DNA from: Leptolyngbya boryana PCC 6306
GTDB lineage: Bacteria > Cyanobacteriota > Cyanobacteriia > Leptolyngbyales > Leptolyngbyaceae
DNA length: 64,000 nucleotides
Assembly (NCBI RefSeq): GCF_000353285.1
Contig: NZ_KB731324.1
Coordinates: 576,577 to 640,576 of the forward strand
Reading direction: 5' to 3'
Shown: positions 1-64,000 of the stretch, piece by piece
How the letters are laid out: each line of letters begins with the position of its first letter
Position numbering within the stretch: the first letter of the stretch is position 1
Position numbers and translations under genes: made by a program
The notes under the pieces: generated by a model
What the model was told of the DNA's origin: nothing
What the model saw: the letters and a program-made list of their open reading frames with translations, nothing else
Database searches by the model: none

Positions 1-1
1 C

Positions 2-688
2 AGTAGCTTAGTACCTGGAGCCGCAGCTGCGGTCTTTGTTGTCGATTTAGCAGCAACCATGGCTTTGCAAGCGGAGATGGTCTATCAGATAGCCTGTGCA
101 TATGGAATGGATCTGAAAGCATCGGAACGGAAAGGTGAAGTTGTAACGATTTTCGGGTTAGCACTTGGTGGACAACATGCGATTAAAGCTGGATTAGGTT
201 TGCTGCGGAATGTACCCGTTGCGGGAGCAGCGATCGGAGCAAGCAGCAATGCCGTGATGCTTTATGCGTTAGGTCATGCAGCCTGTCAGTTTTATGAGGC
301 AAAAATTAGTCAAACAGCCCTGCCACCAACATTAGAAGACTTTCAATCCGCAGGTGAAGCATATCTAAAAGAAGGGATGGCTCAAGAAGTCATCATGGAT
401 CAGATTTTGGTGCATCTAATGGTTGCTGGGCAGCCGAACACAACCTGGCAACAGATTTTTCCAGACCTGAAGCAAATGAATTTTAGTCCCGCTTCTAACG
501 AAGCGATCGCAGCCAATTTACACTCTCCACCTTCTCTAGAGACTTTGCTTGATCAAGTCAATCAGGATTTTGCTGTTTCTCTGCTCGCGCAATGTCAGAA
601 AATTGCTCAGCTAGACGGTGTGGTCACTGCTGAAGAGGCAGAAATTATTGATCGAATCAATGAGAAATTCAAAGCTGAACTCTTCTAA
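2..688 (+). CDS. DUF697/YcjF-like membrane-associated protein, 5' truncated by the window edge
   Basis: The reading frame is open from base 2 with no stop, so the ATG at 59 is probably internal and the true start lies outside the window. The visible N-terminal part is alanine/glycine rich and hydrophobic. It carries the pattern of DUF697 domains, which often accompany GTPases: a P-G-A start, an Asp-Leu-Ala-Ala stretch, then Q-x2-M-[VI]-Y-x-I-A-x-A-Y-G, a glycine-rich helix and A-L-G-H-A. The last 45 residues resemble the acidic helix-turn of TerB-like domains (L-D-G-V-V-T-x-E-E). Function is unknown; family members associate with membranes and GTPase partners. EcsC-like is an alternative reading. 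No GTPase motif is visible here. Confidence 0.55.
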   Translation, partial: SSLVPGAAAAVFVVDLAATMALQAEMVYQIACAYGMDLKASERKGEVVTIFGLALGGQHAIKAGLGLLRNVPVAGAAIGASSNAVMLYALGHAACQFYEAKISQTALPPTLEDFQSAGEAYLKEGMAQEVIMDQILVHLMVAGQPNTTWQQIFPDLKQMNFSPASNEAIAANLHSPPSLETLLDQVNQDFAVSLLAQCQKIAQLDGVVTAEEAEIIDRINEKFKAELF

Positions 689-721
689 ATTTGCGAAGTA
701 TAAGTCTTGACTTCTTTGCTA

Positions 722-755
722 AACGCCTCTACTCCCTAATGGTGATAGAGGCGTT
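722..755 (+). terminator. Possible rho-independent terminator after the DUF697-like gene
   Basis: A perfect 10-bp inverted repeat (722-731 with 746-755, AACGCCTCTA / TAGAGGCGTT) encloses a 14-nt loop 34 bp after the stop. There is no strong T-tract, so it may only be a 3' stem-loop. Confidence 0.4.
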
Positions 756-789
756 CTCAGTTGTATATCTGCAAACAGCGATTCACTTA

Positions 790-816
790 CAGCGGTTTCT
801 GATTGGGTCTGCCACA
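790..816 (+). repeat. Left terminal inverted repeat of the IS630 element
   Basis: It starts with CAGCGGTTTCT, the exact reverse complement of the right end at 1804-1814. GCCACA at 811-816 matches the right repeat in register. Confidence 0.85.
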
Positions 817-853
817 GAATGGGCACCTTAGCAGCAGTCATGAGGAATGAGCA

Positions 854-1213
854 ATGCCTGCTGCCTACTCGGTCGATTTACGCCAACGCATTCTGGATGC
901 TTACGAGGCGAAAGAAGGAAGTCAACGCCAACTGGCAAAACGGTTCAAGGTCAGCTTGTCGTTTGTGCGAGACTTGATGCGCCACTACCGAGAGCAGAAG
1001 ACGGTGCAACCTAAACCGCATGGGGGTGGAGCCGTCGCAAAAATCGGTGTGAAGGAGCAAGCCCTGATTGCCGACTGGTTGAAACAGCAACCTGACCTTG
1101 TGTTGTGGGAATTGTGTGAGCGACTCGAACAAGAATGTGCTGTTCAAGTCGGCATCTCGACGATGTGGCGAGTGCTGGAGCAGATGAACCTGAGCGTCAA
1201 AAAAAACATTTAG
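854..1213 (+). CDS. IS630 transposase, N-terminal DNA-binding half (orfA)
   Basis: 119 residues with a helix-turn-helix domain. It opens with the IS630 signature of a Y-S-x-D-L-R start, R-I-L-D-A-Y, and a Q-R-x-L-A-K-R-F-x-V-S recognition region. A winged-helix-like segment then ends in M-W-R-V-L. The frame stops just after an A8 run (1199-1206). The continuation is in the +1 frame, where reading without one A gives an unbroken transposase (S-V-K-K-T-F-R-A-T-E). The two halves could be joined by slippage on the A-run, as in other two-ORF IS630 elements, or one A may have been inserted and killed the element. Confidence 0.85.
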   Translation: MPAAYSVDLRQRILDAYEAKEGSQRQLAKRFKVSLSFVRDLMRHYREQKTVQPKPHGGGAVAKIGVKEQALIADWLKQQPDLVLWELCERLEQECAVQVGISTMWRVLEQMNLSVKKNI

Positions 1214-1238
1214 GGCAACTGAAGCCGAAACAAAGCGA

Positions 1239-1805
1239 GTGCAAGCGCTACGTTTTGCATTCCGACATTGGAGCTTCAGCATTGACCTTCGCAATCTGGT
1301 CTTTGTCGATGAAGCAGGCATTCATTTGGGCATGACCCAAATGAATGGTCGTGCTGCGAAGGGAGAGCGAGTGCATGATGTCCGTCCACGCAATGTTGGA
1401 CAAAACATCTCGTTGACTGGTGCCATTGGACTAGAAGGACTCATTGCGACAATGACGATTCTGGGTAGTGTCAATACCGAGGTCTTTGTCGTCTACTTGC
1501 TCGAAGTGTTGATCCCGCAACTTTGGGTCGGAGCAATTGTGGTCATGGATAATCTTCCTGTGCATCATGCTCAACGAGTTCGGCAAGCGATTGAATCTGC
1601 TGGCGCACAACTTGTCTTCCTGCCACCTTATTCTCCAGACTTATCTCCGATTGAGTGGTGTTGGTCGAAACTCAAGCAGTTACTACGCTCTGCTAAAGCC
1701 CGATCTTTGGAAGCTCTCAATCAAGCTTTGACTGAGATTGTGACTGAAAAAATCTCGGAGGAGGATGCAATCGCTTGGTTCGCTCATTGTGGCTTATTCA
1801 TTTAG
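1239..1805 (+). CDS. IS630 transposase, C-terminal DDE catalytic half (orfB)
   Basis: 188 residues from a GTG, but the frame is open from about position 1200, directly after the A8 run, so it is probably expressed as a fusion with orfA. All three catalytic acids are visible in IS630 context: Asp in F-V-D-E-A-G, Asp in V-V-M-D-N-L-x-V-H, and Glu in the P-Y-S-P-D-L-S-P-I-E-x-x-W-S-K-L-K block. The stop overlaps the right terminal repeat. It catalyses TA-targeted cut-and-paste transposition in this family. The catalytic domain looks intact, so activity depends on whether the frameshift is bypassed. Confidence 0.85.
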   Translation: MQALRFAFRHWSFSIDLRNLVFVDEAGIHLGMTQMNGRAAKGERVHDVRPRNVGQNISLTGAIGLEGLIATMTILGSVNTEVFVVYLLEVLIPQLWVGAIVVMDNLPVHHAQRVRQAIESAGAQLVFLPPYSPDLSPIEWCWSKLKQLLRSAKARSLEALNQALTEIVTEKISEEDAIAWFAHCGLFI

Positions 1806-1814
1806 AAACCGCTG
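1788..1814 (-). repeat. Right terminal inverted repeat of the IS630 element
   Basis: Mirror of the left repeat. The transposase stop codon at 1803-1805 lies inside it. The terminal G at 1814 is followed by the TA duplication. Confidence 0.85.
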
Positions 1815-1815
1815 T

Positions 1816-1846
1816 AAAAAAAGCCTAATCTTCAGAGATTAGGCTT
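1816..1846 (-). terminator. Rho-independent terminator of the FhaC-like gene
   Basis: On the minus strand an 11-bp perfect stem (1836-1846 with 1821-1831) and a 4-nt loop are followed by a run of seven T, starting 10 bp after the stop of the transporter gene. The IS630 right end begins immediately beyond the T-run. Confidence 0.85.
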
Positions 1847-1855
1847 TGAGGCAAA

Positions 1856-3679
1856 TTAGAACGGAGTATAGTTAACTGAGAAGTAGAGTCCTTTCTCTTG
1901 TAGCGATCGCTTATCGCCCCCAGAAGACGTAATTGGAATCCCCCAATCCAGTCGAACCGACATACGATCGCTCTGTCGCCAAATCAATCCTAGCCCTGCA
2001 CCTAAGAGCGTATTGGATTCAGGATTTGCGCTGCCAATGTTCCAGCCTGTGCCTAAATCAATGAAAGGAGCCAGTTGGAAAGTTCCGAGATTACGCGATC
2101 GGGCAATCGGAAACCGAAACTCAGCCGACAACAATGCCCCACTATCCGTTAACAGTGCATCTTGACGGAAGCCGCGCACCGTCATTTGCCCACCCAAGCC
2201 AAACTGCTCCAGCGGCAGCATCGAATCGCCCGAAAGTTGCACATCACCCCGAACTAAGAACAAGGTTTCAGGTGCAACTTGTCTCAGCCATTGACCTTGC
2301 CCCCGCCAAGAAAAGAAGCGACTATCAGGAGCGTTCTCGTTCACGGTCGCATTCAGCCAGTTGAGTCCTAAGCTAAACTGCGATCGCAACGCAAATACAT
2401 GCTGCGTACTCCGCTGTGTATACTCCTGGAAAAATCGCAGTGCAGAAACTTTCGTGCGTCCCTCTGAGTCTGCACCCGGAGACAGTGGAAAGCCACCGAT
2501 GCCATCTAACCCGAGTTCTGTTTGGCTTTCTTGACGAGAGAAAACCAATCCGATCGCTAAATCTTTAGTAGGACGTTGAAGCAACGGTTGACGAAACCCA
2601 AATTCGTAATATCGCGATTTTGATTGAATATCAAGAACACTAAAAGGTTCTTCAATCACATTGTTACGACCGGAGCCATAGCTAAACCAGAGTGCCCCAT
2701 TCCGGGCATTGACTGGGACTGTATAGTTTAAATCGATCGTATTACTGCCTCGCGTATTAGAGTAGCCAAACGTCAGCGCATCACCGAAACCTAGTAGATT
2801 ACCTTCTCGCAGTTCTAACTTACGGCGGAAACTGCCAACACTAGGAGAGCGACCATTATCAAATGAAGTGCTAACGCTAAAACTATCTGCCTCTTGGACA
2901 TCTACTTGCAGTAAGTTTGTGCCCGGGCGAACTCCCGATTGTAAATCCGCAGAAACGTTACTGATTCGTGGATCGAGACGAAGCTGCTGAAGATTTTCGA
3001 GCAAGCGAGCAACATTAAGCGGCGCACCTGCACCAAGCTGAATTCGCTTGCGAATGTAGTCTGCGTTTAATCGGTGGTTTCCATTGACTTTGACATCTTC
3101 GAGCGTCCCTTCCACAACTTGAACCTTGACAACCCCGTCTTCCATTGTTTGGGGTTCGATCAATGCGCCAGTGGTAGTGTATCCGCGATCCGTATAGAGC
3201 TTGGTGATGGCTGCTCGTGCTTGGAGCAGATCCGTAAAGGTAAGATCTCGCCCGACATAAGGAGCTGTTGCGGATTGGAAATCTTCGGGTTTGAAGATTG
3301 TGCTGCCTGTGATGTCAAAGCGATCGACTCGGAAAGTTGCAGTTGCAGTTTCGGTCGATTCTAGCTCTGGAAGCTTGGGTGCAGGGAGCACTTCAGGAGC
3401 CGACAATTCTGATGAGGATGTAGTTGAAGATGTAGTTTCGGATTCAGTCGAAGATGTAGTTGAAGGTGCAGTCGAAGATTTGGATTCGGTCGAACCTTCA
3501 GCAGGAATCTCAGCTTTAAGCTTTTCAAGATTTCTAGGGCGGGATGCTACGTTACCAACGTAAACGGCAAGGCTATCCGGTACATTTGCCAGAGCAATAT
3601 CTTGGAAGCTTAAACCTGCCAAAGTCAGTACGCCCAGAAAATTCAAAGAAGCAAGCGTCCAGGGGGATTGGGAAGACAT
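1856..3679 (-). CDS. ShlB/FhaC/HecB-family two-partner-secretion outer-membrane transporter
   Basis: 607 residues. An N-terminal signal sequence (about 1-31, ending A-L-A) is followed by a Ser/Thr/Glu-rich low-complexity linker (about 60-105). A POTRA-type pair comes next (about 110-265): F-R-V-D-R-F-D-I-T-G-S-T, then Y-x-D-R-G-Y-T-T-x-G-A, then V-V-E-G. The rest is a beta-barrel (about 270-607) with the conserved V-R-G-F-R motif and a terminal Phe used for BAM recognition. The family exports large TpsA exoproteins or inserts outer-membrane proteins. The linker DNA (about 3410-3490) has degenerate GAAGATGTAGTT-like repeats. No TpsA substrate gene is adjacent, so the cargo is unknown. No strong ribosome binding site is seen before the ATG. 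Confidence 0.88.
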   Translation of the reverse strand: MSSQSPWTLASLNFLGVLTLAGLSFQDIALANVPDSLAVYVGNVASRPRNLEKLKAEIPAEGSTESKSSTAPSTTSSTESETTSSTTSSSELSAPEVLPAPKLPELESTETATATFRVDRFDITGSTIFKPEDFQSATAPYVGRDLTFTDLLQARAAITKLYTDRGYTTTGALIEPQTMEDGVVKVQVVEGTLEDVKVNGNHRLNADYIRKRIQLGAGAPLNVARLLENLQQLRLDPRISNVSADLQSGVRPGTNLLQVDVQEADSFSVSTSFDNGRSPSVGSFRRKLELREGNLLGFGDALTFGYSNTRGSNTIDLNYTVPVNARNGALWFSYGSGRNNVIEEPFSVLDIQSKSRYYEFGFRQPLLQRPTKDLAIGLVFSRQESQTELGLDGIGGFPLSPGADSEGRTKVSALRFFQEYTQRSTQHVFALRSQFSLGLNWLNATVNENAPDSRFFSWRGQGQWLRQVAPETLFLVRGDVQLSGDSMLPLEQFGLGGQMTVRGFRQDALLTDSGALLSAEFRFPIARSRNLGTFQLAPFIDLGTGWNIGSANPESNTLLGAGLGLIWRQSDRMSVRLDWGIPITSSGGDKRSLQEKGLYFSVNYTPF

Positions 3680-4075
3680 AGTAGTAACCTAAAGATGATC
3701 GACGGCGAAGCTGTTACCGGGATAGAAGTAGTATTCCCAGGAATAAAAGTCGGAAATCAACTCAAGGCTTTTACGCTACGATCGATTCCACAAATCCTCA
3801 TCGGCAGGGAGTCTATACCACTAGAAAACCTTCCTGAGTCGAACGGTGGAAGGTTTAACTGTGTAATATTTTGTAAGTTTTTTAGGAAATTTCGGGGGCA
3901 GCGATGATGTTTTACCCGAAGACGAATCTGATTTTTAGGGCGAAGATTGATCCACGATCGAAGATTTTCGTTGACCAACGAGTTACAATCGTCGTATACG
4001 GGTAATTTCGCTTCGAGGCGGCTTTAACTCCTGAAATTCCTCAAACATTCCAAAGTCAACGCAATGAATTGGAAT
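3680..4075. other. Intergenic spacer (396 bp) with one hairpin
   Basis: Upstream of the transporter gene and downstream of the next minus-strand gene. No convincing gene is seen. A perfect 9-bp inverted repeat (3826-3834 AAACCTTCC with 3848-3856 GGAAGGTTT, 13-nt loop) is present, and the plus strand after it is T-rich. It could be a terminator-like or operator element. Confidence 0.4.
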
Positions 4076-4954
4076 TCAATTCTTTGGATTTGATCCCACA
4101 ATCGCCCGAAAATCCCGTTCCAGCGCGGTGATTTTATTTTGAGCTAGCCGACCTGCCAAAGTCGTTTTCGGCAATTGATCTAATGCATCGATTGCTGATC
4201 GCCAATCTGCTAAGGCTCTGGCTCGATCGTTGCCTAACGCGCCATTATCGATCATCCGAATCGACTCAGCTAACCTCTGATTACTCTGCTCAAACCGAGT
4301 CTGAGCATTCTTCTCCTGAAATAGCTTTGCCTCCATGCGAGCGACCGTTTGACGGGCTACTCGAAACTCATCCGTCGTAAAACTACATCCTGCCGCATTA
4401 CAGTAATCCTCCGGATCTTCTAGCAGGGAAACTGGCAATTGATCTAAATGCGTCTGTGCAGCTTTGACTTTTTCAGCCCCGAATTCGTGATCTTCAAACG
4501 CAGTGGCTTGGTTTACCAGTTGATCTGCCTGCTCGATGAGCGCGATCGCGCTTCGATAGTGATGATGCATCGACATGTGAGTCGGCGCTAGTAAAAACGG
4601 AGCCTCTTTCAAAACGACGTTCCGAATCCCCGGAATCGGTAAATTGGCAACGCCGACCGTCCCTGCACCCAATACGAGCAACGCCGTTCCAAACTTCAGT
4701 CTCGCCCAAAATTTAGAGGCAGGACGATTAATCTTGGCTGCTTGAGAGAAAACTTTCGGATTCGCTTGAGGAATCAAATCACTGATCGCAGCTTGTAACT
4801 CTGATTCCATCACAGGACTGCCAGTTTGTTGGCGCAGCTTTTCCAAACGACGAAGGGCAAGTTCAGCTTGAACTTGCCCAATCCCATTAGCACCAAGACA
4901 CCGACGAATTTCGGTCTGGAGGAGGTTAAATGCACGATCGTTCAAACGCTTCAT
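4076..4954 (-). CDS. Conserved hypothetical protein with one transmembrane segment
   Basis: 292 residues, not assigned to a named family. The N-terminal ~70 residues are helical and soluble (R-R-C-L-G-x-N-G-I-G, then E-L-A-L-R-R-L-E). A single hydrophobic segment (about 90-108) follows, and then a largely helical C-terminal half with two Cys-x3/4-Cys-like positions (Y-C-N-A-A-G-C) and Q/E/R-rich coiled-coil-like stretches. The layout suggests a membrane-anchored protein with a scaffold- or sensor-like C-terminal domain. It is a single gene between the transporter and the RNA-binding protein. Function cannot be inferred. Confidence 0.7.
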   Translation of the reverse strand: MKRLNDRAFNLLQTEIRRCLGANGIGQVQAELALRRLEKLRQQTGSPVMESELQAAISDLIPQANPKVFSQAAKINRPASKFWARLKFGTALLVLGAGTVGVANLPIPGIRNVVLKEAPFLLAPTHMSMHHHYRSAIALIEQADQLVNQATAFEDHEFGAEKVKAAQTHLDQLPVSLLEDPEDYCNAAGCSFTTDEFRVARQTVARMEAKLFQEKNAQTRFEQSNQRLAESIRMIDNGALGNDRARALADWRSAIDALDQLPKTTLAGRLAQNKITALERDFRAIVGSNPKN

Positions 4955-5054
4955 TTCAAGCTAAAACCAAACCAATACAGGCTTTAGAATTCCCGCCCAG
5001 AAGCGATTGAAACGCAAGAAGAAATGACGCTAATCCTGGATCAGCGTCACTGAC

Positions 5055-5510
5055 TTAAGAGTTGGTAGCTTGAGTCGCCAACATCTGTTTGAGTTTTTCC
5101 AACTCTTGTGCCCAACGTGGATCAGGTTGAACCGAATCCGAATCGCCAGCAGGAGTCGTCGAACGGCGAGCTTTGTTATTGTTATTGCCGCCTTTACTGC
5201 GTTTTGCCGAAGATCCACCAGCATTTGAAGCTGCTGCTTCAGGTTCATCTGCCTTATCTTTGGTACGAGGCAACGCTTTCTCAATCTTGATCGCGTTGTC
5301 TTTGATGCTGACTCCGTTGTATTTCTCGATGAATTGATCTGCCAACTCATCAGTTTTGACGGTGACGAAGCCGAAGCCACGACATTTACCCGTTTTACGA
5401 TCGGTGATCAGCTTTGCCGTAACGCCTTCCCCTGCATCCGCAAATGCAGCTTCGAGGTCTTGACGGCTTAAATCTTCGGGTAAATTACCCACATATAAAC
5501 GAACTGACAT
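5055..5510 (-). CDS. RRM-domain RNA-binding protein (cyanobacterial Rbp family)
   Basis: 151 residues. Residues 1-80 are one RNA recognition motif: RNP2 is L-Y-V-G-N-L-P near the N-terminus and RNP1 is C-R-G-F-G-F-V-T-V around residue 43. The tail (about 85-151) is basic, Ser/Asn-rich and disordered (S-A-K-R-S-K-G-G-N-N-N-N-K), longer than the short Gly-rich tail of the smallest Rbp proteins. It ends in a helix (E-L-E-K-L-K-Q-M). Cyanobacterial Rbps bind mRNA, and some are cold-induced or affect mRNA localisation. The start is supported by a GGAGGT ribosome binding site 8 nt upstream of the ATG. Confidence 0.88.
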   Translation of the reverse strand: MSVRLYVGNLPEDLSRQDLEAAFADAGEGVTAKLITDRKTGKCRGFGFVTVKTDELADQFIEKYNGVSIKDNAIKIEKALPRTKDKADEPEAAASNAGGSSAKRSKGGNNNNKARRSTTPAGDSDSVQPDPRWAQELEKLKQMLATQATNS

Positions 5511-6072
5511 ATCGAGACACCTCCAGACTTGGAATCCGAATTAAGAGAGCGCTAGGGCAACATTCATCTAAACTAACACTCTGCCGTGATGGGCGAAGGA
5601 TACGGCTGAATGACATTTCCGTTACCTCCCGCAGCCAACTTTGCCGCAAGTTACGATCTTACCGAAAACCTCTTCCGATGGGATTCAAACTGAACCCGGA
5701 AAGTTTAGGAATAACCGATCGCACTCAGTAGACTTAGTGATCACTAGAGGATTACAGGATCAGTAACAAGGTTACTGTGTCCCTTCAGGAGATGCGCCAC
5801 TCTTAAAGGTATCATGCTCGTCTGTCAGATTCGAGTAGATGCTGCAATTTCCCTCTTGAGTTCTATGCCTTCTTGGTAGATTGTGCCGGACTGCTCCATA
5901 TTAAAAACCAGCCGATTGAAACGATCGACTGGTTCAGCTTGCTGTGTTGGGAGGAGAAAACCTGTTACCGAGAGTTTGAAGGGTCGATTTTGCATTCGAC
6001 CTAGCCACATTCGGCGAGTTGAACTCCTTGCTACGAAATGTAACAGTTTTGTCGGGGAATTGCAACAATTCT
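5511..6072. other. Intergenic spacer (562 bp) between rbp-like and M48-like genes
   Basis: It contains the promoter and leader for the RNA-binding protein gene on the minus strand. Two palindromic elements are visible: AGTGATCACT at 5736-5745 and a 7-bp stem-loop CAGTAAC/GTTACTG at 5761-5777. A short minus-strand frame at 5825-5995 is listed separately. Nothing else is recognisable. Confidence 0.4.
5825..5995 (-). CDS. Possible small protein (56 aa), uncertain
   Basis: A minus-strand frame from an ATG at 5995 encodes 56 residues of protein-like composition (M-Q-N-R-P-F-K-L-S-V-T-G, later E-P-V-D-R-F-N-R-L-V-F-N-M-E-Q-S-G). The frame stays open upstream to 6130, but that part looks unlike protein. 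A weak AGG lies close to the ATG. No family is recognised. It could be a small conserved gene or the tail of a decayed one. Confidence 0.35.
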   Translation of the reverse strand: MQNRPFKLSVTGFLLPTQQAEPVDRFNRLVFNMEQSGTIYQEGIELKREIAASTRI

Positions 6073-8262
6073 TTACAGAATTTGCAGCAGTCCAAGTAGA
6101 ATCGTAGCCATCGCGATCGCAACTGACCAAGTTTGATGCCCGCTTCGCAAGAGCGATCGACTATGCAGTGTTTCAACGTCAACCGAAGGCGTGGCATTCC
6201 GACGCAGCCAGCCCGTCACAACTACAGGTTGTCCGATTGGAAACCGATAGAAGAGATTGCCGATCGCGCCAAATTGCGAGCAGTAATTCAAGGGAATTAA
6301 ACCGGATTCAGTTTGCAAAATTAGATCTTGTCCAAGTTGATTGCGAGTGCCAGTACGCCCGATTAATCTTCCTTCAAGACGAATTTTCGGGCTATCAATT
6401 GGAGTGAGCGTTGGCTGAGTCAGAAAGCGAATGAGATGAGTTTGTTCGGTCTGAGATTCAGGAAAAAATCGATTAAATCGCACTAGCATTCCTAGACCGA
6501 AGCCGATGAGTGAAAAGGCAGTAAATAAGCTATAGTCACTCGCAAGCCAATTGAGTTGATAAATGCCACGGCTATGGAGGAGATAAGCAATACTCCATAA
6601 GAGTAGTGCGATCACATTGCCGAGCATCAGTCCTAACCAAGGTGCAAGCTCAACAAGATTTCGCTTGCGATTCTCGACGACAGAAGAATCAATTTCAAAC
6701 TCGGGTGTGATGTGCCATTCCTGACAATAATTCATGAGTTGATTGAGGCGAATTCCCAAGAGCGAATGGGACTGATTCAGCATAAGTTCAATGCGATTTC
6801 GATTCGCTTGTTCCCATTGAAATAGGGTAGAGATCGGAAGATGCTTGAATAAGCTGGCGAGTGTAGTAGCGCTGCGATAGCTGATTGGACTAAGTAACTC
6901 AAAGCTTTCTAGCACAGCAGGAGTTCGCTTTTCGTGCTGAATTGTTTCGTCAGTCGCGATCGCAATTTTGACTAGGGCGCGAGCTAATGCATTTGGATTG
7001 CCCGTTAAATTGCAAGCTTGGCGATCGCTATAGACAATTCGTTGTCTAGATAGCCACAATCCTGAGTAACGAAAAAGCGAAAAGAATCCATATGAAAGTG
7101 CAGAAATGATCGAAGCTACCGCACTTAAAACTTGAAACAATTTAGTTGAAAAAGCATTTTGAATCCGAATAGCTTTCAGTGAATCGCTCGCGATCGCGCA
7201 CTGTTGATACAAGATGTAAGGAATTTGTAGCGCAACTGCAATCAGCGACATCCAGATAAAATCCCATTGAGCAATATGACCTAATTCATATCCATAAATT
7301 GCAGCAATTTCTTCTTCAGTTAAACTGTCGAATAATCCTTGACTCACGACAATTCGAGCGAATTTACGAAAACAGCCATAAGTAAAAGAGATTGGCGCTT
7401 GAGTTGGCAAAATCCCGAGTTTTGGCATCGGAACTTTTTGCTGTTGAGAAAAGCGTTGAAGTAATCGGTAAGATTCCGCACTATAACGAGTCAGTGCAGC
7501 AGTAGACAGAGGCTTGAGTCCATAAAACTGCTTCAGAATCGCATCTAAAATCCACGGGGAGGCAATGAAGGCAATGACGAGACTCAAACCTAAGCCTAGT
7601 GCAGGAACTTCGCCCTCTGGAATGAGTGGACTCAGATTTAACCATCGCTGCACCCGAAACCAAAACCAAGACGCTGCGATCGCGGCTGACCAGACCCCGT
7701 AGAGTGTGAGAAAAAGCATCACGACTGTGCCCATTTCTGCCCATTGCAGACGAGCAGGATTCAGGCGGCGCAAGGGTTGCCAGCGTTGTGCGCGTCCGGC
7801 ATTTTGCCAAACATGCTGAGTTTTTTCGGGTTGAGCCAGCGCGGCTTGAGACGATGCGCTGCTAGATTCCTGGGTTTCCTGAATCGGCTGAACTTGCTGA
7901 ATCGGCTGAGCTTGCTGCACTCGTTTTCGCCGCGTTTTCTGTTTCGGCTCGATCGGAACAAATCCTGTTTCGACAGGCGTGAGTTTAGCGATCGTTTGAG
8001 TTGCCCAAGCCCGTGCTTGTTCGTTCTGGCTGTGCTGGAGTTCTTGACAGAGTGCGATCGCGCTTTCGGTCTGTCCACTCTGGATTTTGGCTCGAATGAT
8101 GCCAATTCGCGCCTTTAACGCATCAGGTTGATCGAGATCCGATGCAGATGCCAGAAATTCTGAAAGTTGCGCGATCGCGCCTGGGTAATTTTCGCTCTGA
8201 AGCGCTGCCAATCCTGCTTCTAGCCCTTCTAAACGAGAAGCCGATTCCGGAAAAGAAGACAT
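6073..8262 (-). CDS. TPR-fused M48/HtpX-like membrane protein with degenerate zinc site
   Basis: 729 residues. Residues 1-95 form helical TPR-like repeats, then a Gln/Pro/Arg-rich linker (about 110-160), several transmembrane segments (about 180-250 and 335-400), an M48-like core and a C-terminal membrane and OB/NfeD-like portion. The position of the M48 zinc motif HExxH reads Y-E-L-G-H (Tyr325-His329), so the first zinc-binding His is Tyr. The downstream Glu ligand (E-Y-x-A-D in HtpX) aligns with Ile409 in I-V-Y-S-D-R-Q-A. Catalytic Glu326 and the second His remain. The family degrades misfolded membrane proteins. This copy is probably not an active protease as read and may be a scaffold or chaperone. 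Confidence 0.75.
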   Translation of the reverse strand: MSSFPESASRLEGLEAGLAALQSENYPGAIAQLSEFLASASDLDQPDALKARIGIIRAKIQSGQTESAIALCQELQHSQNEQARAWATQTIAKLTPVETGFVPIEPKQKTRRKRVQQAQPIQQVQPIQETQESSSASSQAALAQPEKTQHVWQNAGRAQRWQPLRRLNPARLQWAEMGTVVMLFLTLYGVWSAAIAASWFWFRVQRWLNLSPLIPEGEVPALGLGLSLVIAFIASPWILDAILKQFYGLKPLSTAALTRYSAESYRLLQRFSQQQKVPMPKLGILPTQAPISFTYGCFRKFARIVVSQGLFDSLTEEEIAAIYGYELGHIAQWDFIWMSLIAVALQIPYILYQQCAIASDSLKAIRIQNAFSTKLFQVLSAVASIISALSYGFFSLFRYSGLWLSRQRIVYSDRQACNLTGNPNALARALVKIAIATDETIQHEKRTPAVLESFELLSPISYRSATTLASLFKHLPISTLFQWEQANRNRIELMLNQSHSLLGIRLNQLMNYCQEWHITPEFEIDSSVVENRKRNLVELAPWLGLMLGNVIALLLWSIAYLLHSRGIYQLNWLASDYSLFTAFSLIGFGLGMLVRFNRFFPESQTEQTHLIRFLTQPTLTPIDSPKIRLEGRLIGRTGTRNQLGQDLILQTESGLIPLNYCSQFGAIGNLFYRFPIGQPVVVTGWLRRNATPSVDVETLHSRSLLRSGHQTWSVAIAMATILLGLLQIL

Positions 8263-8340
8263 AGTAGGATTCCCTAAAATACAGCGTTCTTAGAGTACCC
8301 AGGTAAAAATTTAAATTTCGGCTCGTGGCTTAGTCAGATG

Positions 8341-8396
8341 AAGGGGTGGAGAGTGGGGAGTAGGGAACATTCCCCCCCCTTCCTACTCCCTACTAA
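8341..8396. repeat. G-rich/C-rich imperfect inverted repeat, copy 1
   Basis: A GTGGGGAGTAGGGA-type arm at 8353-8366 faces a C-rich TTCCTACTCCCTACT arm at 8380-8394, folding into a hairpin at the 3' end of prfC and touching its stop codon. Related copies lie at 15331, 31501 and 62138, always at gene ends. It probably acts as a terminator-like or mobile intergenic repeat. Confidence 0.6.
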
Positions 8397-10021
8397 ATCT
8401 CCACAGGTTGCTGCCCCGACACCACAGGCGCGATCGCACTCAATTTCAATTCCGGATGATCACCTTGCAATTGCTGACAATTCCACTCATTGCGGAAAAG
8501 CAACACAGGACGCTGCCAACTGTCCTTCACCGTGACCGTATTGAAAATTCGCCCGACTTTTTCGAGCGCTTCCCAGCCACCCTCTACCCAGCGAGCAACC
8601 GTGTAGGGCAAATATTCAACCGTTGTCTCCACGCCGTATTCATTCTGCAATCTGAATTGCACGACTTCCATTTGAAGCTGTCCGACGGCTGCGAGAATGG
8701 GATCTCGTTTTGCTTCATCGGCTGAATACATGATCTGAACGGCTCCTTCTTCCCGGAGTTCTGACACTCCTTTGCGGAATTGCTTGAACTTCGACGGGTT
8801 GGGATTTCTCAAATACGCAAATAATTCTGGCGAAAAGCAAGGAATCCCTTCGTATTCGAGCTTTTGACCGTTGTAAATCGTGTCACCGATCGCGAAAACG
8901 CCGGGATTATTTAAACCAATCACATCACCTGGATATGCCTCTTCAATGACTTCTCGATCTTGAGCAAATAGCTTTTGAGGACGAGACAATCGCACAGTTT
9001 TTCCAGTTCGAGCATGGCTGACGACCATATCTTTTTCAAACTTGCCCGAACAGACTCGCACAAAGGCAACGCGATCTCGGTGTTTCGGGTCCATATTCGC
9101 TTGCAGCTTGAAGACAAAACCCGAGAACTCCGGATAAGTGGGTTCAATTTCACCTTTTGTGCTCGTATGTCCACCGGGCTTCAAAGCGTAATCTAAGAAC
9201 GAATTCAAGAATAGTTCAACCCCAAAATTCGTCATGGCACTTCCGAAAAAGAGCGGCGTCATTTGCCCTTTGTGAATTGCTTCTAGGTCAAATTCAGACC
9301 CAATTTCTTCGACTAATTCCAGTTCGTCTTTGAATTGGTAATACAGATCTTTCTCTAGCAGATCCTCAATATTCGGATCGCCCAAATCGATAACAGTATC
9401 GACCGCTTCACGGCTCCCATGTTTGCTGCGCTCGAATAAATGAATCTTGCGCGATCGCCGATCGAATACTCCTTTAAATTGATCGCCCATGCCGATTGGG
9501 TAATTCACAGCATAGGTTTGCATCCCCAGTTCTTGCTCGATTTCGTCCATCAGTTCAATCGGACTCCGACCCGGACGATCGAGCTTATTGACAAAGGTAA
9601 AGATCGGCAGCGATCGCATGCGACAGACTTCAAACAACTTGCGCGTCTGCGGTTCTAGACCTTTAGCTGCGTCGATCAACATCACGGCATTGTCCGCCGC
9701 CGCTAAGGTGCGATACGTGTCTTCACTAAAATCTTGGTGCCCTGGCGTATCGAGCAGATTGATCTGACACTGCTGATATTCAAATTGCAGCACAGTTGAG
9801 GTGATCGAAATACCCCGTTGTTGCTCCATCGCCATCCAGTCTGAAGTCGCATGACGTTGGGCACGACGAGCCTTCACCGCACCCGCTTCATGAATCGCAC
9901 CTCCATACAGCAACAGCTTTTCGGTCAGCGTCGTTTTCCCAGCGTCGGGGTGAGAAATAATCGCAAAATTTCGTCGCCGTTCTACGGCTTCCTGCAATTC
10001 GGACTGAAGTTCGATCGACAT
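8393..10021 (-). CDS. prfC: Peptide chain release factor 3 (RF3)
   Basis: 542 residues, the usual RF3 length. It is a translational GTPase that removes RF1/RF2 from the ribosome after peptide release. The GTP-binding motifs are all present in the first 150 residues: S-H-P-D-A-G-K-T-T (G1), the R-G-I-S-I-T-S switch I, D-T-P-G-H-Q-D-F (G3) and N-K-L-D-R (G4). A beta-barrel domain II and the RF3 C-terminal domain follow. The start Met-Ser-Ile-Glu sits just upstream of the RF3 N-terminal helix. It lies head-to-head with the DUF4870 gene. The stop codon falls inside the G-rich repeat. Confidence 0.96.
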
Positions 10022-10137
10022 GCTAGTGGCTCAGAGTTAGAGTGCGGGCAATCCCAATTCATAACGATATCTTAAAGCTAACAGCAAATTCGGTGGGATT
10101 GTCGCTAGATTCAAAAGCATCGAGTTTGATTCTCCTC

Positions 10138-10485
10138 ATGCAATCCATCGGACAACAAAAACTTCTCTCCGCACTGTGTCACGGATCAATTTTCTTTAGT
10201 GCCACCCTCGTTTCCATCGGGATTCCTATCGCAATTTTGCTGATCACGGACGACTGGGTCATTAAAGACAATGCCCGTGAAGCACTGAATTTTCATATCA
10301 ATTTATACGCATATGGGATTTTAGCAGGCTTGCTCGCTGCCACCGTTATTGGTATCCCGATTGCGATGGTTATCGGCATTGGACTTTTGATCTGTAGTTG
10401 GCTGTTTCCGATTTTGGCGATCGTCAAGGTGATTGAGCGACCTGAACAACCGTATAGATATCCATTTATCTTGAGACTGCTGTAA
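10138..10485 (+). CDS. DUF4870-family small membrane protein
   Basis: 115 residues from the ATG at 10138. The frame is open further upstream, but the conserved part starts at K-L-L-S-A-L-C-H-G-S. There are three hydrophobic segments (about 12-35, 50-75 and 75-98) with the DUF4870 hallmarks D-x-x-V-x-x-N-A-R-E-A-L-N-F at the end of TM1 and an Ile/Gly-rich central hairpin. These inner-membrane proteins, distantly related to Tic20, have no established function. It is a single gene divergent from prfC. No clear ribosome binding site precedes the ATG, so the start is uncertain. Confidence 0.75.
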   Translation: MQSIGQQKLLSALCHGSIFFSATLVSIGIPIAILLITDDWVIKDNAREALNFHINLYAYGILAGLLAATVIGIPIAMVIGIGLLICSWLFPILAIVKVIERPEQPYRYPFILRLL

Positions 10486-10768
10486 CTTTACGTACGCTTT
10501 GCATTTACTTTGTGAAAGCTTGATGAAACCGACCGTTTAATCTCGGAGCTTTCCCCATAAAATAGTCGCCAGGGTTCAGGAAATCTACCACTCAGGATTG
10601 AGCTTGTCAGAGACGAGTAAATTTTAAGCGCGATCGCACGTAGAGGCGATCTTGCTCAAAGCCTATTTGAGGGTTGAGAAATACGGTGGCTAAAGTGTTC
10701 GAGCGGTTCGTCTACCCGGGTTGGGGCAAAATTTCGTGTGGAAACTCTCAGCAGCGGGAGGGACAACA

Positions 10769-13045
10769 ATGAGTCTCGATCGTTCTTTGAGTACAGAGGC
10801 AATGATCCTTGGTTCAGATTCTATTCTAGAAAGGATATTATCGAGCCGAGCGACTCGATCCATCTACGCGAGAGCTAGCAGTTTTAACACTACAGTGACA
10901 ACTAATCTGCTGGCACGCAATGTGACAACAGGCGCAAATCAGATTTGGTCGATCACAAGTTCAAGCCCAGTCGTGCGGAATGATTTACCGACTGAAGCCG
11001 ATGCGAATTGGCAAGTTGCAGGAATCGCAGACTTCAATCGAGATGGGCAACAAGATCTCCTGTGGCGGAATTTTCGCACGGGAGCAATGCGAATCTGGCA
11101 GTTGGAGAATGGCACTGCTCAGACGATCGCACTAGATCCCGTCATTGACCTCAATTCGCGTGTTGCAGGATTAGCTGACTTTAATAATGACGGCTCCGTT
11201 GATATTCTCTGGCAGAATACTGAGAGTGGAGAAACTTCACTTTGGCTGTTGAATAATACAGCGATCGCACAGAAAACAGGGATCGCTTCAACGGGACCAG
11301 GGGGCTGGCGAATTCAGGGCATTACTGATCTGAATCTCGATCGCTCTCCGGATCTAATTTGGTATGACCTCAATACCGGACAAACCGCAGTCTGGACCCT
11401 CAACAATGGGGTTTTCGCCCAGGGATTGTATCTTGATCCTGCGCCTAGCTTGGATTGGAAAATTGCGGGCATTGGAGATTTTAACGGCGATCGCTTTTCG
11501 GATTTGGTCTGGCGGAATGAGACAACCGGGGAGACGCAGTTTTGGCTCTACAACGGCATACAGCGCGTTCAAACCACAGCAGGACGATCGCTCAGTTCTG
11601 ATTGGCAATCGCTGAGTAGAACGGATCTCAATGGGGATGGAACAACCGATTTACTCTGGCGCAATTCATCAACTGGAGAATTATTAGGTTGGTTTGTCAG
11701 AAATGGCAGTGTAGCCGATGCCACAACCGTCTTCACAGAACCGAATCTAGATTGGCAACCGACCTCGACTCTCGAGCGCTCTGCTTCGCTCTTGGTCACG
11801 CCGACAACTTCAACGTCACGCACAGGCACACTGACCAGTGGCGGAACAATTGCGACCGCCGAGAATCAAGCTCCAATCTTTTCGCGCAGCGATCGCGTCG
11901 ATGCTGGCAACACGAGCGATTTTTACCGCTTCACGATTGGTCAATCTGGAATCTTCACCGCGAGTTTGACGGGACTCACGGGCGATTCAGATATCCGGTT
12001 GATTCAGGATGTAAATAGCAATGGCGTGATCGATAGCGGCGAAATTCTCGCTTGGCAATGGGAACGCGGCACAGCGGCAGAATCGATTCGTCGATTTATC
12101 AATCCTGGGACTTACCTTGTAGAAGTTCTAAGCTACCGAAATCAAGCAGCGAATTACACCGTTTCGAGTAATTTTACGGCTGCTGCTAGTGATGATCAGC
12201 AGTTTCGGATTGCGCTGACGTTCGCCGATTCTCTAGCTGGATTAAATTCCGCTGCACGTGATGCAATTAATCAAGCAGCAAGGTTCTGGGAAGGAGTGAT
12301 TCTCAATCGCACAGGCATTACGCGATCGAATACGTTAGACATTGCATTAACGGGTGAAAATCTTGTTGCCCAAGATGGCACTGCTGATACTGGCACATTG
12401 GCATTATCCGGACCAACGCTCACGCTAGACTCAGCAAATAATCTCGTGATTACCCGCGGCGCGAGTACGCTCAATACTCGGAAGATTGCTGAATTCAATG
12501 CAAATCCGATTTATTTACGCGACATCATGATTCATGAGTTGGCTCACGTCTTCGGATTTGGGACAATTTGGGAGCCGCTTGAATTTGCCTACTCAGACGG
12601 AACGCGGGTTAGAGCAGGTCAGACTTGGATCGATCGCACCAGTGCCACGTATCGCGCCAACAGTTATGCAGGAGCAGCCTATGGCGATTTGTTAGGCACG
12701 GGCACTGCAACTGCGGTTCCGATCGAGCCACAGGTCTTTTTCCACTGGGATGAGCGGCGGTTTGATATCGAGTTGATGACTCCGTTTGCGGAATCTCCGG
12801 GAGTCGCAATGCCAATGAGCAGCCTAACTTTGGGAGCGTTACGCGATTTGGGATGGAGCGTGAATTTTGGCGCAATTCAACCTTATGCGCTGCCCAATCT
12901 TGCCAGTGTAACGGCGAGCACGTCGCCGAATCCGGGTGGAGCAGCTCTGTTGAGCTACAAATGCGGCTGTAGAGGCTGTTTAGCAGCCGTACGGACAGAG
13001 ATTCTCTCGCCTAGGTTGTCTGATCAGATTCAGGCAACGGCTTAA
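10769..13045 (+). CDS. FG-GAP repeat / PPC / metzincin-like secreted protease
   Basis: 758 residues from the ATG at 10769, chosen because GGGAGGG lies 7 nt upstream; a TTG at 10721 would add 16 residues. Residues ~45-330 hold five FG-GAP/VCBS-type repeats (D-F-N-x-D-G, then L-W-R-N-x-x-T-G-E-x-x-x-W). A prepeptidase C-terminal (PPC) beta domain follows (~360-460), then a metallopeptidase domain (~475-725) with H-E-L-A-H-V-F-G-F-G (His589-His593), a likely third His at 659 (F-H-W-D-E) and a Met-turn Met670, as in leishmanolysin-type M8 enzymes. No Sec signal is seen, which fits type I or other non-classical export. The tail has a C-G-C-R-G-C cysteine cluster. Substrate unknown. Confidence 0.8.
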   Translation: MSLDRSLSTEAMILGSDSILERILSSRATRSIYARASSFNTTVTTNLLARNVTTGANQIWSITSSSPVVRNDLPTEADANWQVAGIADFNRDGQQDLLWRNFRTGAMRIWQLENGTAQTIALDPVIDLNSRVAGLADFNNDGSVDILWQNTESGETSLWLLNNTAIAQKTGIASTGPGGWRIQGITDLNLDRSPDLIWYDLNTGQTAVWTLNNGVFAQGLYLDPAPSLDWKIAGIGDFNGDRFSDLVWRNETTGETQFWLYNGIQRVQTTAGRSLSSDWQSLSRTDLNGDGTTDLLWRNSSTGELLGWFVRNGSVADATTVFTEPNLDWQPTSTLERSASLLVTPTTSTSRTGTLTSGGTIATAENQAPIFSRSDRVDAGNTSDFYRFTIGQSGIFTASLTGLTGDSDIRLIQDVNSNGVIDSGEILAWQWERGTAAESIRRFINPGTYLVEVLSYRNQAANYTVSSNFTAAASDDQQFRIALTFADSLAGLNSAARDAINQAARFWEGVILNRTGITRSNTLDIALTGENLVAQDGTADTGTLALSGPTLTLDSANNLVITRGASTLNTRKIAEFNANPIYLRDIMIHELAHVFGFGTIWEPLEFAYSDGTRVRAGQTWIDRTSATYRANSYAGAAYGDLLGTGTATAVPIEPQVFFHWDERRFDIELMTPFAESPGVAMPMSSLTLGALRDLGWSVNFGAIQPYALPNLASVTASTSPNPGGAALLSYKCGCRGCLAAVRTEILSPRLSDQIQATA

Positions 13046-13187
13046 ACCCCTGTTTAAAGCAAAATTGCCTTAAAACAAAACTGCCCCGAACTCAAATTGA
13101 GTTGCAGGGCATAGGGACAGTTAAACGCTAAGCCTATTATGGTCAGGAGTTAGCGAGATCTTCGGGAAACGAGGGACGGTTGTTGGA

Positions 13188-13225
13188 GTGTCCATTGAAG
13201 CGATCGTGATCGCTTCAATGGACAC
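13188..13225. repeat. 38-bp palindrome: 18-bp perfect arms around GT
   Basis: The left arm 13188-13205 (GTGTCCATTGAAGCGATC) is the exact reverse complement of the right arm 13208-13225, with only GT between them. A HIP1-like GCGATCG lies in the arms. As RNA it would form a very stable hairpin; as DNA it could form a cruciform. Confidence 0.9.
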
Positions 13226-13316
13226 ACACTTATAGATACCAGTGTGGGCTGGAGTCCTGAGATATACTTCTGCATCGTTGGTTTGATGTTTTTAGATCAC
13301 CCTTGATATCTTTAAG

Positions 13317-13340
13317 AGCAGCGATTCAGCTGCTTTTTTC
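13317..13340 (+). terminator. Rho-independent terminator upstream of the MBOAT gene
   Basis: AGCAGC, GATTCA loop, GCTGCT, then a T-run. It ends 69 bp before the acyltransferase start, so it insulates that gene from upstream transcription or ends a small transcript. Confidence 0.7.
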
Positions 13341-13408
13341 TTGCTTTGAACTACAGGTTTGACAGTACACTAGACGCGATCGAGTTCTTTTTTCCGCGCT
13401 AGTCGTCT

Positions 13409-14899
13409 ATGCAATTTCTCTCGCCCCTGTACGCCATTTTCTTGCTTTGTGTGATCGGAGTGTACTGGTCGGCACGTTCAACCTGGTTGAGATCTTGGTT
13501 AATCTTTCTCGCCAGTTTAGTGTTTTATGCGTCACTTCAAGCCCAGTATATTCCGCTGTTGCTGGTCGCGACAGTGATTAACTATTGGCTAGGGAGGGCG
13601 ATGGGAGTGCCGCCAGATTGGCGAATTGAAGATTGGCAGTTTGCTCAAGCTGACTGGAATCAGCGACGGTTGCGCGTGCTGTGCGCGGGGATTTTTCTCA
13701 ATGTCCTGTTGCTCGTAGGATTTAAGTATGTGCCGTTTGTGTTTGGAACGATCGGAGAAATCTTAGATATTCCAACGATTCAACAAACTGCAAACTGGAC
13801 AGATATTCACCTCATTGCACCTTTTGGGCTGAGCTTTTTCTGTTTTGAATGTATTGCGTATTTAGTCGATGTGTATCGGGGAGCGCCTGCGGCTCAAGGG
13901 TTTCTCGATTTTGCAGCCTATAAGCTGTTTTTTGCCAAGTTGATTTCTGGCCCGATTACGCGCTATCACCCGTTTGTCGGACAGATCCAGGCAGTTCAAG
14001 CACCTCAAATGCCGCAAATTACAGAAGGGCTTTGGCTAATTGCCTGTGGAGCGATTAAGAAAGGATTAGTGGCAGATCGCTTAAATGTCCTCGTCAATTT
14101 AAGTTTTGACAATATTCAACGCGCAGGAAGTGCAGATCTGTGGTTAGCAATTATTGCGTATGGGTTCCAGCTTTATCTCGATTTTAGTGGCTACGTGGAT
14201 GTAGCACGCGGAAGTGCATTGCTCCTCGGGATCAAACTTCCAGAGAATTTTAATTTTCCTTATCTGACGACAAGCCTGGCTGATTTTTGGCGACGTTGGC
14301 ACATGACCTTGGGCGATTGGTTGCGCAATTACCTTTATTTTCCCTTGGGTGGATCGCGGCGCGGATTGTTTCGGACTTGTTTGAATTTGCTGATTGTGAT
14401 GACGATCGCGGGAATTTGGCACGGAGCAGCGTGGGGATTTTTGGCGTGGGGTGTGATTCATGGAATTGGACTCGCCATCCACCGATTGAATGTCGCGATC
14501 GCAAAACAATTCACCTGGATTTCAGCAGCTTGGTCAAGTTTGCCTGGGATGTTAGTCGCTTGGGCGTTGACTCAATCGTTGGTCTTCATTTCGTGGATCT
14601 TTTTCCGGTTGCCGAATGTCGATTCTGCGTTGAAGGTGGTAGAGCGACTTTGGGGCTATTCGGCGGATGTACAATATGCTCAAAAAGTTTATACAGAAGC
14701 AGTTGGGTTGAATCCGCCTCAGATTGTCATGATCTTGAGCGCGATCGCGTTGATCATGGTCTTCGCTTATCTGTTACAGCGCAGCTTGAAGTTGAATTTA
14801 ACTTGGCATTTGAAGCTTTTGCTAGTTCCCCTGTGTTGGTACGTGGTATGGCAACTTGCTCCAGAAGCAGGTACGCAATACATTTACTTTGATTTCTAA
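13409..14899 (+). CDS. MBOAT-family membrane O-acyltransferase (AlgI/PatA-like)
   Basis: 496 residues with about 11-12 hydrophobic segments. The MBOAT core is clear: A-P-F-G-L-S-F-F-C-F-E, Y-x-x-F-F-A-K-L-I-S-G-P-I-T-R-Y, then D-F-W-R-R-W-H-M-T-L-G-D-W-L-R-N-Y-L-Y-F-P-L-G-G and A-G-I-W-H-G-A-A-W-G-F-x-W-G, with the catalytic His in I-W-H-G. Such proteins pass acetyl groups through the membrane to acylate exported polysaccharides. The usual SGNH/AlgJ-X partner is not adjacent, and the next gene is a cupin. The acceptor is therefore unknown; an extracellular polysaccharide is the likely one. Confidence 0.9.
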   Translation: MQFLSPLYAIFLLCVIGVYWSARSTWLRSWLIFLASLVFYASLQAQYIPLLLVATVINYWLGRAMGVPPDWRIEDWQFAQADWNQRRLRVLCAGIFLNVLLLVGFKYVPFVFGTIGEILDIPTIQQTANWTDIHLIAPFGLSFFCFECIAYLVDVYRGAPAAQGFLDFAAYKLFFAKLISGPITRYHPFVGQIQAVQAPQMPQITEGLWLIACGAIKKGLVADRLNVLVNLSFDNIQRAGSADLWLAIIAYGFQLYLDFSGYVDVARGSALLLGIKLPENFNFPYLTTSLADFWRRWHMTLGDWLRNYLYFPLGGSRRGLFRTCLNLLIVMTIAGIWHGAAWGFLAWGVIHGIGLAIHRLNVAIAKQFTWISAAWSSLPGMLVAWALTQSLVFISWIFFRLPNVDSALKVVERLWGYSADVQYAQKVYTEAVGLNPPQIVMILSAIALIMVFAYLLQRSLKLNLTWHLKLLLVPLCWYVVWQLAPEAGTQYIYFDF

Positions 14900-14928
14900 T
14901 TCATTCGGATTTAGGAGGATTTTCTTGC

Positions 14929-15330
14929 ATGATGGAGAGTGGAGTAACTGAAGTTTCTGCTATGAAAACTGAAGAAACAGCTAGCCCGGCAGAGGTAACA
15001 GAGATTCGGGCTTGGGGAACGGTGACGGTTTTAGAAGAATCGAAGCGATATCGAATTAATCGAATTGAGATTAAGCCGGGAGCACATATTAGTACTCAGA
15101 TGCATTACCATCGCAGTGAACATTGGATTGTCGTGTCTGGGACAGCCCGAGTGATCTGTGGTGGAGAAGAGAAGGTATTAATGCAGAAACAATCCACTTA
15201 TGTCCCAATGGCAACGCCACATCGGGTGGATAATCCGGGAGTGATTCCGCTCGTGATGATCGAGGTGCAGAATGGGGAGTATTTGGGTGAGGACGATATT
15301 GTTCGGTTTGAGAAAGATCCGAATTCTTGA
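14929..15330 (+). CDS. Cupin protein, mannose-6-phosphate isomerase type II-like
   Basis: 133 residues. A single cupin barrel covers residues ~25-125 with P-G-x-x-I-S-x-Q-M-H-Y-H-R-S-E-H-W (metal-binding His, His, Glu) and a second motif P-x-x-T-P-H-R-V-D-N-P-G. This matches the C-terminal isomerase domain of bifunctional GMP/PMI enzymes, here stand-alone. It would interconvert fructose-6-P and mannose-6-P for sugar nucleotide synthesis. AGGAGG stands 10 nt upstream of the first of two adjacent ATGs. It is 29 bp after the acyltransferase, so both may form an exopolysaccharide-related operon. Another sugar nucleotidyltransferase lies at the window's right end. Confidence 0.82.
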   Translation: MMESGVTEVSAMKTEETASPAEVTEIRAWGTVTVLEESKRYRINRIEIKPGAHISTQMHYHRSEHWIVVSGTARVICGGEEKVLMQKQSTYVPMATPHRVDNPGVIPLVMIEVQNGEYLGEDDIVRFEKDPNS

Positions 15331-15388
15331 GGAGATGGGGAATGGGGAAAACCTAACTCAGAGCGTTCCCTACTCCCCACTCTTTTCC
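15331..15388. repeat. G-rich/C-rich imperfect inverted repeat, copy 2
   Basis: A GGAGATGGGGAATGGGGA arm (15331-15348) and a TCCCTACTCCCCACTC arm (15367-15382) lie between convergent cupin and shc genes. It probably serves as a bidirectional terminator. Confidence 0.65.
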
Positions 15389-15414
15389 ACGCATTCACAA
15401 CTCAAACAGAATCG

Positions 15415-17436
15415 CTATAGCTCTTGTCCTCCAGCTTGAACTGTATCCACTTCTTTAACTTTCAGATTCAGCGGTACTTTCAAACTCGATCGCTGTTTTA
15501 AACTGGTCTGATAGCGACCGAGAGCTGTTAAGGGGAAGTGCTGCTGATAGAGATGATATTTCAGGTAGAAATGACCCGGAAATCCAGTGCCTGTGAACCA
15601 ATCTTCATTCCAGGCTCCATCTTGCTGAGTGCTAATTAGATAAGCGACTCCCTTATCGATCGCTTCCCATTCATAGTCGCCTGTTCCATCGCCTGCTGCA
15701 AGTAATCCAATTAATGCCCAAGCGGTTTGAGAGGCAGTACTCGCTCCTTGTCCTTTTAGCGCTGGATTCTTATAACTTTCGCAAGTTTCGCCCCAACCTC
15801 CATCGGGATTCTGAACACTCACAATCCAATTAGCACCGCGCTGAATACTTCGCCAATGCGTATTCGGAGCAACTTTTGCGAGGGCAGCTAAAACACCACT
15901 GGTTCCATAGAGATAGTTCACGCCCCAACGTCCAAACCACGAGCCATCTTTTTCTTGTTCGAGGGTGAGATAGCGCAGAGCACGATCGAGCTTTTCTGGA
16001 GTAATGGCAACTCCTAACTCTGGCTCAATCTGCCCCAACATTTCCAGCACTCTCGCAGTCACATCAGCAGTGTTCGGATCAATCATTGCTCTGAGATCGC
16101 CATAAGGAACCTCATTGATCCAGTCTTGATCGTTATCGAGATCAAAAGCCGCCCAGCCCCCCGGTTTACACTGCATTGTGCTGATCCACTCGACGCAACG
16201 AGCGATCGCTTGTCGCTTTAAACCTTGATTCGGCATGTGGATCAAGTCGAGTGCCATCACCACAACAGCCGAATCGTCTACGTCTGGGTAGAATCGATTC
16301 TCAAATTCAAACGCCCAGGCTCCGGGCTTGCCTTGAGTGTTTTTAACCGCCCAATCTCCGTAACTGAGAATTTGTTTTTCGAGCAACCATTCTCCTGCTT
16401 TGACCAGTGTTGGATCATCTGGAGCTACCCCAGATTCGATCAGAGATCGTACAACTAATCCAGTGTCCCAAACCGGAGAAACACAAGGCTGAATTCGATA
16501 GCTATTCTCTTCTTCGATCGCAAAATGATCGATCGCATTCATGCCTCTGACCACGTAGGGATCATTGACGTCATATCCTAAGCACCGTAATGCAATCAGA
16601 GAATTGAGCATCGCGGGAATAATTCCGCCCCAGTCTCCGGTTGCTTCTTGCCGTTCAAGTACCCATTTTTCGGCAGCTTTAATTCCTTCTTCTCGTAGTG
16701 GGACAAGATTCCAATCTTCTGCAAATTTGAAAGCTCGATCGAGATCGAGAAATAAATCTGTCCAATCTGATTTTCTGGGCAATTCATATTTGACGTTGTG
16801 CACGCCTTCAACGTAAAGCTCATCGAGCGTGATGGTTGGATTTGTGATGAATACAGGCTTACGATCAAACGCGATCAATAGGGGTACAGTACTGCCCCGC
16901 GCCCAGCTAGACATCTCGTAGATACTGAACGTATGCCCCGAAAATAGCGGCTCCGATCCAAACGGATTTGGAACCTCAATTTTCAGTGATGGCAGCAGCA
17001 TAATCCAAGCTGGAATGGAGGGAATGCCTCGCCAGTCGTAGCATCCAATCAACGCTAAATGGAATTTCGTGAAAATGCGAGTTTTGCTAATTCCGCCGCG
17101 TGCCAGGATAAATTCTTTTGCCTTGATCAAAGCGGAATCAGTTGCCGGAACTTCTAATAACCGGAGTGCCATGTACGTCTCAACGGTGGTACTGAGATCG
17201 CCGCCGTCGCCGTAATACAGTTCCCAGCCTCCATGTTCTCGTTGTTGCGATCGCAAGTATTGCTCAGCTTTCTGCAATGGTCGCTCTTGATCGGTGCCCC
17301 AAATCTTATGCAGCAGAATCGTTTCTGCGGTGATGGTCACATTCGATTCGAGTTCTGCCCACCAATAGCCTTCTGGTTTTTGTAACGACAGTAGATATTG
17401 CTGACTGGCTTCGATCGCATTTTCTAGCGCTGACAT
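15415..17436 (-). CDS. shc: Squalene-hopene cyclase
   Basis: 673 residues, close to other bacterial SHCs (~630-680). It cyclises squalene to hopene/hopanol, the first committed step of hopanoid synthesis, on the membrane. The catalytic acid motif is Y-P-D-V-D-D-S-A (D-x-D-D, around residue 386). Many QW repeats are visible, such as Q-x-x-x-G-x-W near residues 17-24, D-G-S-W-F-G-R-W-G-V, P-D-G-G-W-G-E and D-G-A-W. The enzyme looks complete. It is divergent from the hpnB-like gene with a 223-bp shared promoter region, which supports a hopanoid locus. Confidence 0.96.
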   Translation of the reverse strand: MSALENAIEASQQYLLSLQKPEGYWWAELESNVTITAETILLHKIWGTDQERPLQKAEQYLRSQQREHGGWELYYGDGGDLSTTVETYMALRLLEVPATDSALIKAKEFILARGGISKTRIFTKFHLALIGCYDWRGIPSIPAWIMLLPSLKIEVPNPFGSEPLFSGHTFSIYEMSSWARGSTVPLLIAFDRKPVFITNPTITLDELYVEGVHNVKYELPRKSDWTDLFLDLDRAFKFAEDWNLVPLREEGIKAAEKWVLERQEATGDWGGIIPAMLNSLIALRCLGYDVNDPYVVRGMNAIDHFAIEEENSYRIQPCVSPVWDTGLVVRSLIESGVAPDDPTLVKAGEWLLEKQILSYGDWAVKNTQGKPGAWAFEFENRFYPDVDDSAVVVMALDLIHMPNQGLKRQAIARCVEWISTMQCKPGGWAAFDLDNDQDWINEVPYGDLRAMIDPNTADVTARVLEMLGQIEPELGVAITPEKLDRALRYLTLEQEKDGSWFGRWGVNYLYGTSGVLAALAKVAPNTHWRSIQRGANWIVSVQNPDGGWGETCESYKNPALKGQGASTASQTAWALIGLLAAGDGTGDYEWEAIDKGVAYLISTQQDGAWNEDWFTGTGFPGHFYLKYHLYQQHFPLTALGRYQTSLKQRSSLKVPLNLKVKEVDTVQAGGQEL

Positions 17437-17659
17437 CTTAGATACTCCTCACACCAACCCAAACCTTATCATCTGCATCGGCTTCTCTGCCAGACTGTGC
17501 TGATTGCACTGATCTTGTTTTTTGTTCTAGAGTAAATCCTCTTGAATTTCCACTTTACCTTGACGATGTATTGGGAATTTAAGGTAACGTTTTCATCGAC
17601 GCGAAGAAATGCCATTTCCAGCGCTCCGCTAAAATTCGTGCCTTCATGGTGAGCTTGAC

Positions 17660-18781
17660 ATGTCTGATATCGTTCTTGGGATTTCGATCGTGAGTTTCTT
17701 GATTTGGGTCTATTTGCTAGCGTTCAGAGGTCAGTTTTGGCAGATGGATCAGCGGTTGCCAACAGGTGAAATTCAGAATGCGTCGGTTTGTGTGGTGATT
17801 CCAGCGCGCAATGAGGCGGATATGCTGCCGCTGACGTTACGATCGCTTTTGACACAGGATTTTTCAGGCTCTCTCACGATTTTTCTCGTCGATGATCACA
17901 GTACAGATGGCACGGCAGAAATTGCGCGATCGACGGCTGAAGAATGCAATCAATCTGCTCGGTTGCAGATCATTCCAGCTCAGCCTTTGCTGAGTGGCTG
18001 GACAGGGAAGCTTTGGGCGGTGCAGCAGGGAATTGAACGAGCAATAGAGCTAAAGCCGGACTACATTTTGCTGACGGACGCAGATATTCAACATGATTCA
18101 GGGAATGTGCGGGATTTAGTGAGTTGGGCGATGGCAGACGATCGAGAGTTAGTTTCTCTGATGGTGCGCTTGCGCTGTGTGAGTATTTGGGAAAAGCTAT
18201 TAATTCCAGCGTTTGTGTTCTTTTTTGCCAAGTTGTATCCGTTTCGCTGGGCGAATGATCCGGCTCGAACGCTAGCGGCAGCGGCAGGAGGCTGTAGTTT
18301 GATTCGACGCGAGGCGTTGGAGCGAATTGGTGGAATGTATGCAATTCGGCAGGCGTTAATTGATGATTGCGCTTTGGCAGATGCGATTAAGGCAAGTGGA
18401 ACGAGGCGGATTTGGCTCGGACTCACGCGATCGACAATTAGCCTTCGTCCTTACGATTCGCTCGATACGATTTGGAAAATGGTCGCTCGAACGGCTTATA
18501 CCCAATTGAACTATTCGCCAATCTTGCTGGTTGGATCGGTGCTGGGAATGGGTTTGGTTTACCTTGCACCGATTCTTGTGCTGAATTGGATCGGGTTAGT
18601 GACGTATGTGTTGATGTCGATCGCTTATTTTCCGATCGTGCGATTTTATCGCTGTCCCGCTTGGTCTGCCTTTTGTTTGCCTGCGATCGCGTTTCTGTAT
18701 ACCTTAATGACGATCGACTCTGCACTCCAACATTGGCAAGGTAAAGGCGGAGCCTGGAAAGGTCGCACCTATGGCACATAA
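17660..18781 (+). CDS. hpnB: Hopanoid-associated glycosyltransferase HpnB-like (GT2)
   Basis: 373 residues. An N-terminal membrane anchor (~4-24) precedes a GT2 catalytic domain: V-V-I-P-A-R-N-E-A, V-D-D-H-S-T-D-G-T, L-T-D-A-D-I (the D-x-D-type metal site) and I-D-D-C-A-L-A-D near residue 235. Two or three C-terminal transmembrane helices (~290-350) follow. HpnB-type glycosyltransferases co-occur with squalene-hopene cyclase genes, but their exact reaction is not established. Divergence from shc supports the assignment. An alternative is a ceramide- or carotenoid-type GT2. Confidence 0.85.
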   Translation: MSDIVLGISIVSFLIWVYLLAFRGQFWQMDQRLPTGEIQNASVCVVIPARNEADMLPLTLRSLLTQDFSGSLTIFLVDDHSTDGTAEIARSTAEECNQSARLQIIPAQPLLSGWTGKLWAVQQGIERAIELKPDYILLTDADIQHDSGNVRDLVSWAMADDRELVSLMVRLRCVSIWEKLLIPAFVFFFAKLYPFRWANDPARTLAAAAGGCSLIRREALERIGGMYAIRQALIDDCALADAIKASGTRRIWLGLTRSTISLRPYDSLDTIWKMVARTAYTQLNYSPILLVGSVLGMGLVYLAPILVLNWIGLVTYVLMSIAYFPIVRFYRCPAWSAFCLPAIAFLYTLMTIDSALQHWQGKGGAWKGRTYGT

Positions 18782-18856
18782 AATCTTGCAATCCTAACCC
18801 ATTCCGAAAAATCAGAGGTATTGACGACGTTAAGCTAGTGCTAAGGATCGGTCAGT

Positions 18857-19603
18857 TTAGCGAGGCAGGAGCAATCCGATCGCGATCGCAACAATCGCCC
18901 CAATCAATGTATTCAAAATATTTACGACATCATGCGTTAGAAATGGGACTTTATCCTCGATCGTCGCTCCGATCAAACTTTCAATCGTCGTGGCTACAAA
19001 AGCCGCGATCGCACAAATTCCAATGCCAATCGGACTGATTAATCCTAGCGACCAGCCGACGATTGCGATCGCAACCGATCCCACAACTCCTGAGATCGTG
19101 CCTTCCAAACTCACCGCGCCTTCTGTTCCACGGGGGACGGGTTTTAATGTCGTAATTAAGAAAGTTCTCTGCCCGTAAGCCTTACCAATCTCAGTTCCAC
19201 AAGTATCAGAAAGCTTGGTGCAAAAACTCGCGACATATCCCAATGCCAAGAGTGGAATGAAATCGATCGCGAACTGCGTCACATTTAAACCCAACACCAA
19301 TAAGGCACAAATCGCCCCGACTAGCGCCGATCCCCAAACATTTCCTGCCCCTCTTGCACCCGATCGCGCTTCTGCAATCCCCAACGCTTCTTTCTGCGCC
19401 TTGCCAACGAATGTTACGCCTGAACCAACTAGAAAATAAAAGACGACCAGTAAGTAACCTCGCCAGCCCAAACATCCCCAAACAATCACACCTAAAATCC
19501 AAGCATTGACAATGCCGCCCGGAGTTAGAAGCTTCTTAGGTGCGATCGCTAGCAGTCCTAACAAAACCGCATTCAGCACGATCGCGATCAGCCAATCTGT
19601 CAT
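18857..19603 (-). CDS. DUF92-family membrane protein, likely phytyl-phosphate kinase (VTE6-type)
   Basis: About 249 residues from the ATG at 19603; a GTG at 19630 would add nine. It has six or seven hydrophobic helices with the DUF92 signatures A-P-K-K-L-L-T-P-G-G, R-x-G-A-R-G-A-G-N-V-x-G, F-C-T-K-L-S-D-T-C-G-T-E-I-G-K-A-Y-G and P-R-G-T-E-G-A-V-S-L-E-G-T. Plant VTE6 and its cyanobacterial homologues belong to this family and phosphorylate phytyl-phosphate to phytyl-diphosphate, recycling chlorophyll-derived phytol for tocopherol and phylloquinone. That role is inferred by family. It is divergent from the VOC protein. Confidence 0.82.
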   Translation of the reverse strand: MTDWLIAIVLNAVLLGLLAIAPKKLLTPGGIVNAWILGVIVWGCLGWRGYLLVVFYFLVGSGVTFVGKAQKEALGIAEARSGARGAGNVWGSALVGAICALLVLGLNVTQFAIDFIPLLALGYVASFCTKLSDTCGTEIGKAYGQRTFLITTLKPVPRGTEGAVSLEGTISGVVGSVAIAIVGWSLGLISPIGIGICAIAAFVATTIESLIGATIEDKVPFLTHDVVNILNTLIGAIVAIAIGLLLPR

Positions 19604-19678
19604 CGAAGGAATTGCTGGAGGCATACGCACAGAAAAAATTCGCCATAATTGATTCTGACATCAACGAGCGGCGAAATC

Positions 19679-20104
19679 ATGAATTCAGTGCTATTTCATC
19701 TCGCCTTTCCAGTGCGGGATATTCCCACGACAAAGGCTTACTATGTGGACGGTTTAGGCTGCGGTTTAGGGCGAGAAAATGATCAAGCTGCGATTTTGAA
19801 TTTATATGATCACCAGTTGGTTGCCCATGTGACGCATGACGAAATTGCTCCACAAAAAGGGATTTATCCGCGTCACTTTGGGCTGATTTTTACCAACAAA
19901 TCCGATTGGCAAGCGTTGCTCGATCGCGCTCAGCAAAAACAACTCTCGTTCTATCAACAACCGAAACACCGCTTTGTGGGTATGCCGCTTGAACATTCCA
20001 CCTTTTTTCTGATTGATCCCTTTGGCAATTTGATGGAATACAAACACTACACTGACCCGACTGCCATTTTCGGCGGCGATCTTAATCAGATTGGCGATCG
20101 CTGA
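19679..20104 (+). CDS. VOC-superfamily (glyoxalase/dioxygenase-like) protein
   Basis: 141 residues from the ATG at 19679; the 10-residue upstream extension looks non-protein. It begins F-H-L-A-F-P-V-R-D-I with a potential metal-binding His, then Y-P-R-H-F-G-L-I-F at the start of the second beta-alpha-beta unit, then F-F-L-I-D-P-F-G-N-L-M-E-Y-K with the usual Glu ligand. The 3' end overlaps the convergent PEP-CTERM gene by 23 bp. The substrate cannot be read from sequence. Members of this clade are often called glyoxalase-like hydrolases or dioxygenases. Confidence 0.82.
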   Translation: MNSVLFHLAFPVRDIPTTKAYYVDGLGCGLGRENDQAAILNLYDHQLVAHVTHDEIAPQKGIYPRHFGLIFTNKSDWQALLDRAQQKQLSFYQQPKHRFVGMPLEHSTFFLIDPFGNLMEYKHYTDPTAIFGGDLNQIGDR

Positions 20105-20867
20105 TTGCTTGAGGCAGGGCTTTCATCTGCGATCGACGTTTGAGCCAGAACAGTCCCGGCAAAATGACTAAAGCTGCAAACATAGGAGGTTCTGGGACTG
20201 TGGCTGTGGCATCGGTTCGAGTGATGCCGCGTACCGTCAACTGGGTTTCAGGCTCAAAGTGCCGCTGATAAAACCCGGCGATTTCGACCCCGAATCCACT
20301 GTCGAAGATAGAGTCAATGTGGATGAAGTCGCTACTGCGAACCAGATTAAAGGGATTGTTTGCGGATAAGCTTGCTTCAAATGAATCAATCAAATTCTCA
20401 CCATTGAAGATGCCGAACGCGACAAGACTATTTGCGCTGGCGTACTCTCCTGGTTCAGTGGCAAATGCGATCGCAGCAAGTGCAGCCTCAAAATCGAACT
20501 GAAAACAGCCACATTGCGTATCAAAGTTAATTTCAGTAAAGGATGAGCTTTCAGCAGTTGCAAAATAGTTTGATCCCATCCCTGTGGCGAATGCTTCTGA
20601 GAATTGATCTAATTCGTCTACGGTTGTGAGTGCATCTGCGGGAGCCTCAGCGAACGCGCCAGAGCCAGGAGATGAAATTGTCTTGGTGGAAGTTGTGATC
20701 CCTGAGTTGAGGTTATTTCCCTGCCAGGTAAAGTTGTTCAGGAGTAAACTGCTGCTGGATGCTGCAAGACTTGCCGCTTGGCTTGGTGCAATAGCGATCG
20801 TGGAACTTATCACGATCGGGGCTGTCAACATCAAGCCCTGCATAACGGTTTGGATAGTGAATTTCAT
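20082..20867 (-). CDS. PEP-CTERM-type exported protein with an extended tail
   Basis: 261 residues. A signal peptide (~1-31, A-P-S-Q-A-A) precedes an alanine/serine-rich extracellular domain with beta character. Near the C-terminus come V-P-E-P-P-M, a hydrophobic helix and K-R-R: the PEP-CTERM sorting signal recognised by exosortase. Unusually, some 16 residues follow the basic anchor, and that tail is encoded in the stretch overlapping the convergent VOC gene. The start has a TAGGAG ribosome binding site 9 nt upstream. It is probably an extracellular or sheath-associated protein; no exosortase gene is in this window. Confidence 0.75.
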   Translation of the reverse strand: MKFTIQTVMQGLMLTAPIVISSTIAIAPSQAASLAASSSSLLLNNFTWQGNNLNSGITTSTKTISSPGSGAFAEAPADALTTVDELDQFSEAFATGMGSNYFATAESSSFTEINFDTQCGCFQFDFEAALAAIAFATEPGEYASANSLVAFGIFNGENLIDSFEASLSANNPFNLVRSSDFIHIDSIFDSGFGVEIAGFYQRHFEPETQLTVRGITRTDATATVPEPPMFAALVILPGLFWLKRRSQMKALPQAISDRQSD

Positions 20868-21201
20868 TGAGCAACGCTCCTAATCATGGATCAAGTTTGA
20901 GAAGCACTCTTCTGCAGCAAGGGAGGGTAGGAGGTCAATACTGAGGGGAAATTACGGTCGTGTAATGTCTGAAAAAATAAATATTACGTGCAACTCTACT
21001 GAGTTTCTTAAGTAACATCAGGTACTTTGAAATCTGCTCTACAGTAATTTCATAAAGTTGAAGTGTAAATTAACACAATCCAAATATAAGAGTTGTGAGT
21101 AATCCGTAACGCTACTGAGAAATCTTCAAGGGGTTGAGCATCGATTTGGAGAAGGTGCAGGCTGAGAATAAGAGCGTCTTCACTGGAATGATTTCAACAT
21201 G
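20868..21201. other. AT-rich intergenic spacer (334 bp)
   Basis: Upstream region of the PEP-CTERM gene and downstream of the DUF2267 operon. It holds A/T-rich promoter-like sequence around 20960-21080 but no hexamer pair that I can call with confidence. No gene seen. Confidence 0.4.
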
Positions 21202-21230
21202 AAAAATGGGAGGCATAGATATGCCTCCCA
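21202..21230 (-). terminator. Terminator of the DUF2267/baeRF operon
   Basis: A perfect 10-bp stem, TGGGAGGCAT (21207-21216) with ATGCCTCCCA (21221-21230), with a 4-nt loop. It is followed on the minus strand by five T, 24 bp after the DUF2267 stop. Confidence 0.88.
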
Positions 21231-21253
21231 CTGCATCTGAAAATGAGGAAGTT

Positions 21254-21646
21254 CTAAGAATTTGCGATCGCAGCAAACAATTCGTCGTAATCTTTGGCAA
21301 ATCCGAGGCGCACATCTGAAAATTCTCCCGAACTCACAGCTTGGCGCAGCACAGACATCACTGCCGTCGCATGACTTTGTGCAACATCCGCATCTACGCC
21401 TTCGCGCTCTGCAATTCGGCGATAGAATTCATCAACTTTGAAATGCTCTCCCATTTGTCCTTCACGCCCGCGCAGACAGTCTCCCAATTCTTTGGGAAGC
21501 TGTGCCGCTAGATGGCTAGCTTCATCTCCGAGTAATCTTTCTCGCATTGTTTCTAACGTTGCTTTTGTTGCTTGAATTGCACCTTCTCGAGATTCAAATG
21601 ATGCCGACTCTTTTACTGCTCGAATGAACTGATCGTAATTCATCAA
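21254..21646 (-). CDS. DUF2267 domain protein
   Basis: 130 residues, helical throughout. It starts Y-D-Q-F-I-R-A-V and carries the DUF2267 features A-x-x-A-T-x-A-T-L-E-T-x-x-E-R-L, E-A-x-x-L-A-A-Q-L-P, a central F-x-V-D-E-F-Y-R-R-I and a C-terminal A-V-x-S-V-L-R-Q-A-V motif. Such proteins are widespread near stress-related genes and have no proven role. It lies 11 bp after the baeRF-like gene and is clearly cotranscribed with it, with its own terminator after the stop. Confidence 0.88.
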   Translation of the reverse strand: MMNYDQFIRAVKESASFESREGAIQATKATLETMRERLLGDEASHLAAQLPKELGDCLRGREGQMGEHFKVDEFYRRIAEREGVDADVAQSHATAVMSVLRQAVSSGEFSDVRLGFAKDYDELFAAIANS

Positions 21647-21657
21647 TTAGTCTCCAA

Positions 21658-22833
21658 TTAGTAACGAAACACTGCCGCGATCGGCGCAGGGGCAGGCATC
21701 ACATCTGGCTCCACTGCATAGACTATTCCTCCATTGATCAATGTCTGAATTGCCGCTGCATCTAGTAAGTCCTCGTCTCCTACTTCAGCATTGGTATGAA
21801 TTTGGATCTCATTGGCATTCGGATCAAATCTGCCCCACTTCTGCACGCCGACTGCAACAAACAATCGATCGACTCGCCCATAGTAAGCTGCCGGAACAGT
21901 CTCTTCGAGCTTGGTCGAGATCAATTCTGTGTTTGATAAGTCGTGATAATCATGCGCTGCTTGTTCTTGTGCCTGCAAGAAGTAAGGCTCCACGATCGAC
22001 CAAACTTGCTGATGCAACTCGGCGATTGCAGTGTCTTTGACATTTCCGGTAATGCCTTCTTCGATCAGATGGGGATAAGTATTTGCTTCCCGGTAAATCG
22101 GCATTAAATACTCCACACAAGCAAGCACTAAAGGCGATCGCTTGCCATTGAGAAAATCGTGCAAAGCACTATCGATCGCGTGAAAAAACTGACCATAGTC
22201 TTTTTTCACATCATCTTGCTCAGGCGCACCTTGCCCATGAAACACACCTGTTCCAGCCGATGAATTATTGTAATTCGCGGCTCCACTCGTCGTGCCAATG
22301 CGGAATTGTCCTCGCGGTTCATTGTCGTCATACTGCAAGACTTCATCCATCGACTGCGGCAAGTTGGGAACATTGATTTCCCGGAGATGGTAGCGATCGC
22401 CTTCAAACAATTTCACTTGCTTCTGGCTGAGTTCGAGCACATAAAATGTCCCGTCTCCCGTAAGCAGCGGCAAAAGCGGCTTGAGATGAAATTGATCCGT
22501 GACCACAACTAGCTCAGACAAATCGAGGGGCACTTTGTAGTAACGGAAAAAATCATCCGTGATGAACAGTGCAAGACCCGAATCTTGTTGCTGCCAAAAA
22601 TCGTCTTCCGACTCAATCAGGTCAGTCACGGGGCGCAAAAAATCATTGGCTTCGTCCTCAGAGAGTCCGTTGTCCTGTAATTTTTGCAGCGCTTCTCGAA
22701 AAAGGTTCTTAAATCGAATTTCATTTTGTCGAGTCTCAGTTCCAGCGACAACGGTTGGCAGGTAAATCGAAACGCACCAACTCTTTGATCGCTCAACTAA
22801 TCCTTTCACTTCCTCGATCGTTAAAACACTCAC
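21658..22833 (-). CDS. baeRF-family (eRF1-like) protein
   Basis: 391 residues. It begins I-E-E-V-K-G-L-V-E-R and S-I-Y-L-P-T, as in bacterial homologues of archaeo-eukaryotic release factor (baeRF) proteins. A central L-T-G-D-G-T-F-Y-V-L-E-L-S-Q-K-Q-V-K-L-F-E-G beta segment and a C-terminal RNase-H-like/eL30-like portion with V-D-R-L-F-V-A-V-G follow. The classic GGQ peptide-release motif is not seen, though an S-A-G-T-G-V-F-H-G-Q-G-A segment (~193-205) sits in a loop. The family is proposed to act on ribosomes under stress; the role here is inference. It is cotranscribed with DUF2267 and preceded by a tiny hydrophilic protein. Confidence 0.7.
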   Translation of the reverse strand: MSVLTIEEVKGLVERSKSWCVSIYLPTVVAGTETRQNEIRFKNLFREALQKLQDNGLSEDEANDFLRPVTDLIESEDDFWQQQDSGLALFITDDFFRYYKVPLDLSELVVVTDQFHLKPLLPLLTGDGTFYVLELSQKQVKLFEGDRYHLREINVPNLPQSMDEVLQYDDNEPRGQFRIGTTSGAANYNNSSAGTGVFHGQGAPEQDDVKKDYGQFFHAIDSALHDFLNGKRSPLVLACVEYLMPIYREANTYPHLIEEGITGNVKDTAIAELHQQVWSIVEPYFLQAQEQAAHDYHDLSNTELISTKLEETVPAAYYGRVDRLFVAVGVQKWGRFDPNANEIQIHTNAEVGDEDLLDAAAIQTLINGGIVYAVEPDVMPAPAPIAAVFRY

Positions 22834-22842
22834 GACAATCTC

Positions 22843-23040
22843 CTATGATTTTTCTTGATTCTCTTGAGGTGCTTTCTCTGTAGGTCTTTCTAAAGCTGCT
22901 TCATTCACCGGAGTTATTTCTTGATCATCCCGACTGTAATCTGGTTCAGTCGGTGTATCTCCAGGATTAGTATCAATCAGCCCGTTTTGATTCGTGTTGG
23001 TTTTCGTTGGGCTACTTCTATGGCTATATGAATCAGGCAT
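22843..23040 (-). CDS. Small hydrophilic hypothetical protein at the operon head
   Basis: 65 residues from the ATG at 23040, chosen because GAGGA lies 8 nt upstream; an in-frame ATG at 23055 is weaker. The composition is Pro/Thr/Asn/Glu-rich with no hydrophobic core, so it is probably disordered. It ends 9 bp before the baeRF-like start, suggesting translation coupling in a three-gene operon. No family is recognised. Confidence 0.5.
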   Translation of the reverse strand: MPDSYSHRSSPTKTNTNQNGLIDTNPGDTPTEPDYSRDDQEITPVNEAALERPTEKAPQENQEKS

Positions 23041-23227
23041 AGCTATGTTCCTCATCGGTTCTTCTTTCCATTCAACTAATGTTTGAAGGGGCGAAATCTG
23101 TCGGAGGAAAGGTTAGCCGTTGTTAAGATGCACCTTGAGATTTTCGTAGAGCACTCACTTCAATAGAGGAAACTTTGGCGATCGCGTTCCACAGTAAAGG
23201 AACTGTTCTGTAGAAGACACAGATTCT

Positions 23228-24460
23228 ATGTTTTGCCAAACCACTGAACGCCAATTTACCCTAGAGGACTTTCAGCCATTTCTGGATCAGTTCAAAATTG
23301 ACTTGTGGGAGTTTGGAATTCTGGCTTGGCTGCTGGCGATCGTTGATCGTACCTTTGCCCTCTTTTCGGGTGGATTTCCCTCTGCTGTCGAACTGATTCA
23401 ACTCTTTGTCACAACCTTAATGGCAATGGGGTGGGCATTGCTGAGTCCTCGATCCGAGGAATTGGCGCTTCGACTGACCGAATTCTTTCAGCCCGTTTTT
23501 TCTGATCTACACTCGGTCAAATCTGTACCCTCGATCGCGCAATTGCGGAAACTGGGCTATCAGCAAACGTTCTTCTGGCACAACTGGAAAATCAATCATT
23601 CCGTGATTCCCAATCCTAGAAGTCAAGTGCCTGTGATCTTTGTGCATGGCTTTGGTGGCTCGATCGGGCATTGGCGGCAGAATATGTCTGTGCTGGCAAA
23701 ACATCATAGTGTTTATGCGATCGACTTATTAGGCTTTGGCGCGTCTGATAAGCCTGATATTGATTACTCGATCGAGCTTTGGGTCGAACAGCTTCATGAT
23801 TTCTGGCGGACTTGCGTTGATAAGCCGGTCGTCTTAGTTGGAAATTCGATCGGGTCGCTCATCTGCTCTGTCACAGCTAGAAAATATCCTGAAATGGTGC
23901 GCGGCATTGCGATGATTAGCTTGCCTGATCCCGCAAGTCAGCACGAGATTATTCCTGCGATCATGCGTCCATTGGTCAGACTCATTCAAGCGATTTTTGC
24001 TTCTTCTTGGGTCTTATATCCTTTGTTTTACTTACTCAGACACCCGAAGATTATTCGCCGTTGGGTGATGTTAGCATACGCGGGTCGAGAAGCAGTCACC
24101 GATGAATTGCTAGAAATTCTATCCAAGCCTGCTCATGAGCGCGATTCTGCGCGGGCATTTTGTGCCATTCTCAAAGCGATGACTCATCCAAAATTTAGTC
24201 CGAATCTGCAATCGATTCTCAGCAATATTCGCGCACCGTTACTGCTCCTATGGGGCAAACAAGACCGGATGATTCCGATCAAATCAGCGCAGCAATTTCT
24301 TACCTACAATCCGCACCTGCAACTCATCGAATTAGAAGATGCCGGACACTGCGCCCATGATGAATGCCCAGAGCGAGTTAACGCTGAATTGATGCAGTGG
24401 ATTCAAGCACAAGTCCTCACCCCTGACCCGATCAAAAATTCTCGCCGTTCCCTGCAATAA
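23228..24460 (+). CDS. Alpha/beta-fold hydrolase with N-terminal membrane segment
   Basis: 410 residues. An N-terminal region (~1-110) with hydrophobic helices around 30-45 and 58-80 precedes the hydrolase fold: V-H-G-F-G-G-S-I-G-H-W (oxyanion loop), L-L-G-F-G-A-S-D-K-P, nucleophile elbow G-N-S-I-G-S (Ser near 206), acid in G-K-Q-D-R-M and His in A-G-H-C-A-H. The triad is complete. Overall organisation resembles pheophytinase/chlorophyll-dephytylase-like enzymes of phototrophs, but the substrate is not determinable. It stands 53 bp upstream of lysC in the same direction. Confidence 0.85.
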   Translation: MFCQTTERQFTLEDFQPFLDQFKIDLWEFGILAWLLAIVDRTFALFSGGFPSAVELIQLFVTTLMAMGWALLSPRSEELALRLTEFFQPVFSDLHSVKSVPSIAQLRKLGYQQTFFWHNWKINHSVIPNPRSQVPVIFVHGFGGSIGHWRQNMSVLAKHHSVYAIDLLGFGASDKPDIDYSIELWVEQLHDFWRTCVDKPVVLVGNSIGSLICSVTARKYPEMVRGIAMISLPDPASQHEIIPAIMRPLVRLIQAIFASSWVLYPLFYLLRHPKIIRRWVMLAYAGREAVTDELLEILSKPAHERDSARAFCAILKAMTHPKFSPNLQSILSNIRAPLLLLWGKQDRMIPIKSAQQFLTYNPHLQLIELEDAGHCAHDECPERVNAELMQWIQAQVLTPDPIKNSRRSLQ

Positions 24461-24513
24461 GAGCGATAAAATCAAACTGATGATGCAAGGCGAAGCTTTG
24501 GGAGTGGGGACAC

Positions 24514-26328
24514 ATGGCGTTAATTGTGCAGAAATATGGGGGAACTTCGGTCGGAACGGTCGAACGAATTCAAGCCGTCGCGCAACGAGTGAAGAAAACC
24601 GTTGAAGCTGGAAATTCTGTGGTGGTCGTCGTTTCAGCGATGGGAAAAACGACGGATGGATTAGTCAAACTGGCAAACGATATTTCTGCCACTCCGAATC
24701 GTCGAGAGATGGATATGCTGCTGTCCACTGGAGAGCAAGTGTCGATCGCGCTTTTGAGTATGGCACTCCACGAAGCCGGACAGCCCGCCGTTTCGCTCAC
24801 AGGTGCGCAGGTTGGAATCATTACCGAAACGCATCATACCCGCGCCCGAATTCTGAAAATTGCTACCGATCGCTTAGAACGCCATCTCAATCAAGGCGAA
24901 GTGGTCGTTGTTGCAGGCTTTCAAGGCATCAGCAGTACTGAAAATTGGGAAATTACAACGCTGGGTCGAGGCGGGTCTGACACATCAGCCGTTGCCTTGG
25001 CTGCTGCTCTCAGAGCTGATTTCTGTGAGATTTACACCGACGTTCCAGGCATTCTCACCGCCGATCCCCGATTGGTTGAAGACGCGCAACTGATGACGGA
25101 GATTACCTGCGATGAAATGTTAGAACTCGCGAGCCTGGGGGCGAAAGTTCTGCATCCGCGTGCTGTTGAAATTGCTCGAAACTACGGCATTCCCTTAGTC
25201 GTGCGATCGAGTTGGACAGATGATCCTGGAACCTGGGTGAGATCGCCTCAACCGCAGCCGCGCCCGCTCGAAGGTTTAGAAATTGCTCGTCCGGTTGATG
25301 CAGTTGAATTCGACACCGATCAAGCTAAAGTTGCCTTGCTTCGAGTTCCCGATCGTCCGGGTGTTGCCGCGAAATTGTTTGGCGAGATTGCCTCGCAAAA
25401 ACTGGATGTCGATCTGATTATTCAATCGATTCACGAAGGAAATACGAATGATATTGCCTTCACAGTGGTCAAAAACTCTCTGACTCGGGCTGAAGCGGTT
25501 GCCAGCGCAATTATTCCGGCTCTAACCGCAGGCTATGCGATCAATCCAGAATCCGCTCCTGACGTGATGATTGAGCAAAATATTGCCAAAGTTACGATCG
25601 CGGGAGCAGGCATGATTGGTCGTCCGGGGATTGCCGCTCAAATGTTTTCAACTTTGGCAGAGGCTGGAATCAATATTCAAATGATTTCAACGTCTGAAGT
25701 GAAAGTCAGTTGTGTGGTGGATGAAGTGGATTGCGATCGCGCAATTTCTGCCCTCTGCCAAGTCTTTGAAATCTCACAATCTGGAGTCAAAGCATCGGCA
25801 CAAGCTGCACCGAGTTCTGCTGCTGCTGTGCGAGGGGTTGCGTTAGATGTGAAGCAGGCACAAGTTGCAGTCCGCTACATTCCCGATCGTCCGGGCATGG
25901 CGGCAAAAATCTTCCAGCTTCTTGCCGGTCAGAACATCAGCGTCGATATGATCATTCAATCGCAGCGCTGCCGCATGGTGAATGGTGTGATGACACGTGA
26001 TATTGCCTTTACCGTGGCGCAAATGGATGCGGATGCAGCGAAACAAACGCTTGAAGCTGCGCGATCGGAAATTGGCTATGGCGAGGTTGTGGTCGATAGC
26101 GCGATCGCAAAAGTCAGCATTGTCGGCTCTGGAATGGTCGGACAGCCCGGAGTTGCCGCTCGAATGTTCGAGGCACTCTTCAAGCACGAAATCAACATCC
26201 AAATGATTGCGACTTCTGAAATTAAAGTCAGTTGTGTCGTGTCAGAAGACCAAGGTGTGAAAGCACTGCAAGCGATTCATGCCGCATTTGAACTGGCAGG
26301 AACTCAGAGAATTCAAGTCTCTGCATGA
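24514..26328 (+). CDS. lysC: Aspartate kinase with four ACT domains
   Basis: 604 residues. The catalytic kinase domain (1-~250) starts [12 protein letters not shown] and has the S-T-G-E-Q-V and G-R-G-G-S-D-T-S motifs. Four ACT-type regulatory modules follow as two tandem pairs (~270-430 and ~445-600), each with recognisable V-P-D-R-P-G-V-A or I-P-D-R-P-G-M-A and N-I-Q-M-I-[SA]-T-S-E segments. The four-ACT arrangement is typical of cyanobacterial LysC and gives feedback control by lysine/threonine. It phosphorylates aspartate, the entry to Lys/Thr/Met synthesis. Its stop overlaps the next start (ATGA). Confidence 0.96.
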
Positions 26329-27218
26329 CCCAAACGCCTCACGATCATTTTGCCAAGGCGTATTTGGAAGAACTGCTTTCTCCGATCGGGCAAGTCACAC
26401 CCAATCTCCCAATTAAGGCGGAAACTCGCTACGCCGATATCTGGTTCGTTCCTGAATCCGTCGAGGAATCTGAACGAGCCTACCTCGGCTTACTTGGAAA
26501 GCTGACCACTACGCCTTGTTTGATCGAACCCTTCCGAAATCCTGCTGACGAAGACCAAATTCTCGACTGCGTGGGCAAACTCATTTCCCTCCGTCGAGAA
26601 CTGCTCCGCAAAGCCAACCGCGAAAAACGAACGATTCCCCCAGAGTTCATGCCTCGGCTTTGGATTCTGGTTCCTTCTGCTTCTGTCGAACTGCGTCGTG
26701 AATTTGGAGCCAATCGCCGAAAACGGACCTGGGAAAGTGGCATCTATCATCACCCAAATGCTTATCGCACTGGGTTAATTGTCCTGCATCAACTTCCACA
26801 GACTCCGGATACTTTATGGCTTCGGATTCTCGGTCGTGGACGATCGCAGAAAAAAGCGATTCAGGAATTCAATGCTCTGCCAGATGATCACCGAATGAAA
26901 GAGATCGTTCTGGAATTGTTAACTGAATGGCGCACTATGATAGAGCTACGGCGAAATCTGACTGAAGACGAGGAGGAACTATTTATGAATTTGTCCCCAA
27001 TCTATCTACAGCGCAGACAGGAATGGAGAGAAGAAGGACGAGAGGAGGAACGTCGATCGACGATCGAGAGTCTGCTCATGTCGCGGTTTAACGCTCTAGA
27101 TTCAGAACTGGCTGGAATTGTCGATCGGATTGCAACCTTGCCTCCGAACGAATTTACGCCAATCCTCTTATCCGCGTCACGAGAAGAATTGCTGCGTCAG
27201 TTTTCAACGATTAATTGA
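26325..27218 (+). CDS. Rpn/PD-(D/E)xK-like protein with DUF4351-type tail
   Basis: 297 residues. It opens with [14 protein letters not shown]-x-G, then A-D-I-W-F-V-P-E, typical of a cyanobacterial paralogous family related to Rpn nucleases. The expected second acidic/Lys pair looks weak (L-I-E-P-F-R-N-P), so catalysis is doubtful. The C-terminal part has the R-E-E-G-R-E-E-E-R charged hinge and an alpha-helical tail (L-L-M-S-R-F, then [11 protein letters not shown]) as in DUF4351 proteins. Translation is coupled to lysC by a 4-bp overlap and its stop touches the mnmA region. Function unknown. Confidence 0.7.
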
Positions 27219-27286
27219 ATGTGCCGAATCCCCGAATCTCACAGCAAAATGTTAGCCTAGAAGGGATTTTTGATGATGACACTCCG

Positions 27287-28339
27287 ATGAACAAAGTTGT
27301 GGTAGGTCTATCCGGTGGGGTGGACAGTTCTGTTGCTGCTGCCACGTTGCACGATCAAGGCTATGACGTGGTGGGGCTGACCCTTTGGTTGATGAAAGGG
27401 AAAGGTCAGTGCTGCTCAGAAGGCATGGTCGATGCTGCAAAACTTTGTGAGGAGTTGGGCATCCCGCATCACATTGTCGATAGTCGGGATGTGTTTCAAG
27501 AAAACATCGTAGATTATCTAGTTGCAGGATATGGCGAAGGCATTACGCCCTTGCCTTGTTCGCAGTGCAATAAAGCCGTGAAATTTACTCCGATGCTGAA
27601 GTATGCGCGGGAAACCTTGGGAATCGAGAAAATCGCCACAGGTCACTATGCGCGAATTCGATTCGATGAAACGACTGGACGATATCAGTTGCTAAGAGCG
27701 ATCGACCGATCCAAAGATCAGTCCTATTTCCTCTACGATCTCGATCAAACCGTCCTGTCTCAAGTGCTGTTCCCCTTGGGTGAGAAGCACAAAACTGAAA
27801 CGCGCCAAATTGCGGCGGGCTTTGGATTGCACACTGCCGATAAGCCAGAAAGTCAAGATCTCTGTCTTGTCGAAGCGAATGGCTCAATGCAGGCATTTCT
27901 CGATAAATACATTGCGCCTCGCCAAGGCGAAATTGTCGATCAATCGGGTAAAGTTCTCGGTCAGCATGAAGGGGTGCATCACTATACGATCGGGCAACGC
28001 AAAGGTTTAGGAATCGCGCACAGTGAACCTCTCTATGTGATCGGGTTGGATGCGGTGATGAATCGTGTGATTGTCGGAGAACGATCGCAGGCGCAAAACC
28101 CTGAATGTAATGTCTCGCGGATTAATTGGGTGTCGATCGCTCAACCAACAGCCCCAATTAAAGCAGAAGTACAAATTCGCTATCGCTCAACCGCGACTCC
28201 TGCAACGGTGATTCCTTTAGAAGGAAACCGCGTGCGAATTGTGTTTGATGAACCGCAATTTAGTATTACACCCGGTCAGGCGGCAGTTTGGTACGACGGT
28301 GAAGTGCTACTTGGCGGTGGAATTATTGAGCGCAGTTGA
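27287..28339 (+). CDS. mnmA: tRNA-specific 2-thiouridylase MnmA
   Basis: About 350 residues from the ATG at 27287. The frame extends back to a TTG at 27215 that overlaps the previous stop, but family proteins start a few residues before the P-loop-like G-L-S-G-G-V-D-S-S, so the internal ATG is preferred. It has the PP-loop ATPase motif, catalytic Cys in P-C-S-Q-C-N, the Y-F-L-Y-x-L block, the C-terminal Cys (Q-D-L-C-L-V) and G-Q-R-K-G-L-G-I. It thiolates U34 of tRNA Lys, Glu and Gln. An MnmC-like methyltransferase in the same pathway lies at 38.3-39.2 kb. The 3' end overlaps the convergent VanX-like gene by 33 bp. Confidence 0.94.
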
Positions 28340-28981
28340 AGGAATGGTGCTAAACGGGATATCTCGAATTGCGTAATTCTGCCAGCCTTTTGCGTCAAAG
28401 TGCCACCATTCAGTAGAGAGCGGGATAAACCCCGCTTTCACCATCGCGTCTTCGAGCGTTTGACGATTTTTGAGCACGTTTGCGGGCAGATTTTTATAGC
28501 TGCGAGACGCTCGATCGCTAAAATCATCAAATCCGGTCGGCATTGGTAATTCGTTTCCAGCGCGATCGACGAGCGTAAGATCAACTGCCATCCCCCGATT
28601 ATGGCGCGATCCATAGGCTGGATTTGCCACAAAGCGATCGTCCGGTTTGATCGCCCAAAGTGCTCTTTGAATCGCTAAAGGGCGGTAGCAATCGTATACT
28701 TTTAACCCTAATCCTTGTGCTTCTAAAGCGGTTTGCACTTGGGATAACTGTTGTGCCGCTGCCGCGCGTAAAATACATCGCGCTTCAGGGTAAAGCTTTT
28801 GTTTGACAAAGTTATTTGTTGTTGCGTAGCGAATGTCGAGCGCAATCCGGGGATTAATCGATCGAATGTCAACGAGAACTGTTGGATTGAGTTGAACTGC
28901 TCCAACTGGGTTGTGAAGGAACAGCGCGATCGTCAAAGCGACAACGAACGTAAATAGAAATTGAATTCGAGAAACTTGCAT
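28307..28981 (-). CDS. D-Ala-D-Ala dipeptidase (VanX/M15D family)
   Basis: 224 residues. An N-terminal signal or anchor (~8-28) precedes V-D-I-R, the substrate-binding Y-D-C-Y-R-P segment, the zinc motif [12 protein letters not shown] and E-W-W-H-F-D, where the Glu is the catalytic base and His the third zinc ligand. All expected ligands are present. It hydrolyses D-Ala-D-Ala in the periplasm, here more likely for peptidoglycan turnover than vancomycin resistance since no vanH/vanA genes are present. The last 33 bp overlap mnmA on the opposite strand. Confidence 0.92.
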
Positions 28982-29036
28982 GGCGAGGGCATAACCAACT
29001 AATTGATATGGATTCAGCGATCGTACTCAGAGTTCC

Positions 29037-29693
29037 CTACGGCTGAATGATTTGTTCACACCATTCAAGCACCGGGCAGGTCGCACAGTGAGGGCGTTTT
29101 CCAGTACAAATGTGTTTACCAAATGGAACCAGCAGTTGATTGATCTCGATCCAGTATTGTTTTGGCAACTTTGCTGTCAGCGCGATCGTGGTTTTTTCTG
29201 GCGTTTTAGTTTGCACGTATCCCCAGCGATTCGTAATTCGATGCACATGTGTATCGACGCTGATATAAGGCTGATGACAGGCAATTCCTAGTGCCAGATG
29301 CGCGCATTTCACCCCAATTCCTTTGAACTTGAGTAATACGTCTAAATCGGCTGGAAGTTCCCCCTGGTACTCTGTGAGAATTTGCTGGGCGATCGTATGA
29401 ATCTGCTGGGCTTTTTGCTCTGGGTAGGTACAGTCTTGAATTAAGGTTTGGATTTCTGCGATCGACAATTGTGCGATCGTTTCAGGGGTGCGCGCTCGAT
29501 CAAATAATCGCCGCGAAACGGGTAAACTCACCTCGTCGTAAGTCCGAACAGAAATCAAACAGCTAATCAATTGCTCAAACAACGATTGATAGCCATCTTC
29601 GTAGAGTTCAAACATGGCAGCTTTGGGAAATTCTTGCACTGCCTCACGAATTCGAGCTATGACCTGCTCGATCTCAAACGGTTGTTTCGACAT
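29037..29693 (-). CDS. nth: Endonuclease III-family DNA glycosylase
   Basis: 218 residues with an HhH-GPD fold. The helix-hairpin-helix is F-K-G-I-G-V-K-C-A with the catalytic Lys, followed by V-D-T-H-V-H-R with the catalytic Asp. The C-terminal 4Fe-4S cluster motif is C-x6-C-x2-C-x5-C (G-K-H-I-C ... W-C). It removes oxidised pyrimidines in base-excision repair. The central sequence (L-I-S-C-L-I-S-V-R-T-Y-D) is somewhat divergent from classical Nth, so this may be a second, Nth-like paralogue. It is divergent from ruvC across a 50-bp promoter gap. Confidence 0.85.
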   Translation of the reverse strand: MSKQPFEIEQVIARIREAVQEFPKAAMFELYEDGYQSLFEQLISCLISVRTYDEVSLPVSRRLFDRARTPETIAQLSIAEIQTLIQDCTYPEQKAQQIHTIAQQILTEYQGELPADLDVLLKFKGIGVKCAHLALGIACHQPYISVDTHVHRITNRWGYVQTKTPEKTTIALTAKLPKQYWIEINQLLVPFGKHICTGKRPHCATCPVLEWCEQIIQP

Positions 29694-29743
29694 GTTTTGA
29701 TAGTGCGGGTGTATTATGGAAGCCGATAGTCCATCGAACCATA

Positions 29744-30232
29744 ATGCTCACATTACAAGGCAAAGTTATTTTAGGAATCGACCCTGCGATCGCAACGATC
29801 GGGTATGGTGCAATTCAAGATGATCACGTCATCGATTACGGGGTCATTAAAACAGCCTCGACTTCGCTCATTTACGATCGCTTAAAGCAGATTCACGACG
29901 ACATTCGCGAACTGTGTGAGTTGATCAAACCCGATGCAGTCGCTTTAGAAATGCCGTTTTTTACGCGTGAGACAACCTCTGCAAATAAGGTACTGCGCGC
30001 CTTAGGAGTGATTGAACTTGCTTTGGGAGAATATGGGCTAAATGAGCCAATTTTTTTACATCAATCGCAAGTGAAGGCTTCCGTTGCCAAATATGGCGCA
30101 CAGAAATCAGAGATGCAGCAAGCGGTGATGATGATTTTTGGGTTATCTGAAATTCCTAAGCCAGATGATGCAGCAGATGGCTTAGCGATCGCGTTTGCTG
30201 CCCAATCGGGTGCGCGGGCAAATGTGAAATAG
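29744..30232 (+). CDS. ruvC: Holliday junction endonuclease RuvC
   Basis: 162 residues, normal length. The catalytic acids are visible: Asp in L-G-I-D-P-A, Glu in A-L-E-M-P-F-F and the paired Asp in K-P-D-D-A-A-D-G. It resolves Holliday junctions with RuvAB in recombinational repair. Next to the endonuclease III homologue it forms a repair-gene pair. The start is the first of the plausible codons, and M-L-T-L-Q-G-K-V-I matches RuvC N-termini. Confidence 0.94.
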   Translation: MLTLQGKVILGIDPAIATIGYGAIQDDHVIDYGVIKTASTSLIYDRLKQIHDDIRELCELIKPDAVALEMPFFTRETTSANKVLRALGVIELALGEYGLNEPIFLHQSQVKASVAKYGAQKSEMQQAVMMIFGLSEIPKPDDAADGLAIAFAAQSGARANVK

Positions 30233-30291
30233 CTGCACAAAGGTCGAGGTTTCGATGGTACGCCTTTAGCAAAGTCGCAATTAGACAACGA

Positions 30292-31482
30292 TTATTTGAG
30301 CAACTGCGAAATAATTTTACTAGCAGCTTGCTGAGTTTCTTTGAGTAAGCGCGGATCGACACTTTTATCACTCGGCGAATGGTAGTTTGGGTCTTTGCCT
30401 CGGAAAAAGAACAAGGTTGGAACTGCTTTTGCCTGAAAAGAAGCATGATCACTTCTGCCAAATCGACTCGATCTCACTTCTTCGCGCGTTGATTGCGTCG
30501 CTACCGCGCTTAAGGCTCCTGAACCATCAATCAATAAGCGATCGTTCACGCCAACCATGTCAAAATTGATCATTCCTTTCAAGCTCTTGAGCACCGCCGA
30601 GTCTAGTTGCTCGACAAACGCCTCTGAACCTTTCAGTCCATCTTCTTCGCCGTCAAAGTTGATAAACCAAATTTGCTGCGCTTCAGTAGACTGAGCAAAC
30701 TGACGTGCTAATGCCAAAATCACCGCAGTTCCAGAGGCATTATCATTGGCTCCGGGCGAGTTTTCTACTGAATCAAAATGTCCACCAATGATCAACTTGG
30801 GCTGCCTCACATCCGGCAAATGAGCAATGATATTGCGTCCGACTGCATTCGGGCGAGATTGCACATTCAGTGTTGCTTGTGCTTCAGTCGGTTGGGCGAG
30901 TAAGGGTGCACCATCTTTTCCAGAAATCGCGGCAGCAGGAATTGGAGAAGGTTGCATCAACATGCCGCGAACATTATCAGATTGGTTATTCACAATCACA
31001 ATCCCGATCGCGCCTGCTGCTGCCGCATGATCAATCTTCTGAGCAAATGTCAGCCCTCCACCCCGTCGAACCAGCGCGATCGCGCCTTTGACATTCACGG
31101 TTTGAAAGTCTTCAGATGTTCCATAATTTGGAACTATAACGAGCTTTCCAGAAGGATGACCCGATCGCGATCGCACCATTGCCCAAACTCGAATCGCAGT
31201 TCCATTGACGGTCAAATCAGAGCCGACATCTGCAAATTTCGGATAGCTGAAGGGTTGGATTTCAACTTGATAGCCTGCTTTGCGATACTCATTGACCAAA
31301 AATTCGCTAGCTCGTTCAGCAGCAGGCGATCCTGTGACCCGCGCTCCCATTTTGACTAAAGCTTGTACATCCGCAGTGAGTAAATCCGTTGCAAAATTTG
31401 GACTTCTCAAACTGAGGGAAAGCACGATCGTGAAAATTGCGATCGCAAGATTGAGCAAGGTGCGTCGCGACCTGAAAAGCAT
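30292..31482 (-). CDS. M28-family zinc aminopeptidase, exported
   Basis: About 396 residues from the ATG at 31482; the longer frame to 31608 would add a repeat-derived, non-protein leader. A positively charged N-terminus (M-L-F-R-S-R-R) with a hydrophobic segment (~8-25) gives export or anchoring. A PA-like insert covers about residues 90-195, and the M28 core follows with G-G-H-F-D-S-V, G-A-N-D-N-A-S-G, D-G-E-E-D-G-L-K-G-S-E (catalytic Glu-Glu) and a late His ligand (Y-H-S-P-S-D). It would cleave N-terminal residues of extracytoplasmic peptides. The G-rich repeat copy 3 separates it from the ABC permease. Confidence 0.9.
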   Translation of the reverse strand: MLFRSRRTLLNLAIAIFTIVLSLSLRSPNFATDLLTADVQALVKMGARVTGSPAAERASEFLVNEYRKAGYQVEIQPFSYPKFADVGSDLTVNGTAIRVWAMVRSRSGHPSGKLVIVPNYGTSEDFQTVNVKGAIALVRRGGGLTFAQKIDHAAAAGAIGIVIVNNQSDNVRGMLMQPSPIPAAAISGKDGAPLLAQPTEAQATLNVQSRPNAVGRNIIAHLPDVRQPKLIIGGHFDSVENSPGANDNASGTAVILALARQFAQSTEAQQIWFINFDGEEDGLKGSEAFVEQLDSAVLKSLKGMINFDMVGVNDRLLIDGSGALSAVATQSTREEVRSSRFGRSDHASFQAKAVPTLFFFRGKDPNYHSPSDKSVDPRLLKETQQAASKIISQLLK

Positions 31483-31500
31483 AGATACCTTATGAAGTTT

Positions 31501-31567
31501 GCGGAGTGGAGAGTGGGGGGATGGGGAGAAATAAATCAGACTCAGATTGCTGCTCCCTATCTCCCCA
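31501..31567. repeat. G-rich/C-rich imperfect inverted repeat, copy 3
   Basis: A GTGGGGGGATGGGGAG arm (31513-31528) and a CTCCCTATCTCCCC arm (31553-31566) lie between the ABC permease stop and the M28 peptidase start. The copy sits inside the unlikely upstream extension of the peptidase frame. Confidence 0.6.
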
Positions 31568-31573
31568 GCAGAG

Positions 31574-33238
31574 CTATTGCGCTGAACCACTGGGTTGCAG
31601 TCTAGCAAATCGATCTTTCATTTCAGAAGCACCAATTTGACGAACTTGGCGAGCAATCAGTGCATTAATTCCAGCAATGAAACTGAGTTGACCTAGCAGC
31701 GCGCTCAAAACTGCGAGGGGAGATACAACCTCGGGAGATACACTCCAAAGAAAAGGCGATGTGAGGAGCACAATGTCTCTAAGCGGGATCGAAATTAATC
31801 CTCTAGAAGAGAGGAGCGCAGCGAATGCAGGCGGAATCAAGAGCAAGATGGTAATCAACGCGATCGCAATAAAATTCCGTTTGGACGTTTTCTGAATGAC
31901 CAGCCATTGCATGATTGCAGCATAAAGTGCAAGCGTTGTGAGGCTAATCAAGACCAAAAGTGCATTGGGTTGTGTGCCATTCCAGATTCGATCAGTTCCA
32001 AATGTGGAGATGCCAAGCCAAAGAATTCCAGCGATCGCTAAATTCACCATCATTGCAAGTCCGGCTGGGCTGTGGTCATGAAACAACAGATCTTTCAAAA
32101 GTGACGATCGCGGCGATTGAGTGTGACGGTATCGCGCCCAATCCATGACCGTCTGACGTTGGGGGGAGAGAATTGCAGCCAAAGGTAGAAAAATCAGCAG
32201 ATTCAGGACAATTGGGAGCAAGACGGTTCCGAATGCTTGGGGTGCATCAGTGCCCTTACTCACATACGTTTGAAAGCTCAGACCTAGCACTAAGCTTTGC
32301 AGATAAAAGACTAATCCATAGCTTTGACGCTTGTGCAAAATTGTGGTGCTAGGTTGATGGAAACATCGCGCTAAGCCTTGCCACACCCATCCATTGAGAA
32401 TCGCAATATTCAAAAGCGTAAACAGATGTGCGATCGCTGTATTGTTGCTAATTGGTAAGCTAAACCAAAACCAACTTGAATCAGGAGAAGTGATATATAA
32501 AATTGGCGCTGTTAGTAAGGTTTTCCAGACCGTTTCTGAATTCCACATGATGTATCCTGGAACAAAAATAGCTCCAACCATCAACACATAGAAGACGGTC
32601 ACACCTAGCGCCTGAGCAGATCGCTTGAGAGTCGATTTACTAAAAAAGCCAAAGAGCAAAGTAAAGCTAAAAATCAGATATGAGCCTGCTGCTAGCATCA
32701 TGTAGAAACTGGGCAAAAAGCTGAGATTTCCCGCTCTTGAGGTGACAAAAATATGTAAAGGCAGCAGAGATGCGATCGCACAATACACCAAAATCGGAAC
32801 ACCCAAGATTTTACCGAGTAAAATGCTTGATGCCGATCGTGGACTTAATCGAACAAAATCAAGCGTGCCTTGACGTTCCTCATTTTGCAAATCGCTGAGT
32901 AAAAAATACGTTCCTGAAAGCATTAAGACAAAGGGAATACAGGTATGCAACGCTTGTGCAAAGTGCTGCCACCACAGCATCCAATCAATCGCGAAAGTCT
33001 TGGCAGAAACATTCTCGGTGCAACCTTGAATAAACTCACCGCCGACCATGTGCCCACAGTAGGGATTATATTGATAGGCTTCTGGGGTTGGAAGTTGACC
33101 ATAAAACCAGAGAAAGACGAGCACTTGAGCCACGATCGAGAGTGCGCCCACGATTAGAATATTGCGCCAAGTGAGCCGCCCTTTCAGTTCTCGTAAAAGT
33201 TGGGGGTTGAGATTACCAATTTGATCCAGCATAGTCAT
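31574..33238 (-). CDS. ABC-2-type transporter permease
   Basis: 554 residues with about 12 predicted membrane helices. It begins N-P-Q-L-L-R-E-L-K-G-R-L-T-W-R-N, a typical cytoplasmic start for ABC-2 permeases, and a large loop around residues 60-95 precedes H-T-C-I-P-F-V-L-M-L-S-G-T-Y-F-L-L. The Asn-Glu-Glu-Arg-Gln-G-T-L-D-F-V-R-L-S-P-R-S motif is the coupling region common to this family. It is translationally coupled to the ATPase gene, overlapping its stop by 4 bp. Together they form an exporter; the substrate is unknown. Confidence 0.88.
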   Translation of the reverse strand: MTMLDQIGNLNPQLLRELKGRLTWRNILIVGALSIVAQVLVFLWFYGQLPTPEAYQYNPYCGHMVGGEFIQGCTENVSAKTFAIDWMLWWQHFAQALHTCIPFVLMLSGTYFLLSDLQNEERQGTLDFVRLSPRSASSILLGKILGVPILVYCAIASLLPLHIFVTSRAGNLSFLPSFYMMLAAGSYLIFSFTLLFGFFSKSTLKRSAQALGVTVFYVLMVGAIFVPGYIMWNSETVWKTLLTAPILYITSPDSSWFWFSLPISNNTAIAHLFTLLNIAILNGWVWQGLARCFHQPSTTILHKRQSYGLVFYLQSLVLGLSFQTYVSKGTDAPQAFGTVLLPIVLNLLIFLPLAAILSPQRQTVMDWARYRHTQSPRSSLLKDLLFHDHSPAGLAMMVNLAIAGILWLGISTFGTDRIWNGTQPNALLVLISLTTLALYAAIMQWLVIQKTSKRNFIAIALITILLLIPPAFAALLSSRGLISIPLRDIVLLTSPFLWSVSPEVVSPLAVLSALLGQLSFIAGINALIARQVRQIGASEMKDRFARLQPSGSAQ

Positions 33239-34206
33239 GATGCCTGTTGATGTCCAAGTTTGAGAAAAATCGTTTCGAGGTCTTCCTGTGTGCAGTGAAA
33301 CTCGGTCAGCGGAATTCCGGCTTGAATCAGAGATCGTAGTAAGTCAGCACTATCCTCCTGATTTCCAGAAAACGCGACTTTGAGTTGAGTCTCTGAGACA
33401 GGTTCAACAGATTGAATGAAGGGTGAATGTTTAAGTTCTCGTGTGAGATCATCTAATGATCCTAAAGTTGAGAGCAGAATTTGCTGCTGACTCAGACGAG
33501 CATATAAATCTTGAAGCGATGCACTCTCCACAAGATAACCTAATTCCATCATGCCGATCGACGTACACAGTTCTGCTAGATCGCTCAACACATGTGAAGA
33601 AATCAGAATTGTCATGCCTGCGGATTGTAAGGTTTTAATAATTTCTCGAAACTGCATTCGAGCGATGGGATCAAGCCCTGAAACTGGCTCATCCAGAAGT
33701 AAAATCATCGGCTCATGCAAGACGGTTCGCGCCAAGCCTAAGCGCTGTTTCATCCCCCGTGAGAGCGTTGAGATCGGAGCCTTGTGCTTGTGAGTCAGTT
33801 GAACGAGTTCGAGCACTTCGTAGAGTCTTCGGGAGCGTCGCGGTTCACGCAGTCGATATAGCCGTGCAAAATAATCTAAATAATCCCAGACATTCAGGTC
33901 GTCATAGAGCGGAAAGTCGTCGGGAAGATAACCGAGATAGCGCTTAATCTCAGCAGTGTTATGGCGATCGTAGCGCTGACCGTTGAAATGAATTTCGCCG
34001 ATCGTGGGTTCTTCGATCAGCGCCAGCATCCGAATTAAGGTGGTCTTTCCGGCTCCGTTCGGTCCGATTAATCCGTAGACATCGCCGCTCGCAATGTCGA
34101 GATGGACATCACTCACGACGGGACGACGATCGAATCGTTTCGTTAAAGATTGTGTAGAAATTGCCAGCGATCGCTGAATCGGCGCAGAGAGTTGCGGACT
34201 TGCCAT
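33235..34206 (-). CDS. ABC transporter ATP-binding protein
   Basis: 323 residues. Walker A is G-P-N-G-A-G-K-T-T-L, the Q-loop is Y-L-P-D-D-F, the signature is L-S-R-G-M-K-Q-R (Arg in place of the second Gly), Walker B is M-I-L-L-L-D-E-P, followed by the D-loop S-G-L-D-P and the H-loop S-S-H-V-L. The C-terminal ~90 residues form the accessory domain usual in CcmA/NatA-type ABC-2 exporters. It is the upstream gene of a two-gene exporter operon. The N-terminal 18 residues precede the first strand and are plausible. Confidence 0.93.
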   Translation of the reverse strand: MASPQLSAPIQRSLAISTQSLTKRFDRRPVVSDVHLDIASGDVYGLIGPNGAGKTTLIRMLALIEEPTIGEIHFNGQRYDRHNTAEIKRYLGYLPDDFPLYDDLNVWDYLDYFARLYRLREPRRSRRLYEVLELVQLTHKHKAPISTLSRGMKQRLGLARTVLHEPMILLLDEPVSGLDPIARMQFREIIKTLQSAGMTILISSHVLSDLAELCTSIGMMELGYLVESASLQDLYARLSQQQILLSTLGSLDDLTRELKHSPFIQSVEPVSETQLKVAFSGNQEDSADLLRSLIQAGIPLTEFHCTQEDLETIFLKLGHQQAS

Positions 34207-34270
34207 ACGTCAACGTAAGTCATTTGAACGATAGCTTAACCTCAGAATTTTCAGATGCGGAATTTCTTTA

Positions 34271-34301
34271 CAAAAAACGGGAGCATAATTATGCTCCCGT
34301 T
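34271..34301 (-). terminator. Terminator of the small secreted protein gene
   Basis: A 26-bp perfect palindrome (34276-34301) is followed on the minus strand by a T6 tract and lies 24 bp beyond the stop of the gene at 34325-34663. Confidence 0.88.
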
Positions 34302-34324
34302 AATTTTAAATCAGAAGAATTTGT

Positions 34325-34663
34325 CTATTTGCTAATAAATTCTTTAACACAACCCTGAACAATCATATCCATCTCCGCAGGTGCAGGTTTGCCAGCGCCT
34401 AAATCCGCATCAATTTTCGCAAACTGCTCAAAGGTATACTGTTCTTGAAGGGCGTCGATGCTGCAAGCGCAAATTTGTTGCATAACTTCAGCCGGAATTC
34501 CTTTGCTGCTGCCTTGTTCAGTACAAGTGCTCGTGAAAGCTGCGACTGTTTCAGCCGGATAAGCCGTTGCATTTTCCGCGTTTGCCTTGTGCATCGGTGC
34601 AAATGATGCGGTCATCAAACCTAGAGCAATCACGAAGCGAGAGAGAGATTGGGAAGCGCGCAT
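34325..34663 (-). CDS. Small exported hypothetical protein
   Basis: 112 residues. A signal peptide (~1-29, ending A-N-A) precedes a short helical domain with Cys at T-C-T-E, Q-I-C-A-C-S and G-C-V-K, four cysteines that could form two disulfides. No named family is recognised; the short layout with conserved cysteines is common among cyanobacterial periplasmic proteins. It is a single gene with a strong terminator. Confidence 0.7.
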   Translation of the reverse strand: MRASQSLSRFVIALGLMTASFAPMHKANAENATAYPAETVAAFTSTCTEQGSSKGIPAEVMQQICACSIDALQEQYTFEQFAKIDADLGAGKPAPAEMDMIVQGCVKEFISK

Positions 34664-34895
34664 AGTTTTGAGATTGAGTAAAGATATTTCCGCATCGTCA
34701 ATGCGGTGACCTTAAGATTCCCAAATCGCAAATGCGGTGACCTTGAGACTCTCGATATTCCAGCAGAAGCTTAATAAATCGCTTGCCTGTATGAACTTTT
34801 GATAGAGTTTTTGGGGTGCGAATCGGCGGCTGAGGCTTACTCCACGATCGCGTGAATATGCCAAGATGAAGACAGTGTTTACCAGAGTTTGCCGG

Positions 34896-35297
34896 ATGTC
34901 TTTGACTGAGTTTGATGCGACGCTACAACGCTTGGGACAAGTCCGTTTCGCGCTCTTACGGCTGCATAAAGCCCTATTGGATGGAGAGCGGATGGGCTAT
35001 GAGCAAGAACATGGACGAGTCACGAATACTGAGTTTTTTCGCTTAGTGCTGGAAGACCAGCGGTTTGCTTGGTTACGACCGATTTCGCAGTTCATTGTGC
35101 AGATTGATGAAGCGTTGGATGCGAAAGAACCGATCACGATGGAGCAAGCAAGCGAATTGTTAGCGCAGACAAAACAGCTTCTTCGTCCCGCTGTAACGGG
35201 ATCGAACCTTGAGCAGAAGTATGACCAAGCGATTCAACGTGATCCCGATATTGCATTTCTACATGCAGAAATGATGAATATGTTGGTCGGTAACTAA
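34896..35297 (+). CDS. Conserved hypothetical helical protein
   Basis: 133 residues from the ATG at 34896; an in-frame ATG at 34866 adds ten unlikely residues. It is all-helical, with motifs L-G-Q-V-R-F-A-L-L-R-L-H-K-A-L-L-D-x-E-R, E-Q-E-H-G-R-V and F-A-W-L-R-P-I-S-Q-F-I-V-Q-I-D-E. It has no membrane segment or signal. It sits 79 bp upstream of the RecQ gene in the same direction. I know no family function. Confidence 0.65.
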   Translation: MSLTEFDATLQRLGQVRFALLRLHKALLDGERMGYEQEHGRVTNTEFFRLVLEDQRFAWLRPISQFIVQIDEALDAKEPITMEQASELLAQTKQLLRPAVTGSNLEQKYDQAIQRDPDIAFLHAEMMNMLVGN

Positions 35298-35375
35298 TGC
35301 TACTTTTGTCTTAGCGATCGTGTAGCTGAAGCTGGGTAAACTGAGTCGCCTTCTCAGTTCTTGCCTCAGTTATCT

Positions 35376-36764
35376 ATGCTTTTACACGATCGCTTAAAAC
35401 AGTTCTGGGGCTATTCTGAATTTCGTCCGCCTCAAGGTGAGATTGTTCAAACAATCTTGAATAATCAAGATGCGATGATTGTTCTCCCGACAGGCGGGGG
35501 TAAATCTCTATGTTTTCAACTGCCAGCAGTGATGCGATCTGGATTAACGATCGTGGTATCTCCTCTCGTCGCTTTAATGGAGAATCAAGTTCAAGATTTG
35601 CAACAGCGCCGAATTCCAGCCGCATTGATACATAGTGAACTTCCAGCCGCAGAGCGTAAGCGGATTTTGAGCACGATCGCACGTTACCGTTTGCTTTATC
35701 TTTCTCCTGAAACGTTACTCAGCGCATCTGTTTGGCAACGATTGCTCGAAGTTAAAATTAACACGCTAATTGTTGATGAAGCGCATTGTTTAACCCAGTG
35801 GGGTGAGACATTTCGACCCGTTTACTATCGGCTTGGGGCGGTTCGAGCAGCCTTATCACACAATCGCGATCGTATTGCGATCGCAGCTTTCACTGCCACT
35901 GCGAATTCCTTAGCTCAAGCAACGATTGAACGAATTTTACAACTTGAAAAGCCGCAAATCTTCCGGCTCAGTCCGTATCGAGCAAATTTGAATCTGCAAA
36001 TTCAATCGGTTTCGACTCCGCGACAGCGCAGACAGAAATTACTAGCCGTGATCAATTCGCAGATGGGATCGGGTTTAGTTTATGTGCGATCGCGAAGCGA
36101 AAGTGAGGAGCTTGCAGAATGGCTCACACAACAAGGGCATCGAACCGGGGCATATCATGCTGGATTGAAATCCATCGATCGCCGATGCATTGAACAGGAT
36201 TGGATCAGCGATCGCTTAAGGTTCGTCATTTGTACCTGTGCATTTGGCATGGGCATTGACAAAGCTGAAACTCGTTGGGTGGTGCATTATCATGCGCCGT
36301 TTCTGATGAGTGAGTATGTGCAAGAAATTGGGCGGGCAGGGAGAGATGGAAAAAAAGCGACAGCAGTTCTCCTCAAAAGCAGCTGGCTTGATTCAGAGGA
36401 TCGCCAACGTTGGCAATTCTTTGCAACTCAAGAGCAAAATCAAATTCAGAAGGCTCAAACGTTAATTCAAAAGCTTCCGCAGCAGGGCAATGTCGATCAG
36501 GTGTCGAGAGAGTTCAAAGGAGCCGCGATCGCACTTTCTCTGCTTTACAGTGCTCAGCAGTTAGTTTGGACTGATCCATTTCACTATCAAATTCAATCGA
36601 GGCGAAGGCTAGCACAGGCTTCAAGCCTCAATTCTACTCAGTCGATGCAGAACTATCTGAAGACAAAGGACTGTCGATGGCAGTTTATTTTAAGGTCATT
36701 TGGCTTCGAGCAAGATGCTTTGAATTTTACTTGTGGTCACTGCGATCGCTGTCAACAAAATTAA
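35376..36764 (+). CDS. recQ: RecQ-family ATP-dependent DNA helicase, short form
   Basis: 462 residues from the ATG at 35376 (a TTG at 35361 adds five). All superfamily 2 helicase motifs are present: F-R-P-P-Q-G-E-I-V, T-G-G-G-K-S (Walker A), D-E-A-H (motif II), F-T-A-T-A-N (motif III) and Q-E-I-G-R-A-G-R-D-G (motif VI). The zinc-binding subdomain is kept (Cys, then T-C-G-H-C-D-R-C), but the protein ends right there. It therefore lacks the winged-helix and HRDC parts found in ~600-residue RecQ. Its stop overlaps the stop of the convergent nuclease-like gene by 4 bp. Confidence 0.9.
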   Translation: MLLHDRLKQFWGYSEFRPPQGEIVQTILNNQDAMIVLPTGGGKSLCFQLPAVMRSGLTIVVSPLVALMENQVQDLQQRRIPAALIHSELPAAERKRILSTIARYRLLYLSPETLLSASVWQRLLEVKINTLIVDEAHCLTQWGETFRPVYYRLGAVRAALSHNRDRIAIAAFTATANSLAQATIERILQLEKPQIFRLSPYRANLNLQIQSVSTPRQRRQKLLAVINSQMGSGLVYVRSRSESEELAEWLTQQGHRTGAYHAGLKSIDRRCIEQDWISDRLRFVICTCAFGMGIDKAETRWVVHYHAPFLMSEYVQEIGRAGRDGKKATAVLLKSSWLDSEDRQRWQFFATQEQNQIQKAQTLIQKLPQQGNVDQVSREFKGAAIALSLLYSAQQLVWTDPFHYQIQSRRRLAQASSLNSTQSMQNYLKTKDCRWQFILRSFGFEQDALNFTCGHCDRCQQN

Positions 36765-37378
36765 GCGGTAATCTGTTTCAAGATTGCTAAAACCTTGTAA
36801 AGATCATTGCCAGGATTTAGCAGAGAATAGGTTGCAGAAAAACCGTAGGTTGGAGCTTCTTGCTGGAGCAATTTTACAAACAAAAACTCACCACCATTTG
36901 TCATCAAAGCATATCCGGGTTGCTCTGGTTGAGGTCGAGCAAGTAAATAAGATAATGCTTGTGGAATCGCAGCTTGCACTGAAAATCGTGATCGCTTAGA
37001 CTCAACGACTAGAATCCAAAGCTGATTCCGAACAATCAACGTATCGATCCGCCCAATGAGCGCCATGCCATTGTCATCCGTTTCTTGAATTTCGATGCTG
37101 ACTTCGGAATCGATCGTGAAAGGGAAGCGATAAAATCCAGCTTGATCCAAGAGTGGTGAGACCACGACCATTTTTACGGTTTCTTCGTTCAGAGACTGTA
37201 CTTCGAGTTGACTGAGATAATTTTGCTGAACGCGATCGAGCGCAGTTTGTTCTGCTGATGTGATTTCTGGGACAGAGGCTAACTTTGCCCTGAAGAAATC
37301 AGGGTCAGTTGACCGCACAATTCCGAAGCGATCGCGCAACTGTGCAAGACTAACTTCATTCGCGATCAGTGTGATCAT
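36761..37378 (-). CDS. Solo HsdR-N-like PD-(D/E)xK nuclease domain protein
   Basis: 205 residues. The C-terminal half matches the N-terminal nuclease domain of type I restriction HsdR: G-R-I-D-T-L-I-V (Asp), I-L-V-V-E-S-K-R (Glu-x-Lys), then Q-A-A-I-P-Q-A-L-S-Y (Gln-x3-Tyr-like). There is no helicase part and no HsdM/S neighbour. Such solo domains are common in cyanobacteria; the role could be defence or repair. The convergent RecQ gene shares 4 bp at the stop codons. Confidence 0.72.
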   Translation of the reverse strand: MITLIANEVSLAQLRDRFGIVRSTDPDFFRAKLASVPEITSAEQTALDRVQQNYLSQLEVQSLNEETVKMVVVSPLLDQAGFYRFPFTIDSEVSIEIQETDDNGMALIGRIDTLIVRNQLWILVVESKRSRFSVQAAIPQALSYLLARPQPEQPGYALMTNGGEFLFVKLLQQEAPTYGFSATYSLLNPGNDLYKVLAILKQITA

Positions 37379-37408
37379 ACGATTCCTGCATCAACAATTA
37401 TGCCGATT

Positions 37409-38161
37409 TTATCGCATTTGCAGGGGTTGGGCGTTGGGTGCGAACACATTGGTACGATCGAAATTCTCGATCGCAATCCGAACATAAGCAGAAATCCATT
37501 TGAAGTGGTTTGCAGTACTCAGAGGAATAGAGACTTTACTAAATAAAATGACAGCAAAAAGGTTTCCAGAAGGTAACATTCCTCCAAATCCTAGAACGGA
37601 CTGTACTTTGTAAGGAAGTACAAACTGCATTTGAGCTGGAATATGAGGACTCCCGACTGCATCAGCAACATAAAACACATTAAATGCTTTGTTTGATGCT
37701 TTTGTGATTAAAGTGGGTGCAGTATCAATCACCGCACTTACTTCTAGTCCAAACTGCTGAATCAATTGCAAAATCATCGGCGCGCGGTAGACAAAATCTT
37801 CATCGATTAATGGAATGGCTTGATGTCCAGTCGATTCTTGACGATCGTTCCAGTACGGTTCATCGCCTGCTGTTGCAAGCAAAGTCAAACACTTTGTCGC
37901 CCGCATCACAGAGCGACCTTTCAAAATAGCTTGAGCTGCTTCTTGCAGGTCTGGACTTAAATCGCCGTATGGATGTGTTTTGAAAAATCGAACTAGAGTG
38001 CAAGCACTTTCGCCAGTTCGCGGATCTACTAGATTTTCATACAGATATCGAACGATACGATTTGCGGTTTCTTCCATACTATGCGATCGTTCTTCCATGT
38101 TGCGAAGTTTAATCGCACAGTGATTCATATCTTCCTTCGTGAAAGCTGCTAGATTGTACAT
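37409..38161 (-). CDS. Sensor-like hypothetical protein (GAF-like region)
   Basis: 250 residues. The first ~110 residues are helical with A-N-R-I-V-R-Y-L-Y-E-N-L and a T-L-V-R-F-F-K-T-H-P-Y-x-x-L motif, which I recall from N-terminal regions of cyanobacterial sensor kinases. The remainder looks like a GAF-type fold ending Y-V-R-I-A-I-E-N-F. No kinase, HAMP or output domain follows, so it could be a stand-alone input module. The next gene downstream is the nuclease-like gene, 30 bp away. Confidence 0.55.
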   Translation of the reverse strand: MYNLAAFTKEDMNHCAIKLRNMEERSHSMEETANRIVRYLYENLVDPRTGESACTLVRFFKTHPYGDLSPDLQEAAQAILKGRSVMRATKCLTLLATAGDEPYWNDRQESTGHQAIPLIDEDFVYRAPMILQLIQQFGLEVSAVIDTAPTLITKASNKAFNVFYVADAVGSPHIPAQMQFVLPYKVQSVLGFGGMLPSGNLFAVILFSKVSIPLSTANHFKWISAYVRIAIENFDRTNVFAPNAQPLQMR

Positions 38162-38284
38162 CGAAGGTTACCTACTCAATAACTGTCTAACTTTGGTCTG
38201 TATTTTTTCATACTTCAAAGTTGCGTAAGCTATTGCCGGATACTTTTCGGATGGATTTTTACACAGCTAACAAGTGAAGAGAAT

Positions 38285-39154
38285 CTATCGAATGTTCCAT
38301 CGCCGCCGCCAGCTTGAGGTTGATTCGCTCTGGTTGGATTGCTGTTCTTTTGCATGTCGCTCTAAGATTGCTTCGGCTGAATCTTGTAAAGTGCGATCGC
38401 GATAGGGCACAGCGGCGCGGGTATTTAAATGCTCTTGCTCCATTTGCGATAGAGGATGCAAGGTTTCGGCTGTCCAAGCCGCGATCGTGCCTTGTGACCA
38501 TTCATGCGGTAAATGTAATTCACCAAGCGGAATCGTGCCAATTTTTAAGCCTGCTGCGATTAAGGCAGTGCGTACCGATGCCGATCGGGAATAGGTTGCA
38601 AGCTTCCCCGTTAGGGCTAAAGCGCGCGCAACGAGTTGGAAAAACTCGATCGTCCACAATTGTGGACATTTTCGGGGAGAAAATGGATCAAAAAAAATCG
38701 CGTCTGCTTGAAAATCAGAGAGGTGCTGAATCGTTTGTCTTGCATCTCCAATCAGTAATTTTGCTTTGATATCATCTTGGATACATTCATGGTTATGTGC
38801 TAATTGTTTGAGAATTGTTTGTACTTCAGGCGACCAGTATTCGAGTAGCTGGGGATGCGTTGCGCCAATGGGAACGGTTGCATCTCGTTCTAAAGCGTAA
38901 ACTTCAATGATGCAGTTTGGATTGACTTTGTGAATGACTTCGATCGCTGCTGCTGTGTTGTAGCCTAGTCCGTAGCAGACATCTAAGAGTTTGACGGTGG
39001 ATTGTTCTGCTGTTTTATGAAGCTCGATCGCATCTGAGAATTTCTGAAATGCTTCTGTTTTTGCACCTTGATAGCTATGAAATGCTTCGCCAAATTCTTC
39101 TGAGAAGAAGGTAAATGAGCCATCTTGAGTCAATTGCGGAATCCAGGCATCCAT
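38285..39154 (-). CDS. MnmC-like tRNA (mnm5s2U) methyltransferase domain protein
   Basis: 289 residues. It has a SAM-binding Rossmann motif (L-L-D-V-C-Y-G-L-G-Y-N-T), an acidic second motif (Y-A-L-E-R-D), and the DUF752/MnmC signature D-A-I-F-F-D-P-F-S-P-R-K-C-P-Q-L-W, then T-Y-S-R-S-A-S-V-R and R-A-A-V-P-Y-R-D. The FAD oxidase half of bifunctional MnmC is absent, as in other cyanobacteria. It would methylate nm5s2U34 in tRNA, downstream of the MnmA thiolation enzyme also encoded in this window. The C-terminal ~30 residues are basic and probably disordered. Confidence 0.8.
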   Translation of the reverse strand: MDAWIPQLTQDGSFTFFSEEFGEAFHSYQGAKTEAFQKFSDAIELHKTAEQSTVKLLDVCYGLGYNTAAAIEVIHKVNPNCIIEVYALERDATVPIGATHPQLLEYWSPEVQTILKQLAHNHECIQDDIKAKLLIGDARQTIQHLSDFQADAIFFDPFSPRKCPQLWTIEFFQLVARALALTGKLATYSRSASVRTALIAAGLKIGTIPLGELHLPHEWSQGTIAAWTAETLHPLSQMEQEHLNTRAAVPYRDRTLQDSAEAILERHAKEQQSNQSESTSSWRRRWNIR

Positions 39155-39207
39155 GAGACTTTCAGAAATTGTAGACTAGATTCTAGCATCTGTAAGTGAG
39201 AGGTTGA

Positions 39208-39486
39208 ATGGTGTTTAAGGTTGTGACTCGAAATGTCGATCGAGACTTCGATCGCTGGATTGATGCGCTGGACTTTGCCAAGTCGCTGATGCCAGACTGC
39301 AAGTGGTTTCAGGATGTGCGGATTTTTGAGAAAGGGAATTTAGTTTGGGTCTATAGTCGATCGCATAAATTTCCGCAGTTTGTGGGAGCAGGAGTCTACG
39401 ATCGTTTAGCTAAACGATTTTTGATTGAGACTCTAGAATCCGAGAATGCTCTAGAAGCTGCTGAAGATGAGGATGCTTCTACCTAA
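39208..39486 (+). CDS. Small conserved hypothetical protein
   Basis: 92 residues, hydrophilic. It contains W-I-D-A-L-D-F-A-K, a conserved-looking Trp/Phe-rich patch (C-K-W-F-Q-D-V-R, then V-W-V-Y-S-R-S) and an acidic tail. A GAGAGG stands just before the ATG. No family is recognised. It is divergent from the MnmC-like gene and convergent with desB. Confidence 0.65.
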   Translation: MVFKVVTRNVDRDFDRWIDALDFAKSLMPDCKWFQDVRIFEKGNLVWVYSRSHKFPQFVGAGVYDRLAKRFLIETLESENALEAAEDEDAST

Positions 39487-39546
39487 AATTTATAGGATTT
39501 TAGCGTGGGTATAGGTGGCTTTAGACCCTCAAAAATCTGAATTCAA

Positions 39547-39581
39547 TAAAAAAGCCGGATTTGAAACAAACAAATCCAGCT
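39547..39581 (-). terminator. Terminator of the desaturase gene
   Basis: An 11-bp stem (one G-T pair; 39571-39581 with 39553-39563) and 7-nt loop are followed on the minus strand by a T-run, 26 bp after the desB stop. Confidence 0.88.
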
Positions 39582-39606
39582 CATCTTAAATTGCACTTAC
39601 GATTAA

Positions 39607-40677
39607 TTACCGAACATGCGGAGACTGATAATAGATCTTGGAGCCATTATCTGCTACAAAATGACAAGCTAGATAAGACTTAAAGAAGCTTTTCCAAATC
39701 GGCTCACTTGACTTGCGGTAGTAACTTCCTAGCAAAGGCTTAATTGCTTCTGTTGCTTCTTGGAGCTTATAGTGCGGCATGTTTGAAAAGATGTGATGAG
39801 CTACATGCGTGCCAATGTCATGATGAATTGGGTTAAAGATGCCATAGTCTCTATCGATCGTGGATAAAGCACCTTTCAAGAAGTACCAATCATCACCCCG
39901 ATACCAAGGAATATCATCTTCAGTGTGATGTAAGAAGGTAACTAAATCTAACCACATCACAAACACTACATATCCACCAAGATAGTACTTCAGCAAAAAC
40001 AAGAAGCCAAACTGGAATGTTAATGCTGCAAGAAAACCAATCATTGCTAGCCAGCAAATTGTACTGACAATGATGTCATTGCGTTCCGAAGGCTTAAACA
40101 AGGGGCTATCCGGCATGAAGTGAGAGCCTTGTTTGCCAGGCGAGCGACGAAACAAGTACAACGGATATGCAATCAACGGCAAGTAGAACCGCATCAGCTT
40201 TTCTAGAAATCCCATTTCTGCATACTTCGATTCGGTCACAGGATACCAGCTTTCATCTGTGTCGATGTTGCCTGTATTCGAGTGGTGCGTCCGATGGCTG
40301 ATTCTCCAACCATGAAATGGGACAAGAATCGGAGAATGCGACAAATGTCCAATGAGATTATTCAACCATTTGTGCTTGGAAAATGACCCATGTCCACAGT
40401 CATGTCCAACTACAAATAATGCCCAGAACATTGTGCCCTGAGCAAACCAAAAGATGGGAAAGAATAACCAAGAATCGAGATATGCTGCGATCGCAATCAG
40501 CCCTGCAATGATTCCAATGTCGAGGAAAAAGTAGGACAGCGATCGCGCTGTTGAAGGTTCAAAACAATGGTCTGGAATCGCGTCTCTTACGTCTTTTAGA
40601 GTGAATGGAAGGTCTTGAGACCGCGTAGCCGGAGTCTTGATTGAGAAAGCATCAGATGGACTGGGGTAAACTTGCAC
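39607..40677 (-). CDS. desB: Omega-3 (delta-15) fatty acid desaturase DesB
   Basis: 356 residues, the usual length. Three histidine boxes bind the di-iron centre: H-D-C-G-H, H-R-T-H-H and H-V-A-H-H. Sequence around box 1-2 (S-P-I-L-V-P-F-H-G-W-R-I-S-H, then D-T-D-E-S-W-Y-P) matches the omega-3 type rather than DesA. Four transmembrane helices lie around 48-90 and 205-250. It introduces the omega-3 double bond in membrane lipids, important in cold acclimation. It has its own terminator. Confidence 0.9.
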   Translation of the reverse strand: MQVYPSPSDAFSIKTPATRSQDLPFTLKDVRDAIPDHCFEPSTARSLSYFFLDIGIIAGLIAIAAYLDSWLFFPIFWFAQGTMFWALFVVGHDCGHGSFSKHKWLNNLIGHLSHSPILVPFHGWRISHRTHHSNTGNIDTDESWYPVTESKYAEMGFLEKLMRFYLPLIAYPLYLFRRSPGKQGSHFMPDSPLFKPSERNDIIVSTICWLAMIGFLAALTFQFGFLFLLKYYLGGYVVFVMWLDLVTFLHHTEDDIPWYRGDDWYFLKGALSTIDRDYGIFNPIHHDIGTHVAHHIFSNMPHYKLQEATEAIKPLLGSYYRKSSEPIWKSFFKSYLACHFVADNGSKIYYQSPHVR

Positions 40678-40830
40678 GATTTCTTTTTACGAAACAATAG
40701 TAGGTAGCTCGGCTATTTTACAGCCTTGTCGGGGGATATGTAACGGTATGTTTCGCAAATTAAGTGAGATTTCTTCCTCGGTATAGACAGATTTGACGTG
40801 AGCAATCCCTGAACAAATTGCCACGAATAA

Positions 40831-40864
40831 GACTCCACCCAATTACTTGGAACTAGGTGGAGTC
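40831..40864 (-). terminator. Probable terminator of glgP
   Basis: A 9-bp perfect stem (GACTCCACC/GGTGGAGTC, 16-nt loop) 34 bp after the glgP stop. The following minus-strand sequence is T-rich but not a clean T-run. Confidence 0.6.
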
Positions 40865-40897
40865 AAAATTCAGCGATCGCCAAATTTAACTTTGAAC

Positions 40898-43117
40898 TTA
40901 AGTTTGAGGTACTTTCGCCAAAGTCAACGGCACATCAGACTTCACGCCCGGCGCATAAACCTGCGCGACATAGTCTGCAATCATCCGATGCGTGTTGAAT
41001 GCAGGGCAATTCGTCTTAATCGATGCTTTCATCATCTGCACCCAACCATGTGGAACCCCATTCTCATCCTGCTCGTAGTAGAGCGGAATGATTTGATTTT
41101 CCAACAGATCATAGAGTGAGTCAGAATCGATCTTATCTTGGAGAACTTGATCGCTCGTGTGAGCATCTTCTCCGATCGCCCAACCGTTCAAGGCTTTACC
41201 ATTGGCATCGGTCAAGTAGCCTTCACACCACCAACCATCGAGCACGCTGCAATTTAGACCGCCATTGAAGCAGACCTTTTGACCACTCGTTCCCGAAGCT
41301 TCTAACGGACGACGCGGATTGTTAAGCCAAACATCGACACCCTGGACTAATTTCCGAGCGGTGTGCATGTCATAGTCTTCGATGAAAGCAACGCGATCGC
41401 GAACATTCTGATGAGTCTTACACCATTCCATGATTCGCTGAATGATTCGCTTACCTTCTTCATCAGCCGGGTGAGCTTTACCCGAGAAAATGATCTGAAC
41501 AGGCTTCTCATCGTTGCTAAAGATTTGTAGCGCCTTTTCTACATTTCTAAGCAGCAAATCACCCCGCTTGTAAGGGCTGAAGCGCCGCGCAAATCCGATC
41601 GTGAGGATCTTCGGATCAAGTAAATGCTGCGTTGCTTCGACTTGGCTCCAATCTTCGCCTCGGTTCTGCCGTGAATTTCTCACTTTCTGGCGCGTATGAG
41701 CAACGAGACGCTCTTTGAGGATTTGATGTCTCCACCAAATTTCTTCATCGGGCGCATTGTCGATCTTTGCCCAAGTTTGGGGATCAAGTACTTTCGTTGT
41801 CCAATCTTCGCCCAAGTACTGGTTGTACAAGTCTGCCATCATTGCAGAAGTCCAGGTTCCAGCATGAACGCCATTGGTGATGTAGCCGATCGGAACATTG
41901 TCTTCGCTCTTTTCTGGGTAAAGCACTGTCCACATTTTGCGGGAAACGTCGCCATGCAATTCGCTGACTCCGTTTGCCGATCGACAAAGCCGCAAGGCTA
42001 AAACAGTCATGCCAAACGGTTCCCAAGGATCGCCTAAGCGACGTGCGCCCAAGGCAAGGAATTGTTCACGAGACAGTCCTAATTCTCCCCAGTATTTTGC
42101 GAAGAAAGAATCCATCAAGTCGGCGGAGAAGACATCGTGCCCCGCTGGAACGGGCGTGTGCGTTGTGAAAACGCAGCGATCGCGCACGCCTTTCTCAATG
42201 TCGTAGAAGGATTTTCCAGTTTTCAGGATTTCCTGACGACAGACTTCTAGTAGACAGAACGCCGCGTGACCTTCATTCAAGTGATAAACCGCAGGCTCGA
42301 TCCCCACAGTTTTTAACGCCCGAACGCCCCCAATGCCCAGAATAACTTCTTGAGCGATCCGGGTTTCTTGGTTGCCACCGTACAAGTGCCCAGTCAGCCA
42401 GCGATCGATGGGATCGTTATCTTCTCGATCGGTATCCATCAAGAACAAGCTGACTCGTCCAACTTGCGCTTTCCAGATTTGCACTTTCACATGGCGATGC
42501 CGCACGAGAACTTCAAATACCAAGGGCTGGTCGTTCTCATCTTTCAGCAATTGCAGCGGTAGCCGCTCGAAGGGATTGTTGATGTAGTAATCTTCCTGCC
42601 AGCCGCTTTGATTGAGCTTTTGACGGAAGTAGCCTTGACGGTAAAGTAAGCCGACGGCAACCAGCGGAACCCCTAAATCTGAAGCAGATTTCAAGTGATC
42701 CCCAGCGAGAATTCCCAGACCACCGGAATAGATTTGGAGCGATTCGTGTAAGCCAAACTCTGCACAGAAATAAGCGATCGGGTTCTGAGCCGTAATTTGT
42801 GGAGCGACGCGGCTTGACCAAGTATCACTCGATGCCATGTATTGCGTGAACTGCTCTGACAATTTCTTCAGCCGTGCCATGTAGTTTGGCTCAACCGTCA
42901 ATTGGGTCAAGCGATCGAAACTCACGGTTTCGAGCAGCACGATTGGGTTATGTCCGCAGCGCTCCCATTCGTCGGGATTGATCGACTGGAACAGCGAAAT
43001 CATATCTGGAGTCCAGCACCACCAGTAGTTGTATGCGATTTCCGCCAAAGGCTTCAAGGCTTGGGGTAAACGCGCACTCAGTCTGTCAGCCGGATTGACA
43101 GTTGAAGTATAAGTCAT
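40898..43117 (-). CDS. glgP: Alpha-glucan phosphorylase (GT35)
   Basis: 739 residues, nearer the short AgpA-like branch than the ~840-residue classic forms. The N-terminal DUF3417-like part reads I-A-Y-N-Y-W-W-C-W-T-P. The phosphorylase core has F-C-A-E-F-G-L-H-E-S, the glycine-rich S-G-G-L-G-I-L-A-G-D-H, H-L-N-E-G-H, F-A-R-R-F and a PLP-binding Lys region (E-A-S-G-T-S-G-Q-K). It releases glucose-1-P from glycogen in the dark. The ATG has a weak purine-rich ribosome binding site. Confidence 0.92.
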   Translation of the reverse strand: MTYTSTVNPADRLSARLPQALKPLAEIAYNYWWCWTPDMISLFQSINPDEWERCGHNPIVLLETVSFDRLTQLTVEPNYMARLKKLSEQFTQYMASSDTWSSRVAPQITAQNPIAYFCAEFGLHESLQIYSGGLGILAGDHLKSASDLGVPLVAVGLLYRQGYFRQKLNQSGWQEDYYINNPFERLPLQLLKDENDQPLVFEVLVRHRHVKVQIWKAQVGRVSLFLMDTDREDNDPIDRWLTGHLYGGNQETRIAQEVILGIGGVRALKTVGIEPAVYHLNEGHAAFCLLEVCRQEILKTGKSFYDIEKGVRDRCVFTTHTPVPAGHDVFSADLMDSFFAKYWGELGLSREQFLALGARRLGDPWEPFGMTVLALRLCRSANGVSELHGDVSRKMWTVLYPEKSEDNVPIGYITNGVHAGTWTSAMMADLYNQYLGEDWTTKVLDPQTWAKIDNAPDEEIWWRHQILKERLVAHTRQKVRNSRQNRGEDWSQVEATQHLLDPKILTIGFARRFSPYKRGDLLLRNVEKALQIFSNDEKPVQIIFSGKAHPADEEGKRIIQRIMEWCKTHQNVRDRVAFIEDYDMHTARKLVQGVDVWLNNPRRPLEASGTSGQKVCFNGGLNCSVLDGWWCEGYLTDANGKALNGWAIGEDAHTSDQVLQDKIDSDSLYDLLENQIIPLYYEQDENGVPHGWVQMMKASIKTNCPAFNTHRMIADYVAQVYAPGVKSDVPLTLAKVPQT

Positions 43118-43335
43118 AGATTTGAAGATCTCTTTGCTTTCTTAGAACGATAGGAATCGAAGTTCTGGGGCGTTTTTGCAGCTTAATCTGGGTTCCCAGA
43201 AGCTTCGTATGTGTTCCTGGACAGCGCGAAGTTACGCACTGTGAAACGGCGATCGTGTGTTTTGGATTGTACCCCGTTGAACATCAGACCTGGCTTATCG
43301 TTTTGTAGCATTATTTATCGGGATGCAACGACGAA

Positions 43336-43596
43336 TTACAGATTGTCTTCAGGCTCTGGTGCAGATGGCGGCGCTTGACGCTCTAGATACAAATCGATAA
43401 AGTCTTCGGCTGCGGTGGTGTTAAGCTCTCGCAAGGCTTTAATCACATGCGTCACAGCTTCGGCAAGGGGATCACTGATCTCGTTGACCCACTGATGAAC
43501 AGTCGATCGATTGATCCCCATCGTGACCGCCAATCGGTTTTGGCTAATCCCGTAGGTTGAGAGTACTTGTCTTAGTGCCTTTCCTGCTTTTCCCAT
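43336..43596 (-). CDS. XRE-family helix-turn-helix regulator
   Basis: 86 residues. A single Cro/C1-type HTH covers residues ~5-60 (L-R-Q-V-L-S-T-Y-G-I-S-Q-N-R-L-A-V-x-M-G-I-N-R-S-T-V), followed by a short acidic tail with several Pro. It is small enough to bind DNA as a dimer with no ligand domain. The target is unknown. It is a single gene between glgP and the cytochrome b gene, all on the minus strand. Confidence 0.85.
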   Translation of the reverse strand: MGKAGKALRQVLSTYGISQNRLAVTMGINRSTVHQWVNEISDPLAEAVTHVIKALRELNTTAAEDFIDLYLERQAPPSAPEPEDNL

Positions 43597-43856
43597 GTTG
43601 CAGATCTTGGCAAAGCCAATCGCGTTCGTAAATGGTTGTAGTAACCAACATGCGTTGATTACATAGTCTCTGATGACGAGATTGATACTACGTTAGGTTT
43701 CTGTACTGTTGTGAAGAATTGTTATGAATTAAAGACGGGGCGGGTCATCGAATGGATTTTGATAAATTTGGGGACGAAGTGCGAAATTTTGCCCTCAAAA
43801 TCGTTAAATTTTATTGAATTCAAATCTTGACCTGTATTGAGAATGAAGATAAGAAG
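43597..43856. other. Intergenic spacer upstream of the XRE regulator
   Basis: An AT-rich 260-bp stretch before the cytochrome b terminator. It carries the XRE gene promoter region but no hexamer pair I would call. No gene seen. Confidence 0.35.
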
Positions 43857-43891
43857 AAAAAAGTAAAGGGCAGTTCAGAAAGCTGCCCTTT
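43857..43891 (-). terminator. Terminator of the cytochrome b-like gene
   Basis: A 9-bp stem (AAAGGGCAG/CTGCCCTTT, 9-nt loop) is followed on the minus strand by TACTTTTTTC, 32 bp after the stop. Confidence 0.82.
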
Positions 43892-43922
43892 GTTGAAGAT
43901 GAAAGCGAAATCGAAGTTTAAT

Positions 43923-44579
43923 TTAAATCGAAACTTGTGCTGAACTAGGTTCAGCGATCGCTTCAACTTCCTGGGGCACAGGCTGGACTGCGGGCATTTC
44001 GCTCTGCATTTCTCGTTCTTGGAAGACTAAGCCTGTCAAATGGACGATCGACAATCCAAGCGCGGCTAGTGAAACGACATAGCTGTGCAGCGTGTACATA
44101 TGAGCAACCGTCAAACTGCCGACACTGCCACCTGTCAAAATTTCACGCAGAGTTGCGCCAATGAATGGGATCGCTTCAATGGTTCCCAATTCGATTTTCA
44201 ACCGCCAGAATCCGATCTGATTCCAGTTCAAAATCATGGCTGTCCAACTGAGTCCGATCGCACTTAAGGTAAAAAGAATTCCACTGACCCAAGCTGTCAG
44301 CCAACTGCGACGAAATCGCTCTCCCAAAAACATGACGAAAATCTGAATCAGACCGACTACAATCACAAGATTTCCAGACAGATTGTGCAGGGTGTGAACG
44401 AGCCAACCAAAAGGAATGGTCTGATCAATGGCTTGTAACGAGTCGTAAGCTGCACCCGCTGCAGGTTGGTAGTAAAACGCAATCAGAATTCCAGAGGTCG
44501 CAGCGAGAAGCGTTAACGTTACGATCGACACTGCAAGAATCGTGGATAACCGTCGCAGAATGAAGGCTGGAGTAAGCAT
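43923..44579 (-). CDS. Divergent PetB-like cytochrome b N-terminal domain protein
   Basis: 218 residues with four membrane helices in the PetB order, aligning through A-F-Y-Y-Q-P, F-G-W-L and the Q-I-G-F-W segment. Haem ligands: the first-pair His is kept (T-L-H-N-L-S-G-N). The second position, 14 residues on (His in PetB), is Gln in G-L-I-Q-I. The two helix-D histidines 15 apart are kept (T-L-H-S-Y ... I-V-H-L). The PetB Cys that binds the extra haem aligns with Ile, and PetB's N-terminal amphipathic stretch is missing. The C-terminal 30 residues are Pro/Glu/Ala-rich. It is not the photosynthetic petB; its role is unknown and the haem content may be reduced. Confidence 0.82.
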   Translation of the reverse strand: MLTPAFILRRLSTILAVSIVTLTLLAATSGILIAFYYQPAAGAAYDSLQAIDQTIPFGWLVHTLHNLSGNLVIVVGLIQIFVMFLGERFRRSWLTAWVSGILFTLSAIGLSWTAMILNWNQIGFWRLKIELGTIEAIPFIGATLREILTGGSVGSLTVAHMYTLHSYVVSLAALGLSIVHLTGLVFQEREMQSEMPAVQPVPQEVEAIAEPSSAQVSI

Positions 44580-44762
44580 GACGGAAATTCGTAATATGTA
44601 TAGTTCTGTTAACTAAATTGTAACGAAGTCTCTCAGAATCGGAAATGATTCTTAATGTATTTGATAAAAATTCCCCTCCACTGTCCAGAATTCAGTATTT
44701 TTCCATCGCAGCAACTCGGTCGGACGCGATAAAATCATTGCCTGAAGCTTTGGGACAGAACA

Positions 44763-45485
44763 TTGCCTACTCTCGGTGTCAACATTGACCATATCGCGAC
44801 CATTCGCCAAGCCCGCCGTACTGTCGAACCCGATCCCGTCGCAGCGGCAGTTTTAGCAGAACTTGCAGGTGCAGATGGCATTACCGTCCATTTGCGAGAA
44901 GATCGCCGTCACATTCAGGATCACGATGTCCGTCTGCTCCGCCAAACCGTGCGAACGCATTTGAATTTAGAAATGGCAGCTACCGATGAAATGGTGGCGA
45001 TCGCGCTCGATATCAAGCCCGACTACGTGACCCTCGTTCCCGAAAAACGTGAGGAAGTGACGACTGAAGGCGGACTCGATATCGCGGGGCAACTGAACCG
45101 GATGACGGATGTTGTGAGTGCCTTACAAAGTTCTGGCATTCCAGTCAGTTTATTTATCGATGCGGAACACGACCAAATTGATGCTGCGGCTGAAACTGGG
45201 GCGAAATTTATCGAATTGCATACCGGACAATATGCCGGGTCTTACTCAGAAGAGGGACAGGCGAAGGAATTGGAGATTTTGGCTCAGGGATGTGAAATCG
45301 CGATCGCTGCCGGATTGCGGATTAATGCGGGACATGGATTGACCTATTGGAACGTTTACCCGATCGCGCGACTCCCTGGCATGGAAGAATTGAATATTGG
45401 ACATACGATCATTAGTCGAGCTGTTCTCGTTGGATTTGAACGAGCGGTGAGAGAAATGAAACAAGCAATTCGTGGGCAACTTTAA
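44763..45485 (+). CDS. pdxJ: Pyridoxine 5'-phosphate synthase
   Basis: 240 residues starting at a TTG. It begins [15 protein letters not shown], the standard PdxJ opening, and has E-D-R-R-H-I-Q-D, the phosphate-binding E-L-H-T-G-Q-Y-A and [10 protein letters not shown]. It condenses 1-deoxyxylulose-5-P with 3-amino-2-oxopropyl phosphate to pyridoxine phosphate (vitamin B6). It is the first of three closely spaced plus-strand genes. Confidence 0.95.
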
Positions 45486-45524
45486 CGCCTGTCCTGACCC
45501 TTTTGAACTTAAGAACAGACCATC

Positions 45525-45851
45525 ATGACAACCTACTATTACGTTTTAGCCAGCCAAAAATTCCTGTTACAAGAAGAACCGATCGAAGAAGTTCTCAAAG
45601 AACGGTATCGCGACTATGCAGAAAAGAACCGAGAAATTGATTTCTGGGTGATCAAAGAACCCGCGTTTCTTGAAGCACCAGAAATGGCAGAAAACAAAGC
45701 AAAATGTCCTCGTCCGGCAGTCGCGATCGTCTCGACCAAGAAACAATTTATTACATGGCTCAAGCTGCGACTAGAATATGTCATCACTGGAGAGTTCCAG
45801 CAATCGGAAACCATTCCCGAACCCCTGGCATCTCTTGAACCTGTCCCTTAA
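45525..45851 (+). CDS. ycf54: Ycf54-like Mg-protoporphyrin ester cyclase subunit
   Basis: 108 residues, entirely matching Ycf54: T-T-Y-Y-Y-V-L-A-S-Q-K-F-L at the start, I-D-F-W-V-I-K-E-P-A-F-L-E-A-P-E in the middle, F-I-T-W-L-K-L-R-L-E-Y-V near the end. Ycf54 is required for the oxidative cyclase of chlorophyll biosynthesis (E-ring closure), acting with AcsF/CycI. It lies 40 bp after pdxJ and 15 bp before the next gene, in an apparent operon. Confidence 0.93.
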   Translation: MTTYYYVLASQKFLLQEEPIEEVLKERYRDYAEKNREIDFWVIKEPAFLEAPEMAENKAKCPRPAVAIVSTKKQFITWLKLRLEYVITGEFQQSETIPEPLASLEPVP

Positions 45852-45865
45852 ACCCGGAAATTTCT

Positions 45866-46591
45866 ATGCCCCAGATGCCCTTTCAAACTGTTTTTAAAGC
45901 GATCGCCGGAATGACACTTGTATTGAATGTGATTCCGCCTGCTTCTGCCCAACTTGCAAATTGCCAAGCGCCGCGATCAAATGAGCCTCTTCTTCTGGTT
46001 GTGACGCGCACTCCTGAAGCCCAAGCGCGCCTCCGAAGTGTAATTTCTCGGGATGCAGAAGTCTCAGTTTGTAATTACTTTGGCGAAACAGTGACGCGCA
46101 TCGGGGGCTACCGAGATACGGATACAGCGAATTCTTGGGCAGGTTACCTCAACGAGACGGTGAAACTTCGGACGTTTGTAGCGCTACCCGCAGGTGGGCA
46201 AGTTGCCAGTCAGCCAGAAGTTCCAGTCCAAGCGATCGATCTCTCTAGAGAGCCTGTACGGACTGCAACGCTTTCTCCTGAGCCGATTAATCCCAATCCA
46301 TCGGGTTACAATCCTCGGGCTTTGGAAGACGGATTTGCGGTGATTGTAAATCACTATAATCGCCCTGAAGTTGCTGCTCAAATGCAGCAAGTTTTGAATC
46401 GCAATATTGGTCTCGTTTCGTTTGAGCAGCGTCCATTTCTGCTAGCTGTCCACACGCGCGATCGCGGTAGTGCGGATCGCATTATGCAAATTCTCAACGA
46501 TCGCGGATTTGCCGCCATGCTCGTGAGCGGTCGCCGCTTAACCTTGCTGACTCCAGTCGTACAGACAGATTCTGCGATCGGGGGACGATAA
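45866..46591 (+). CDS. Exported SPOR-like hypothetical protein
   Basis: 241 residues. A signal peptide (~1-28, ending A-S-A) is followed by a region with V-V-T-R-T-P-E-A-Q-A-R-L and a C-terminal F-A-V-I-V-N-H-Y-x-R-P-E unit that resemble each other, as in SPOR-type repeats. The middle is Pro-rich. No named family is recognised; conserved cyanobacterial periplasmic proteins look like this. It is the last gene of the pdxJ-ycf54 cluster, with its own terminator. Confidence 0.7.
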   Translation: MPQMPFQTVFKAIAGMTLVLNVIPPASAQLANCQAPRSNEPLLLVVTRTPEAQARLRSVISRDAEVSVCNYFGETVTRIGGYRDTDTANSWAGYLNETVKLRTFVALPAGGQVASQPEVPVQAIDLSREPVRTATLSPEPINPNPSGYNPRALEDGFAVIVNHYNRPEVAAQMQQVLNRNIGLVSFEQRPFLLAVHTRDRGSADRIMQILNDRGFAAMLVSGRRLTLLTPVVQTDSAIGGR

Positions 46592-46598
46592 GTAGATC

Positions 46599-46623
46599 AA
46601 GCCGTATTTGCTTACGGCTTTTT
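46599..46623 (+). terminator. Terminator of the pdxJ-ycf54 cluster
   Basis: An 8-bp perfect stem (AAGCCGTA/TACGGCTT, 6-nt loop) runs into TTTTT. It lies within the 3' end of the convergent TetR gene, so the sequence is used by both strands. Confidence 0.78.
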
Positions 46624-47241
46624 GATCGCGGCTAAAACAAACGCGATTGCGGCTTCTGTATGCTTTTCAACCTTCTCAGGACTTAAGCGATCGACATCTG
46701 GCGTTAAATGCTGCCAATTTTCTTGCACTGTGAAGTAGAAAATGCAAACGCCTAGAATGTGAGTCAACATCAACATTGGATCATCAACAGGGCGAAAATC
46801 ACCGGATTCGATGCCTCGTTCTAGAACTTTGATCACGCGTTCAAATATGCCTGACCAGTTTCCTTGCTTGAAATAAAGTCCTTGATTTTGGCTTGCTTCT
46901 TGAAACCACAGCATTTGTCGATAAGGATTGCGAAATTCGTTTGCGATCGCGACTCGAATAATAAAAGTAATCGCATCTTCAGGCGATAAATGATCGAGTT
47001 CTAACTGTTCTACAAACTGCTGATTTTCTTCCATGGGGCGCTGTAGAACGGCGCGATAAAGTCCTTCTTTATTTTCAAAATAGTAATGAATCATCGCGGT
47101 CGTAATCTTGGCTTGTTTTGCGATTGCGCTAATTCTTGCTCCTTTCAATCCATGCCGAGAAAACTCAATTTCTGCTGCATCTAGAATTTGCTTTTGAGTG
47201 ATTTCTGCATCTCGAAATTGCCGTTTTTGAGATTGTGCCAT
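46612..47241 (-). CDS. TetR/AcrR-family transcriptional regulator
   Basis: 209 residues. The N-terminal HTH (~17-62) reads I-L-D-A-A-E-I-E-F-S-R-H-G-L-K-G-A-R-I-S-A-I-A with I-H-Y-Y-F-E-N-K-E-G-L-Y. The C-terminal domain (~85-205) is helical, resembling the TetR_C ligand pocket of RutR-like members. Its start is 3 bp after the toxin stop, so it is cotranscribed with the ParD/ParE pair. A divergent Rieske gene starts 97 bp beyond the antitoxin and could have been its target. Confidence 0.9.
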   Translation of the reverse strand: MAQSQKRQFRDAEITQKQILDAAEIEFSRHGLKGARISAIAKQAKITTAMIHYYFENKEGLYRAVLQRPMEENQQFVEQLELDHLSPEDAITFIIRVAIANEFRNPYRQMLWFQEASQNQGLYFKQGNWSGIFERVIKVLERGIESGDFRPVDDPMLMLTHILGVCIFYFTVQENWQHLTPDVDRLSPEKVEKHTEAAIAFVLAAIKKP

Positions 47242-47244
47242 CCA

Positions 47245-47553
47245 TCACTCCTGCCATGATTCAGGAAATTGTGCTTCTAAATCTTGGCGACCATGCAGAA
47301 TTCTAACCACTTCAACTAATTCATCCGTAACGATGTAGAGAACGATGTAATCGTTCAGTAAACCGCCTCGTAAAGTGGGCGCGAGATATCCATAGCTTTT
47401 CCCGATATTTGGAAAGCTAACAATATTGCGACATTTTCGCTCAAATTCGTCTACGAATTTCTCACCAGCGTCAATGCTACGTTCAAGGAAATAATCCAAA
47501 ATGCGGTTAAGGTCTCGACTCGCAGCAGGAGCAATCTGATAGCGGCGAGTCAT
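47245..47553 (-). CDS. RelE/ParE-superfamily toxin
   Basis: 102 residues. The fold signature is Y-Q-I-A-P-A-A-S-R-D-L at the start, a central R-G-G-L-L-N-D-Y-I-V-L-Y and the terminal V-V-R-I-L-H-G-R-Q-D-L. ParE-type toxins inhibit gyrase and RelE-type cleave mRNA; this is ParE-like by its R-x-L-H-G-R-Q-D ending. It overlaps the antitoxin gene by 4 bp and sits directly before the TetR gene. Confidence 0.88.
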   Translation of the reverse strand: MTRRYQIAPAASRDLNRILDYFLERSIDAGEKFVDEFERKCRNIVSFPNIGKSYGYLAPTLRGGLLNDYIVLYIVTDELVEVVRILHGRQDLEAQFPESWQE

Positions 47554-47807
47554 TCTCTTGTACCACGAGCTTTAGCGATTTTGTCTCTCAGTTGCGCGAT
47601 CACAACTTCGCCATCAACGCCTTCGCCTCTGTGCAATTCTGCGAGTCCAACTTGGACATCTTCACGTGCATCTTTAAGCCATCGATCATACTGTTCTCTC
47701 TTCTCTAACAGCTTAAATGCAGCATCAACTACCTCATCGGCATTCTTATACTGTCCAGATTCAACTCTCGCTTGAATAAATTCTTGCTGTTCAGAGTTCA
47801 ATGCCAT
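47550..47807 (-). CDS. ParD-like ribbon-helix-helix antitoxin
   Basis: 85 residues from the ATG at 47807; upstream in-frame ATGs at 47816 and 47813 add up to three. The N-terminal RHH core reads F-I-Q-A-R-V-E-S-G-Q-Y-K-N-A-D-E-V-V-D-A-A-F-K-L-L, and the C-terminal toxin-binding helix is charged (D-K-I-A-K-A-R). It neutralises the downstream toxin and autorepresses. Order antitoxin-toxin-TetR is clear from the overlaps. Confidence 0.85.
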   Translation of the reverse strand: MALNSEQQEFIQARVESGQYKNADEVVDAAFKLLEKREQYDRWLKDAREDVQVGLAELHRGEGVDGEVVIAQLRDKIAKARGTRE

Positions 47808-47856
47808 GGCCATCATCTCGACTTACACTTTCTCATCATGATACAGCGATCATTAG

Positions 47857-47885
47857 TTGACTTTTCTAGACCGGATTTCTAAACT
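47857..47885 (+). promoter_or_regulatory. Candidate sigma-70-type promoter for the Rieske (pseudo)gene
   Basis: TTGACT (47857-47862), 17-nt spacer, TAAACT (47880-47885), 28 bp before the ATG at 47914. TTAGTT (47853) and AACTAA (47882) flank it as an inverted pair, a possible TetR operator. This is a motif match only. Confidence 0.4.
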
Positions 47886-47913
47886 AACTAAAAAATTAAT
47901 TAATTAAAATCTC

Positions 47914-48896
47914 ATGAACATGCTGCAAGGATCGCCTTGGTTGCTGGTTCATCGATCGATGCTGAAGTCAAATCAGCCGAAAAAGGTATCGCTGTACGGT
48001 CGGGATTATGTCCTCTGGCAAGACTACAAAGGCGAAATTCATGCCTTGTCCAATGCTTGCCCAACATGGGTGCAATGCTGTCTGAAGGCTGGTGCGTGGC
48101 GAAATCTGATGGCAGTAGTACGATTGCTTGTCCTTTGCATGCACTGGAATTTGATCAGACTGGCTCAACGGTGCTACTAGGTTCTAATAAAGCAACGAAA
48201 TCATTGTTAAAACCGCTGGAATTGATCATTCAGGGAGATTTGATTTGGTCTTATGGCGGAGTGGAGCCGAAAATGCCAATTCCAAATGTCTTGAATGAGT
48301 TTGCAGCAAAGTATGAATTTGCTGGAGTTGCAGGAGAGTGCAGTGTCAAAACAGATTTGCTCAGCATGTTGTTAAACATGCACGATTACAACCATCAAAA
48401 TGGAACGCATCGACCTTTATTTGAGATTGAACGGATTGACTTTAAGCGGTTCATTGATCAACGCTTGCATTCTCATTCGTACTATGACATGCCAAGAGCT
48501 CAACCCAAGTGGCAAGACCTTCTCAAAAATCCTGCGTTACTCGAAATGCCAAAAGTCATTCGGGCACATTTAGAAAACTACTTTCCAGCGATCGTGATCT
48601 TTCATGGTGAAGCACCCATCGGAACCATTAAACAGTGTCATATCTTTGTGCCTGAATTTGAGACGCACACACGAACTTATGTCTTAGCTTATGGCAGATT
48701 CAAAAATCCTGTGTTTCGATTGTTGAAAAACAATGTTCTGAAATTCGCTGCAACCGTTGTCGAACAAGATGCAGATATTTTGGGCAAACTCTACGCTGAC
48801 AGTCCGCAACATATCAAACTCAACAATGAAGTTGGTATGGACTGGGTAAGACGCAATTTTGCCAACTTTTCAGAGATGACAAATTCCAGATCTTAG
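47914..48896 (+). pseudogene. Rieske non-haem iron oxygenase, frameshifted
   Basis: The first ~51 codons (frame of 47914) encode a Rieske oxygenase start (G-S-P-W-L-L-V-H-R-S, then Y-V-L-W-Q-D) and reach C-P at 48059-48064. There the Rieske motif C-P-H-x-G should continue, but one base is missing: CCCAACATGGG is seen where CCCACACATGGG is expected. The rest continues in the other frame with G-A-M-L-S-E-G-W-C, the second motif C-P-L-H, the iron site D-Y-N-H-Q-N-G-T-H and a full C-terminus. The mutation removes the His ligand and shifts frame at about 48061-48065. It may be real decay or an assembly error. The family includes pheophorbide-a-oxygenase-like and aromatic-ring enzymes. Confidence 0.85.
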
Positions 48897-48974
48897 CTGC
48901 TAAAACGGAAATGGAACGATCAATTTTGCATGGTTCCCGGATCAAAAGTCGATCTCTCAGCCCTAAGTCTAAGA

Positions 48975-49140
48975 TCTGAAAATCTTTACAAAACTTTACA
49001 ATTAATTTGATTTTCCCCACGCTCTCCACAGACAATCCACAAGTTTTCAAGTTCTTTTCCACACTTTTTCCACACCAAACTGAAAGTTTTCCACAGGAGA
49101 TCGAGCTAAGATCGGCATTTTTCGGCGAACTGTGGATAAG
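48975..49140. other. DnaA-box cluster with AT-rich segment: candidate oriC
   Basis: Three exact TTTTCCACA boxes (49055-49063, 49066-49074, 49087-49095) and one exact TTATCCACA on the reverse strand (49131-49139) lie within 85 bp. Near-matches stand at 49022-49030 (CTCTCCACA), 49033-49041 (CAATCCACA) and 49011-49019 (TTTTCCCCA). Directly left is an AT-rich unwinding-like stretch (48978-49012) with CTTTACA repeated. A further near-match ATTTCCACA is at 49343-49351. TTTTCCACA is the box type used at known cyanobacterial origins. dnaA and dnaN are not in the window, so a DnaA titration site or DnaA-regulated promoter is the alternative. Confidence 0.6.
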
Positions 49141-49464
49141 TCATCGAATCCGGCGAACTGGGCTGAAAATCGCTCAATTTTGTGAAGCCATGTAACGAAA
49201 AAATGGCTGAAACACCGATTCTGCCGTTCAGTAACTTTGATCTAACCGACGAGCTTAACTTTTCTTGATGTTGATCTTCTTGCAGCGATCGCGCAGAATG
49301 TAGCGACTAACCGAAGAGCGCACAGCCGCACCGAAACACACGATTTCCACAACGCACATTTGAGAGGGGAAATCAAGCAGGGGGTCGGACTGGCGTAAGT
49401 TTCTGATGCAAATTTTCAGAAAAACGGATAGTTTCTTCACTCGTTTCACTTCTTGAGGTTTGAT
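49141..49464. other. Spacer between DnaA-box cluster and DUF2811 gene
   Basis: 324 bp without a convincing gene. It holds one more DnaA-like near-match (49343-49351) and the region upstream of the DUF2811 gene. A 34-codon minus-strand frame (49255-49359) was considered and not called. Confidence 0.35.
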
Positions 49465-49689
49465 ATGGATAGCAACATTAGTCTTTTCGTTGAAATTCCT
49501 GAAGCTCTGCATCAATCGTTTCAAACCTTTCTTGATACCCGTCCTGACTGGGATCAAGATCGGGTGATGTCGGCGGCATTGTCATTGTTCTTGTTGCAAA
49601 ACCGTCCTGCAAACGAGCGTCAGAACGATCGACAAACCGCACGGATCTATCTCGATTCGATTTTCAAGCGTCCGGTTGAGCAACTCTAG
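49465..49689 (+). CDS. DUF2811 domain protein
   Basis: 74 residues from the ATG at 49465; a TTG at 49453 is less likely. The whole protein matches the cyanobacterial DUF2811 pattern: I-S-L-F-V-E-I-P-E-A-L-H, P-D-W-D-Q-D-R-V, A-A-L-S-L-F-L-L-Q-N and A-R-I-Y-L-D-S-I-F. GAGG stands a few bases upstream. Function unknown. It sits beside the candidate origin and 51 bp before the RecB-like gene. Confidence 0.82.
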   Translation: MDSNISLFVEIPEALHQSFQTFLDTRPDWDQDRVMSAALSLFLLQNRPANERQNDRQTARIYLDSIFKRPVEQL

Positions 49690-49740
49690 TTCAATCTTTC
49701 AGTTTCGTGTTTTCAGCTTTTAACCTTGTTTGCCTTAGCC

Positions 49741-50535
49741 ATGCCTTATCAGATTTCTGCCACAAAACTTCAGGCATATAGTCGCTGTCCTTATGCGTAC
49801 TATTTGCGGTACGAGCGACGACTGACGAGTAACGATTTTTTCGGTTCAGCCGCATTGGGAACAGCGTTGCATCAAGCCTTAGCAATGGTTCATCGGGATT
49901 GGCACTACCACGATTCAGTCCCGGATCAAGCATGGGTGCTACGCTGTTGGGATGAAGCCTCCGAAGGCCTAACGACCAATCAGTTTGAAGATGGTCGATC
50001 GATGTTGGAGAACTACTATGAGACGTTCATCCAAAATCAGCCTTCGTTGCGTAAACCATTAGCGGTTGAAGGACGAATTCAAGCTTTTCTGCAAGTAGAA
50101 AGTCTCGAGTTTTGCATTACGGGACGCTACGATCGCATTGACTATCTCGACGATGGTTTAGAGCTAATCGATTACAAGTCCAGCCGGGAGTTGAAAGTGC
50201 CGGAATCTGATGAAATGGATTTGCAGATCGGATTGTATTACCTGGCGTTGGAGCAGACCTACCACCAAAATCTGAAGTACTTAAGCTTATTGTTTCTGAG
50301 ATCGGCTGAGAAGGTTCGCTTTAAGGCAACTGATCGCCACAAGAAGCAAGTACAGGCTGTGATTTCAGATTTAGCTGTGCGCCTGCGTCAAGACCAGACG
50401 TGGGAACCAACACCCGGTAAACAATGCGATCGCTGTGCGTATTCTCGCTATTGTTCAGCTGTGAATCTTGATCCGGCTCCGTTGCCGACGACAGCTAGCG
50501 CATCTCCCGAATTGCAGCTAGCTCTCGGTCTGTAA
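49741..50535 (+). CDS. RecB-like PD-(D/E)xK nuclease with Fe-S cluster motif
   Basis: 264 residues from the ATG at 49741 (the upstream frame adds five). It matches the PDDEXK_1/Cas4-like RecB family: S-R-C-P-Y-A-Y-Y-L-R-Y (N-terminal Cys), H in G-T-A-L-H-Q-A-L, G-R-Y-D-R-I-D, L-I-D-Y-K-S (catalytic D-x-K) and Q-x-x-x-Y-x-L-A. C-terminal cysteines C-D-R-C-A-Y-S-R-Y-C complete a four-Cys cluster set. The Ala/Pro/Ser tail is variable. It probably acts as a 5'-3' exonuclease in repair. It is not a CRISPR Cas4, as no cas genes or array are present. Confidence 0.88.
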   Translation: MPYQISATKLQAYSRCPYAYYLRYERRLTSNDFFGSAALGTALHQALAMVHRDWHYHDSVPDQAWVLRCWDEASEGLTTNQFEDGRSMLENYYETFIQNQPSLRKPLAVEGRIQAFLQVESLEFCITGRYDRIDYLDDGLELIDYKSSRELKVPESDEMDLQIGLYYLALEQTYHQNLKYLSLLFLRSAEKVRFKATDRHKKQVQAVISDLAVRLRQDQTWEPTPGKQCDRCAYSRYCSAVNLDPAPLPTTASASPELQLALGL

Positions 50536-50824
50536 GTTATTCCCTGTTGATGGTAGTTAGTACGATGAATCGCTTTATTACTTACGCTAGGAAGGCTACT
50601 AGCGCACCGCTTCTCATTTCAATTTATCGAGATGATTGGACTTACAGTGGGTACCGCGCGATCGCTTGGGCAAATGTTCGAGTTGTTCGGGCTGCTAAGG
50701 CGACCCGTCAAGTTACGCAGGATAAGATTACTGATCGTCCGAGAATTCGGAAGTTTAGTTAGAGCTATCAGGTGGCTGTTATTCAATGCCTCTACTGGTG
50801 TACATAGCAAATTTGCTAGGGTGC
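50536..50824. other. Spacer between convergent RecB-like and pseudokinase genes
   Basis: 289 bp. Overlapping short frames on both strands lack a convincing protein pattern. No terminator hairpin with a T-run is obvious. Confidence 0.35.
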
Positions 50825-52270
50825 TCAGTGAGCAACAGCATCGATTTGTAGCTCGTATTGAACTGGGGTTGTACTTGTTGGTGCAACAATCAATTCATAG
50901 ATTCCCGATCGCTGAATCTTTCCACTCCAGGTCGATTGGTTAGAGTTTTTAATGAGCGATGCTTCTGCTGAGAACATCCAAATTGCGATTTGACCCGCAG
51001 GTGCTTTTAGGCTTAGCTCAATAGTCTGCCCTTGTTTGAATTGCGATCGGTAAACTTTACCTACTCCCTGTTTGAGTGTTCCACTCATTTGAGATGAGAT
51101 CAGTTCAGATTTAGCTTGCTTTGTCTGATCGAATGCGATCGCATACCAAACTTGTCCGAAAGTTCTTGGATTGAGCATCTTACCTTGCTGGTCAGGGAAA
51201 AGTGCGACAAACTGCGCATCGGTGAGTGTTTCAATAGCGCGATTGCTAAGGTTAACACTTCGCTTAGATTGCCAAGCATCATAGTTTACTCTCTTGTAAG
51301 TTCCCATCCCTCTACGAGCTTCTTTGCTGAGTAGCTCTAGTTGCTTGAGGAGTGCTTCTGAAGATTGAGAAGTTTCTTCGCTCAGTTGAGAAAGCAACTG
51401 CTGTGAAACGTTCAAGCGTTTAGAACGTTGCGCCACTGTTTCAGGTGGTGTTGAGTCGGCTTTTATTGCGATCGGAGGTGTGACGAGTTCAGGCTGTAAA
51501 TTAGATAAGTGATTGATCAAGCGATATGCAGAAATTGCTGCTAGCCCGATCAACACAAAAGTAAAAACAATTGAAGCAATATCTTTCTGATCAGGTGTAA
51601 ACAATGCTTGCATCACTTTTGCAGCAGAAGAATAGCGTTGATGATCAGACAACATTCGATCGAGAACTTTTACAATGCGCGGATCAACCGATTCCCAATC
51701 CTGCCATTCCCATTGTCCTGTCGCTTCATTATAGAGATCTTTGGGTTCGCATCCGGTTAAGAGCACGATTGCGATTACTGCTAAGTAGTAAAGATCCTGA
51801 TCAAATGTTTCCGCAAAATGAGCTTGTGTAAATTCTGTCAAAATCAGCGAACCATCTTCACGCTGAATGATTGAATTGAGTGAAATACTACAGTGAGCAA
51901 TTTTCAGACGGTACAGCGATCGCAAAATCGACAAGACTTGTTTCAAAAAACGCATCACTTCCGTTTCAGAAAAGATGCGCTGCTGTTCTAATAATTCTCG
52001 ATACGAGCGTCCTTCAATATAATTTCGGATTAAATAGGCTCGATCAAAATCGACGATCGCATCTTGATATTGCGCCACATGCCGCAGGTTTAATTTGGTC
52101 AGAATCTCCTGAAGCTCATTCAAATCTGTCGTCGTTTCTTCTAAAACATAAAGCTTATTCGTCGTTTGATCGATCGCCAAATACACCCAGCCTACTGTTC
52201 CTAGGTAAAGCAACTTGAGAATGGAATAGCGATCGACTAAAACAGATTCAATAGACAATGGTGTTCGCAT
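50825..52270 (-). CDS. Membrane-anchored Ser/Thr pseudokinase
   Basis: 481 residues. Residues ~12-230 keep the kinase fold but not the catalysis. The Gly-loop is poor (Y-L-G-T-V-G-W-V-Y), the VAIK Lys position is Glu44 (Y-V-L-E-E), the catalytic HRD is H-C-S (126-128) with Ser in place of Asp, and DFG is E-F-T (146-148). Only the catalytic-loop Asn132 survives. A single membrane helix (~236-256) follows, then an outside region (~275-345 helical, ~350-480 beta-rich; W-M-F-S-A-E-A and I-Y-E-L-I-V suggest a PPC-like beta domain). It probably signals by binding rather than phosphorylating. It is convergent with the RecB-like gene. Confidence 0.78.
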   Translation of the reverse strand: MRTPLSIESVLVDRYSILKLLYLGTVGWVYLAIDQTTNKLYVLEETTTDLNELQEILTKLNLRHVAQYQDAIVDFDRAYLIRNYIEGRSYRELLEQQRIFSETEVMRFLKQVLSILRSLYRLKIAHCSISLNSIIQREDGSLILTEFTQAHFAETFDQDLYYLAVIAIVLLTGCEPKDLYNEATGQWEWQDWESVDPRIVKVLDRMLSDHQRYSSAAKVMQALFTPDQKDIASIVFTFVLIGLAAISAYRLINHLSNLQPELVTPPIAIKADSTPPETVAQRSKRLNVSQQLLSQLSEETSQSSEALLKQLELLSKEARRGMGTYKRVNYDAWQSKRSVNLSNRAIETLTDAQFVALFPDQQGKMLNPRTFGQVWYAIAFDQTKQAKSELISSQMSGTLKQGVGKVYRSQFKQGQTIELSLKAPAGQIAIWMFSAEASLIKNSNQSTWSGKIQRSGIYELIVAPTSTTPVQYELQIDAVAH

Positions 52271-52420
52271 CGCAAATCATCTTGTCCAGGATTGAAGCCT
52301 AGACAAATATCAGTATTTATGTACTAAGCTAACACGGCTTTTTAAAAAAGTGATTATAAAAAAATCATGAAGCGGATCTGTTATTAAATAAAAACGCTGA
52401 GGCACTCTACAAATAAGGAA

Positions 52421-52430
52421 GTTACGTAAC
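52421..52430. promoter_or_regulatory. Palindrome GTTACGTAAC upstream of the coiled-coil gene
   Basis: A perfect 10-bp palindrome, 97 bp before the coiled-coil protein start. It shares the TACGTA core with the site at 53050-53061. Confidence 0.4.
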
Positions 52431-52488
52431 GATCTCAATGCCCTCGTGAGCGTGAATTGCTGTCCGAATACGATGACGAGATATTAGC

Positions 52489-52506
52489 GTAAGTTCTGTA
52501 ACTTAC
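52489..52506. promoter_or_regulatory. Inverted repeat GTAAGTT-N4-AACTTAC at the coiled-coil gene
   Basis: Perfect 7-bp arms spaced by four bases, 21 bp before the start at 52527. The same half-sites (ACTTAC/GTAAGT) occur at 53050, upstream of the NRPS. Probable operator; could also be an mRNA hairpin. Confidence 0.45.
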
Positions 52507-52526
52507 ATATCAGGTGGTCTTCTTAC

Positions 52527-52823
52527 ATGCGTCCTATTTCTTTGTCTGACTCCCGCCCCAAGATCAGCACGATGCCACGTCCCCAGACTGAAGCAACGGC
52601 TTATCTCAATCTGTACAAACTATCGATCGAGAAAAAGCGTCTCCAGTGTGAACTGGATTCGATTGAACAACGTCGTCATCGTATTCAAAAGCGCCTGTCT
52701 TTCCTCGAAAGCCAAGTTGCTGAGATGCAGCAATCCGCTCAAGTGTCTACTCCCAAGTTGGTCTCTGTTGAGAAAAATTCTGCTCCCGATTCAGCTTTGA
52801 ACATGCTGTTTCTTGAGTACTAA
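52527..52823 (+). CDS. Small coiled-coil hypothetical protein
   Basis: 98 residues. A heptad-rich helix (~30-70) contains Y-L-N-L-Y-K-L-S-I-E-K-K-R-L and S-I-E-Q-R-R-H-R-I-Q-K-R-L-S-F-L-E-S-Q-V-A. The ends look disordered. AGGTGG 9 nt upstream fixes the ATG at 52527. It has its own terminator 26 bp after the stop. The gene lies upstream of the NRPS but is transcriptionally separate. A structural or interaction role is an inference. Confidence 0.7.
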   Translation: MRPISLSDSRPKISTMPRPQTEATAYLNLYKLSIEKKRLQCELDSIEQRRHRIQKRLSFLESQVAEMQQSAQVSTPKLVSVEKNSAPDSALNMLFLEY

Positions 52824-52849
52824 GGTTTGAAGTCTGAGATTTGCTGCTG

Positions 52850-52882
52850 CGCGATCGAATGGAAGATTCGATCGCGTTTTTT
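52850..52882 (+). terminator. Terminator of the coiled-coil gene
   Basis: An 11-bp perfect stem (CGCGATCGAAT/ATTCGATCGCG, 5-nt loop) runs into six T. Confidence 0.9.
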
Positions 52883-53289
52883 GCGTCACTATTCTAAATT
52901 TGAGACTCATTTCTATCGCGTTGACATAAGATCACTTCCAATTTTCTACTCTTTAAGTCGGACGCATCTTGATGAAGAGCTGAAAATAATTATTCAAAAT
53001 TGGTAAAGAAACGACCGAACCTAAATAAGACTCAGTGAAGAAGAACAGAACTTACGTAAGTATCACTTCCTGCGTGTAATAAATTACTGATGTTCCACTT
53101 ATCGTAAATCCTCGCTGCTGCTCATCGACTGATTCCTCAGTGATAACACGTATTTTGCGAGCGATTTTACAAACTGCTCAGAACTCAGACATTGACAAGT
53201 TCAACCTGCTTTTATTTGCCGTTTCTGCTTAGCCCGCTCATGTCTGATCGGGTGAGACAGCGCAAGTTGACCCCTATCCGGAAAATGCG
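52883..53289. other. NRPS upstream region (407 bp)
   Basis: AT-rich. It contains a TTGACA at 52921-52926 and another at 53192-53197, neither with a convincing -10. A perfect palindrome lies at 53050-53061 (listed separately). No gene seen. Confidence 0.45.
53050..53061. promoter_or_regulatory. Palindrome ACTTACGTAAGT upstream of the NRPS gene
   Basis: A perfect 12-bp palindrome 229 bp before the NRPS start. It uses the same half-site as the inverted repeat at 52489-52506. Confidence 0.45.
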
Positions 53290-56200
53290 ATGTTTACAGC
53301 GAAAGCTAGTCAAACCTACCCAGCTTCTTCAATTTCAATCTCTCCCTCTGCCCACACTAAAAATCATTCCGTTGATCAACCTAGAGTTTCCCATGTCGAA
53401 GCAACTTACGCGCTCTCTTCAATTCAGCAGGGTATGTTGTTTCATCACCGATACGAACCGAATTCTGGCGTAGATATTGAACAAGTGGTTTGCAGGCTAC
53501 AAGAGAATCTGGAGGTTGATCGCTTCGCCCGAGCATGGCAGCAACTAATCGATCGACATCCCATTCTCAGAACTCGCTTCGGTTGGAACGCACAAAATGA
53601 GCCGATCCAGCAAGTCCTAGCAGTCGATGAAATCACGATCCAGTACCACGATTGGCGATCAAACACAGCAGATCAGCAAATTCGGAAATTCAAAGCATTT
53701 CTACGCTGCGATCGCCAAAATGGATTTGATTTCTCTGGGTCATTAATGCGATTTGTGCTTTTCCAAACCGCCCCTGATGTGTATCAGTTCGTTTGGACAT
53801 TCCATCACATTCTGTTAGATGGGAGATCGATCACGCAGATTCTGCAAGAAGTCTTTGCTCTGTACGATAATCCAGCACAACCGCTTCCTGCACGTCGCTC
53901 TTATCAAGATTACATTGAGCAGCTTCATCAGCAAGACTGGTCGCATTCCAAATCGTATTGGCAAGACTTGCTCAAGGGATTCACAACTCCGACTCCTTTA
54001 CTGCATGCTCCATCACTGCATCAAACACAGACCCAATCTGGGCATGGAACTGCTCGATTAAACTGCTCGATCTCATTGACAGCACAACTGAAATCATTCG
54101 CTCAGCAACATCACATCACGCCAAATACTCTAGTTCAAGCTGCTTGGGCATTACTCTTACATCGCTATAGCAATGAAACATCTATTGTTTTTGGAGTAAC
54201 AAGAGCTTGTCGCCGATCTTTACTTCCCGATGGCGACTCGATCATTGGATTAATGATGAATACGCTGCCTGTGCGCGTAGAGATTACAGACGAAACAACG
54301 GTTTTACCTTGGCTACAAGCACTGCGATCGCAACATCTTGCTGTCCGTCCTCATGAAAATACACCTTTGTCTCTGGTGCAGGATTGGAGTGATGTCCCCC
54401 GTGGAACAGGATTGTTTGAAAGTATTGTCGTCTTTGAACATGAGAACTTCAACGATCGCCTGAAACAAGATAAACACCGCTCCTTTAAGCTGATTGAACA
54501 ACCTTCATTTCCATTAGTCTTAATTGCAAGTTTAGGAACAGCTTTAGAGTTACAGATTTCTTACGATCGAGCAAGATTTACCCCTGAGACGATCAAACGC
54601 ATGTTAGATCATCTTCAGGTGCTCTTGCATGGAATGATTGCCAATCCGCAGCAATCCTTGTCCGACCTGCCGCTAATTACGGCTGCTGAACGCCATCAAC
54701 TGTTGTTTGATTGGAATGCAACGGCTGCAGACTATCAAGCGCAGCAATGCTTACATCAACTTTTCGAGGCACAGGTTGAAAAAACACCCAATGCGATCGC
54801 AACAGTCTTCCGACAACAATCGCTAACTTATGCTGAGCTGAATCAGCAAGCAAATCAGATTGCTCACTATCTACGATCGCTAGGAGTCGGGGCTGGACAG
54901 TTTGTCGCAGTCTTTCTCGATCGCGGCTTGGAAATGATTCCTACGCTGCTTGGTATTCTCAAAGCTGGAGCTGCTTATATTCCATTAGAAACAAGTTTCC
55001 CACCTGCTCGAATCGAATGGATTCTGGAATCGCTGGCTGTTCAAGTTGTCATCACTCAAGTGCGCTACGTTGCAATACTTGAGTCATTGTATTTGCGGAA
55101 TTTACAGCATCTTGTTTGTTTAGATGTGAACTATCCAGTTTTTTCAGATGTCAAAGTTTCCACACAAGCAGACATTCAACAATCCTCGATCGAGAATTTG
55201 CCGCTGCATTGTACTTCTGAAGATACAGCCTATGTAATTTTTACTTCTGGTTCAACTGGGACGCCAAAAGGTGTTGTGGTCAAGCATCAGCCTGTGATCA
55301 ATTTGATCGAATGGGTGAATCGCACCTTTAATGTAAATCATCAAGATCGAGTTTTATTCATTACTTCCCTCTGCTTTGATCTCTCGGTCTATGACATCTT
55401 TGGATTGCTTGCAGCAGGCGGCTCGATTCAAATTGCTTCGAGTGATGATGTGCGCGATCCTCAAGTATTGATCAATCTTCTCAAAACAGAGCCAATTACG
55501 TTTTGGGATTCTGCTCCGCCAGCATTACAGCAGCTTTCATCGTTTTTCCCCTCCCTGCTCGATGGTCCCTCTTCACTGCGGCTTGTGTTTATGAGTGGAG
55601 ATTGGATTCCAGTGACGCTCCCAACTGCATTGCAAACGACATTTCCAGGTGTTGAAGTCGTGTCATTGGGCGGTGCAACAGAAGCAACAGTTTGGTCGAA
55701 CTACTATCGCATCGATCGCGTTGAACCGCACTGGAAAAGTATTCCTTATGGGAAACCGATTCAGAATGCTCAGTACTATGTTTTAGATGCCAAGTTAAAC
55801 CCTTGCCCAATTGGCGTGACAGGTGAACTGTACATTGCAGGAGATTGCTTGGCAGTTGGCTACACTGATCCGGTTAAAACCGAAGAACGCTTTCTGCCAA
55901 ACCCATTTGTGCCCGGTACAAAAATCTATCGAACTGGAGATCTCGCCCGTTTCTTTGAAGATGGCAATATCGAATTTTTGGGACGCATTGATCATCAAGT
56001 CAAAGTACGAGGCTATCGAATTGAGCTAGGTGAGATTGAAGGTGTGCTTTCACAACATCGATCGATTACCGATGCGATCGTCATGGCACGAGAAGATCAA
56101 CCTGGAGACAAACGTCTCGTCGCGTATATTGTGGCTCAAGCCAAACTTGATGCAAATGACGTTCGACAACATCTGCGCGAGAAGCTGCCAGAGTACATGG

Positions 56201-57306
56201 TTCCGTCTGCGATCGTATTTTTAGATGCAATTCCTTTGACTCAAAATGGGAAGGTCGATCGACGAGCTTTGCCCATGCCGGAAGCCGTTCGGGTTGAGCG
56301 TAATGATGTCATTGAACTCACTCAGAATCCACTGGAACGGCAGTTAATGTTCATGTGGGAAAAAGCATTGGACATTCAACCGATCGCGACCACGGACAAT
56401 TTCTTTGATTTAGGGGGCAACTCTATTACGGCGGTGAAGCTGATCAACCAGATGGAAAAAGCATTTGGGCGACAGTTTTCTGTTGCTGCATTATTTCAAG
56501 CGCCTACGATCGCCCAATTTGCCGAAATTATCCGAGATGGACAAGAAATCGATCCCTGGGCAATTATCGAAATCAATCCGTTGAATGGGAAAAAACCACC
56601 GCTCTTCTGGTGTCAGAACTATGGCGATTTACTTCCGCATCTTGATCCGGAGCAGCCATTTTTTGCGCTGGAATCTGGCTATCAGCAAGTCACAAGCCCA
56701 GAGACTCATATTAAAGATTGGGCGGCAGGTTATGTCGATCGCATTCGGGATATTCAGCCTGAAGGACCGTATTTTATTGGAGGCTATTGTTTTGGGGGCT
56801 ATGTTGCCTTAGAGATTGCTCAAATGTTGCGATCGCAGGGTCAAGAGGTTGCACTCTTGATTTTAGTAGAAACCTTTGGACCGGGTGTCCCTCAATATCA
56901 GCACCAAAAACTTACGGCACGCAATGTAGTTCTTTACACAACTAGTATTCGCCGTCGCATTCTCGGAGCCTTCGATCGACATTGGCACGCGATCGAAGAT
57001 CAAAAAATCGCTCAGAAAACCGGGGGTCGAGTAGTGAAAGTCAATTTACCCCCTGCTAAACCCATTCAACGTGCTGTTCAAAGTTATGAGATACAGCCTT
57101 ACTCTGGGCGGGTTGTGATGTTTGAGGCAGCATTGAGTTCGCTCAAGTCGAGATTAGCTCCAAGAGCCTTCTGGGACAATATTTTCAAGGGGGACTTCTC
57201 GATCGAGCGGGTCAGCGGAACGCACCACACTGTGGTGTATCACAACAATGGGCGCGATCTGATGCAGCGGATTCAAGCCTACCTGGAGCAATATCGCCTC
57301 AAGTGA
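53290..57306 (+). CDS. Single-module nonribosomal peptide synthetase (C-A-PCP-TE)
   Basis: 1338 residues. Condensation domain ~35-470 (I-Q-Q-G-M-L-F-H, active site H-H-I-L-L-D-G at 172-178). Adenylation domain ~490-1000 (F-T-S-G-S-T-G-T-P-K-G, Y-R-T-G-D-L, N-G-K-V-D-R). Carrier F-D-L-G-G-N-S-I with Ser1045 for phosphopantetheine. Thioesterase ~1095-1335 with G-Y-C-F-G-G: the nucleophile is Cys1167, the acid is Glu1194 (27 residues on, where the Srf TE Asp lies) and the base His1312. My tentative specificity code, D-L-Y-D-F-S-L-V-W-K, recalls Cys-type codes. It would join an acyl or aminoacyl donor to one amino acid and release it. No other modules, tailoring enzymes or phosphopantetheinyl transferase are adjacent. 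Confidence 0.92.
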   Translation: MFTAKASQTYPASSISISPSAHTKNHSVDQPRVSHVEATYALSSIQQGMLFHHRYEPNSGVDIEQVVCRLQENLEVDRFARAWQQLIDRHPILRTRFGWNAQNEPIQQVLAVDEITIQYHDWRSNTADQQIRKFKAFLRCDRQNGFDFSGSLMRFVLFQTAPDVYQFVWTFHHILLDGRSITQILQEVFALYDNPAQPLPARRSYQDYIEQLHQQDWSHSKSYWQDLLKGFTTPTPLLHAPSLHQTQTQSGHGTARLNCSISLTAQLKSFAQQHHITPNTLVQAAWALLLHRYSNETSIVFGVTRACRRSLLPDGDSIIGLMMNTLPVRVEITDETTVLPWLQALRSQHLAVRPHENTPLSLVQDWSDVPRGTGLFESIVVFEHENFNDRLKQDKHRSFKLIEQPSFPLVLIASLGTALELQISYDRARFTPETIKRMLDHLQVLLHGMIANPQQSLSDLPLITAAERHQLLFDWNATAADYQAQQCLHQLFEAQVEKTPNAIATVFRQQSLTYAELNQQANQIAHYLRSLGVGAGQFVAVFLDRGLEMIPTLLGILKAGAAYIPLETSFPPARIEWILESLAVQVVITQVRYVAILESLYLRNLQHLVCLDVNYPVFSDVKVSTQADIQQSSIENLPLHCTSEDTAYVIFTSGSTGTPKGVVVKHQPVINLIEWVNRTFNVNHQDRVLFITSLCFDLSVYDIFGLLAAGGSIQIASSDDVRDPQVLINLLKTEPITFWDSAPPALQQLSSFFPSLLDGPSSLRLVFMSGDWIPVTLPTALQTTFPGVEVVSLGGATEATVWSNYYRIDRVEPHWKSIPYGKPIQNAQYYVLDAKLNPCPIGVTGELYIAGDCLAVGYTDPVKTEERFLPNPFVPGTKIYRTGDLARFFEDGNIEFLGRIDHQVKVRGYRIELGEIEGVLSQHRSITDAIVMAREDQPGDKRLVAYIVAQAKLDANDVRQHLREKLPEYMVPSAIVFLDAIPLTQNGKVDRRALPMPEAVRVERNDVIELTQNPLERQLMFMWEKALDIQPIATTDNFFDLGGNSITAVKLINQMEKAFGRQFSVAALFQAPTIAQFAEIIRDGQEIDPWAIIEINPLNGKKPPLFWCQNYGDLLPHLDPEQPFFALESGYQQVTSPETHIKDWAAGYVDRIRDIQPEGPYFIGGYCFGGYVALEIAQMLRSQGQEVALLILVETFGPGVPQYQHQKLTARNVVLYTTSIRRRILGAFDRHWHAIEDQKIAQKTGGRVVKVNLPPAKPIQRAVQSYEIQPYSGRVVMFEAALSSLKSRLAPRAFWDNIFKGDFSIERVSGTHHTVVYHNNGRDLMQRIQAYLEQYRLK

Positions 57307-57341
57307 AGTCCGATCCGCCGATGGGGAATCTTGCAGACTCG

Positions 57342-58421
57342 TTAAAATCCGTCCACTGACCAGTGCGGCGGATCGTACTCTAATTTGTACACCCCAAACG
57401 TTGCCCCAACCTCCCAGAGTGTGGCATTCTGACTTGCATCTCCGGTTCCTGGAACAGTCACCATTTGTCCATTCCCATTTTGCATTCGTAGTGGGGGCTT
57501 CCAAGTGACGATCCAATCGATCGCTAAAGCCTGAGTATGTCGAGACTGGAGTGCGGCTGGATTGCCTCCAATGCCAAATGCGTTCACCATGTCTCGTGCC
57601 GCTTGGTAAGATGCCGCATCCGTGTAATGCACCCAATCAATATCAACTCCCACCATCGGCGGCACATCCCACGGAGCAAAGTCTCGATTGTTCAATTGCA
57701 CCGCATAGTGCATCATGTAAGCCCGCTGAGGGGGTCGGTAGGTATTCGTAACTTCGATCTCTGCTCCTGCATCTTTCAGCGCTTTTTCAAATGCGCGCAC
57801 TCTTTGACGGAATGGAGATGCCAAATCATCGATCGACTGACTCGCGGGAAAAAATCGTACCCATTGCGCCCCGCTTAGCCTCGCTCTCTGCCGTCGAGCA
57901 TACTCTGTCAGAATTGCTAGCCCCGGCGCATAATCGCTACCTAGCTTCTGTTTTGTTGCGGCTGAAAGCGTAGCATCTAATCGAGGTCGAAAATTCACAT
58001 CCAAAATTTTGTAGGCTTCGGTCATGCCTTTCGTACTACCTAGCCCAAAATTTCCATCTAAGGTTAAAGCTGGATTGAGCCGCCCAATGACATTAAGGCT
58101 CCGCTGTAAATCCCGCACTTCTGCTGCACCGTAGTTCAAATAACTCAGCAACATGGCTGCGCTTAGATCGGCGACGCGATAGATAAATCCTTGACTCAGC
58201 GCTTTGGTATAGGTCGCATTGCCCACAATTCCATCGGCGATTAAACCGTTCTTTTGCTGGTAATCTTTTGTAACTCGATCGCTCACACTACCGAAGCCAT
58301 TATCGACAGCCCCGATCGGGAAATTTTGATCTTGTAAAAATCGCTGCCATGCACCAACGGCTGCCCCAGTCGAGCCACGCTGAATCACGGGTAATCTTAA
58401 AGCATTGATATTAAATGCCAT
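57342..58421 (-). CDS. Peptidoglycan-binding, M15-like peptidase
   Basis: 359 residues from the ATG at 58421, chosen because AGGAGAG lies 3 nt upstream; the in-frame ATG at 58439 would place that site inside the gene. There are two peptidoglycan_binding_1-like repeats (~10-75: R-G-S-T-G-A-A-V-x-x-W-Q-x-F-L; ~95-160). An M15-type domain (~235-355) has S-R-H-T-Q-A-L-A-I-D-W (zinc His and Asp) and P-P-H-W-S-V-D (third His). No signal peptide is evident. It would cleave cell-wall cross-links or act as an autolysin. It is convergent with the NRPS; a 9-bp inverted pair (57311/57367) flanks its stop. Confidence 0.82.
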   Translation of the reverse strand: MAFNINALRLPVIQRGSTGAAVGAWQRFLQDQNFPIGAVDNGFGSVSDRVTKDYQQKNGLIADGIVGNATYTKALSQGFIYRVADLSAAMLLSYLNYGAAEVRDLQRSLNVIGRLNPALTLDGNFGLGSTKGMTEAYKILDVNFRPRLDATLSAATKQKLGSDYAPGLAILTEYARRQRARLSGAQWVRFFPASQSIDDLASPFRQRVRAFEKALKDAGAEIEVTNTYRPPQRAYMMHYAVQLNNRDFAPWDVPPMVGVDIDWVHYTDAASYQAARDMVNAFGIGGNPAALQSRHTQALAIDWIVTWKPPLRMQNGNGQMVTVPGTGDASQNATLWEVGATFGVYKLEYDPPHWSVDGF

Positions 58422-58485
58422 ACTCTCTCCTGAAACCAATGCAGGCGTTTGTAAATCGCCTCGCGATCCATCATACTGAGCGGCT

Positions 58486-58528
58486 GAAAAAAAGGATGTA
58501 ACGGTTGGTCAAAATACGTTACATCCTT
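58486..58528 (-). terminator. Terminator of the DUF3318 gene
   Basis: A 12-bp perfect stem (AAGGATGTAACG/CGTTACATCCTT, 13-nt loop) is followed on the minus strand by seven T, 45 bp after the stop. Confidence 0.9.
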
Positions 58529-58572
58529 GAAGGATTGATTCTTTTGTGGGGGAATAGGGAGATAGAAGATCC

Positions 58573-59217
58573 CTAAAAATCTGCCGGAGCTGCCGATCGC
58601 ATCTTCGCTTTCGCTTTTGCTGCACTCTTCTTCAGTGCATCCAGACGCGCCTGATATTTTGCGCGCTGTCTTTTTTTGGGAGTTTGATCAATTAAAGTCT
58701 TTAACGCGCTGCCCAAACTCTTGTAGGCATTCGGCAAAGTGTAGCCGAAGCGAGTTGCTAATTGGATAGCGCGCTCGTCGGCTTCGATCGCTTCTTTGAC
58801 ATTCTTCTCGCTGTTGTTCTTCTGATAGAGTCGCCAGCCAGCAACCCCCGATAATCCCATCGCTAACAGCAATAACAATCCATCTTGTACCCACAGTTCC
58901 CCGACTGCGCCGCCAAGTCCGATCGCTAATGCTGCCATCTCCCAACCGTCTTTCGGGATCGTGTCCGCTTGAACTCGCGCGACTTCATGCCAAAACAAGA
59001 GATTTCGTTGGTCGATCGCCAACTGATCCCATTTCGGCATATCAATTTGGATCTCGATCTCATCCCGACCGATTTCCTCACAGGTGATCAGTGGAGGATT
59101 GACCGCGGTCGTTGTTTCGATCGTGACCCAACTCTGCAATTCCGGGGGTAGCAGGGTCTTCAAGCGACGTAACTCGCTCATGTCGGCTCTAGCGGACGAG
59201 GTTGCATAAGATGTCAT
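58573..59217 (-). CDS. DUF3318 domain protein
   Basis: 214 residues. It has the cyanobacterial DUF3318 layout: L-R-R-L-K-T-L-L-P-P-E-L, then Q-R-N-L-L-F-W-H-E-V-A-R, two hydrophobic helices (~95-130), E-A-I-E-A-D-E-R-A-I-x-L-A and a Lys/Ala-rich C-terminus. It is probably membrane-associated. Function unknown. Its promoter region is shared with nothing; a small membrane protein gene lies upstream on the same strand. Confidence 0.85.
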   Translation of the reverse strand: MTSYATSSARADMSELRRLKTLLPPELQSWVTIETTTAVNPPLITCEEIGRDEIEIQIDMPKWDQLAIDQRNLLFWHEVARVQADTIPKDGWEMAALAIGLGGAVGELWVQDGLLLLLAMGLSGVAGWRLYQKNNSEKNVKEAIEADERAIQLATRFGYTLPNAYKSLGSALKTLIDQTPKKRQRAKYQARLDALKKSAAKAKAKMRSAAPADF

Positions 59218-59353
59218 GGACTTCAGCCTCAGAATGAACGCCTATCCTCATAATATTGCGATCTTAGCGATTCTACGGAGGATGGGTATAGGTGAATTCA
59301 TTCTGCCTGATAAAAGTCTTATCAAGCAAGTCGTGCGAACCGAATCTTTTCAA

Positions 59354-59530
59354 TTAATTCGATAGTTTGGTGGGTATGGGTTGGGGACTCTCTGGCGCGT
59401 AGTGGGAAATGACCACGATCGGTAAAATCAACGTAATCAATGCGATCGCAGTTCCAACAAGATTGACAACAAAATTGGCAGATACGGGATGCGATCGTTT
59501 CGGAGCGGTAGCCTCACTACCTATGTGCAT
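59354..59530 (-). CDS. Small single-pass membrane protein, putative
   Basis: 58 residues from the ATG at 59530; the frame extends to a TTG at 59551. A soluble, basic N-terminus precedes one hydrophobic helix (~20-41) and a Pro-rich tail. There is no clear ribosome binding site and no recognised family. It could be a true small membrane protein or chance. Confidence 0.4.
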   Translation of the reverse strand: MHIGSEATAPKRSHPVSANFVVNLVGTAIALITLILPIVVISHYAPESPQPIPTKLSN

Positions 59531-59551
59531 AGAGCGTTTTAACCAACTCAA

Positions 59552-59898
59552 TAAGGTTCAGCAGGAAAGCCCTGATTCTTTCCTAGTTAACCCAGGTCAG
59601 AGAAATACATTTCACTGTATGAATAATTTTAGCTAATTTTTCCCAGGTTTCTGTTGCTCATAAACAATCCTGATAACTCTCATGTAGCAACGGATACATA
59701 ATGCTGTTTTGGGTGAATCTTGCAAGGATTTTTGTCTACCTCGGGGTAGATGCTGGTTGAGCGATCGAGTTTCTACTCTCAACATCGTTATTTCCGAACT
59801 TGGGCTGTACGGTTCTACTGACTGTGGCACAGCAAGTGCTTTGCTAAAGTAAGGTTAATCGAGATTGAAATTTGATCCTCAGTTGCGAGGTACAGACT
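59552..59898. other. Spacer (347 bp) upstream of DUF760
   Basis: AT-rich with a small stem-loop (TCTACC-TCGG-GGTAGA, 59735-59750). No gene is supported. It should carry the promoter for the DUF760-mutY unit. Confidence 0.4.
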
Positions 59899-60222
59899 GT
59901 GAACGATACTTCTAATCAACTTCCTGAGTTTCTTCAAGGTGCGGGCGATGCTAGCGGTAAGCTGCTTCAATATGTACAGTCGCTTGAGCCTGAAACGATC
60001 GCTCAACTTTCTAAGCCGTCCTCACCTGAAGTGCTGCAAGTGATGGAGCGCAACATTATCGGGCTGTTGGGCGGTCTGCCTCCTGAAAGTTTTGATGTGA
60101 TGATTACGACGAACCGCGAGTCTTTAGGCAGATTGCTCGCGTCGGCAATGATGAGCGGATACTTCCTGAAAAGCGCTGAACAGCGGTTGGCATTGGAAAA
60201 ATCATGGTCAGATGTCCAATAA
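59899..60222 (+). CDS. DUF760 domain protein
   Basis: 107 residues from the GTG at 59899, selected because GAGG is 8 nt upstream; the TTG at 59872 is in the same frame. The DUF760 core is clear: L-L-Q-Y-V-Q-S-L-x-P-E-T-I-A-Q-L-S-K-P, V-L-Q-V-M-E-R-N-I-I-G-L-L-G, and R-L-L-A-S-A-M-M-S-G-Y-F-L. The family is found in cyanobacteria and plastids with no firmly established role. It overlaps mutY by 11 bp, so the two are translated together. Confidence 0.87.
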   Translation: MNDTSNQLPEFLQGAGDASGKLLQYVQSLEPETIAQLSKPSSPEVLQVMERNIIGLLGGLPPESFDVMITTNRESLGRLLASAMMSGYFLKSAEQRLALEKSWSDVQ

Positions 60223-61336
60223 GAAATCGATAAAGTCCTCTAGCTCGGCAGGGAGTTTCTCTCTGCCGAATTTTTTGGTGTCTGAATTGCGATCGCGCTT
60301 ACTGGATTGGTATGCAACATCGGGGCGTTCTCTCCCTTGGCGCGAGACACGAGATCCTTATCGGATCTGGATTTCGGAAATTATGCTTCAGCAGACTCAG
60401 GTGAAAACGGTGATCCCGTATTTCGATCGCTGGATACAACAATTTCCTTCAGTGCAGAGTCTTGCTGATGCTGAATTGCAAACAGTGCTAAAAGCTTGGG
60501 AAGGTTTAGGCTACTATGCTCGCGCTCGCAATCTGCATCGGGCGGCAAAGCAAATTGCTGAAACTGGGTTTCCAACTGATTTGGATAGCATCCAAGCACT
60601 GCCTGGAATTGGACGAACGACCGCAGGGGGAATTCTCAGTGCGGCGTTTGATCAACCGATTTCGATTCTCGATGGCAATGTCAAACGAGTTTTAGCGCGA
60701 CTGATTGCATTAGACAAGGTTCCAAATAAGGCTTTGACGCAACTCTGGGCGATTTCCGATCAATTGATTGATCCCGAAAACGGGCGTGATTTTAACCAAG
60801 CATTGATGGACTTAGGGGCAACGGTTTGCACACCGAAAAATCCAGCCTGTTTGGTTTGTCCTTGGCGATCGCACTGCAAGGCTTACAATCTAGGAGTTCA
60901 GTCGGAGCTACCTATGTCAGAAACTCGTACAGCGATTCCTCATAAAGTTATTGGTGTTGCGGTGATTTGGAAGGATCAGCGCATTTTAATCGATCGCCGA
61001 AAACCCGAAGGCTTACTCGGGGGATTGTGGGAATTTCCGGGCGGAAAGTTAGAACCCGGAGAAACGATCGAGGAATGTATTCAGCGAGAAATTCGAGAAG
61101 AATTAGCGATCGACATTGCAGTAGGCGAACAACTTATCGTCGTTGATCATACCTACACTCATTTTCGAGTCACCTTGAATGTGCATCACTGTCAATATTT
61201 AGCAGGCGAACCCCAAGCGATCGAATGTGATGAGATTCGCTGGGTCGCTGTTGATGAATTATCAGACTATCCTTTCCCGAAAGCGAACATCAAAATTATC
61301 GAGGCGCTGCGCTCAGTGAGCTTTTCCGGCTCCTAG
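60212..61336 (+). CDS. mutY: A/G-specific adenine DNA glycosylase with NUDIX-like domain
   Basis: 374 residues. The HhH-GPD domain (~25-235) has S-E-I-M-L-Q-Q-T-Q-V (catalytic Glu), L-P-G-I-G-R-T-T-A-G-G (hairpin), I-L-D-G-N-V-K-R-V (Asp) and the 4Fe-4S cysteines C-x6-C-x2-C-x5-C. The C-terminal domain (~245-370) has a NUDIX-type box G-G-K-L-E-P-G-E-T-x-E-E-C ... R-E-I-R-E-E-L, which in MutY reads 8-oxoG opposite A. It prevents G:C to T:A mutation. The 3' end overlaps the livF-like gene by 24 bp on the opposite strand. Confidence 0.95.
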   Translation: MSNKKSIKSSSSAGSFSLPNFLVSELRSRLLDWYATSGRSLPWRETRDPYRIWISEIMLQQTQVKTVIPYFDRWIQQFPSVQSLADAELQTVLKAWEGLGYYARARNLHRAAKQIAETGFPTDLDSIQALPGIGRTTAGGILSAAFDQPISILDGNVKRVLARLIALDKVPNKALTQLWAISDQLIDPENGRDFNQALMDLGATVCTPKNPACLVCPWRSHCKAYNLGVQSELPMSETRTAIPHKVIGVAVIWKDQRILIDRRKPEGLLGGLWEFPGGKLEPGETIEECIQREIREELAIDIAVGEQLIVVDHTYTHFRVTLNVHHCQYLAGEPQAIECDEIRWVAVDELSDYPFPKANIKIIEALRSVSFSGS

Positions 61337-62038
61337 ATAAAGTTCCGCCACTTTGGGATTGTTTAATAACTCAGAGCCTGCGCCTTCAAAGCGATCGCGT
61401 CCTGCTTCTAAAACGTAGCCGCGATCTGCCATTTCTAGAGCTTTCCGGGCATTTTGCTCGACCAGTACGATCGCCGTTCCATCGCGATTAATTTGGCGAA
61501 TCTGCTCAAAAACGCTATTGACGAGAATGGGAGACAATGCTGCTGAAGGTTCATCGAGCAACAGCAAACTCGGTTTCAGCATCAGCGCTTTTCCCATCGC
61601 TAACATCTGCCGCTCTCCGCCCGATAGGGTTCCTGCCCGTTGTTTCCGGCGTTCTGCGAGGCGAGGGAATCGCATATAGATTTCATCTTTGAGCGGCTGT
61701 AAAGGCTCATCTCGGACAAATGCACCCATTTCCAAATTTTCTTCGATCGACAACGACGGAAATACATTTGCGATTTGGGGAACGTAACACATGCCTTGGC
61801 GGACGATCTGATCCGATCGCAAGCCAGTAATATTCTGACCTTTGAAATGAATGCTGCCCGTATGGGGAGTCAGCAAACCGAACACGGTTTTTGCCAGCGT
61901 TGACTTTCCGGCTCCATTCGGTCCAATAATCGCCACCAATTCACCCGGATACACCCGCATGTTTGCGCCTTGCAAAATGTCGAGATCTTTTACATAGCCT
62001 GCGTGAACATTTTGGACATCAAGAATTGGCGAGGTCAT
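61313..62038 (-). CDS. livF: LivF-like branched-chain amino acid ABC transporter ATPase
   Basis: 241 residues. Walker A G-P-N-G-A-G-K-S-T-L, signature L-S-G-G-E-R-Q-M-L, Walker B L-L-L-D-E-P-S-A-A-L-S and H-loop replaced by the LivF-typical V-L-V-E-Q-N are all seen. The short length without a C-terminal extension is LivF rather than LivG. It would energise branched-chain or neutral amino acid uptake (N-I/Nat-type in cyanobacteria) with partners encoded elsewhere. It is an isolated gene, convergent with mutY. Confidence 0.9.
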   Translation of the reverse strand: MTSPILDVQNVHAGYVKDLDILQGANMRVYPGELVAIIGPNGAGKSTLAKTVFGLLTPHTGSIHFKGQNITGLRSDQIVRQGMCYVPQIANVFPSLSIEENLEMGAFVRDEPLQPLKDEIYMRFPRLAERRKQRAGTLSGGERQMLAMGKALMLKPSLLLLDEPSAALSPILVNSVFEQIRQINRDGTAIVLVEQNARKALEMADRGYVLEAGRDRFEGAGSELLNNPKVAELYLGAGKAH

Positions 62039-62137
62039 AAGAACCGAAATGCGGAAGGATCAATTAGCAACTCTAACATCCTTCGGCATTCGCGGAAGTT
62101 TGCAGATGACTTGAGGGCTTGTGGCAGTCCTAAATTG

Positions 62138-62192
62138 GGTGGGGAGTAGGGAGTAGGGGGTAATTTTTTCTACTCCCCACTCCCCACTCTTT
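62138..62192. repeat. G-rich/C-rich imperfect inverted repeat, copy 4
   Basis: A GTGGGGAGTAGGGAGTAGGG arm (62139-62158) and a CTACTCCCCACTCCCCAC arm (62170-62187) with a T-rich loop, between livF and the ferredoxin gene. It is the best-preserved of the four copies. Confidence 0.7.
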
Positions 62193-62233
62193 TAGCCTTT
62201 ACAACTCAAACATTGCGCGGTTTGAATTGCCGC

Positions 62234-62461
62234 TTACTGCGGTGTAGATTGCAGATCAGGGCGTTCTTCGGGCAAGATCGCGCCTTCAACCGGACAGACT
62301 TGGAGACAGATCCCGCAATCAATACAGGTCGTGAAATCAATCCAGTACCAATCTGTGCCTTTTGTATTTTTGCCAGGCCCTTCATGAATGCAGGCAACTG
62401 GACAAGCATCGACGCAATCGGCAACGCCTTCGCAGATATTTGTAACGATCGTATGAGACAC
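62234..62461 (-). CDS. Ferredoxin with two Fe-S cluster motifs (bacterial 4Fe-4S/7Fe-type)
   Basis: 75 residues from the GTG at 62461 (V-S-H-T-I-V-T-N-I-C); an upstream frame adds seven unlikely residues. The second cluster is classical: C-I-D-C-G-I-C-L-Q-V-C-P. The first is irregular: C-E-G-V-A-D-C-V-D-A-C-P-V-A-C, with five residues between the first two cysteines, and resembles 7Fe ferredoxins of the Azotobacter FdI type. The middle loop G-P-G-K-N-T-K-G-T-D-W-Y is longer than in 2[4Fe-4S] clostridial forms. It carries electrons at low potential; its partner is not evident here. Confidence 0.85.
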   Translation of the reverse strand: MSHTIVTNICEGVADCVDACPVACIHEGPGKNTKGTDWYWIDFTTCIDCGICLQVCPVEGAILPEERPDLQSTPQ

Positions 62462-62864
62462 AGTGTTCTTCTCTCTGAGCAAATCGACAGGTAGGACGGT
62501 TGTCCCGGATATCTATTCTCGTACACTTGTCACGCTTATGGGGCGAATCTGCATCGGATTCTCAGGCTTAGAAATCATCCGTACTGATAGATTCCGGAAG
62601 CTATCAGCGATAATGCAAGAATGTCAGCGATCGGTCAACTGTATGCTTCATCGCATCTTGATAGAAACTGTCTTTCAGATGAATTCAAGATGAACTTGGG
62701 TACGTTAGGGTTGACATTGGGACGGTCTGGCACAAACCTCTGGGGAGTGATCGTGCTCCAGCGAGTGGACTGGCTTGATTTAAGTCCGAATCAGGCAGCA
62801 AATTGTCCAGTTTGTTAAGCGATCGTATGAAAATTGATGGCGTAGGGTTGGAGAATAACGATTT
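62462..62864. other. Spacer (403 bp) between divergent ferredoxin and nucleotidyltransferase genes
   Basis: It contains both promoters. Several short frames lack protein character. No repeat or terminator is seen, and no further gene is supported. Confidence 0.4.
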
Positions 62865-64000
62865 ATGAAAGCCATGATTCTGGCAGCCGGAAAGGGCACG
62901 AGAGTTCGACCGATTACCTATACGACTCCGAAACCCATGATTCCGATCCTGCAAAAGCCTGTAATGGAATTTTTATTGGAGTTGCTCCGGCAACACGGCT
63001 TCGACCAAATCATGGTCAATGTGAGCCACCTTGCCCATGAAATTGAGAATTATTTCCGCGATGGGCAACGCTTCGGCGTCGAGATTGCCTATTCGTTTGA
63101 AGGCAGTATTGTCGATGGTGAATTGATCGGGGAAGCGCTCGGCTCTGCGGGCGGAATGAAGAAGATTCAAGACTTTTCGCCGTTTTTTGATGATACGTTT
63201 GTGGTCTTGTGTGGCGATGCGTTGATTGATCTCGACTTGACTGCGGCAGTGAAGTGGCATCGAGAAAAAGGATCGATCGCAACCATTATCTCCAAGCCTG
63301 TTCCGCGCGAAGAAGTATCGAGCTATGGCGTAGTCGTTACAGATGAATCTGGCAAGATTAAGGCGTTTCAGGAGAAGCCTTCGGTTGAAGAAGCACTGAG
63401 TACGAATATCAATACTGGAATCTATATTTTCGAGCCGGAAATTTTTAACTATATTCCTTCCAATCAGGAATACGACATTGGGGGCGAACTGTTCCCGAAA
63501 CTCGTCGAAATGGATGCGCCGTTCTATGCGCTGCCGATGGAGTTTGAGTGGGTTGATATTGGGAAGGTTCCAGACTACTGGCATGCCATTCGCAGCGTGC
63601 TGCAAGGCGAAGTGAAAAATGTTCCGATTCCGGGCAAGGAAGTTGCACCGGGCGTTTATACGGGTCTGAATGTCTGTGTGAACTGGGACAAAGTGGATAT
63701 TCAAGGTCCCGTTTATATTGGCAGTATGACCTGCATTGAGGACGGGGCAAAGATTGTCGGTCCGGCGATGATTGGACCAAACTGCTGGGTGTGCAGCGGA
63801 GCGACGGTCGATAATAGTGTGATTTTCGATTATTCGCGGTTAGGACCGGGCGTGCGTTTGGTCGATAAATTGGTGTTTGGTCGGTATTGTGTTGATAAGA
63901 CGGGAGCGACGATCGATGTGCAAGCTGCATCGCTCGATTGGCTGATTACGGATGCACGACATCAGTTTCCCAGTCATCCGACCGAGGAGCATCGCGCGAT
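62865..64000 (+). CDS. Sugar nucleotidyltransferase (mannose-1-P guanylyltransferase-like), 3' truncated by the window edge
   Basis: The frame is open from the ATG at 62865 to the last base (378 codons and two bases), so the gene continues outside. The N-terminal nucleotidyltransferase domain (~1-235) starts M-I-L-A-A-G-K-G-T-R-V-R-P (G-x-G-T-R-x-R-P) with T-P-K-P-M, L-C-G-D-A-L-I-D-L-D (metal Asp) and F-Q-E-K-P. A left-handed beta-helix hexapeptide region follows (V-Y-I-G-S-M, I-V-G-P-A-M-I-G). It activates hexose-1-phosphates for polysaccharide or glycan synthesis. GGAG is 11 nt upstream. It is divergent from the ferredoxin. Confidence 0.9.
   Translation, partial: MKAMILAAGKGTRVRPITYTTPKPMIPILQKPVMEFLLELLRQHGFDQIMVNVSHLAHEIENYFRDGQRFGVEIAYSFEGSIVDGELIGEALGSAGGMKKIQDFSPFFDDTFVVLCGDALIDLDLTAAVKWHREKGSIATIISKPVPREEVSSYGVVVTDESGKIKAFQEKPSVEEALSTNINTGIYIFEPEIFNYIPSNQEYDIGGELFPKLVEMDAPFYALPMEFEWVDIGKVPDYWHAIRSVLQGEVKNVPIPGKEVAPGVYTGLNVCVNWDKVDIQGPVYIGSMTCIEDGAKIVGPAMIGPNCWVCSGATVDNSVIFDYSRLGPGVRLVDKLVFGRYCVDKTGATIDVQAASLDWLITDARHQFPSHPTEEHRA

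Follow-up and report, generated by a model that had tools for sequence, protein, structure and literature searches.

What a dense cluster of DnaA boxes does in a gene-free stretch of the genome of Leptolyngbya boryana PCC 6306, with neither dnaA nor dnaN beside it, is not evident from its position. The cluster lies in a window of 64,000 nucleotides, the whole stretch of DNA analysed here, which corresponds to positions 576577-640576 of a 6.26-Mb contig in a genome of 7.26 Mb. A preliminary description of this DNA had proposed a replication origin in an unusual gene neighbourhood or, failing that, a locus that titrates DnaA. The evidence presented below argues for a different role, namely the control of a small conserved gene of the DUF2811 family.

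The box cluster and its surroundings

The cluster is located in an ORF gap at 48897-49464, which confirms the 568-bp gene-free stretch described previously. All the boxes that had been reported were found (three exact direct boxes, one exact inverted box and several weaker ones), together with further elements. The features of the locus are the following, with the positions of boxes also given relative to the last direct box:

48985..49002, plus strand: HLR1-type (RpaB) repeat, zero mismatches to (G/T)TTACA(T/A)(T/A)nn(G/T)TTACA(T/A)(T/A)
49011..49019, plus strand: DnaA box variant TTTTCCCCA, one mismatch, at -76
49022..49030, plus strand: weak DnaA box CTCTCCACA, two mismatches, at -65
49033..49041, plus strand: weak DnaA box CAATCCACA, two mismatches, at -54
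49055..49063, plus strand: exact DnaA box TTTTCCACA, at -32
49066..49074, plus strand: exact DnaA box TTTTCCACA, at -21
49087..49095, plus strand: exact DnaA box TTTTCCACA, the last direct box (0)
49131..49139, minus strand: inverted exact DnaA box TTATCCACA, at +44
49179..49196, minus strand: inverted HLR1-type site, 2 mismatches
49271..49299, plus strand: promoter-like TTGATC-17 bp-CAGAAT (called by sequence only), 184 bp beyond the last direct box; other loci have TTGACA there
49465..49689, plus strand: DUF2811 gene, 74 aa (PF10929, 85.9 bits, cut-off 26.6)

The three exact copies of TTTTCCACA span 41 bp in all (49055-49095), and CTTTACAAAACTTTACA lies at 48984-49000, immediately 5' of the boxes. 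The repeated CTTTACA previously noticed in this A/T-rich stretch is indeed present, and reads as a perfect HLR1-type repeat, i.e. two copies of (G/T)TTACA(T/A)(T/A) 2 nt apart at 48985-49002, according to the motif definition given in PMC9241938. The preliminary description had not included the 11-bp ladder of the boxes, the RpaB-type sites, the downstream DUF2811 gene or the three further clusters in the genome.

The exact word TTWTCCACA occurs four times in the 64-kb window against 1.09 expected, a number equalled in 3 of 100 shuffles. For four exact boxes within 85 bp, the Poisson probability is about 2e-13 at the genome rate, and about 1.5e-8 if all possible windows are allowed for. In the 7.26 Mb of the genome, 123 exact TTWTCCACA were counted, compared with 73 for the reversed word. 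Boxes with one mismatch are not enriched across the window as a whole (26 against 22.35 expected), so that only the cluster is unusual. The boxes are also better conserved than the sequence around them: in an alignment with eight relatives, the 59 box positions were 96% identical to the window, compared with 68% for the other 101 positions of 48985-49144. The promoter-like site was 84% identical over the same relatives, which were taken from L011-L022 leaving out L015 (contig end) and L018, L019 and L022 (no anchor). That a short coding sequence starts with the ATG of position 49203 was considered and discarded, because this ATG is missing in several relatives. Within the window, no Rfam family was found at gathering score, and no tRNA.

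The site and the chromosomal origin

Genome-wide, TTTTCCACA occurs 74 times, and four groups contain at least three copies within 400 bp. Apart from the cluster in the window, they are:

4074371-4074698: six exact TTTTCCACA, on the same contig as the window; ends 34 bp before the dnaN match
4379881-4380260: five TTTTCCACA; a second DUF2811 copy starts 67 bp behind
6071199-6071257 (L043:7200-7258): three TTTTCCACA at intervals of 20 and 22 bp, located where a DUF3122 gene begins

The preliminary description had regarded many comparable clusters as an argument against its proposal; the others found are these three, one of them at dnaN and one before the second DUF2811 copy. The dnaN match is at 4074733, 2.8 Mb from the window site, and the cluster beside it is stronger than that of the window, with boxes in both directions and no ladder. 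An oriC on the dnaN side has been predicted in 55 of 68 cyanobacteria (PMC4674748). In addition, the site in the window has no fixed place relative to dnaN, in that the distance between the two amounts to 0.45 of the circle in this genome, 0.20 in G003 and 0.34 in G006, each contig being taken as a whole circle.

The GC skew, determined on 40 samples of 20 kb, did not trace a clean V; among the sampled cumulative values, the lowest was at about 2.5 Mb, at neither site. Irregular skews have been reported for many cyanobacteria (PMC7198777), and the present result agrees with this. The window site is probably not the replication origin of the chromosome. A main chromosomal oriC at this position was rejected on account of the dnaN-side cluster, and the origin originally proposed for the window could not be upheld, given the six-box cluster at dnaN and the variable distance from it. 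The locus shares with the cyanobacterial oriC beside dnaN (PMC4674748) the box word TTTTCCACA and an A/T-rich flank, but dnaN is elsewhere, and the window boxes point in one direction and form a ladder.

The array before DUF2811 genes in cyanobacteria

DUF2811 was present in 190 of the 194 sampled genomes of the class. Among 165 distinct loci (a 90-locus set and an 80-locus set, minus five shared), at least one exact box precedes DUF2811 in 157 and at least two in 121. At least one exact TTWTCCACA was found within 900 bp upstream of the gene in 29 of the 30 best-scoring loci. For 60 further listed loci, comprising 56 odd rows of the listing (with the present genome skipped) and four even rows, the figures were 56 with at least one exact box and 46 with at least two. 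No exact box was seen at four of these 60: L171; L152, where the contig extends for 280 bp before the gene; and L192 and L194, which have three and two one-mismatch boxes, respectively. In the 80-locus set, i.e. the best 80 of 502, at least one box within 800 bp was present in 77 loci and at least two in 56; the upstream regions held 159 boxes in 63 kb, compared with 20 in 339 kb elsewhere, a density 42 times higher.

Four DUF2811 matches were found in the genome under study. Two of them have arrays, each gene lying behind one of the four box clusters, and the other two copies have no exact box within 1.5 kb. The small genomes of family f2 (1.6-3.0 Mb) contain two or three DUF2811 matches each, implying that the gene has been duplicated there, and some of these copies have few or no exact boxes. 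A syntenic link with a downstream PD-(D/E)XK gene was considered and rejected, as the 32 loci (of 122) at which this gene was found are all closely related to the window's copy, some of them being counted twice.

Geometry of the array

The spacing of the boxes is highly regular. In the 90-locus set, direct boxes less than 60 bp apart are separated by 11 (7 pairs), 12 (7), 21 (51), 22 (21), 33 (5) or 44 (3) bp, which accounts for 94 of 94 pairs. The corresponding values in the 80-locus set are 11 (5), 20 (1), 21 (48), 22 (7), 30 (1), 32 (1), 43 (1) and 44 (3) bp. The boxes are on the strand of the gene in 190 of 204 and 147 of 159 cases, respectively. Taken together, spacing and strand place the boxes on nearly one side of the helix. 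Weaker boxes continue the ladder at -21/22, -32/33, -43, -54, -65 and -76 from the last direct box (measurable in 161 of 170 loci), and an inverted box with at most two mismatches to TTWTCCMCA is located at +44 in 62 and at +45 in 46 of the 161 loci, against about one per offset elsewhere. Exact TTGACA was found in the searched range downstream in 141 of 170 loci, 180-189 bp away in 86 of these. The array thus keeps a constant geometry to gene and promoter, the latter being a prediction from its hexamers, as would be expected of a promoter regulated by DnaA.

HLR1-type sites with at most two mismatches accompany the array in 39 of 90 and 62 of 80 loci, compared with about 3 in DNA shuffled so as to keep base composition only; most are inverted and downstream of the boxes. 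The second array-bearing DUF2811 copy of this genome has no HLR1-type site within three mismatches.

In 161 loci, the DNA 5' of the array is A/T-rich, with 62-68% in bins of 20 bp compared with about 52% further out, and a similar rise, to about 63-65%, is seen downstream. A conserved AATTCTTAT adjoins the outermost boxes on the 5' side in 85 of the 161 loci; on the opposite strand, it reads as three NAN trinucleotides, like the DnaA-trios (PMC8287927).

Joint loss of DUF2811, its boxes and dnaA

In the order to which G171 belongs, 389 genomes at least 95% complete were searched for the DnaA box-binding domain, and dnaA was absent from 48 of them. A DUF2811 match was found in only 9 of these 48, three with in-frame stops and six intact, as opposed to 26 of 27 dnaA-containing controls of the same order. 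Of these controls, 13 were chosen from families that also hold dnaA-less genomes (f31, f32, f34, f35, f46), and all 13 carry DUF2811; the other 14 came from other families, and the sole miss is the draft G366. In the class sample, DUF2811 was found in 187 of 189 genomes with dnaA and in 3 of 5 without it, although two of the latter three genomes have a completeness of 62% and 83%. With the misses of the class sample (G060 and G172), the dnaA-containing genomes that lack DUF2811 are three drafts.

A DnaN tree was used to count independent events. It was built from 70 genomes out of 75 (of the five left out, three had no dnaN match; two of the 70 are without a DUF2811 result), and stop-bearing DUF2811 copies were scored as absent. 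According to the well-supported branches, dnaA must have changed at least 10 times. Of 10 independent pairs, 7-9 show DUF2811 following dnaA, none shows it going the opposite way, and 1-3 show no difference (sign test, p 0.004-0.016), on what is a quick, single-protein tree with several long branches. It should be noted that the DnaN N-terminal family, too, had no match at E 0.001 in three dnaA-less genomes (G165, G426 and G285), which is odd for a core gene; the sequence may be diverged.

The boxes follow the same course. At least two exact boxes precede DUF2811 in 16 of 26 genomes with dnaA, against none of the nine dnaA-less genomes that keep the gene or a remnant of it; for at least one exact box, the figures are 24 of 26 and 3 of 9. 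In evolution, the boxes thus depend on dnaA, and this erosion of the array where dnaA has been lost supports the earlier reading of the cluster as a DnaA site. In the aligned loci of the dnaA-less G171 and G285 (L223 and L221), the promoter block and AATTCTTA, the form in which the AATTCTTAT element is kept there, remain, while the boxes are gone. G221, counted as dnaA-less, keeps the weaker boxes before DUF2811 and has eight exact boxes before dnaN; for these reasons, the apparent lack of dnaA may merely reflect a draft that is 95% complete.

Exact boxes within 800 bp before dnaN were found in 11 of 26 genomes with dnaA and in 1 of 44 without it. Among the 14 dnaA-containing genomes with a DUF2811 result and no dnaN-side box, one or more exact boxes precede DUF2811 in 13, and the remaining one (G430) has two one-mismatch boxes there. 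These genomes may have their oriC in another place, such as next to dnaA.

The joint loss suggests that DUF2811 is of use mainly while DnaA is present. The gene is not useless without DnaA, however, because an intact copy is kept in the dnaA-less G171, G285, G361, G385 and G415. Disruption of dnaA in three species that replicate independently of DnaA and oriC has been reported to leave growth unaffected under optimal conditions (PMC7198777). In the order examined here, dnaA is missing in a larger number of families than that report names for free-living species.

The DUF2811 protein and its neighbours

DUF2811 is a short, strongly conserved protein. Its structure models were poor (mean pLDDT 55.1 and 59.2), with an extended start followed by three helices. 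The searches gave no solved relative (best E 0.08) and no second Pfam family above chance, hence no sequence link to a DNA-binding family. The possibility that it is a ribbon-helix-helix protein was dropped for want of support from models, structures or Pfam. The term DUF2811 was absent from the literature searched, a collection from which most subscription journals are missing.

Upstream of the array, a gene for a Rieske/VanA_C-type oxygenase extends over two frames at 47914-48896 and looks broken; among 122 loci, a match to it was found only in L011 and L234, which belong to one genome. A ParE/ParD-type toxin-antitoxin pair lies further upstream, at 47245-47816 on the minus strand.

A proposed DnaA-linked control circuit

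The recurrence of the array before DUF2811 and its loss with dnaA point to an unrecognised control circuit linked to DnaA. We consider it likely that the site is a cis-regulatory nucleoprotein site, in which a DnaA-bound array controls DUF2811 and the flanking HLR1-type sites serve for input by RpaB. We infer that DnaA occupies the array and affects the transcription of DUF2811, that RpaB binds there, and that DUF2811 has a role in a DnaA-dependent process. DnaA would bind the helically phased row of boxes and the one opposed box, and the phased complex would raise or lower transcription from the DUF2811 promoter, which lies about 183 bp downstream. Through the flanking sites, RpaB would probably add light/redox input. 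DUF2811, useful mainly in the presence of DnaA, could be either a regulator of DnaA or an effector reporting DnaA activity to another process. The distance of about 180 bp between array and promoter is far for a simple activator, and two further facts about this genome speak against the regulatory reading: two of its four DUF2811 copies have no exact box within 1.5 kb, and the second array-bearing copy is without an HLR1-type site.

DnaA-box clusters that are not origins and lie outside genes are exemplified by datA, DARS1 and DARS2. Like these loci of Escherichia coli (PMC12371093), the window array is a non-origin cluster outside genes; unlike them, it is linked to one gene and its promoter, and shows no constant distance to the origin in three congeners. 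The locus is also reminiscent of sda in Bacillus subtilis, whose promoter is activated by DnaA, as are further DnaA-regulated loci described there (PMC4447404, PMC8203912), in that clustered DnaA boxes lie away from oriC and upstream of a very small gene. However, the two genes are unrelated by Pfam naming, and control by DnaA is known for sda but predicted for DUF2811. The rigid 11-bp ladder, the opposed box, the RpaB-type sites, the promoter about 183 bp away and the class-wide joint loss further set the DUF2811 locus apart. The perfect repeat of the window resembles the HLR1 elements bound by RpaB (PMC9241938, PMC6331805), but is here paired with a DnaA array. No description of this pairing was found in the titles and abstracts searched, nor one of the DUF2811 array in the titles and opening parts of abstracts on cyanobacterial DnaA boxes and DnaA regulons. 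The published DnaA ChIP of Synechococcus elongatus consists of qPCR at oriC and one control locus (PMC7198777).

Alternative explanations can be weighed against this regulatory array. The site might act in the manner of datA or DARS, titrating DnaA or changing its nucleotide state, with DUF2811 as a separately controlled neighbour. The number and phasing of the boxes and the opposed box do resemble sites of DnaA oligomers, and loss together with dnaA would fit equally well. Even so, we regard such a function as unlikely, because the array keeps DUF2811 and a fixed distance to its promoter across the class and no fixed distance to dnaN in the three congeners, and because DUF2811 itself is lost with dnaA. 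The titrating locus of the preliminary description thus retains some plausibility, but the link with DUF2811 and the fixed promoter distance fit a regulatory array better.

We consider it very unlikely that the site is an additional or former origin, in which the array and its A/T-rich flank unwind DNA and load the helicase. The A/T-rich stretch 5' of the array in 161 loci, the trio-like AATTCTTAT in 85 of them and the array in 13 of the 14 dnaA-containing genomes devoid of dnaN-side boxes would be compatible with this. Yet this genome has a dnaN-side cluster, the A/T content rises similarly downstream of the array, AATTCTTA survives in G171 and G285 despite the absence of dnaA, and the window's own flank is HLR1-like and contains, by eye, no three consecutive trios. 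It is more improbable still that the repeated word merely resembles a DnaA box and is the site of another protein, such as DUF2811 controlling its own gene. Autoregulation is common, and DUF2811 is small, but the dnaN-side cluster of this genome is made up of the same word, the word is eroded where DUF2811 persists without dnaA, and the protein has no sequence link to a DNA-binding family.

The regulatory reading of the array bears on two open questions stated in the literature, and makes them testable. As-yet-unknown factors have been inferred to regulate the activity of DnaA in S. elongatus besides its own ATPase (PMC6478999). Standing with RpaB-type sites before one conserved gene, and lost repeatedly with dnaA, the array provides such work with a definite site and a definite gene. 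As a tentative extension, which we find possible but would not yet favour, DUF2811 could be a missing partner of DnaA in cyanobacteria, a small protein under DnaA control whose feedback acts on DnaA or initiation, while RpaB would couple light/redox conditions to replication at the same promoter. If this were true, the DUF2811 circuit would explain the retention of dnaA in species whose replication no longer requires DnaA, considering that the dnaN-side boxes are often gone while the array stays, and that the loss of dnaA usually takes DUF2811 with it.
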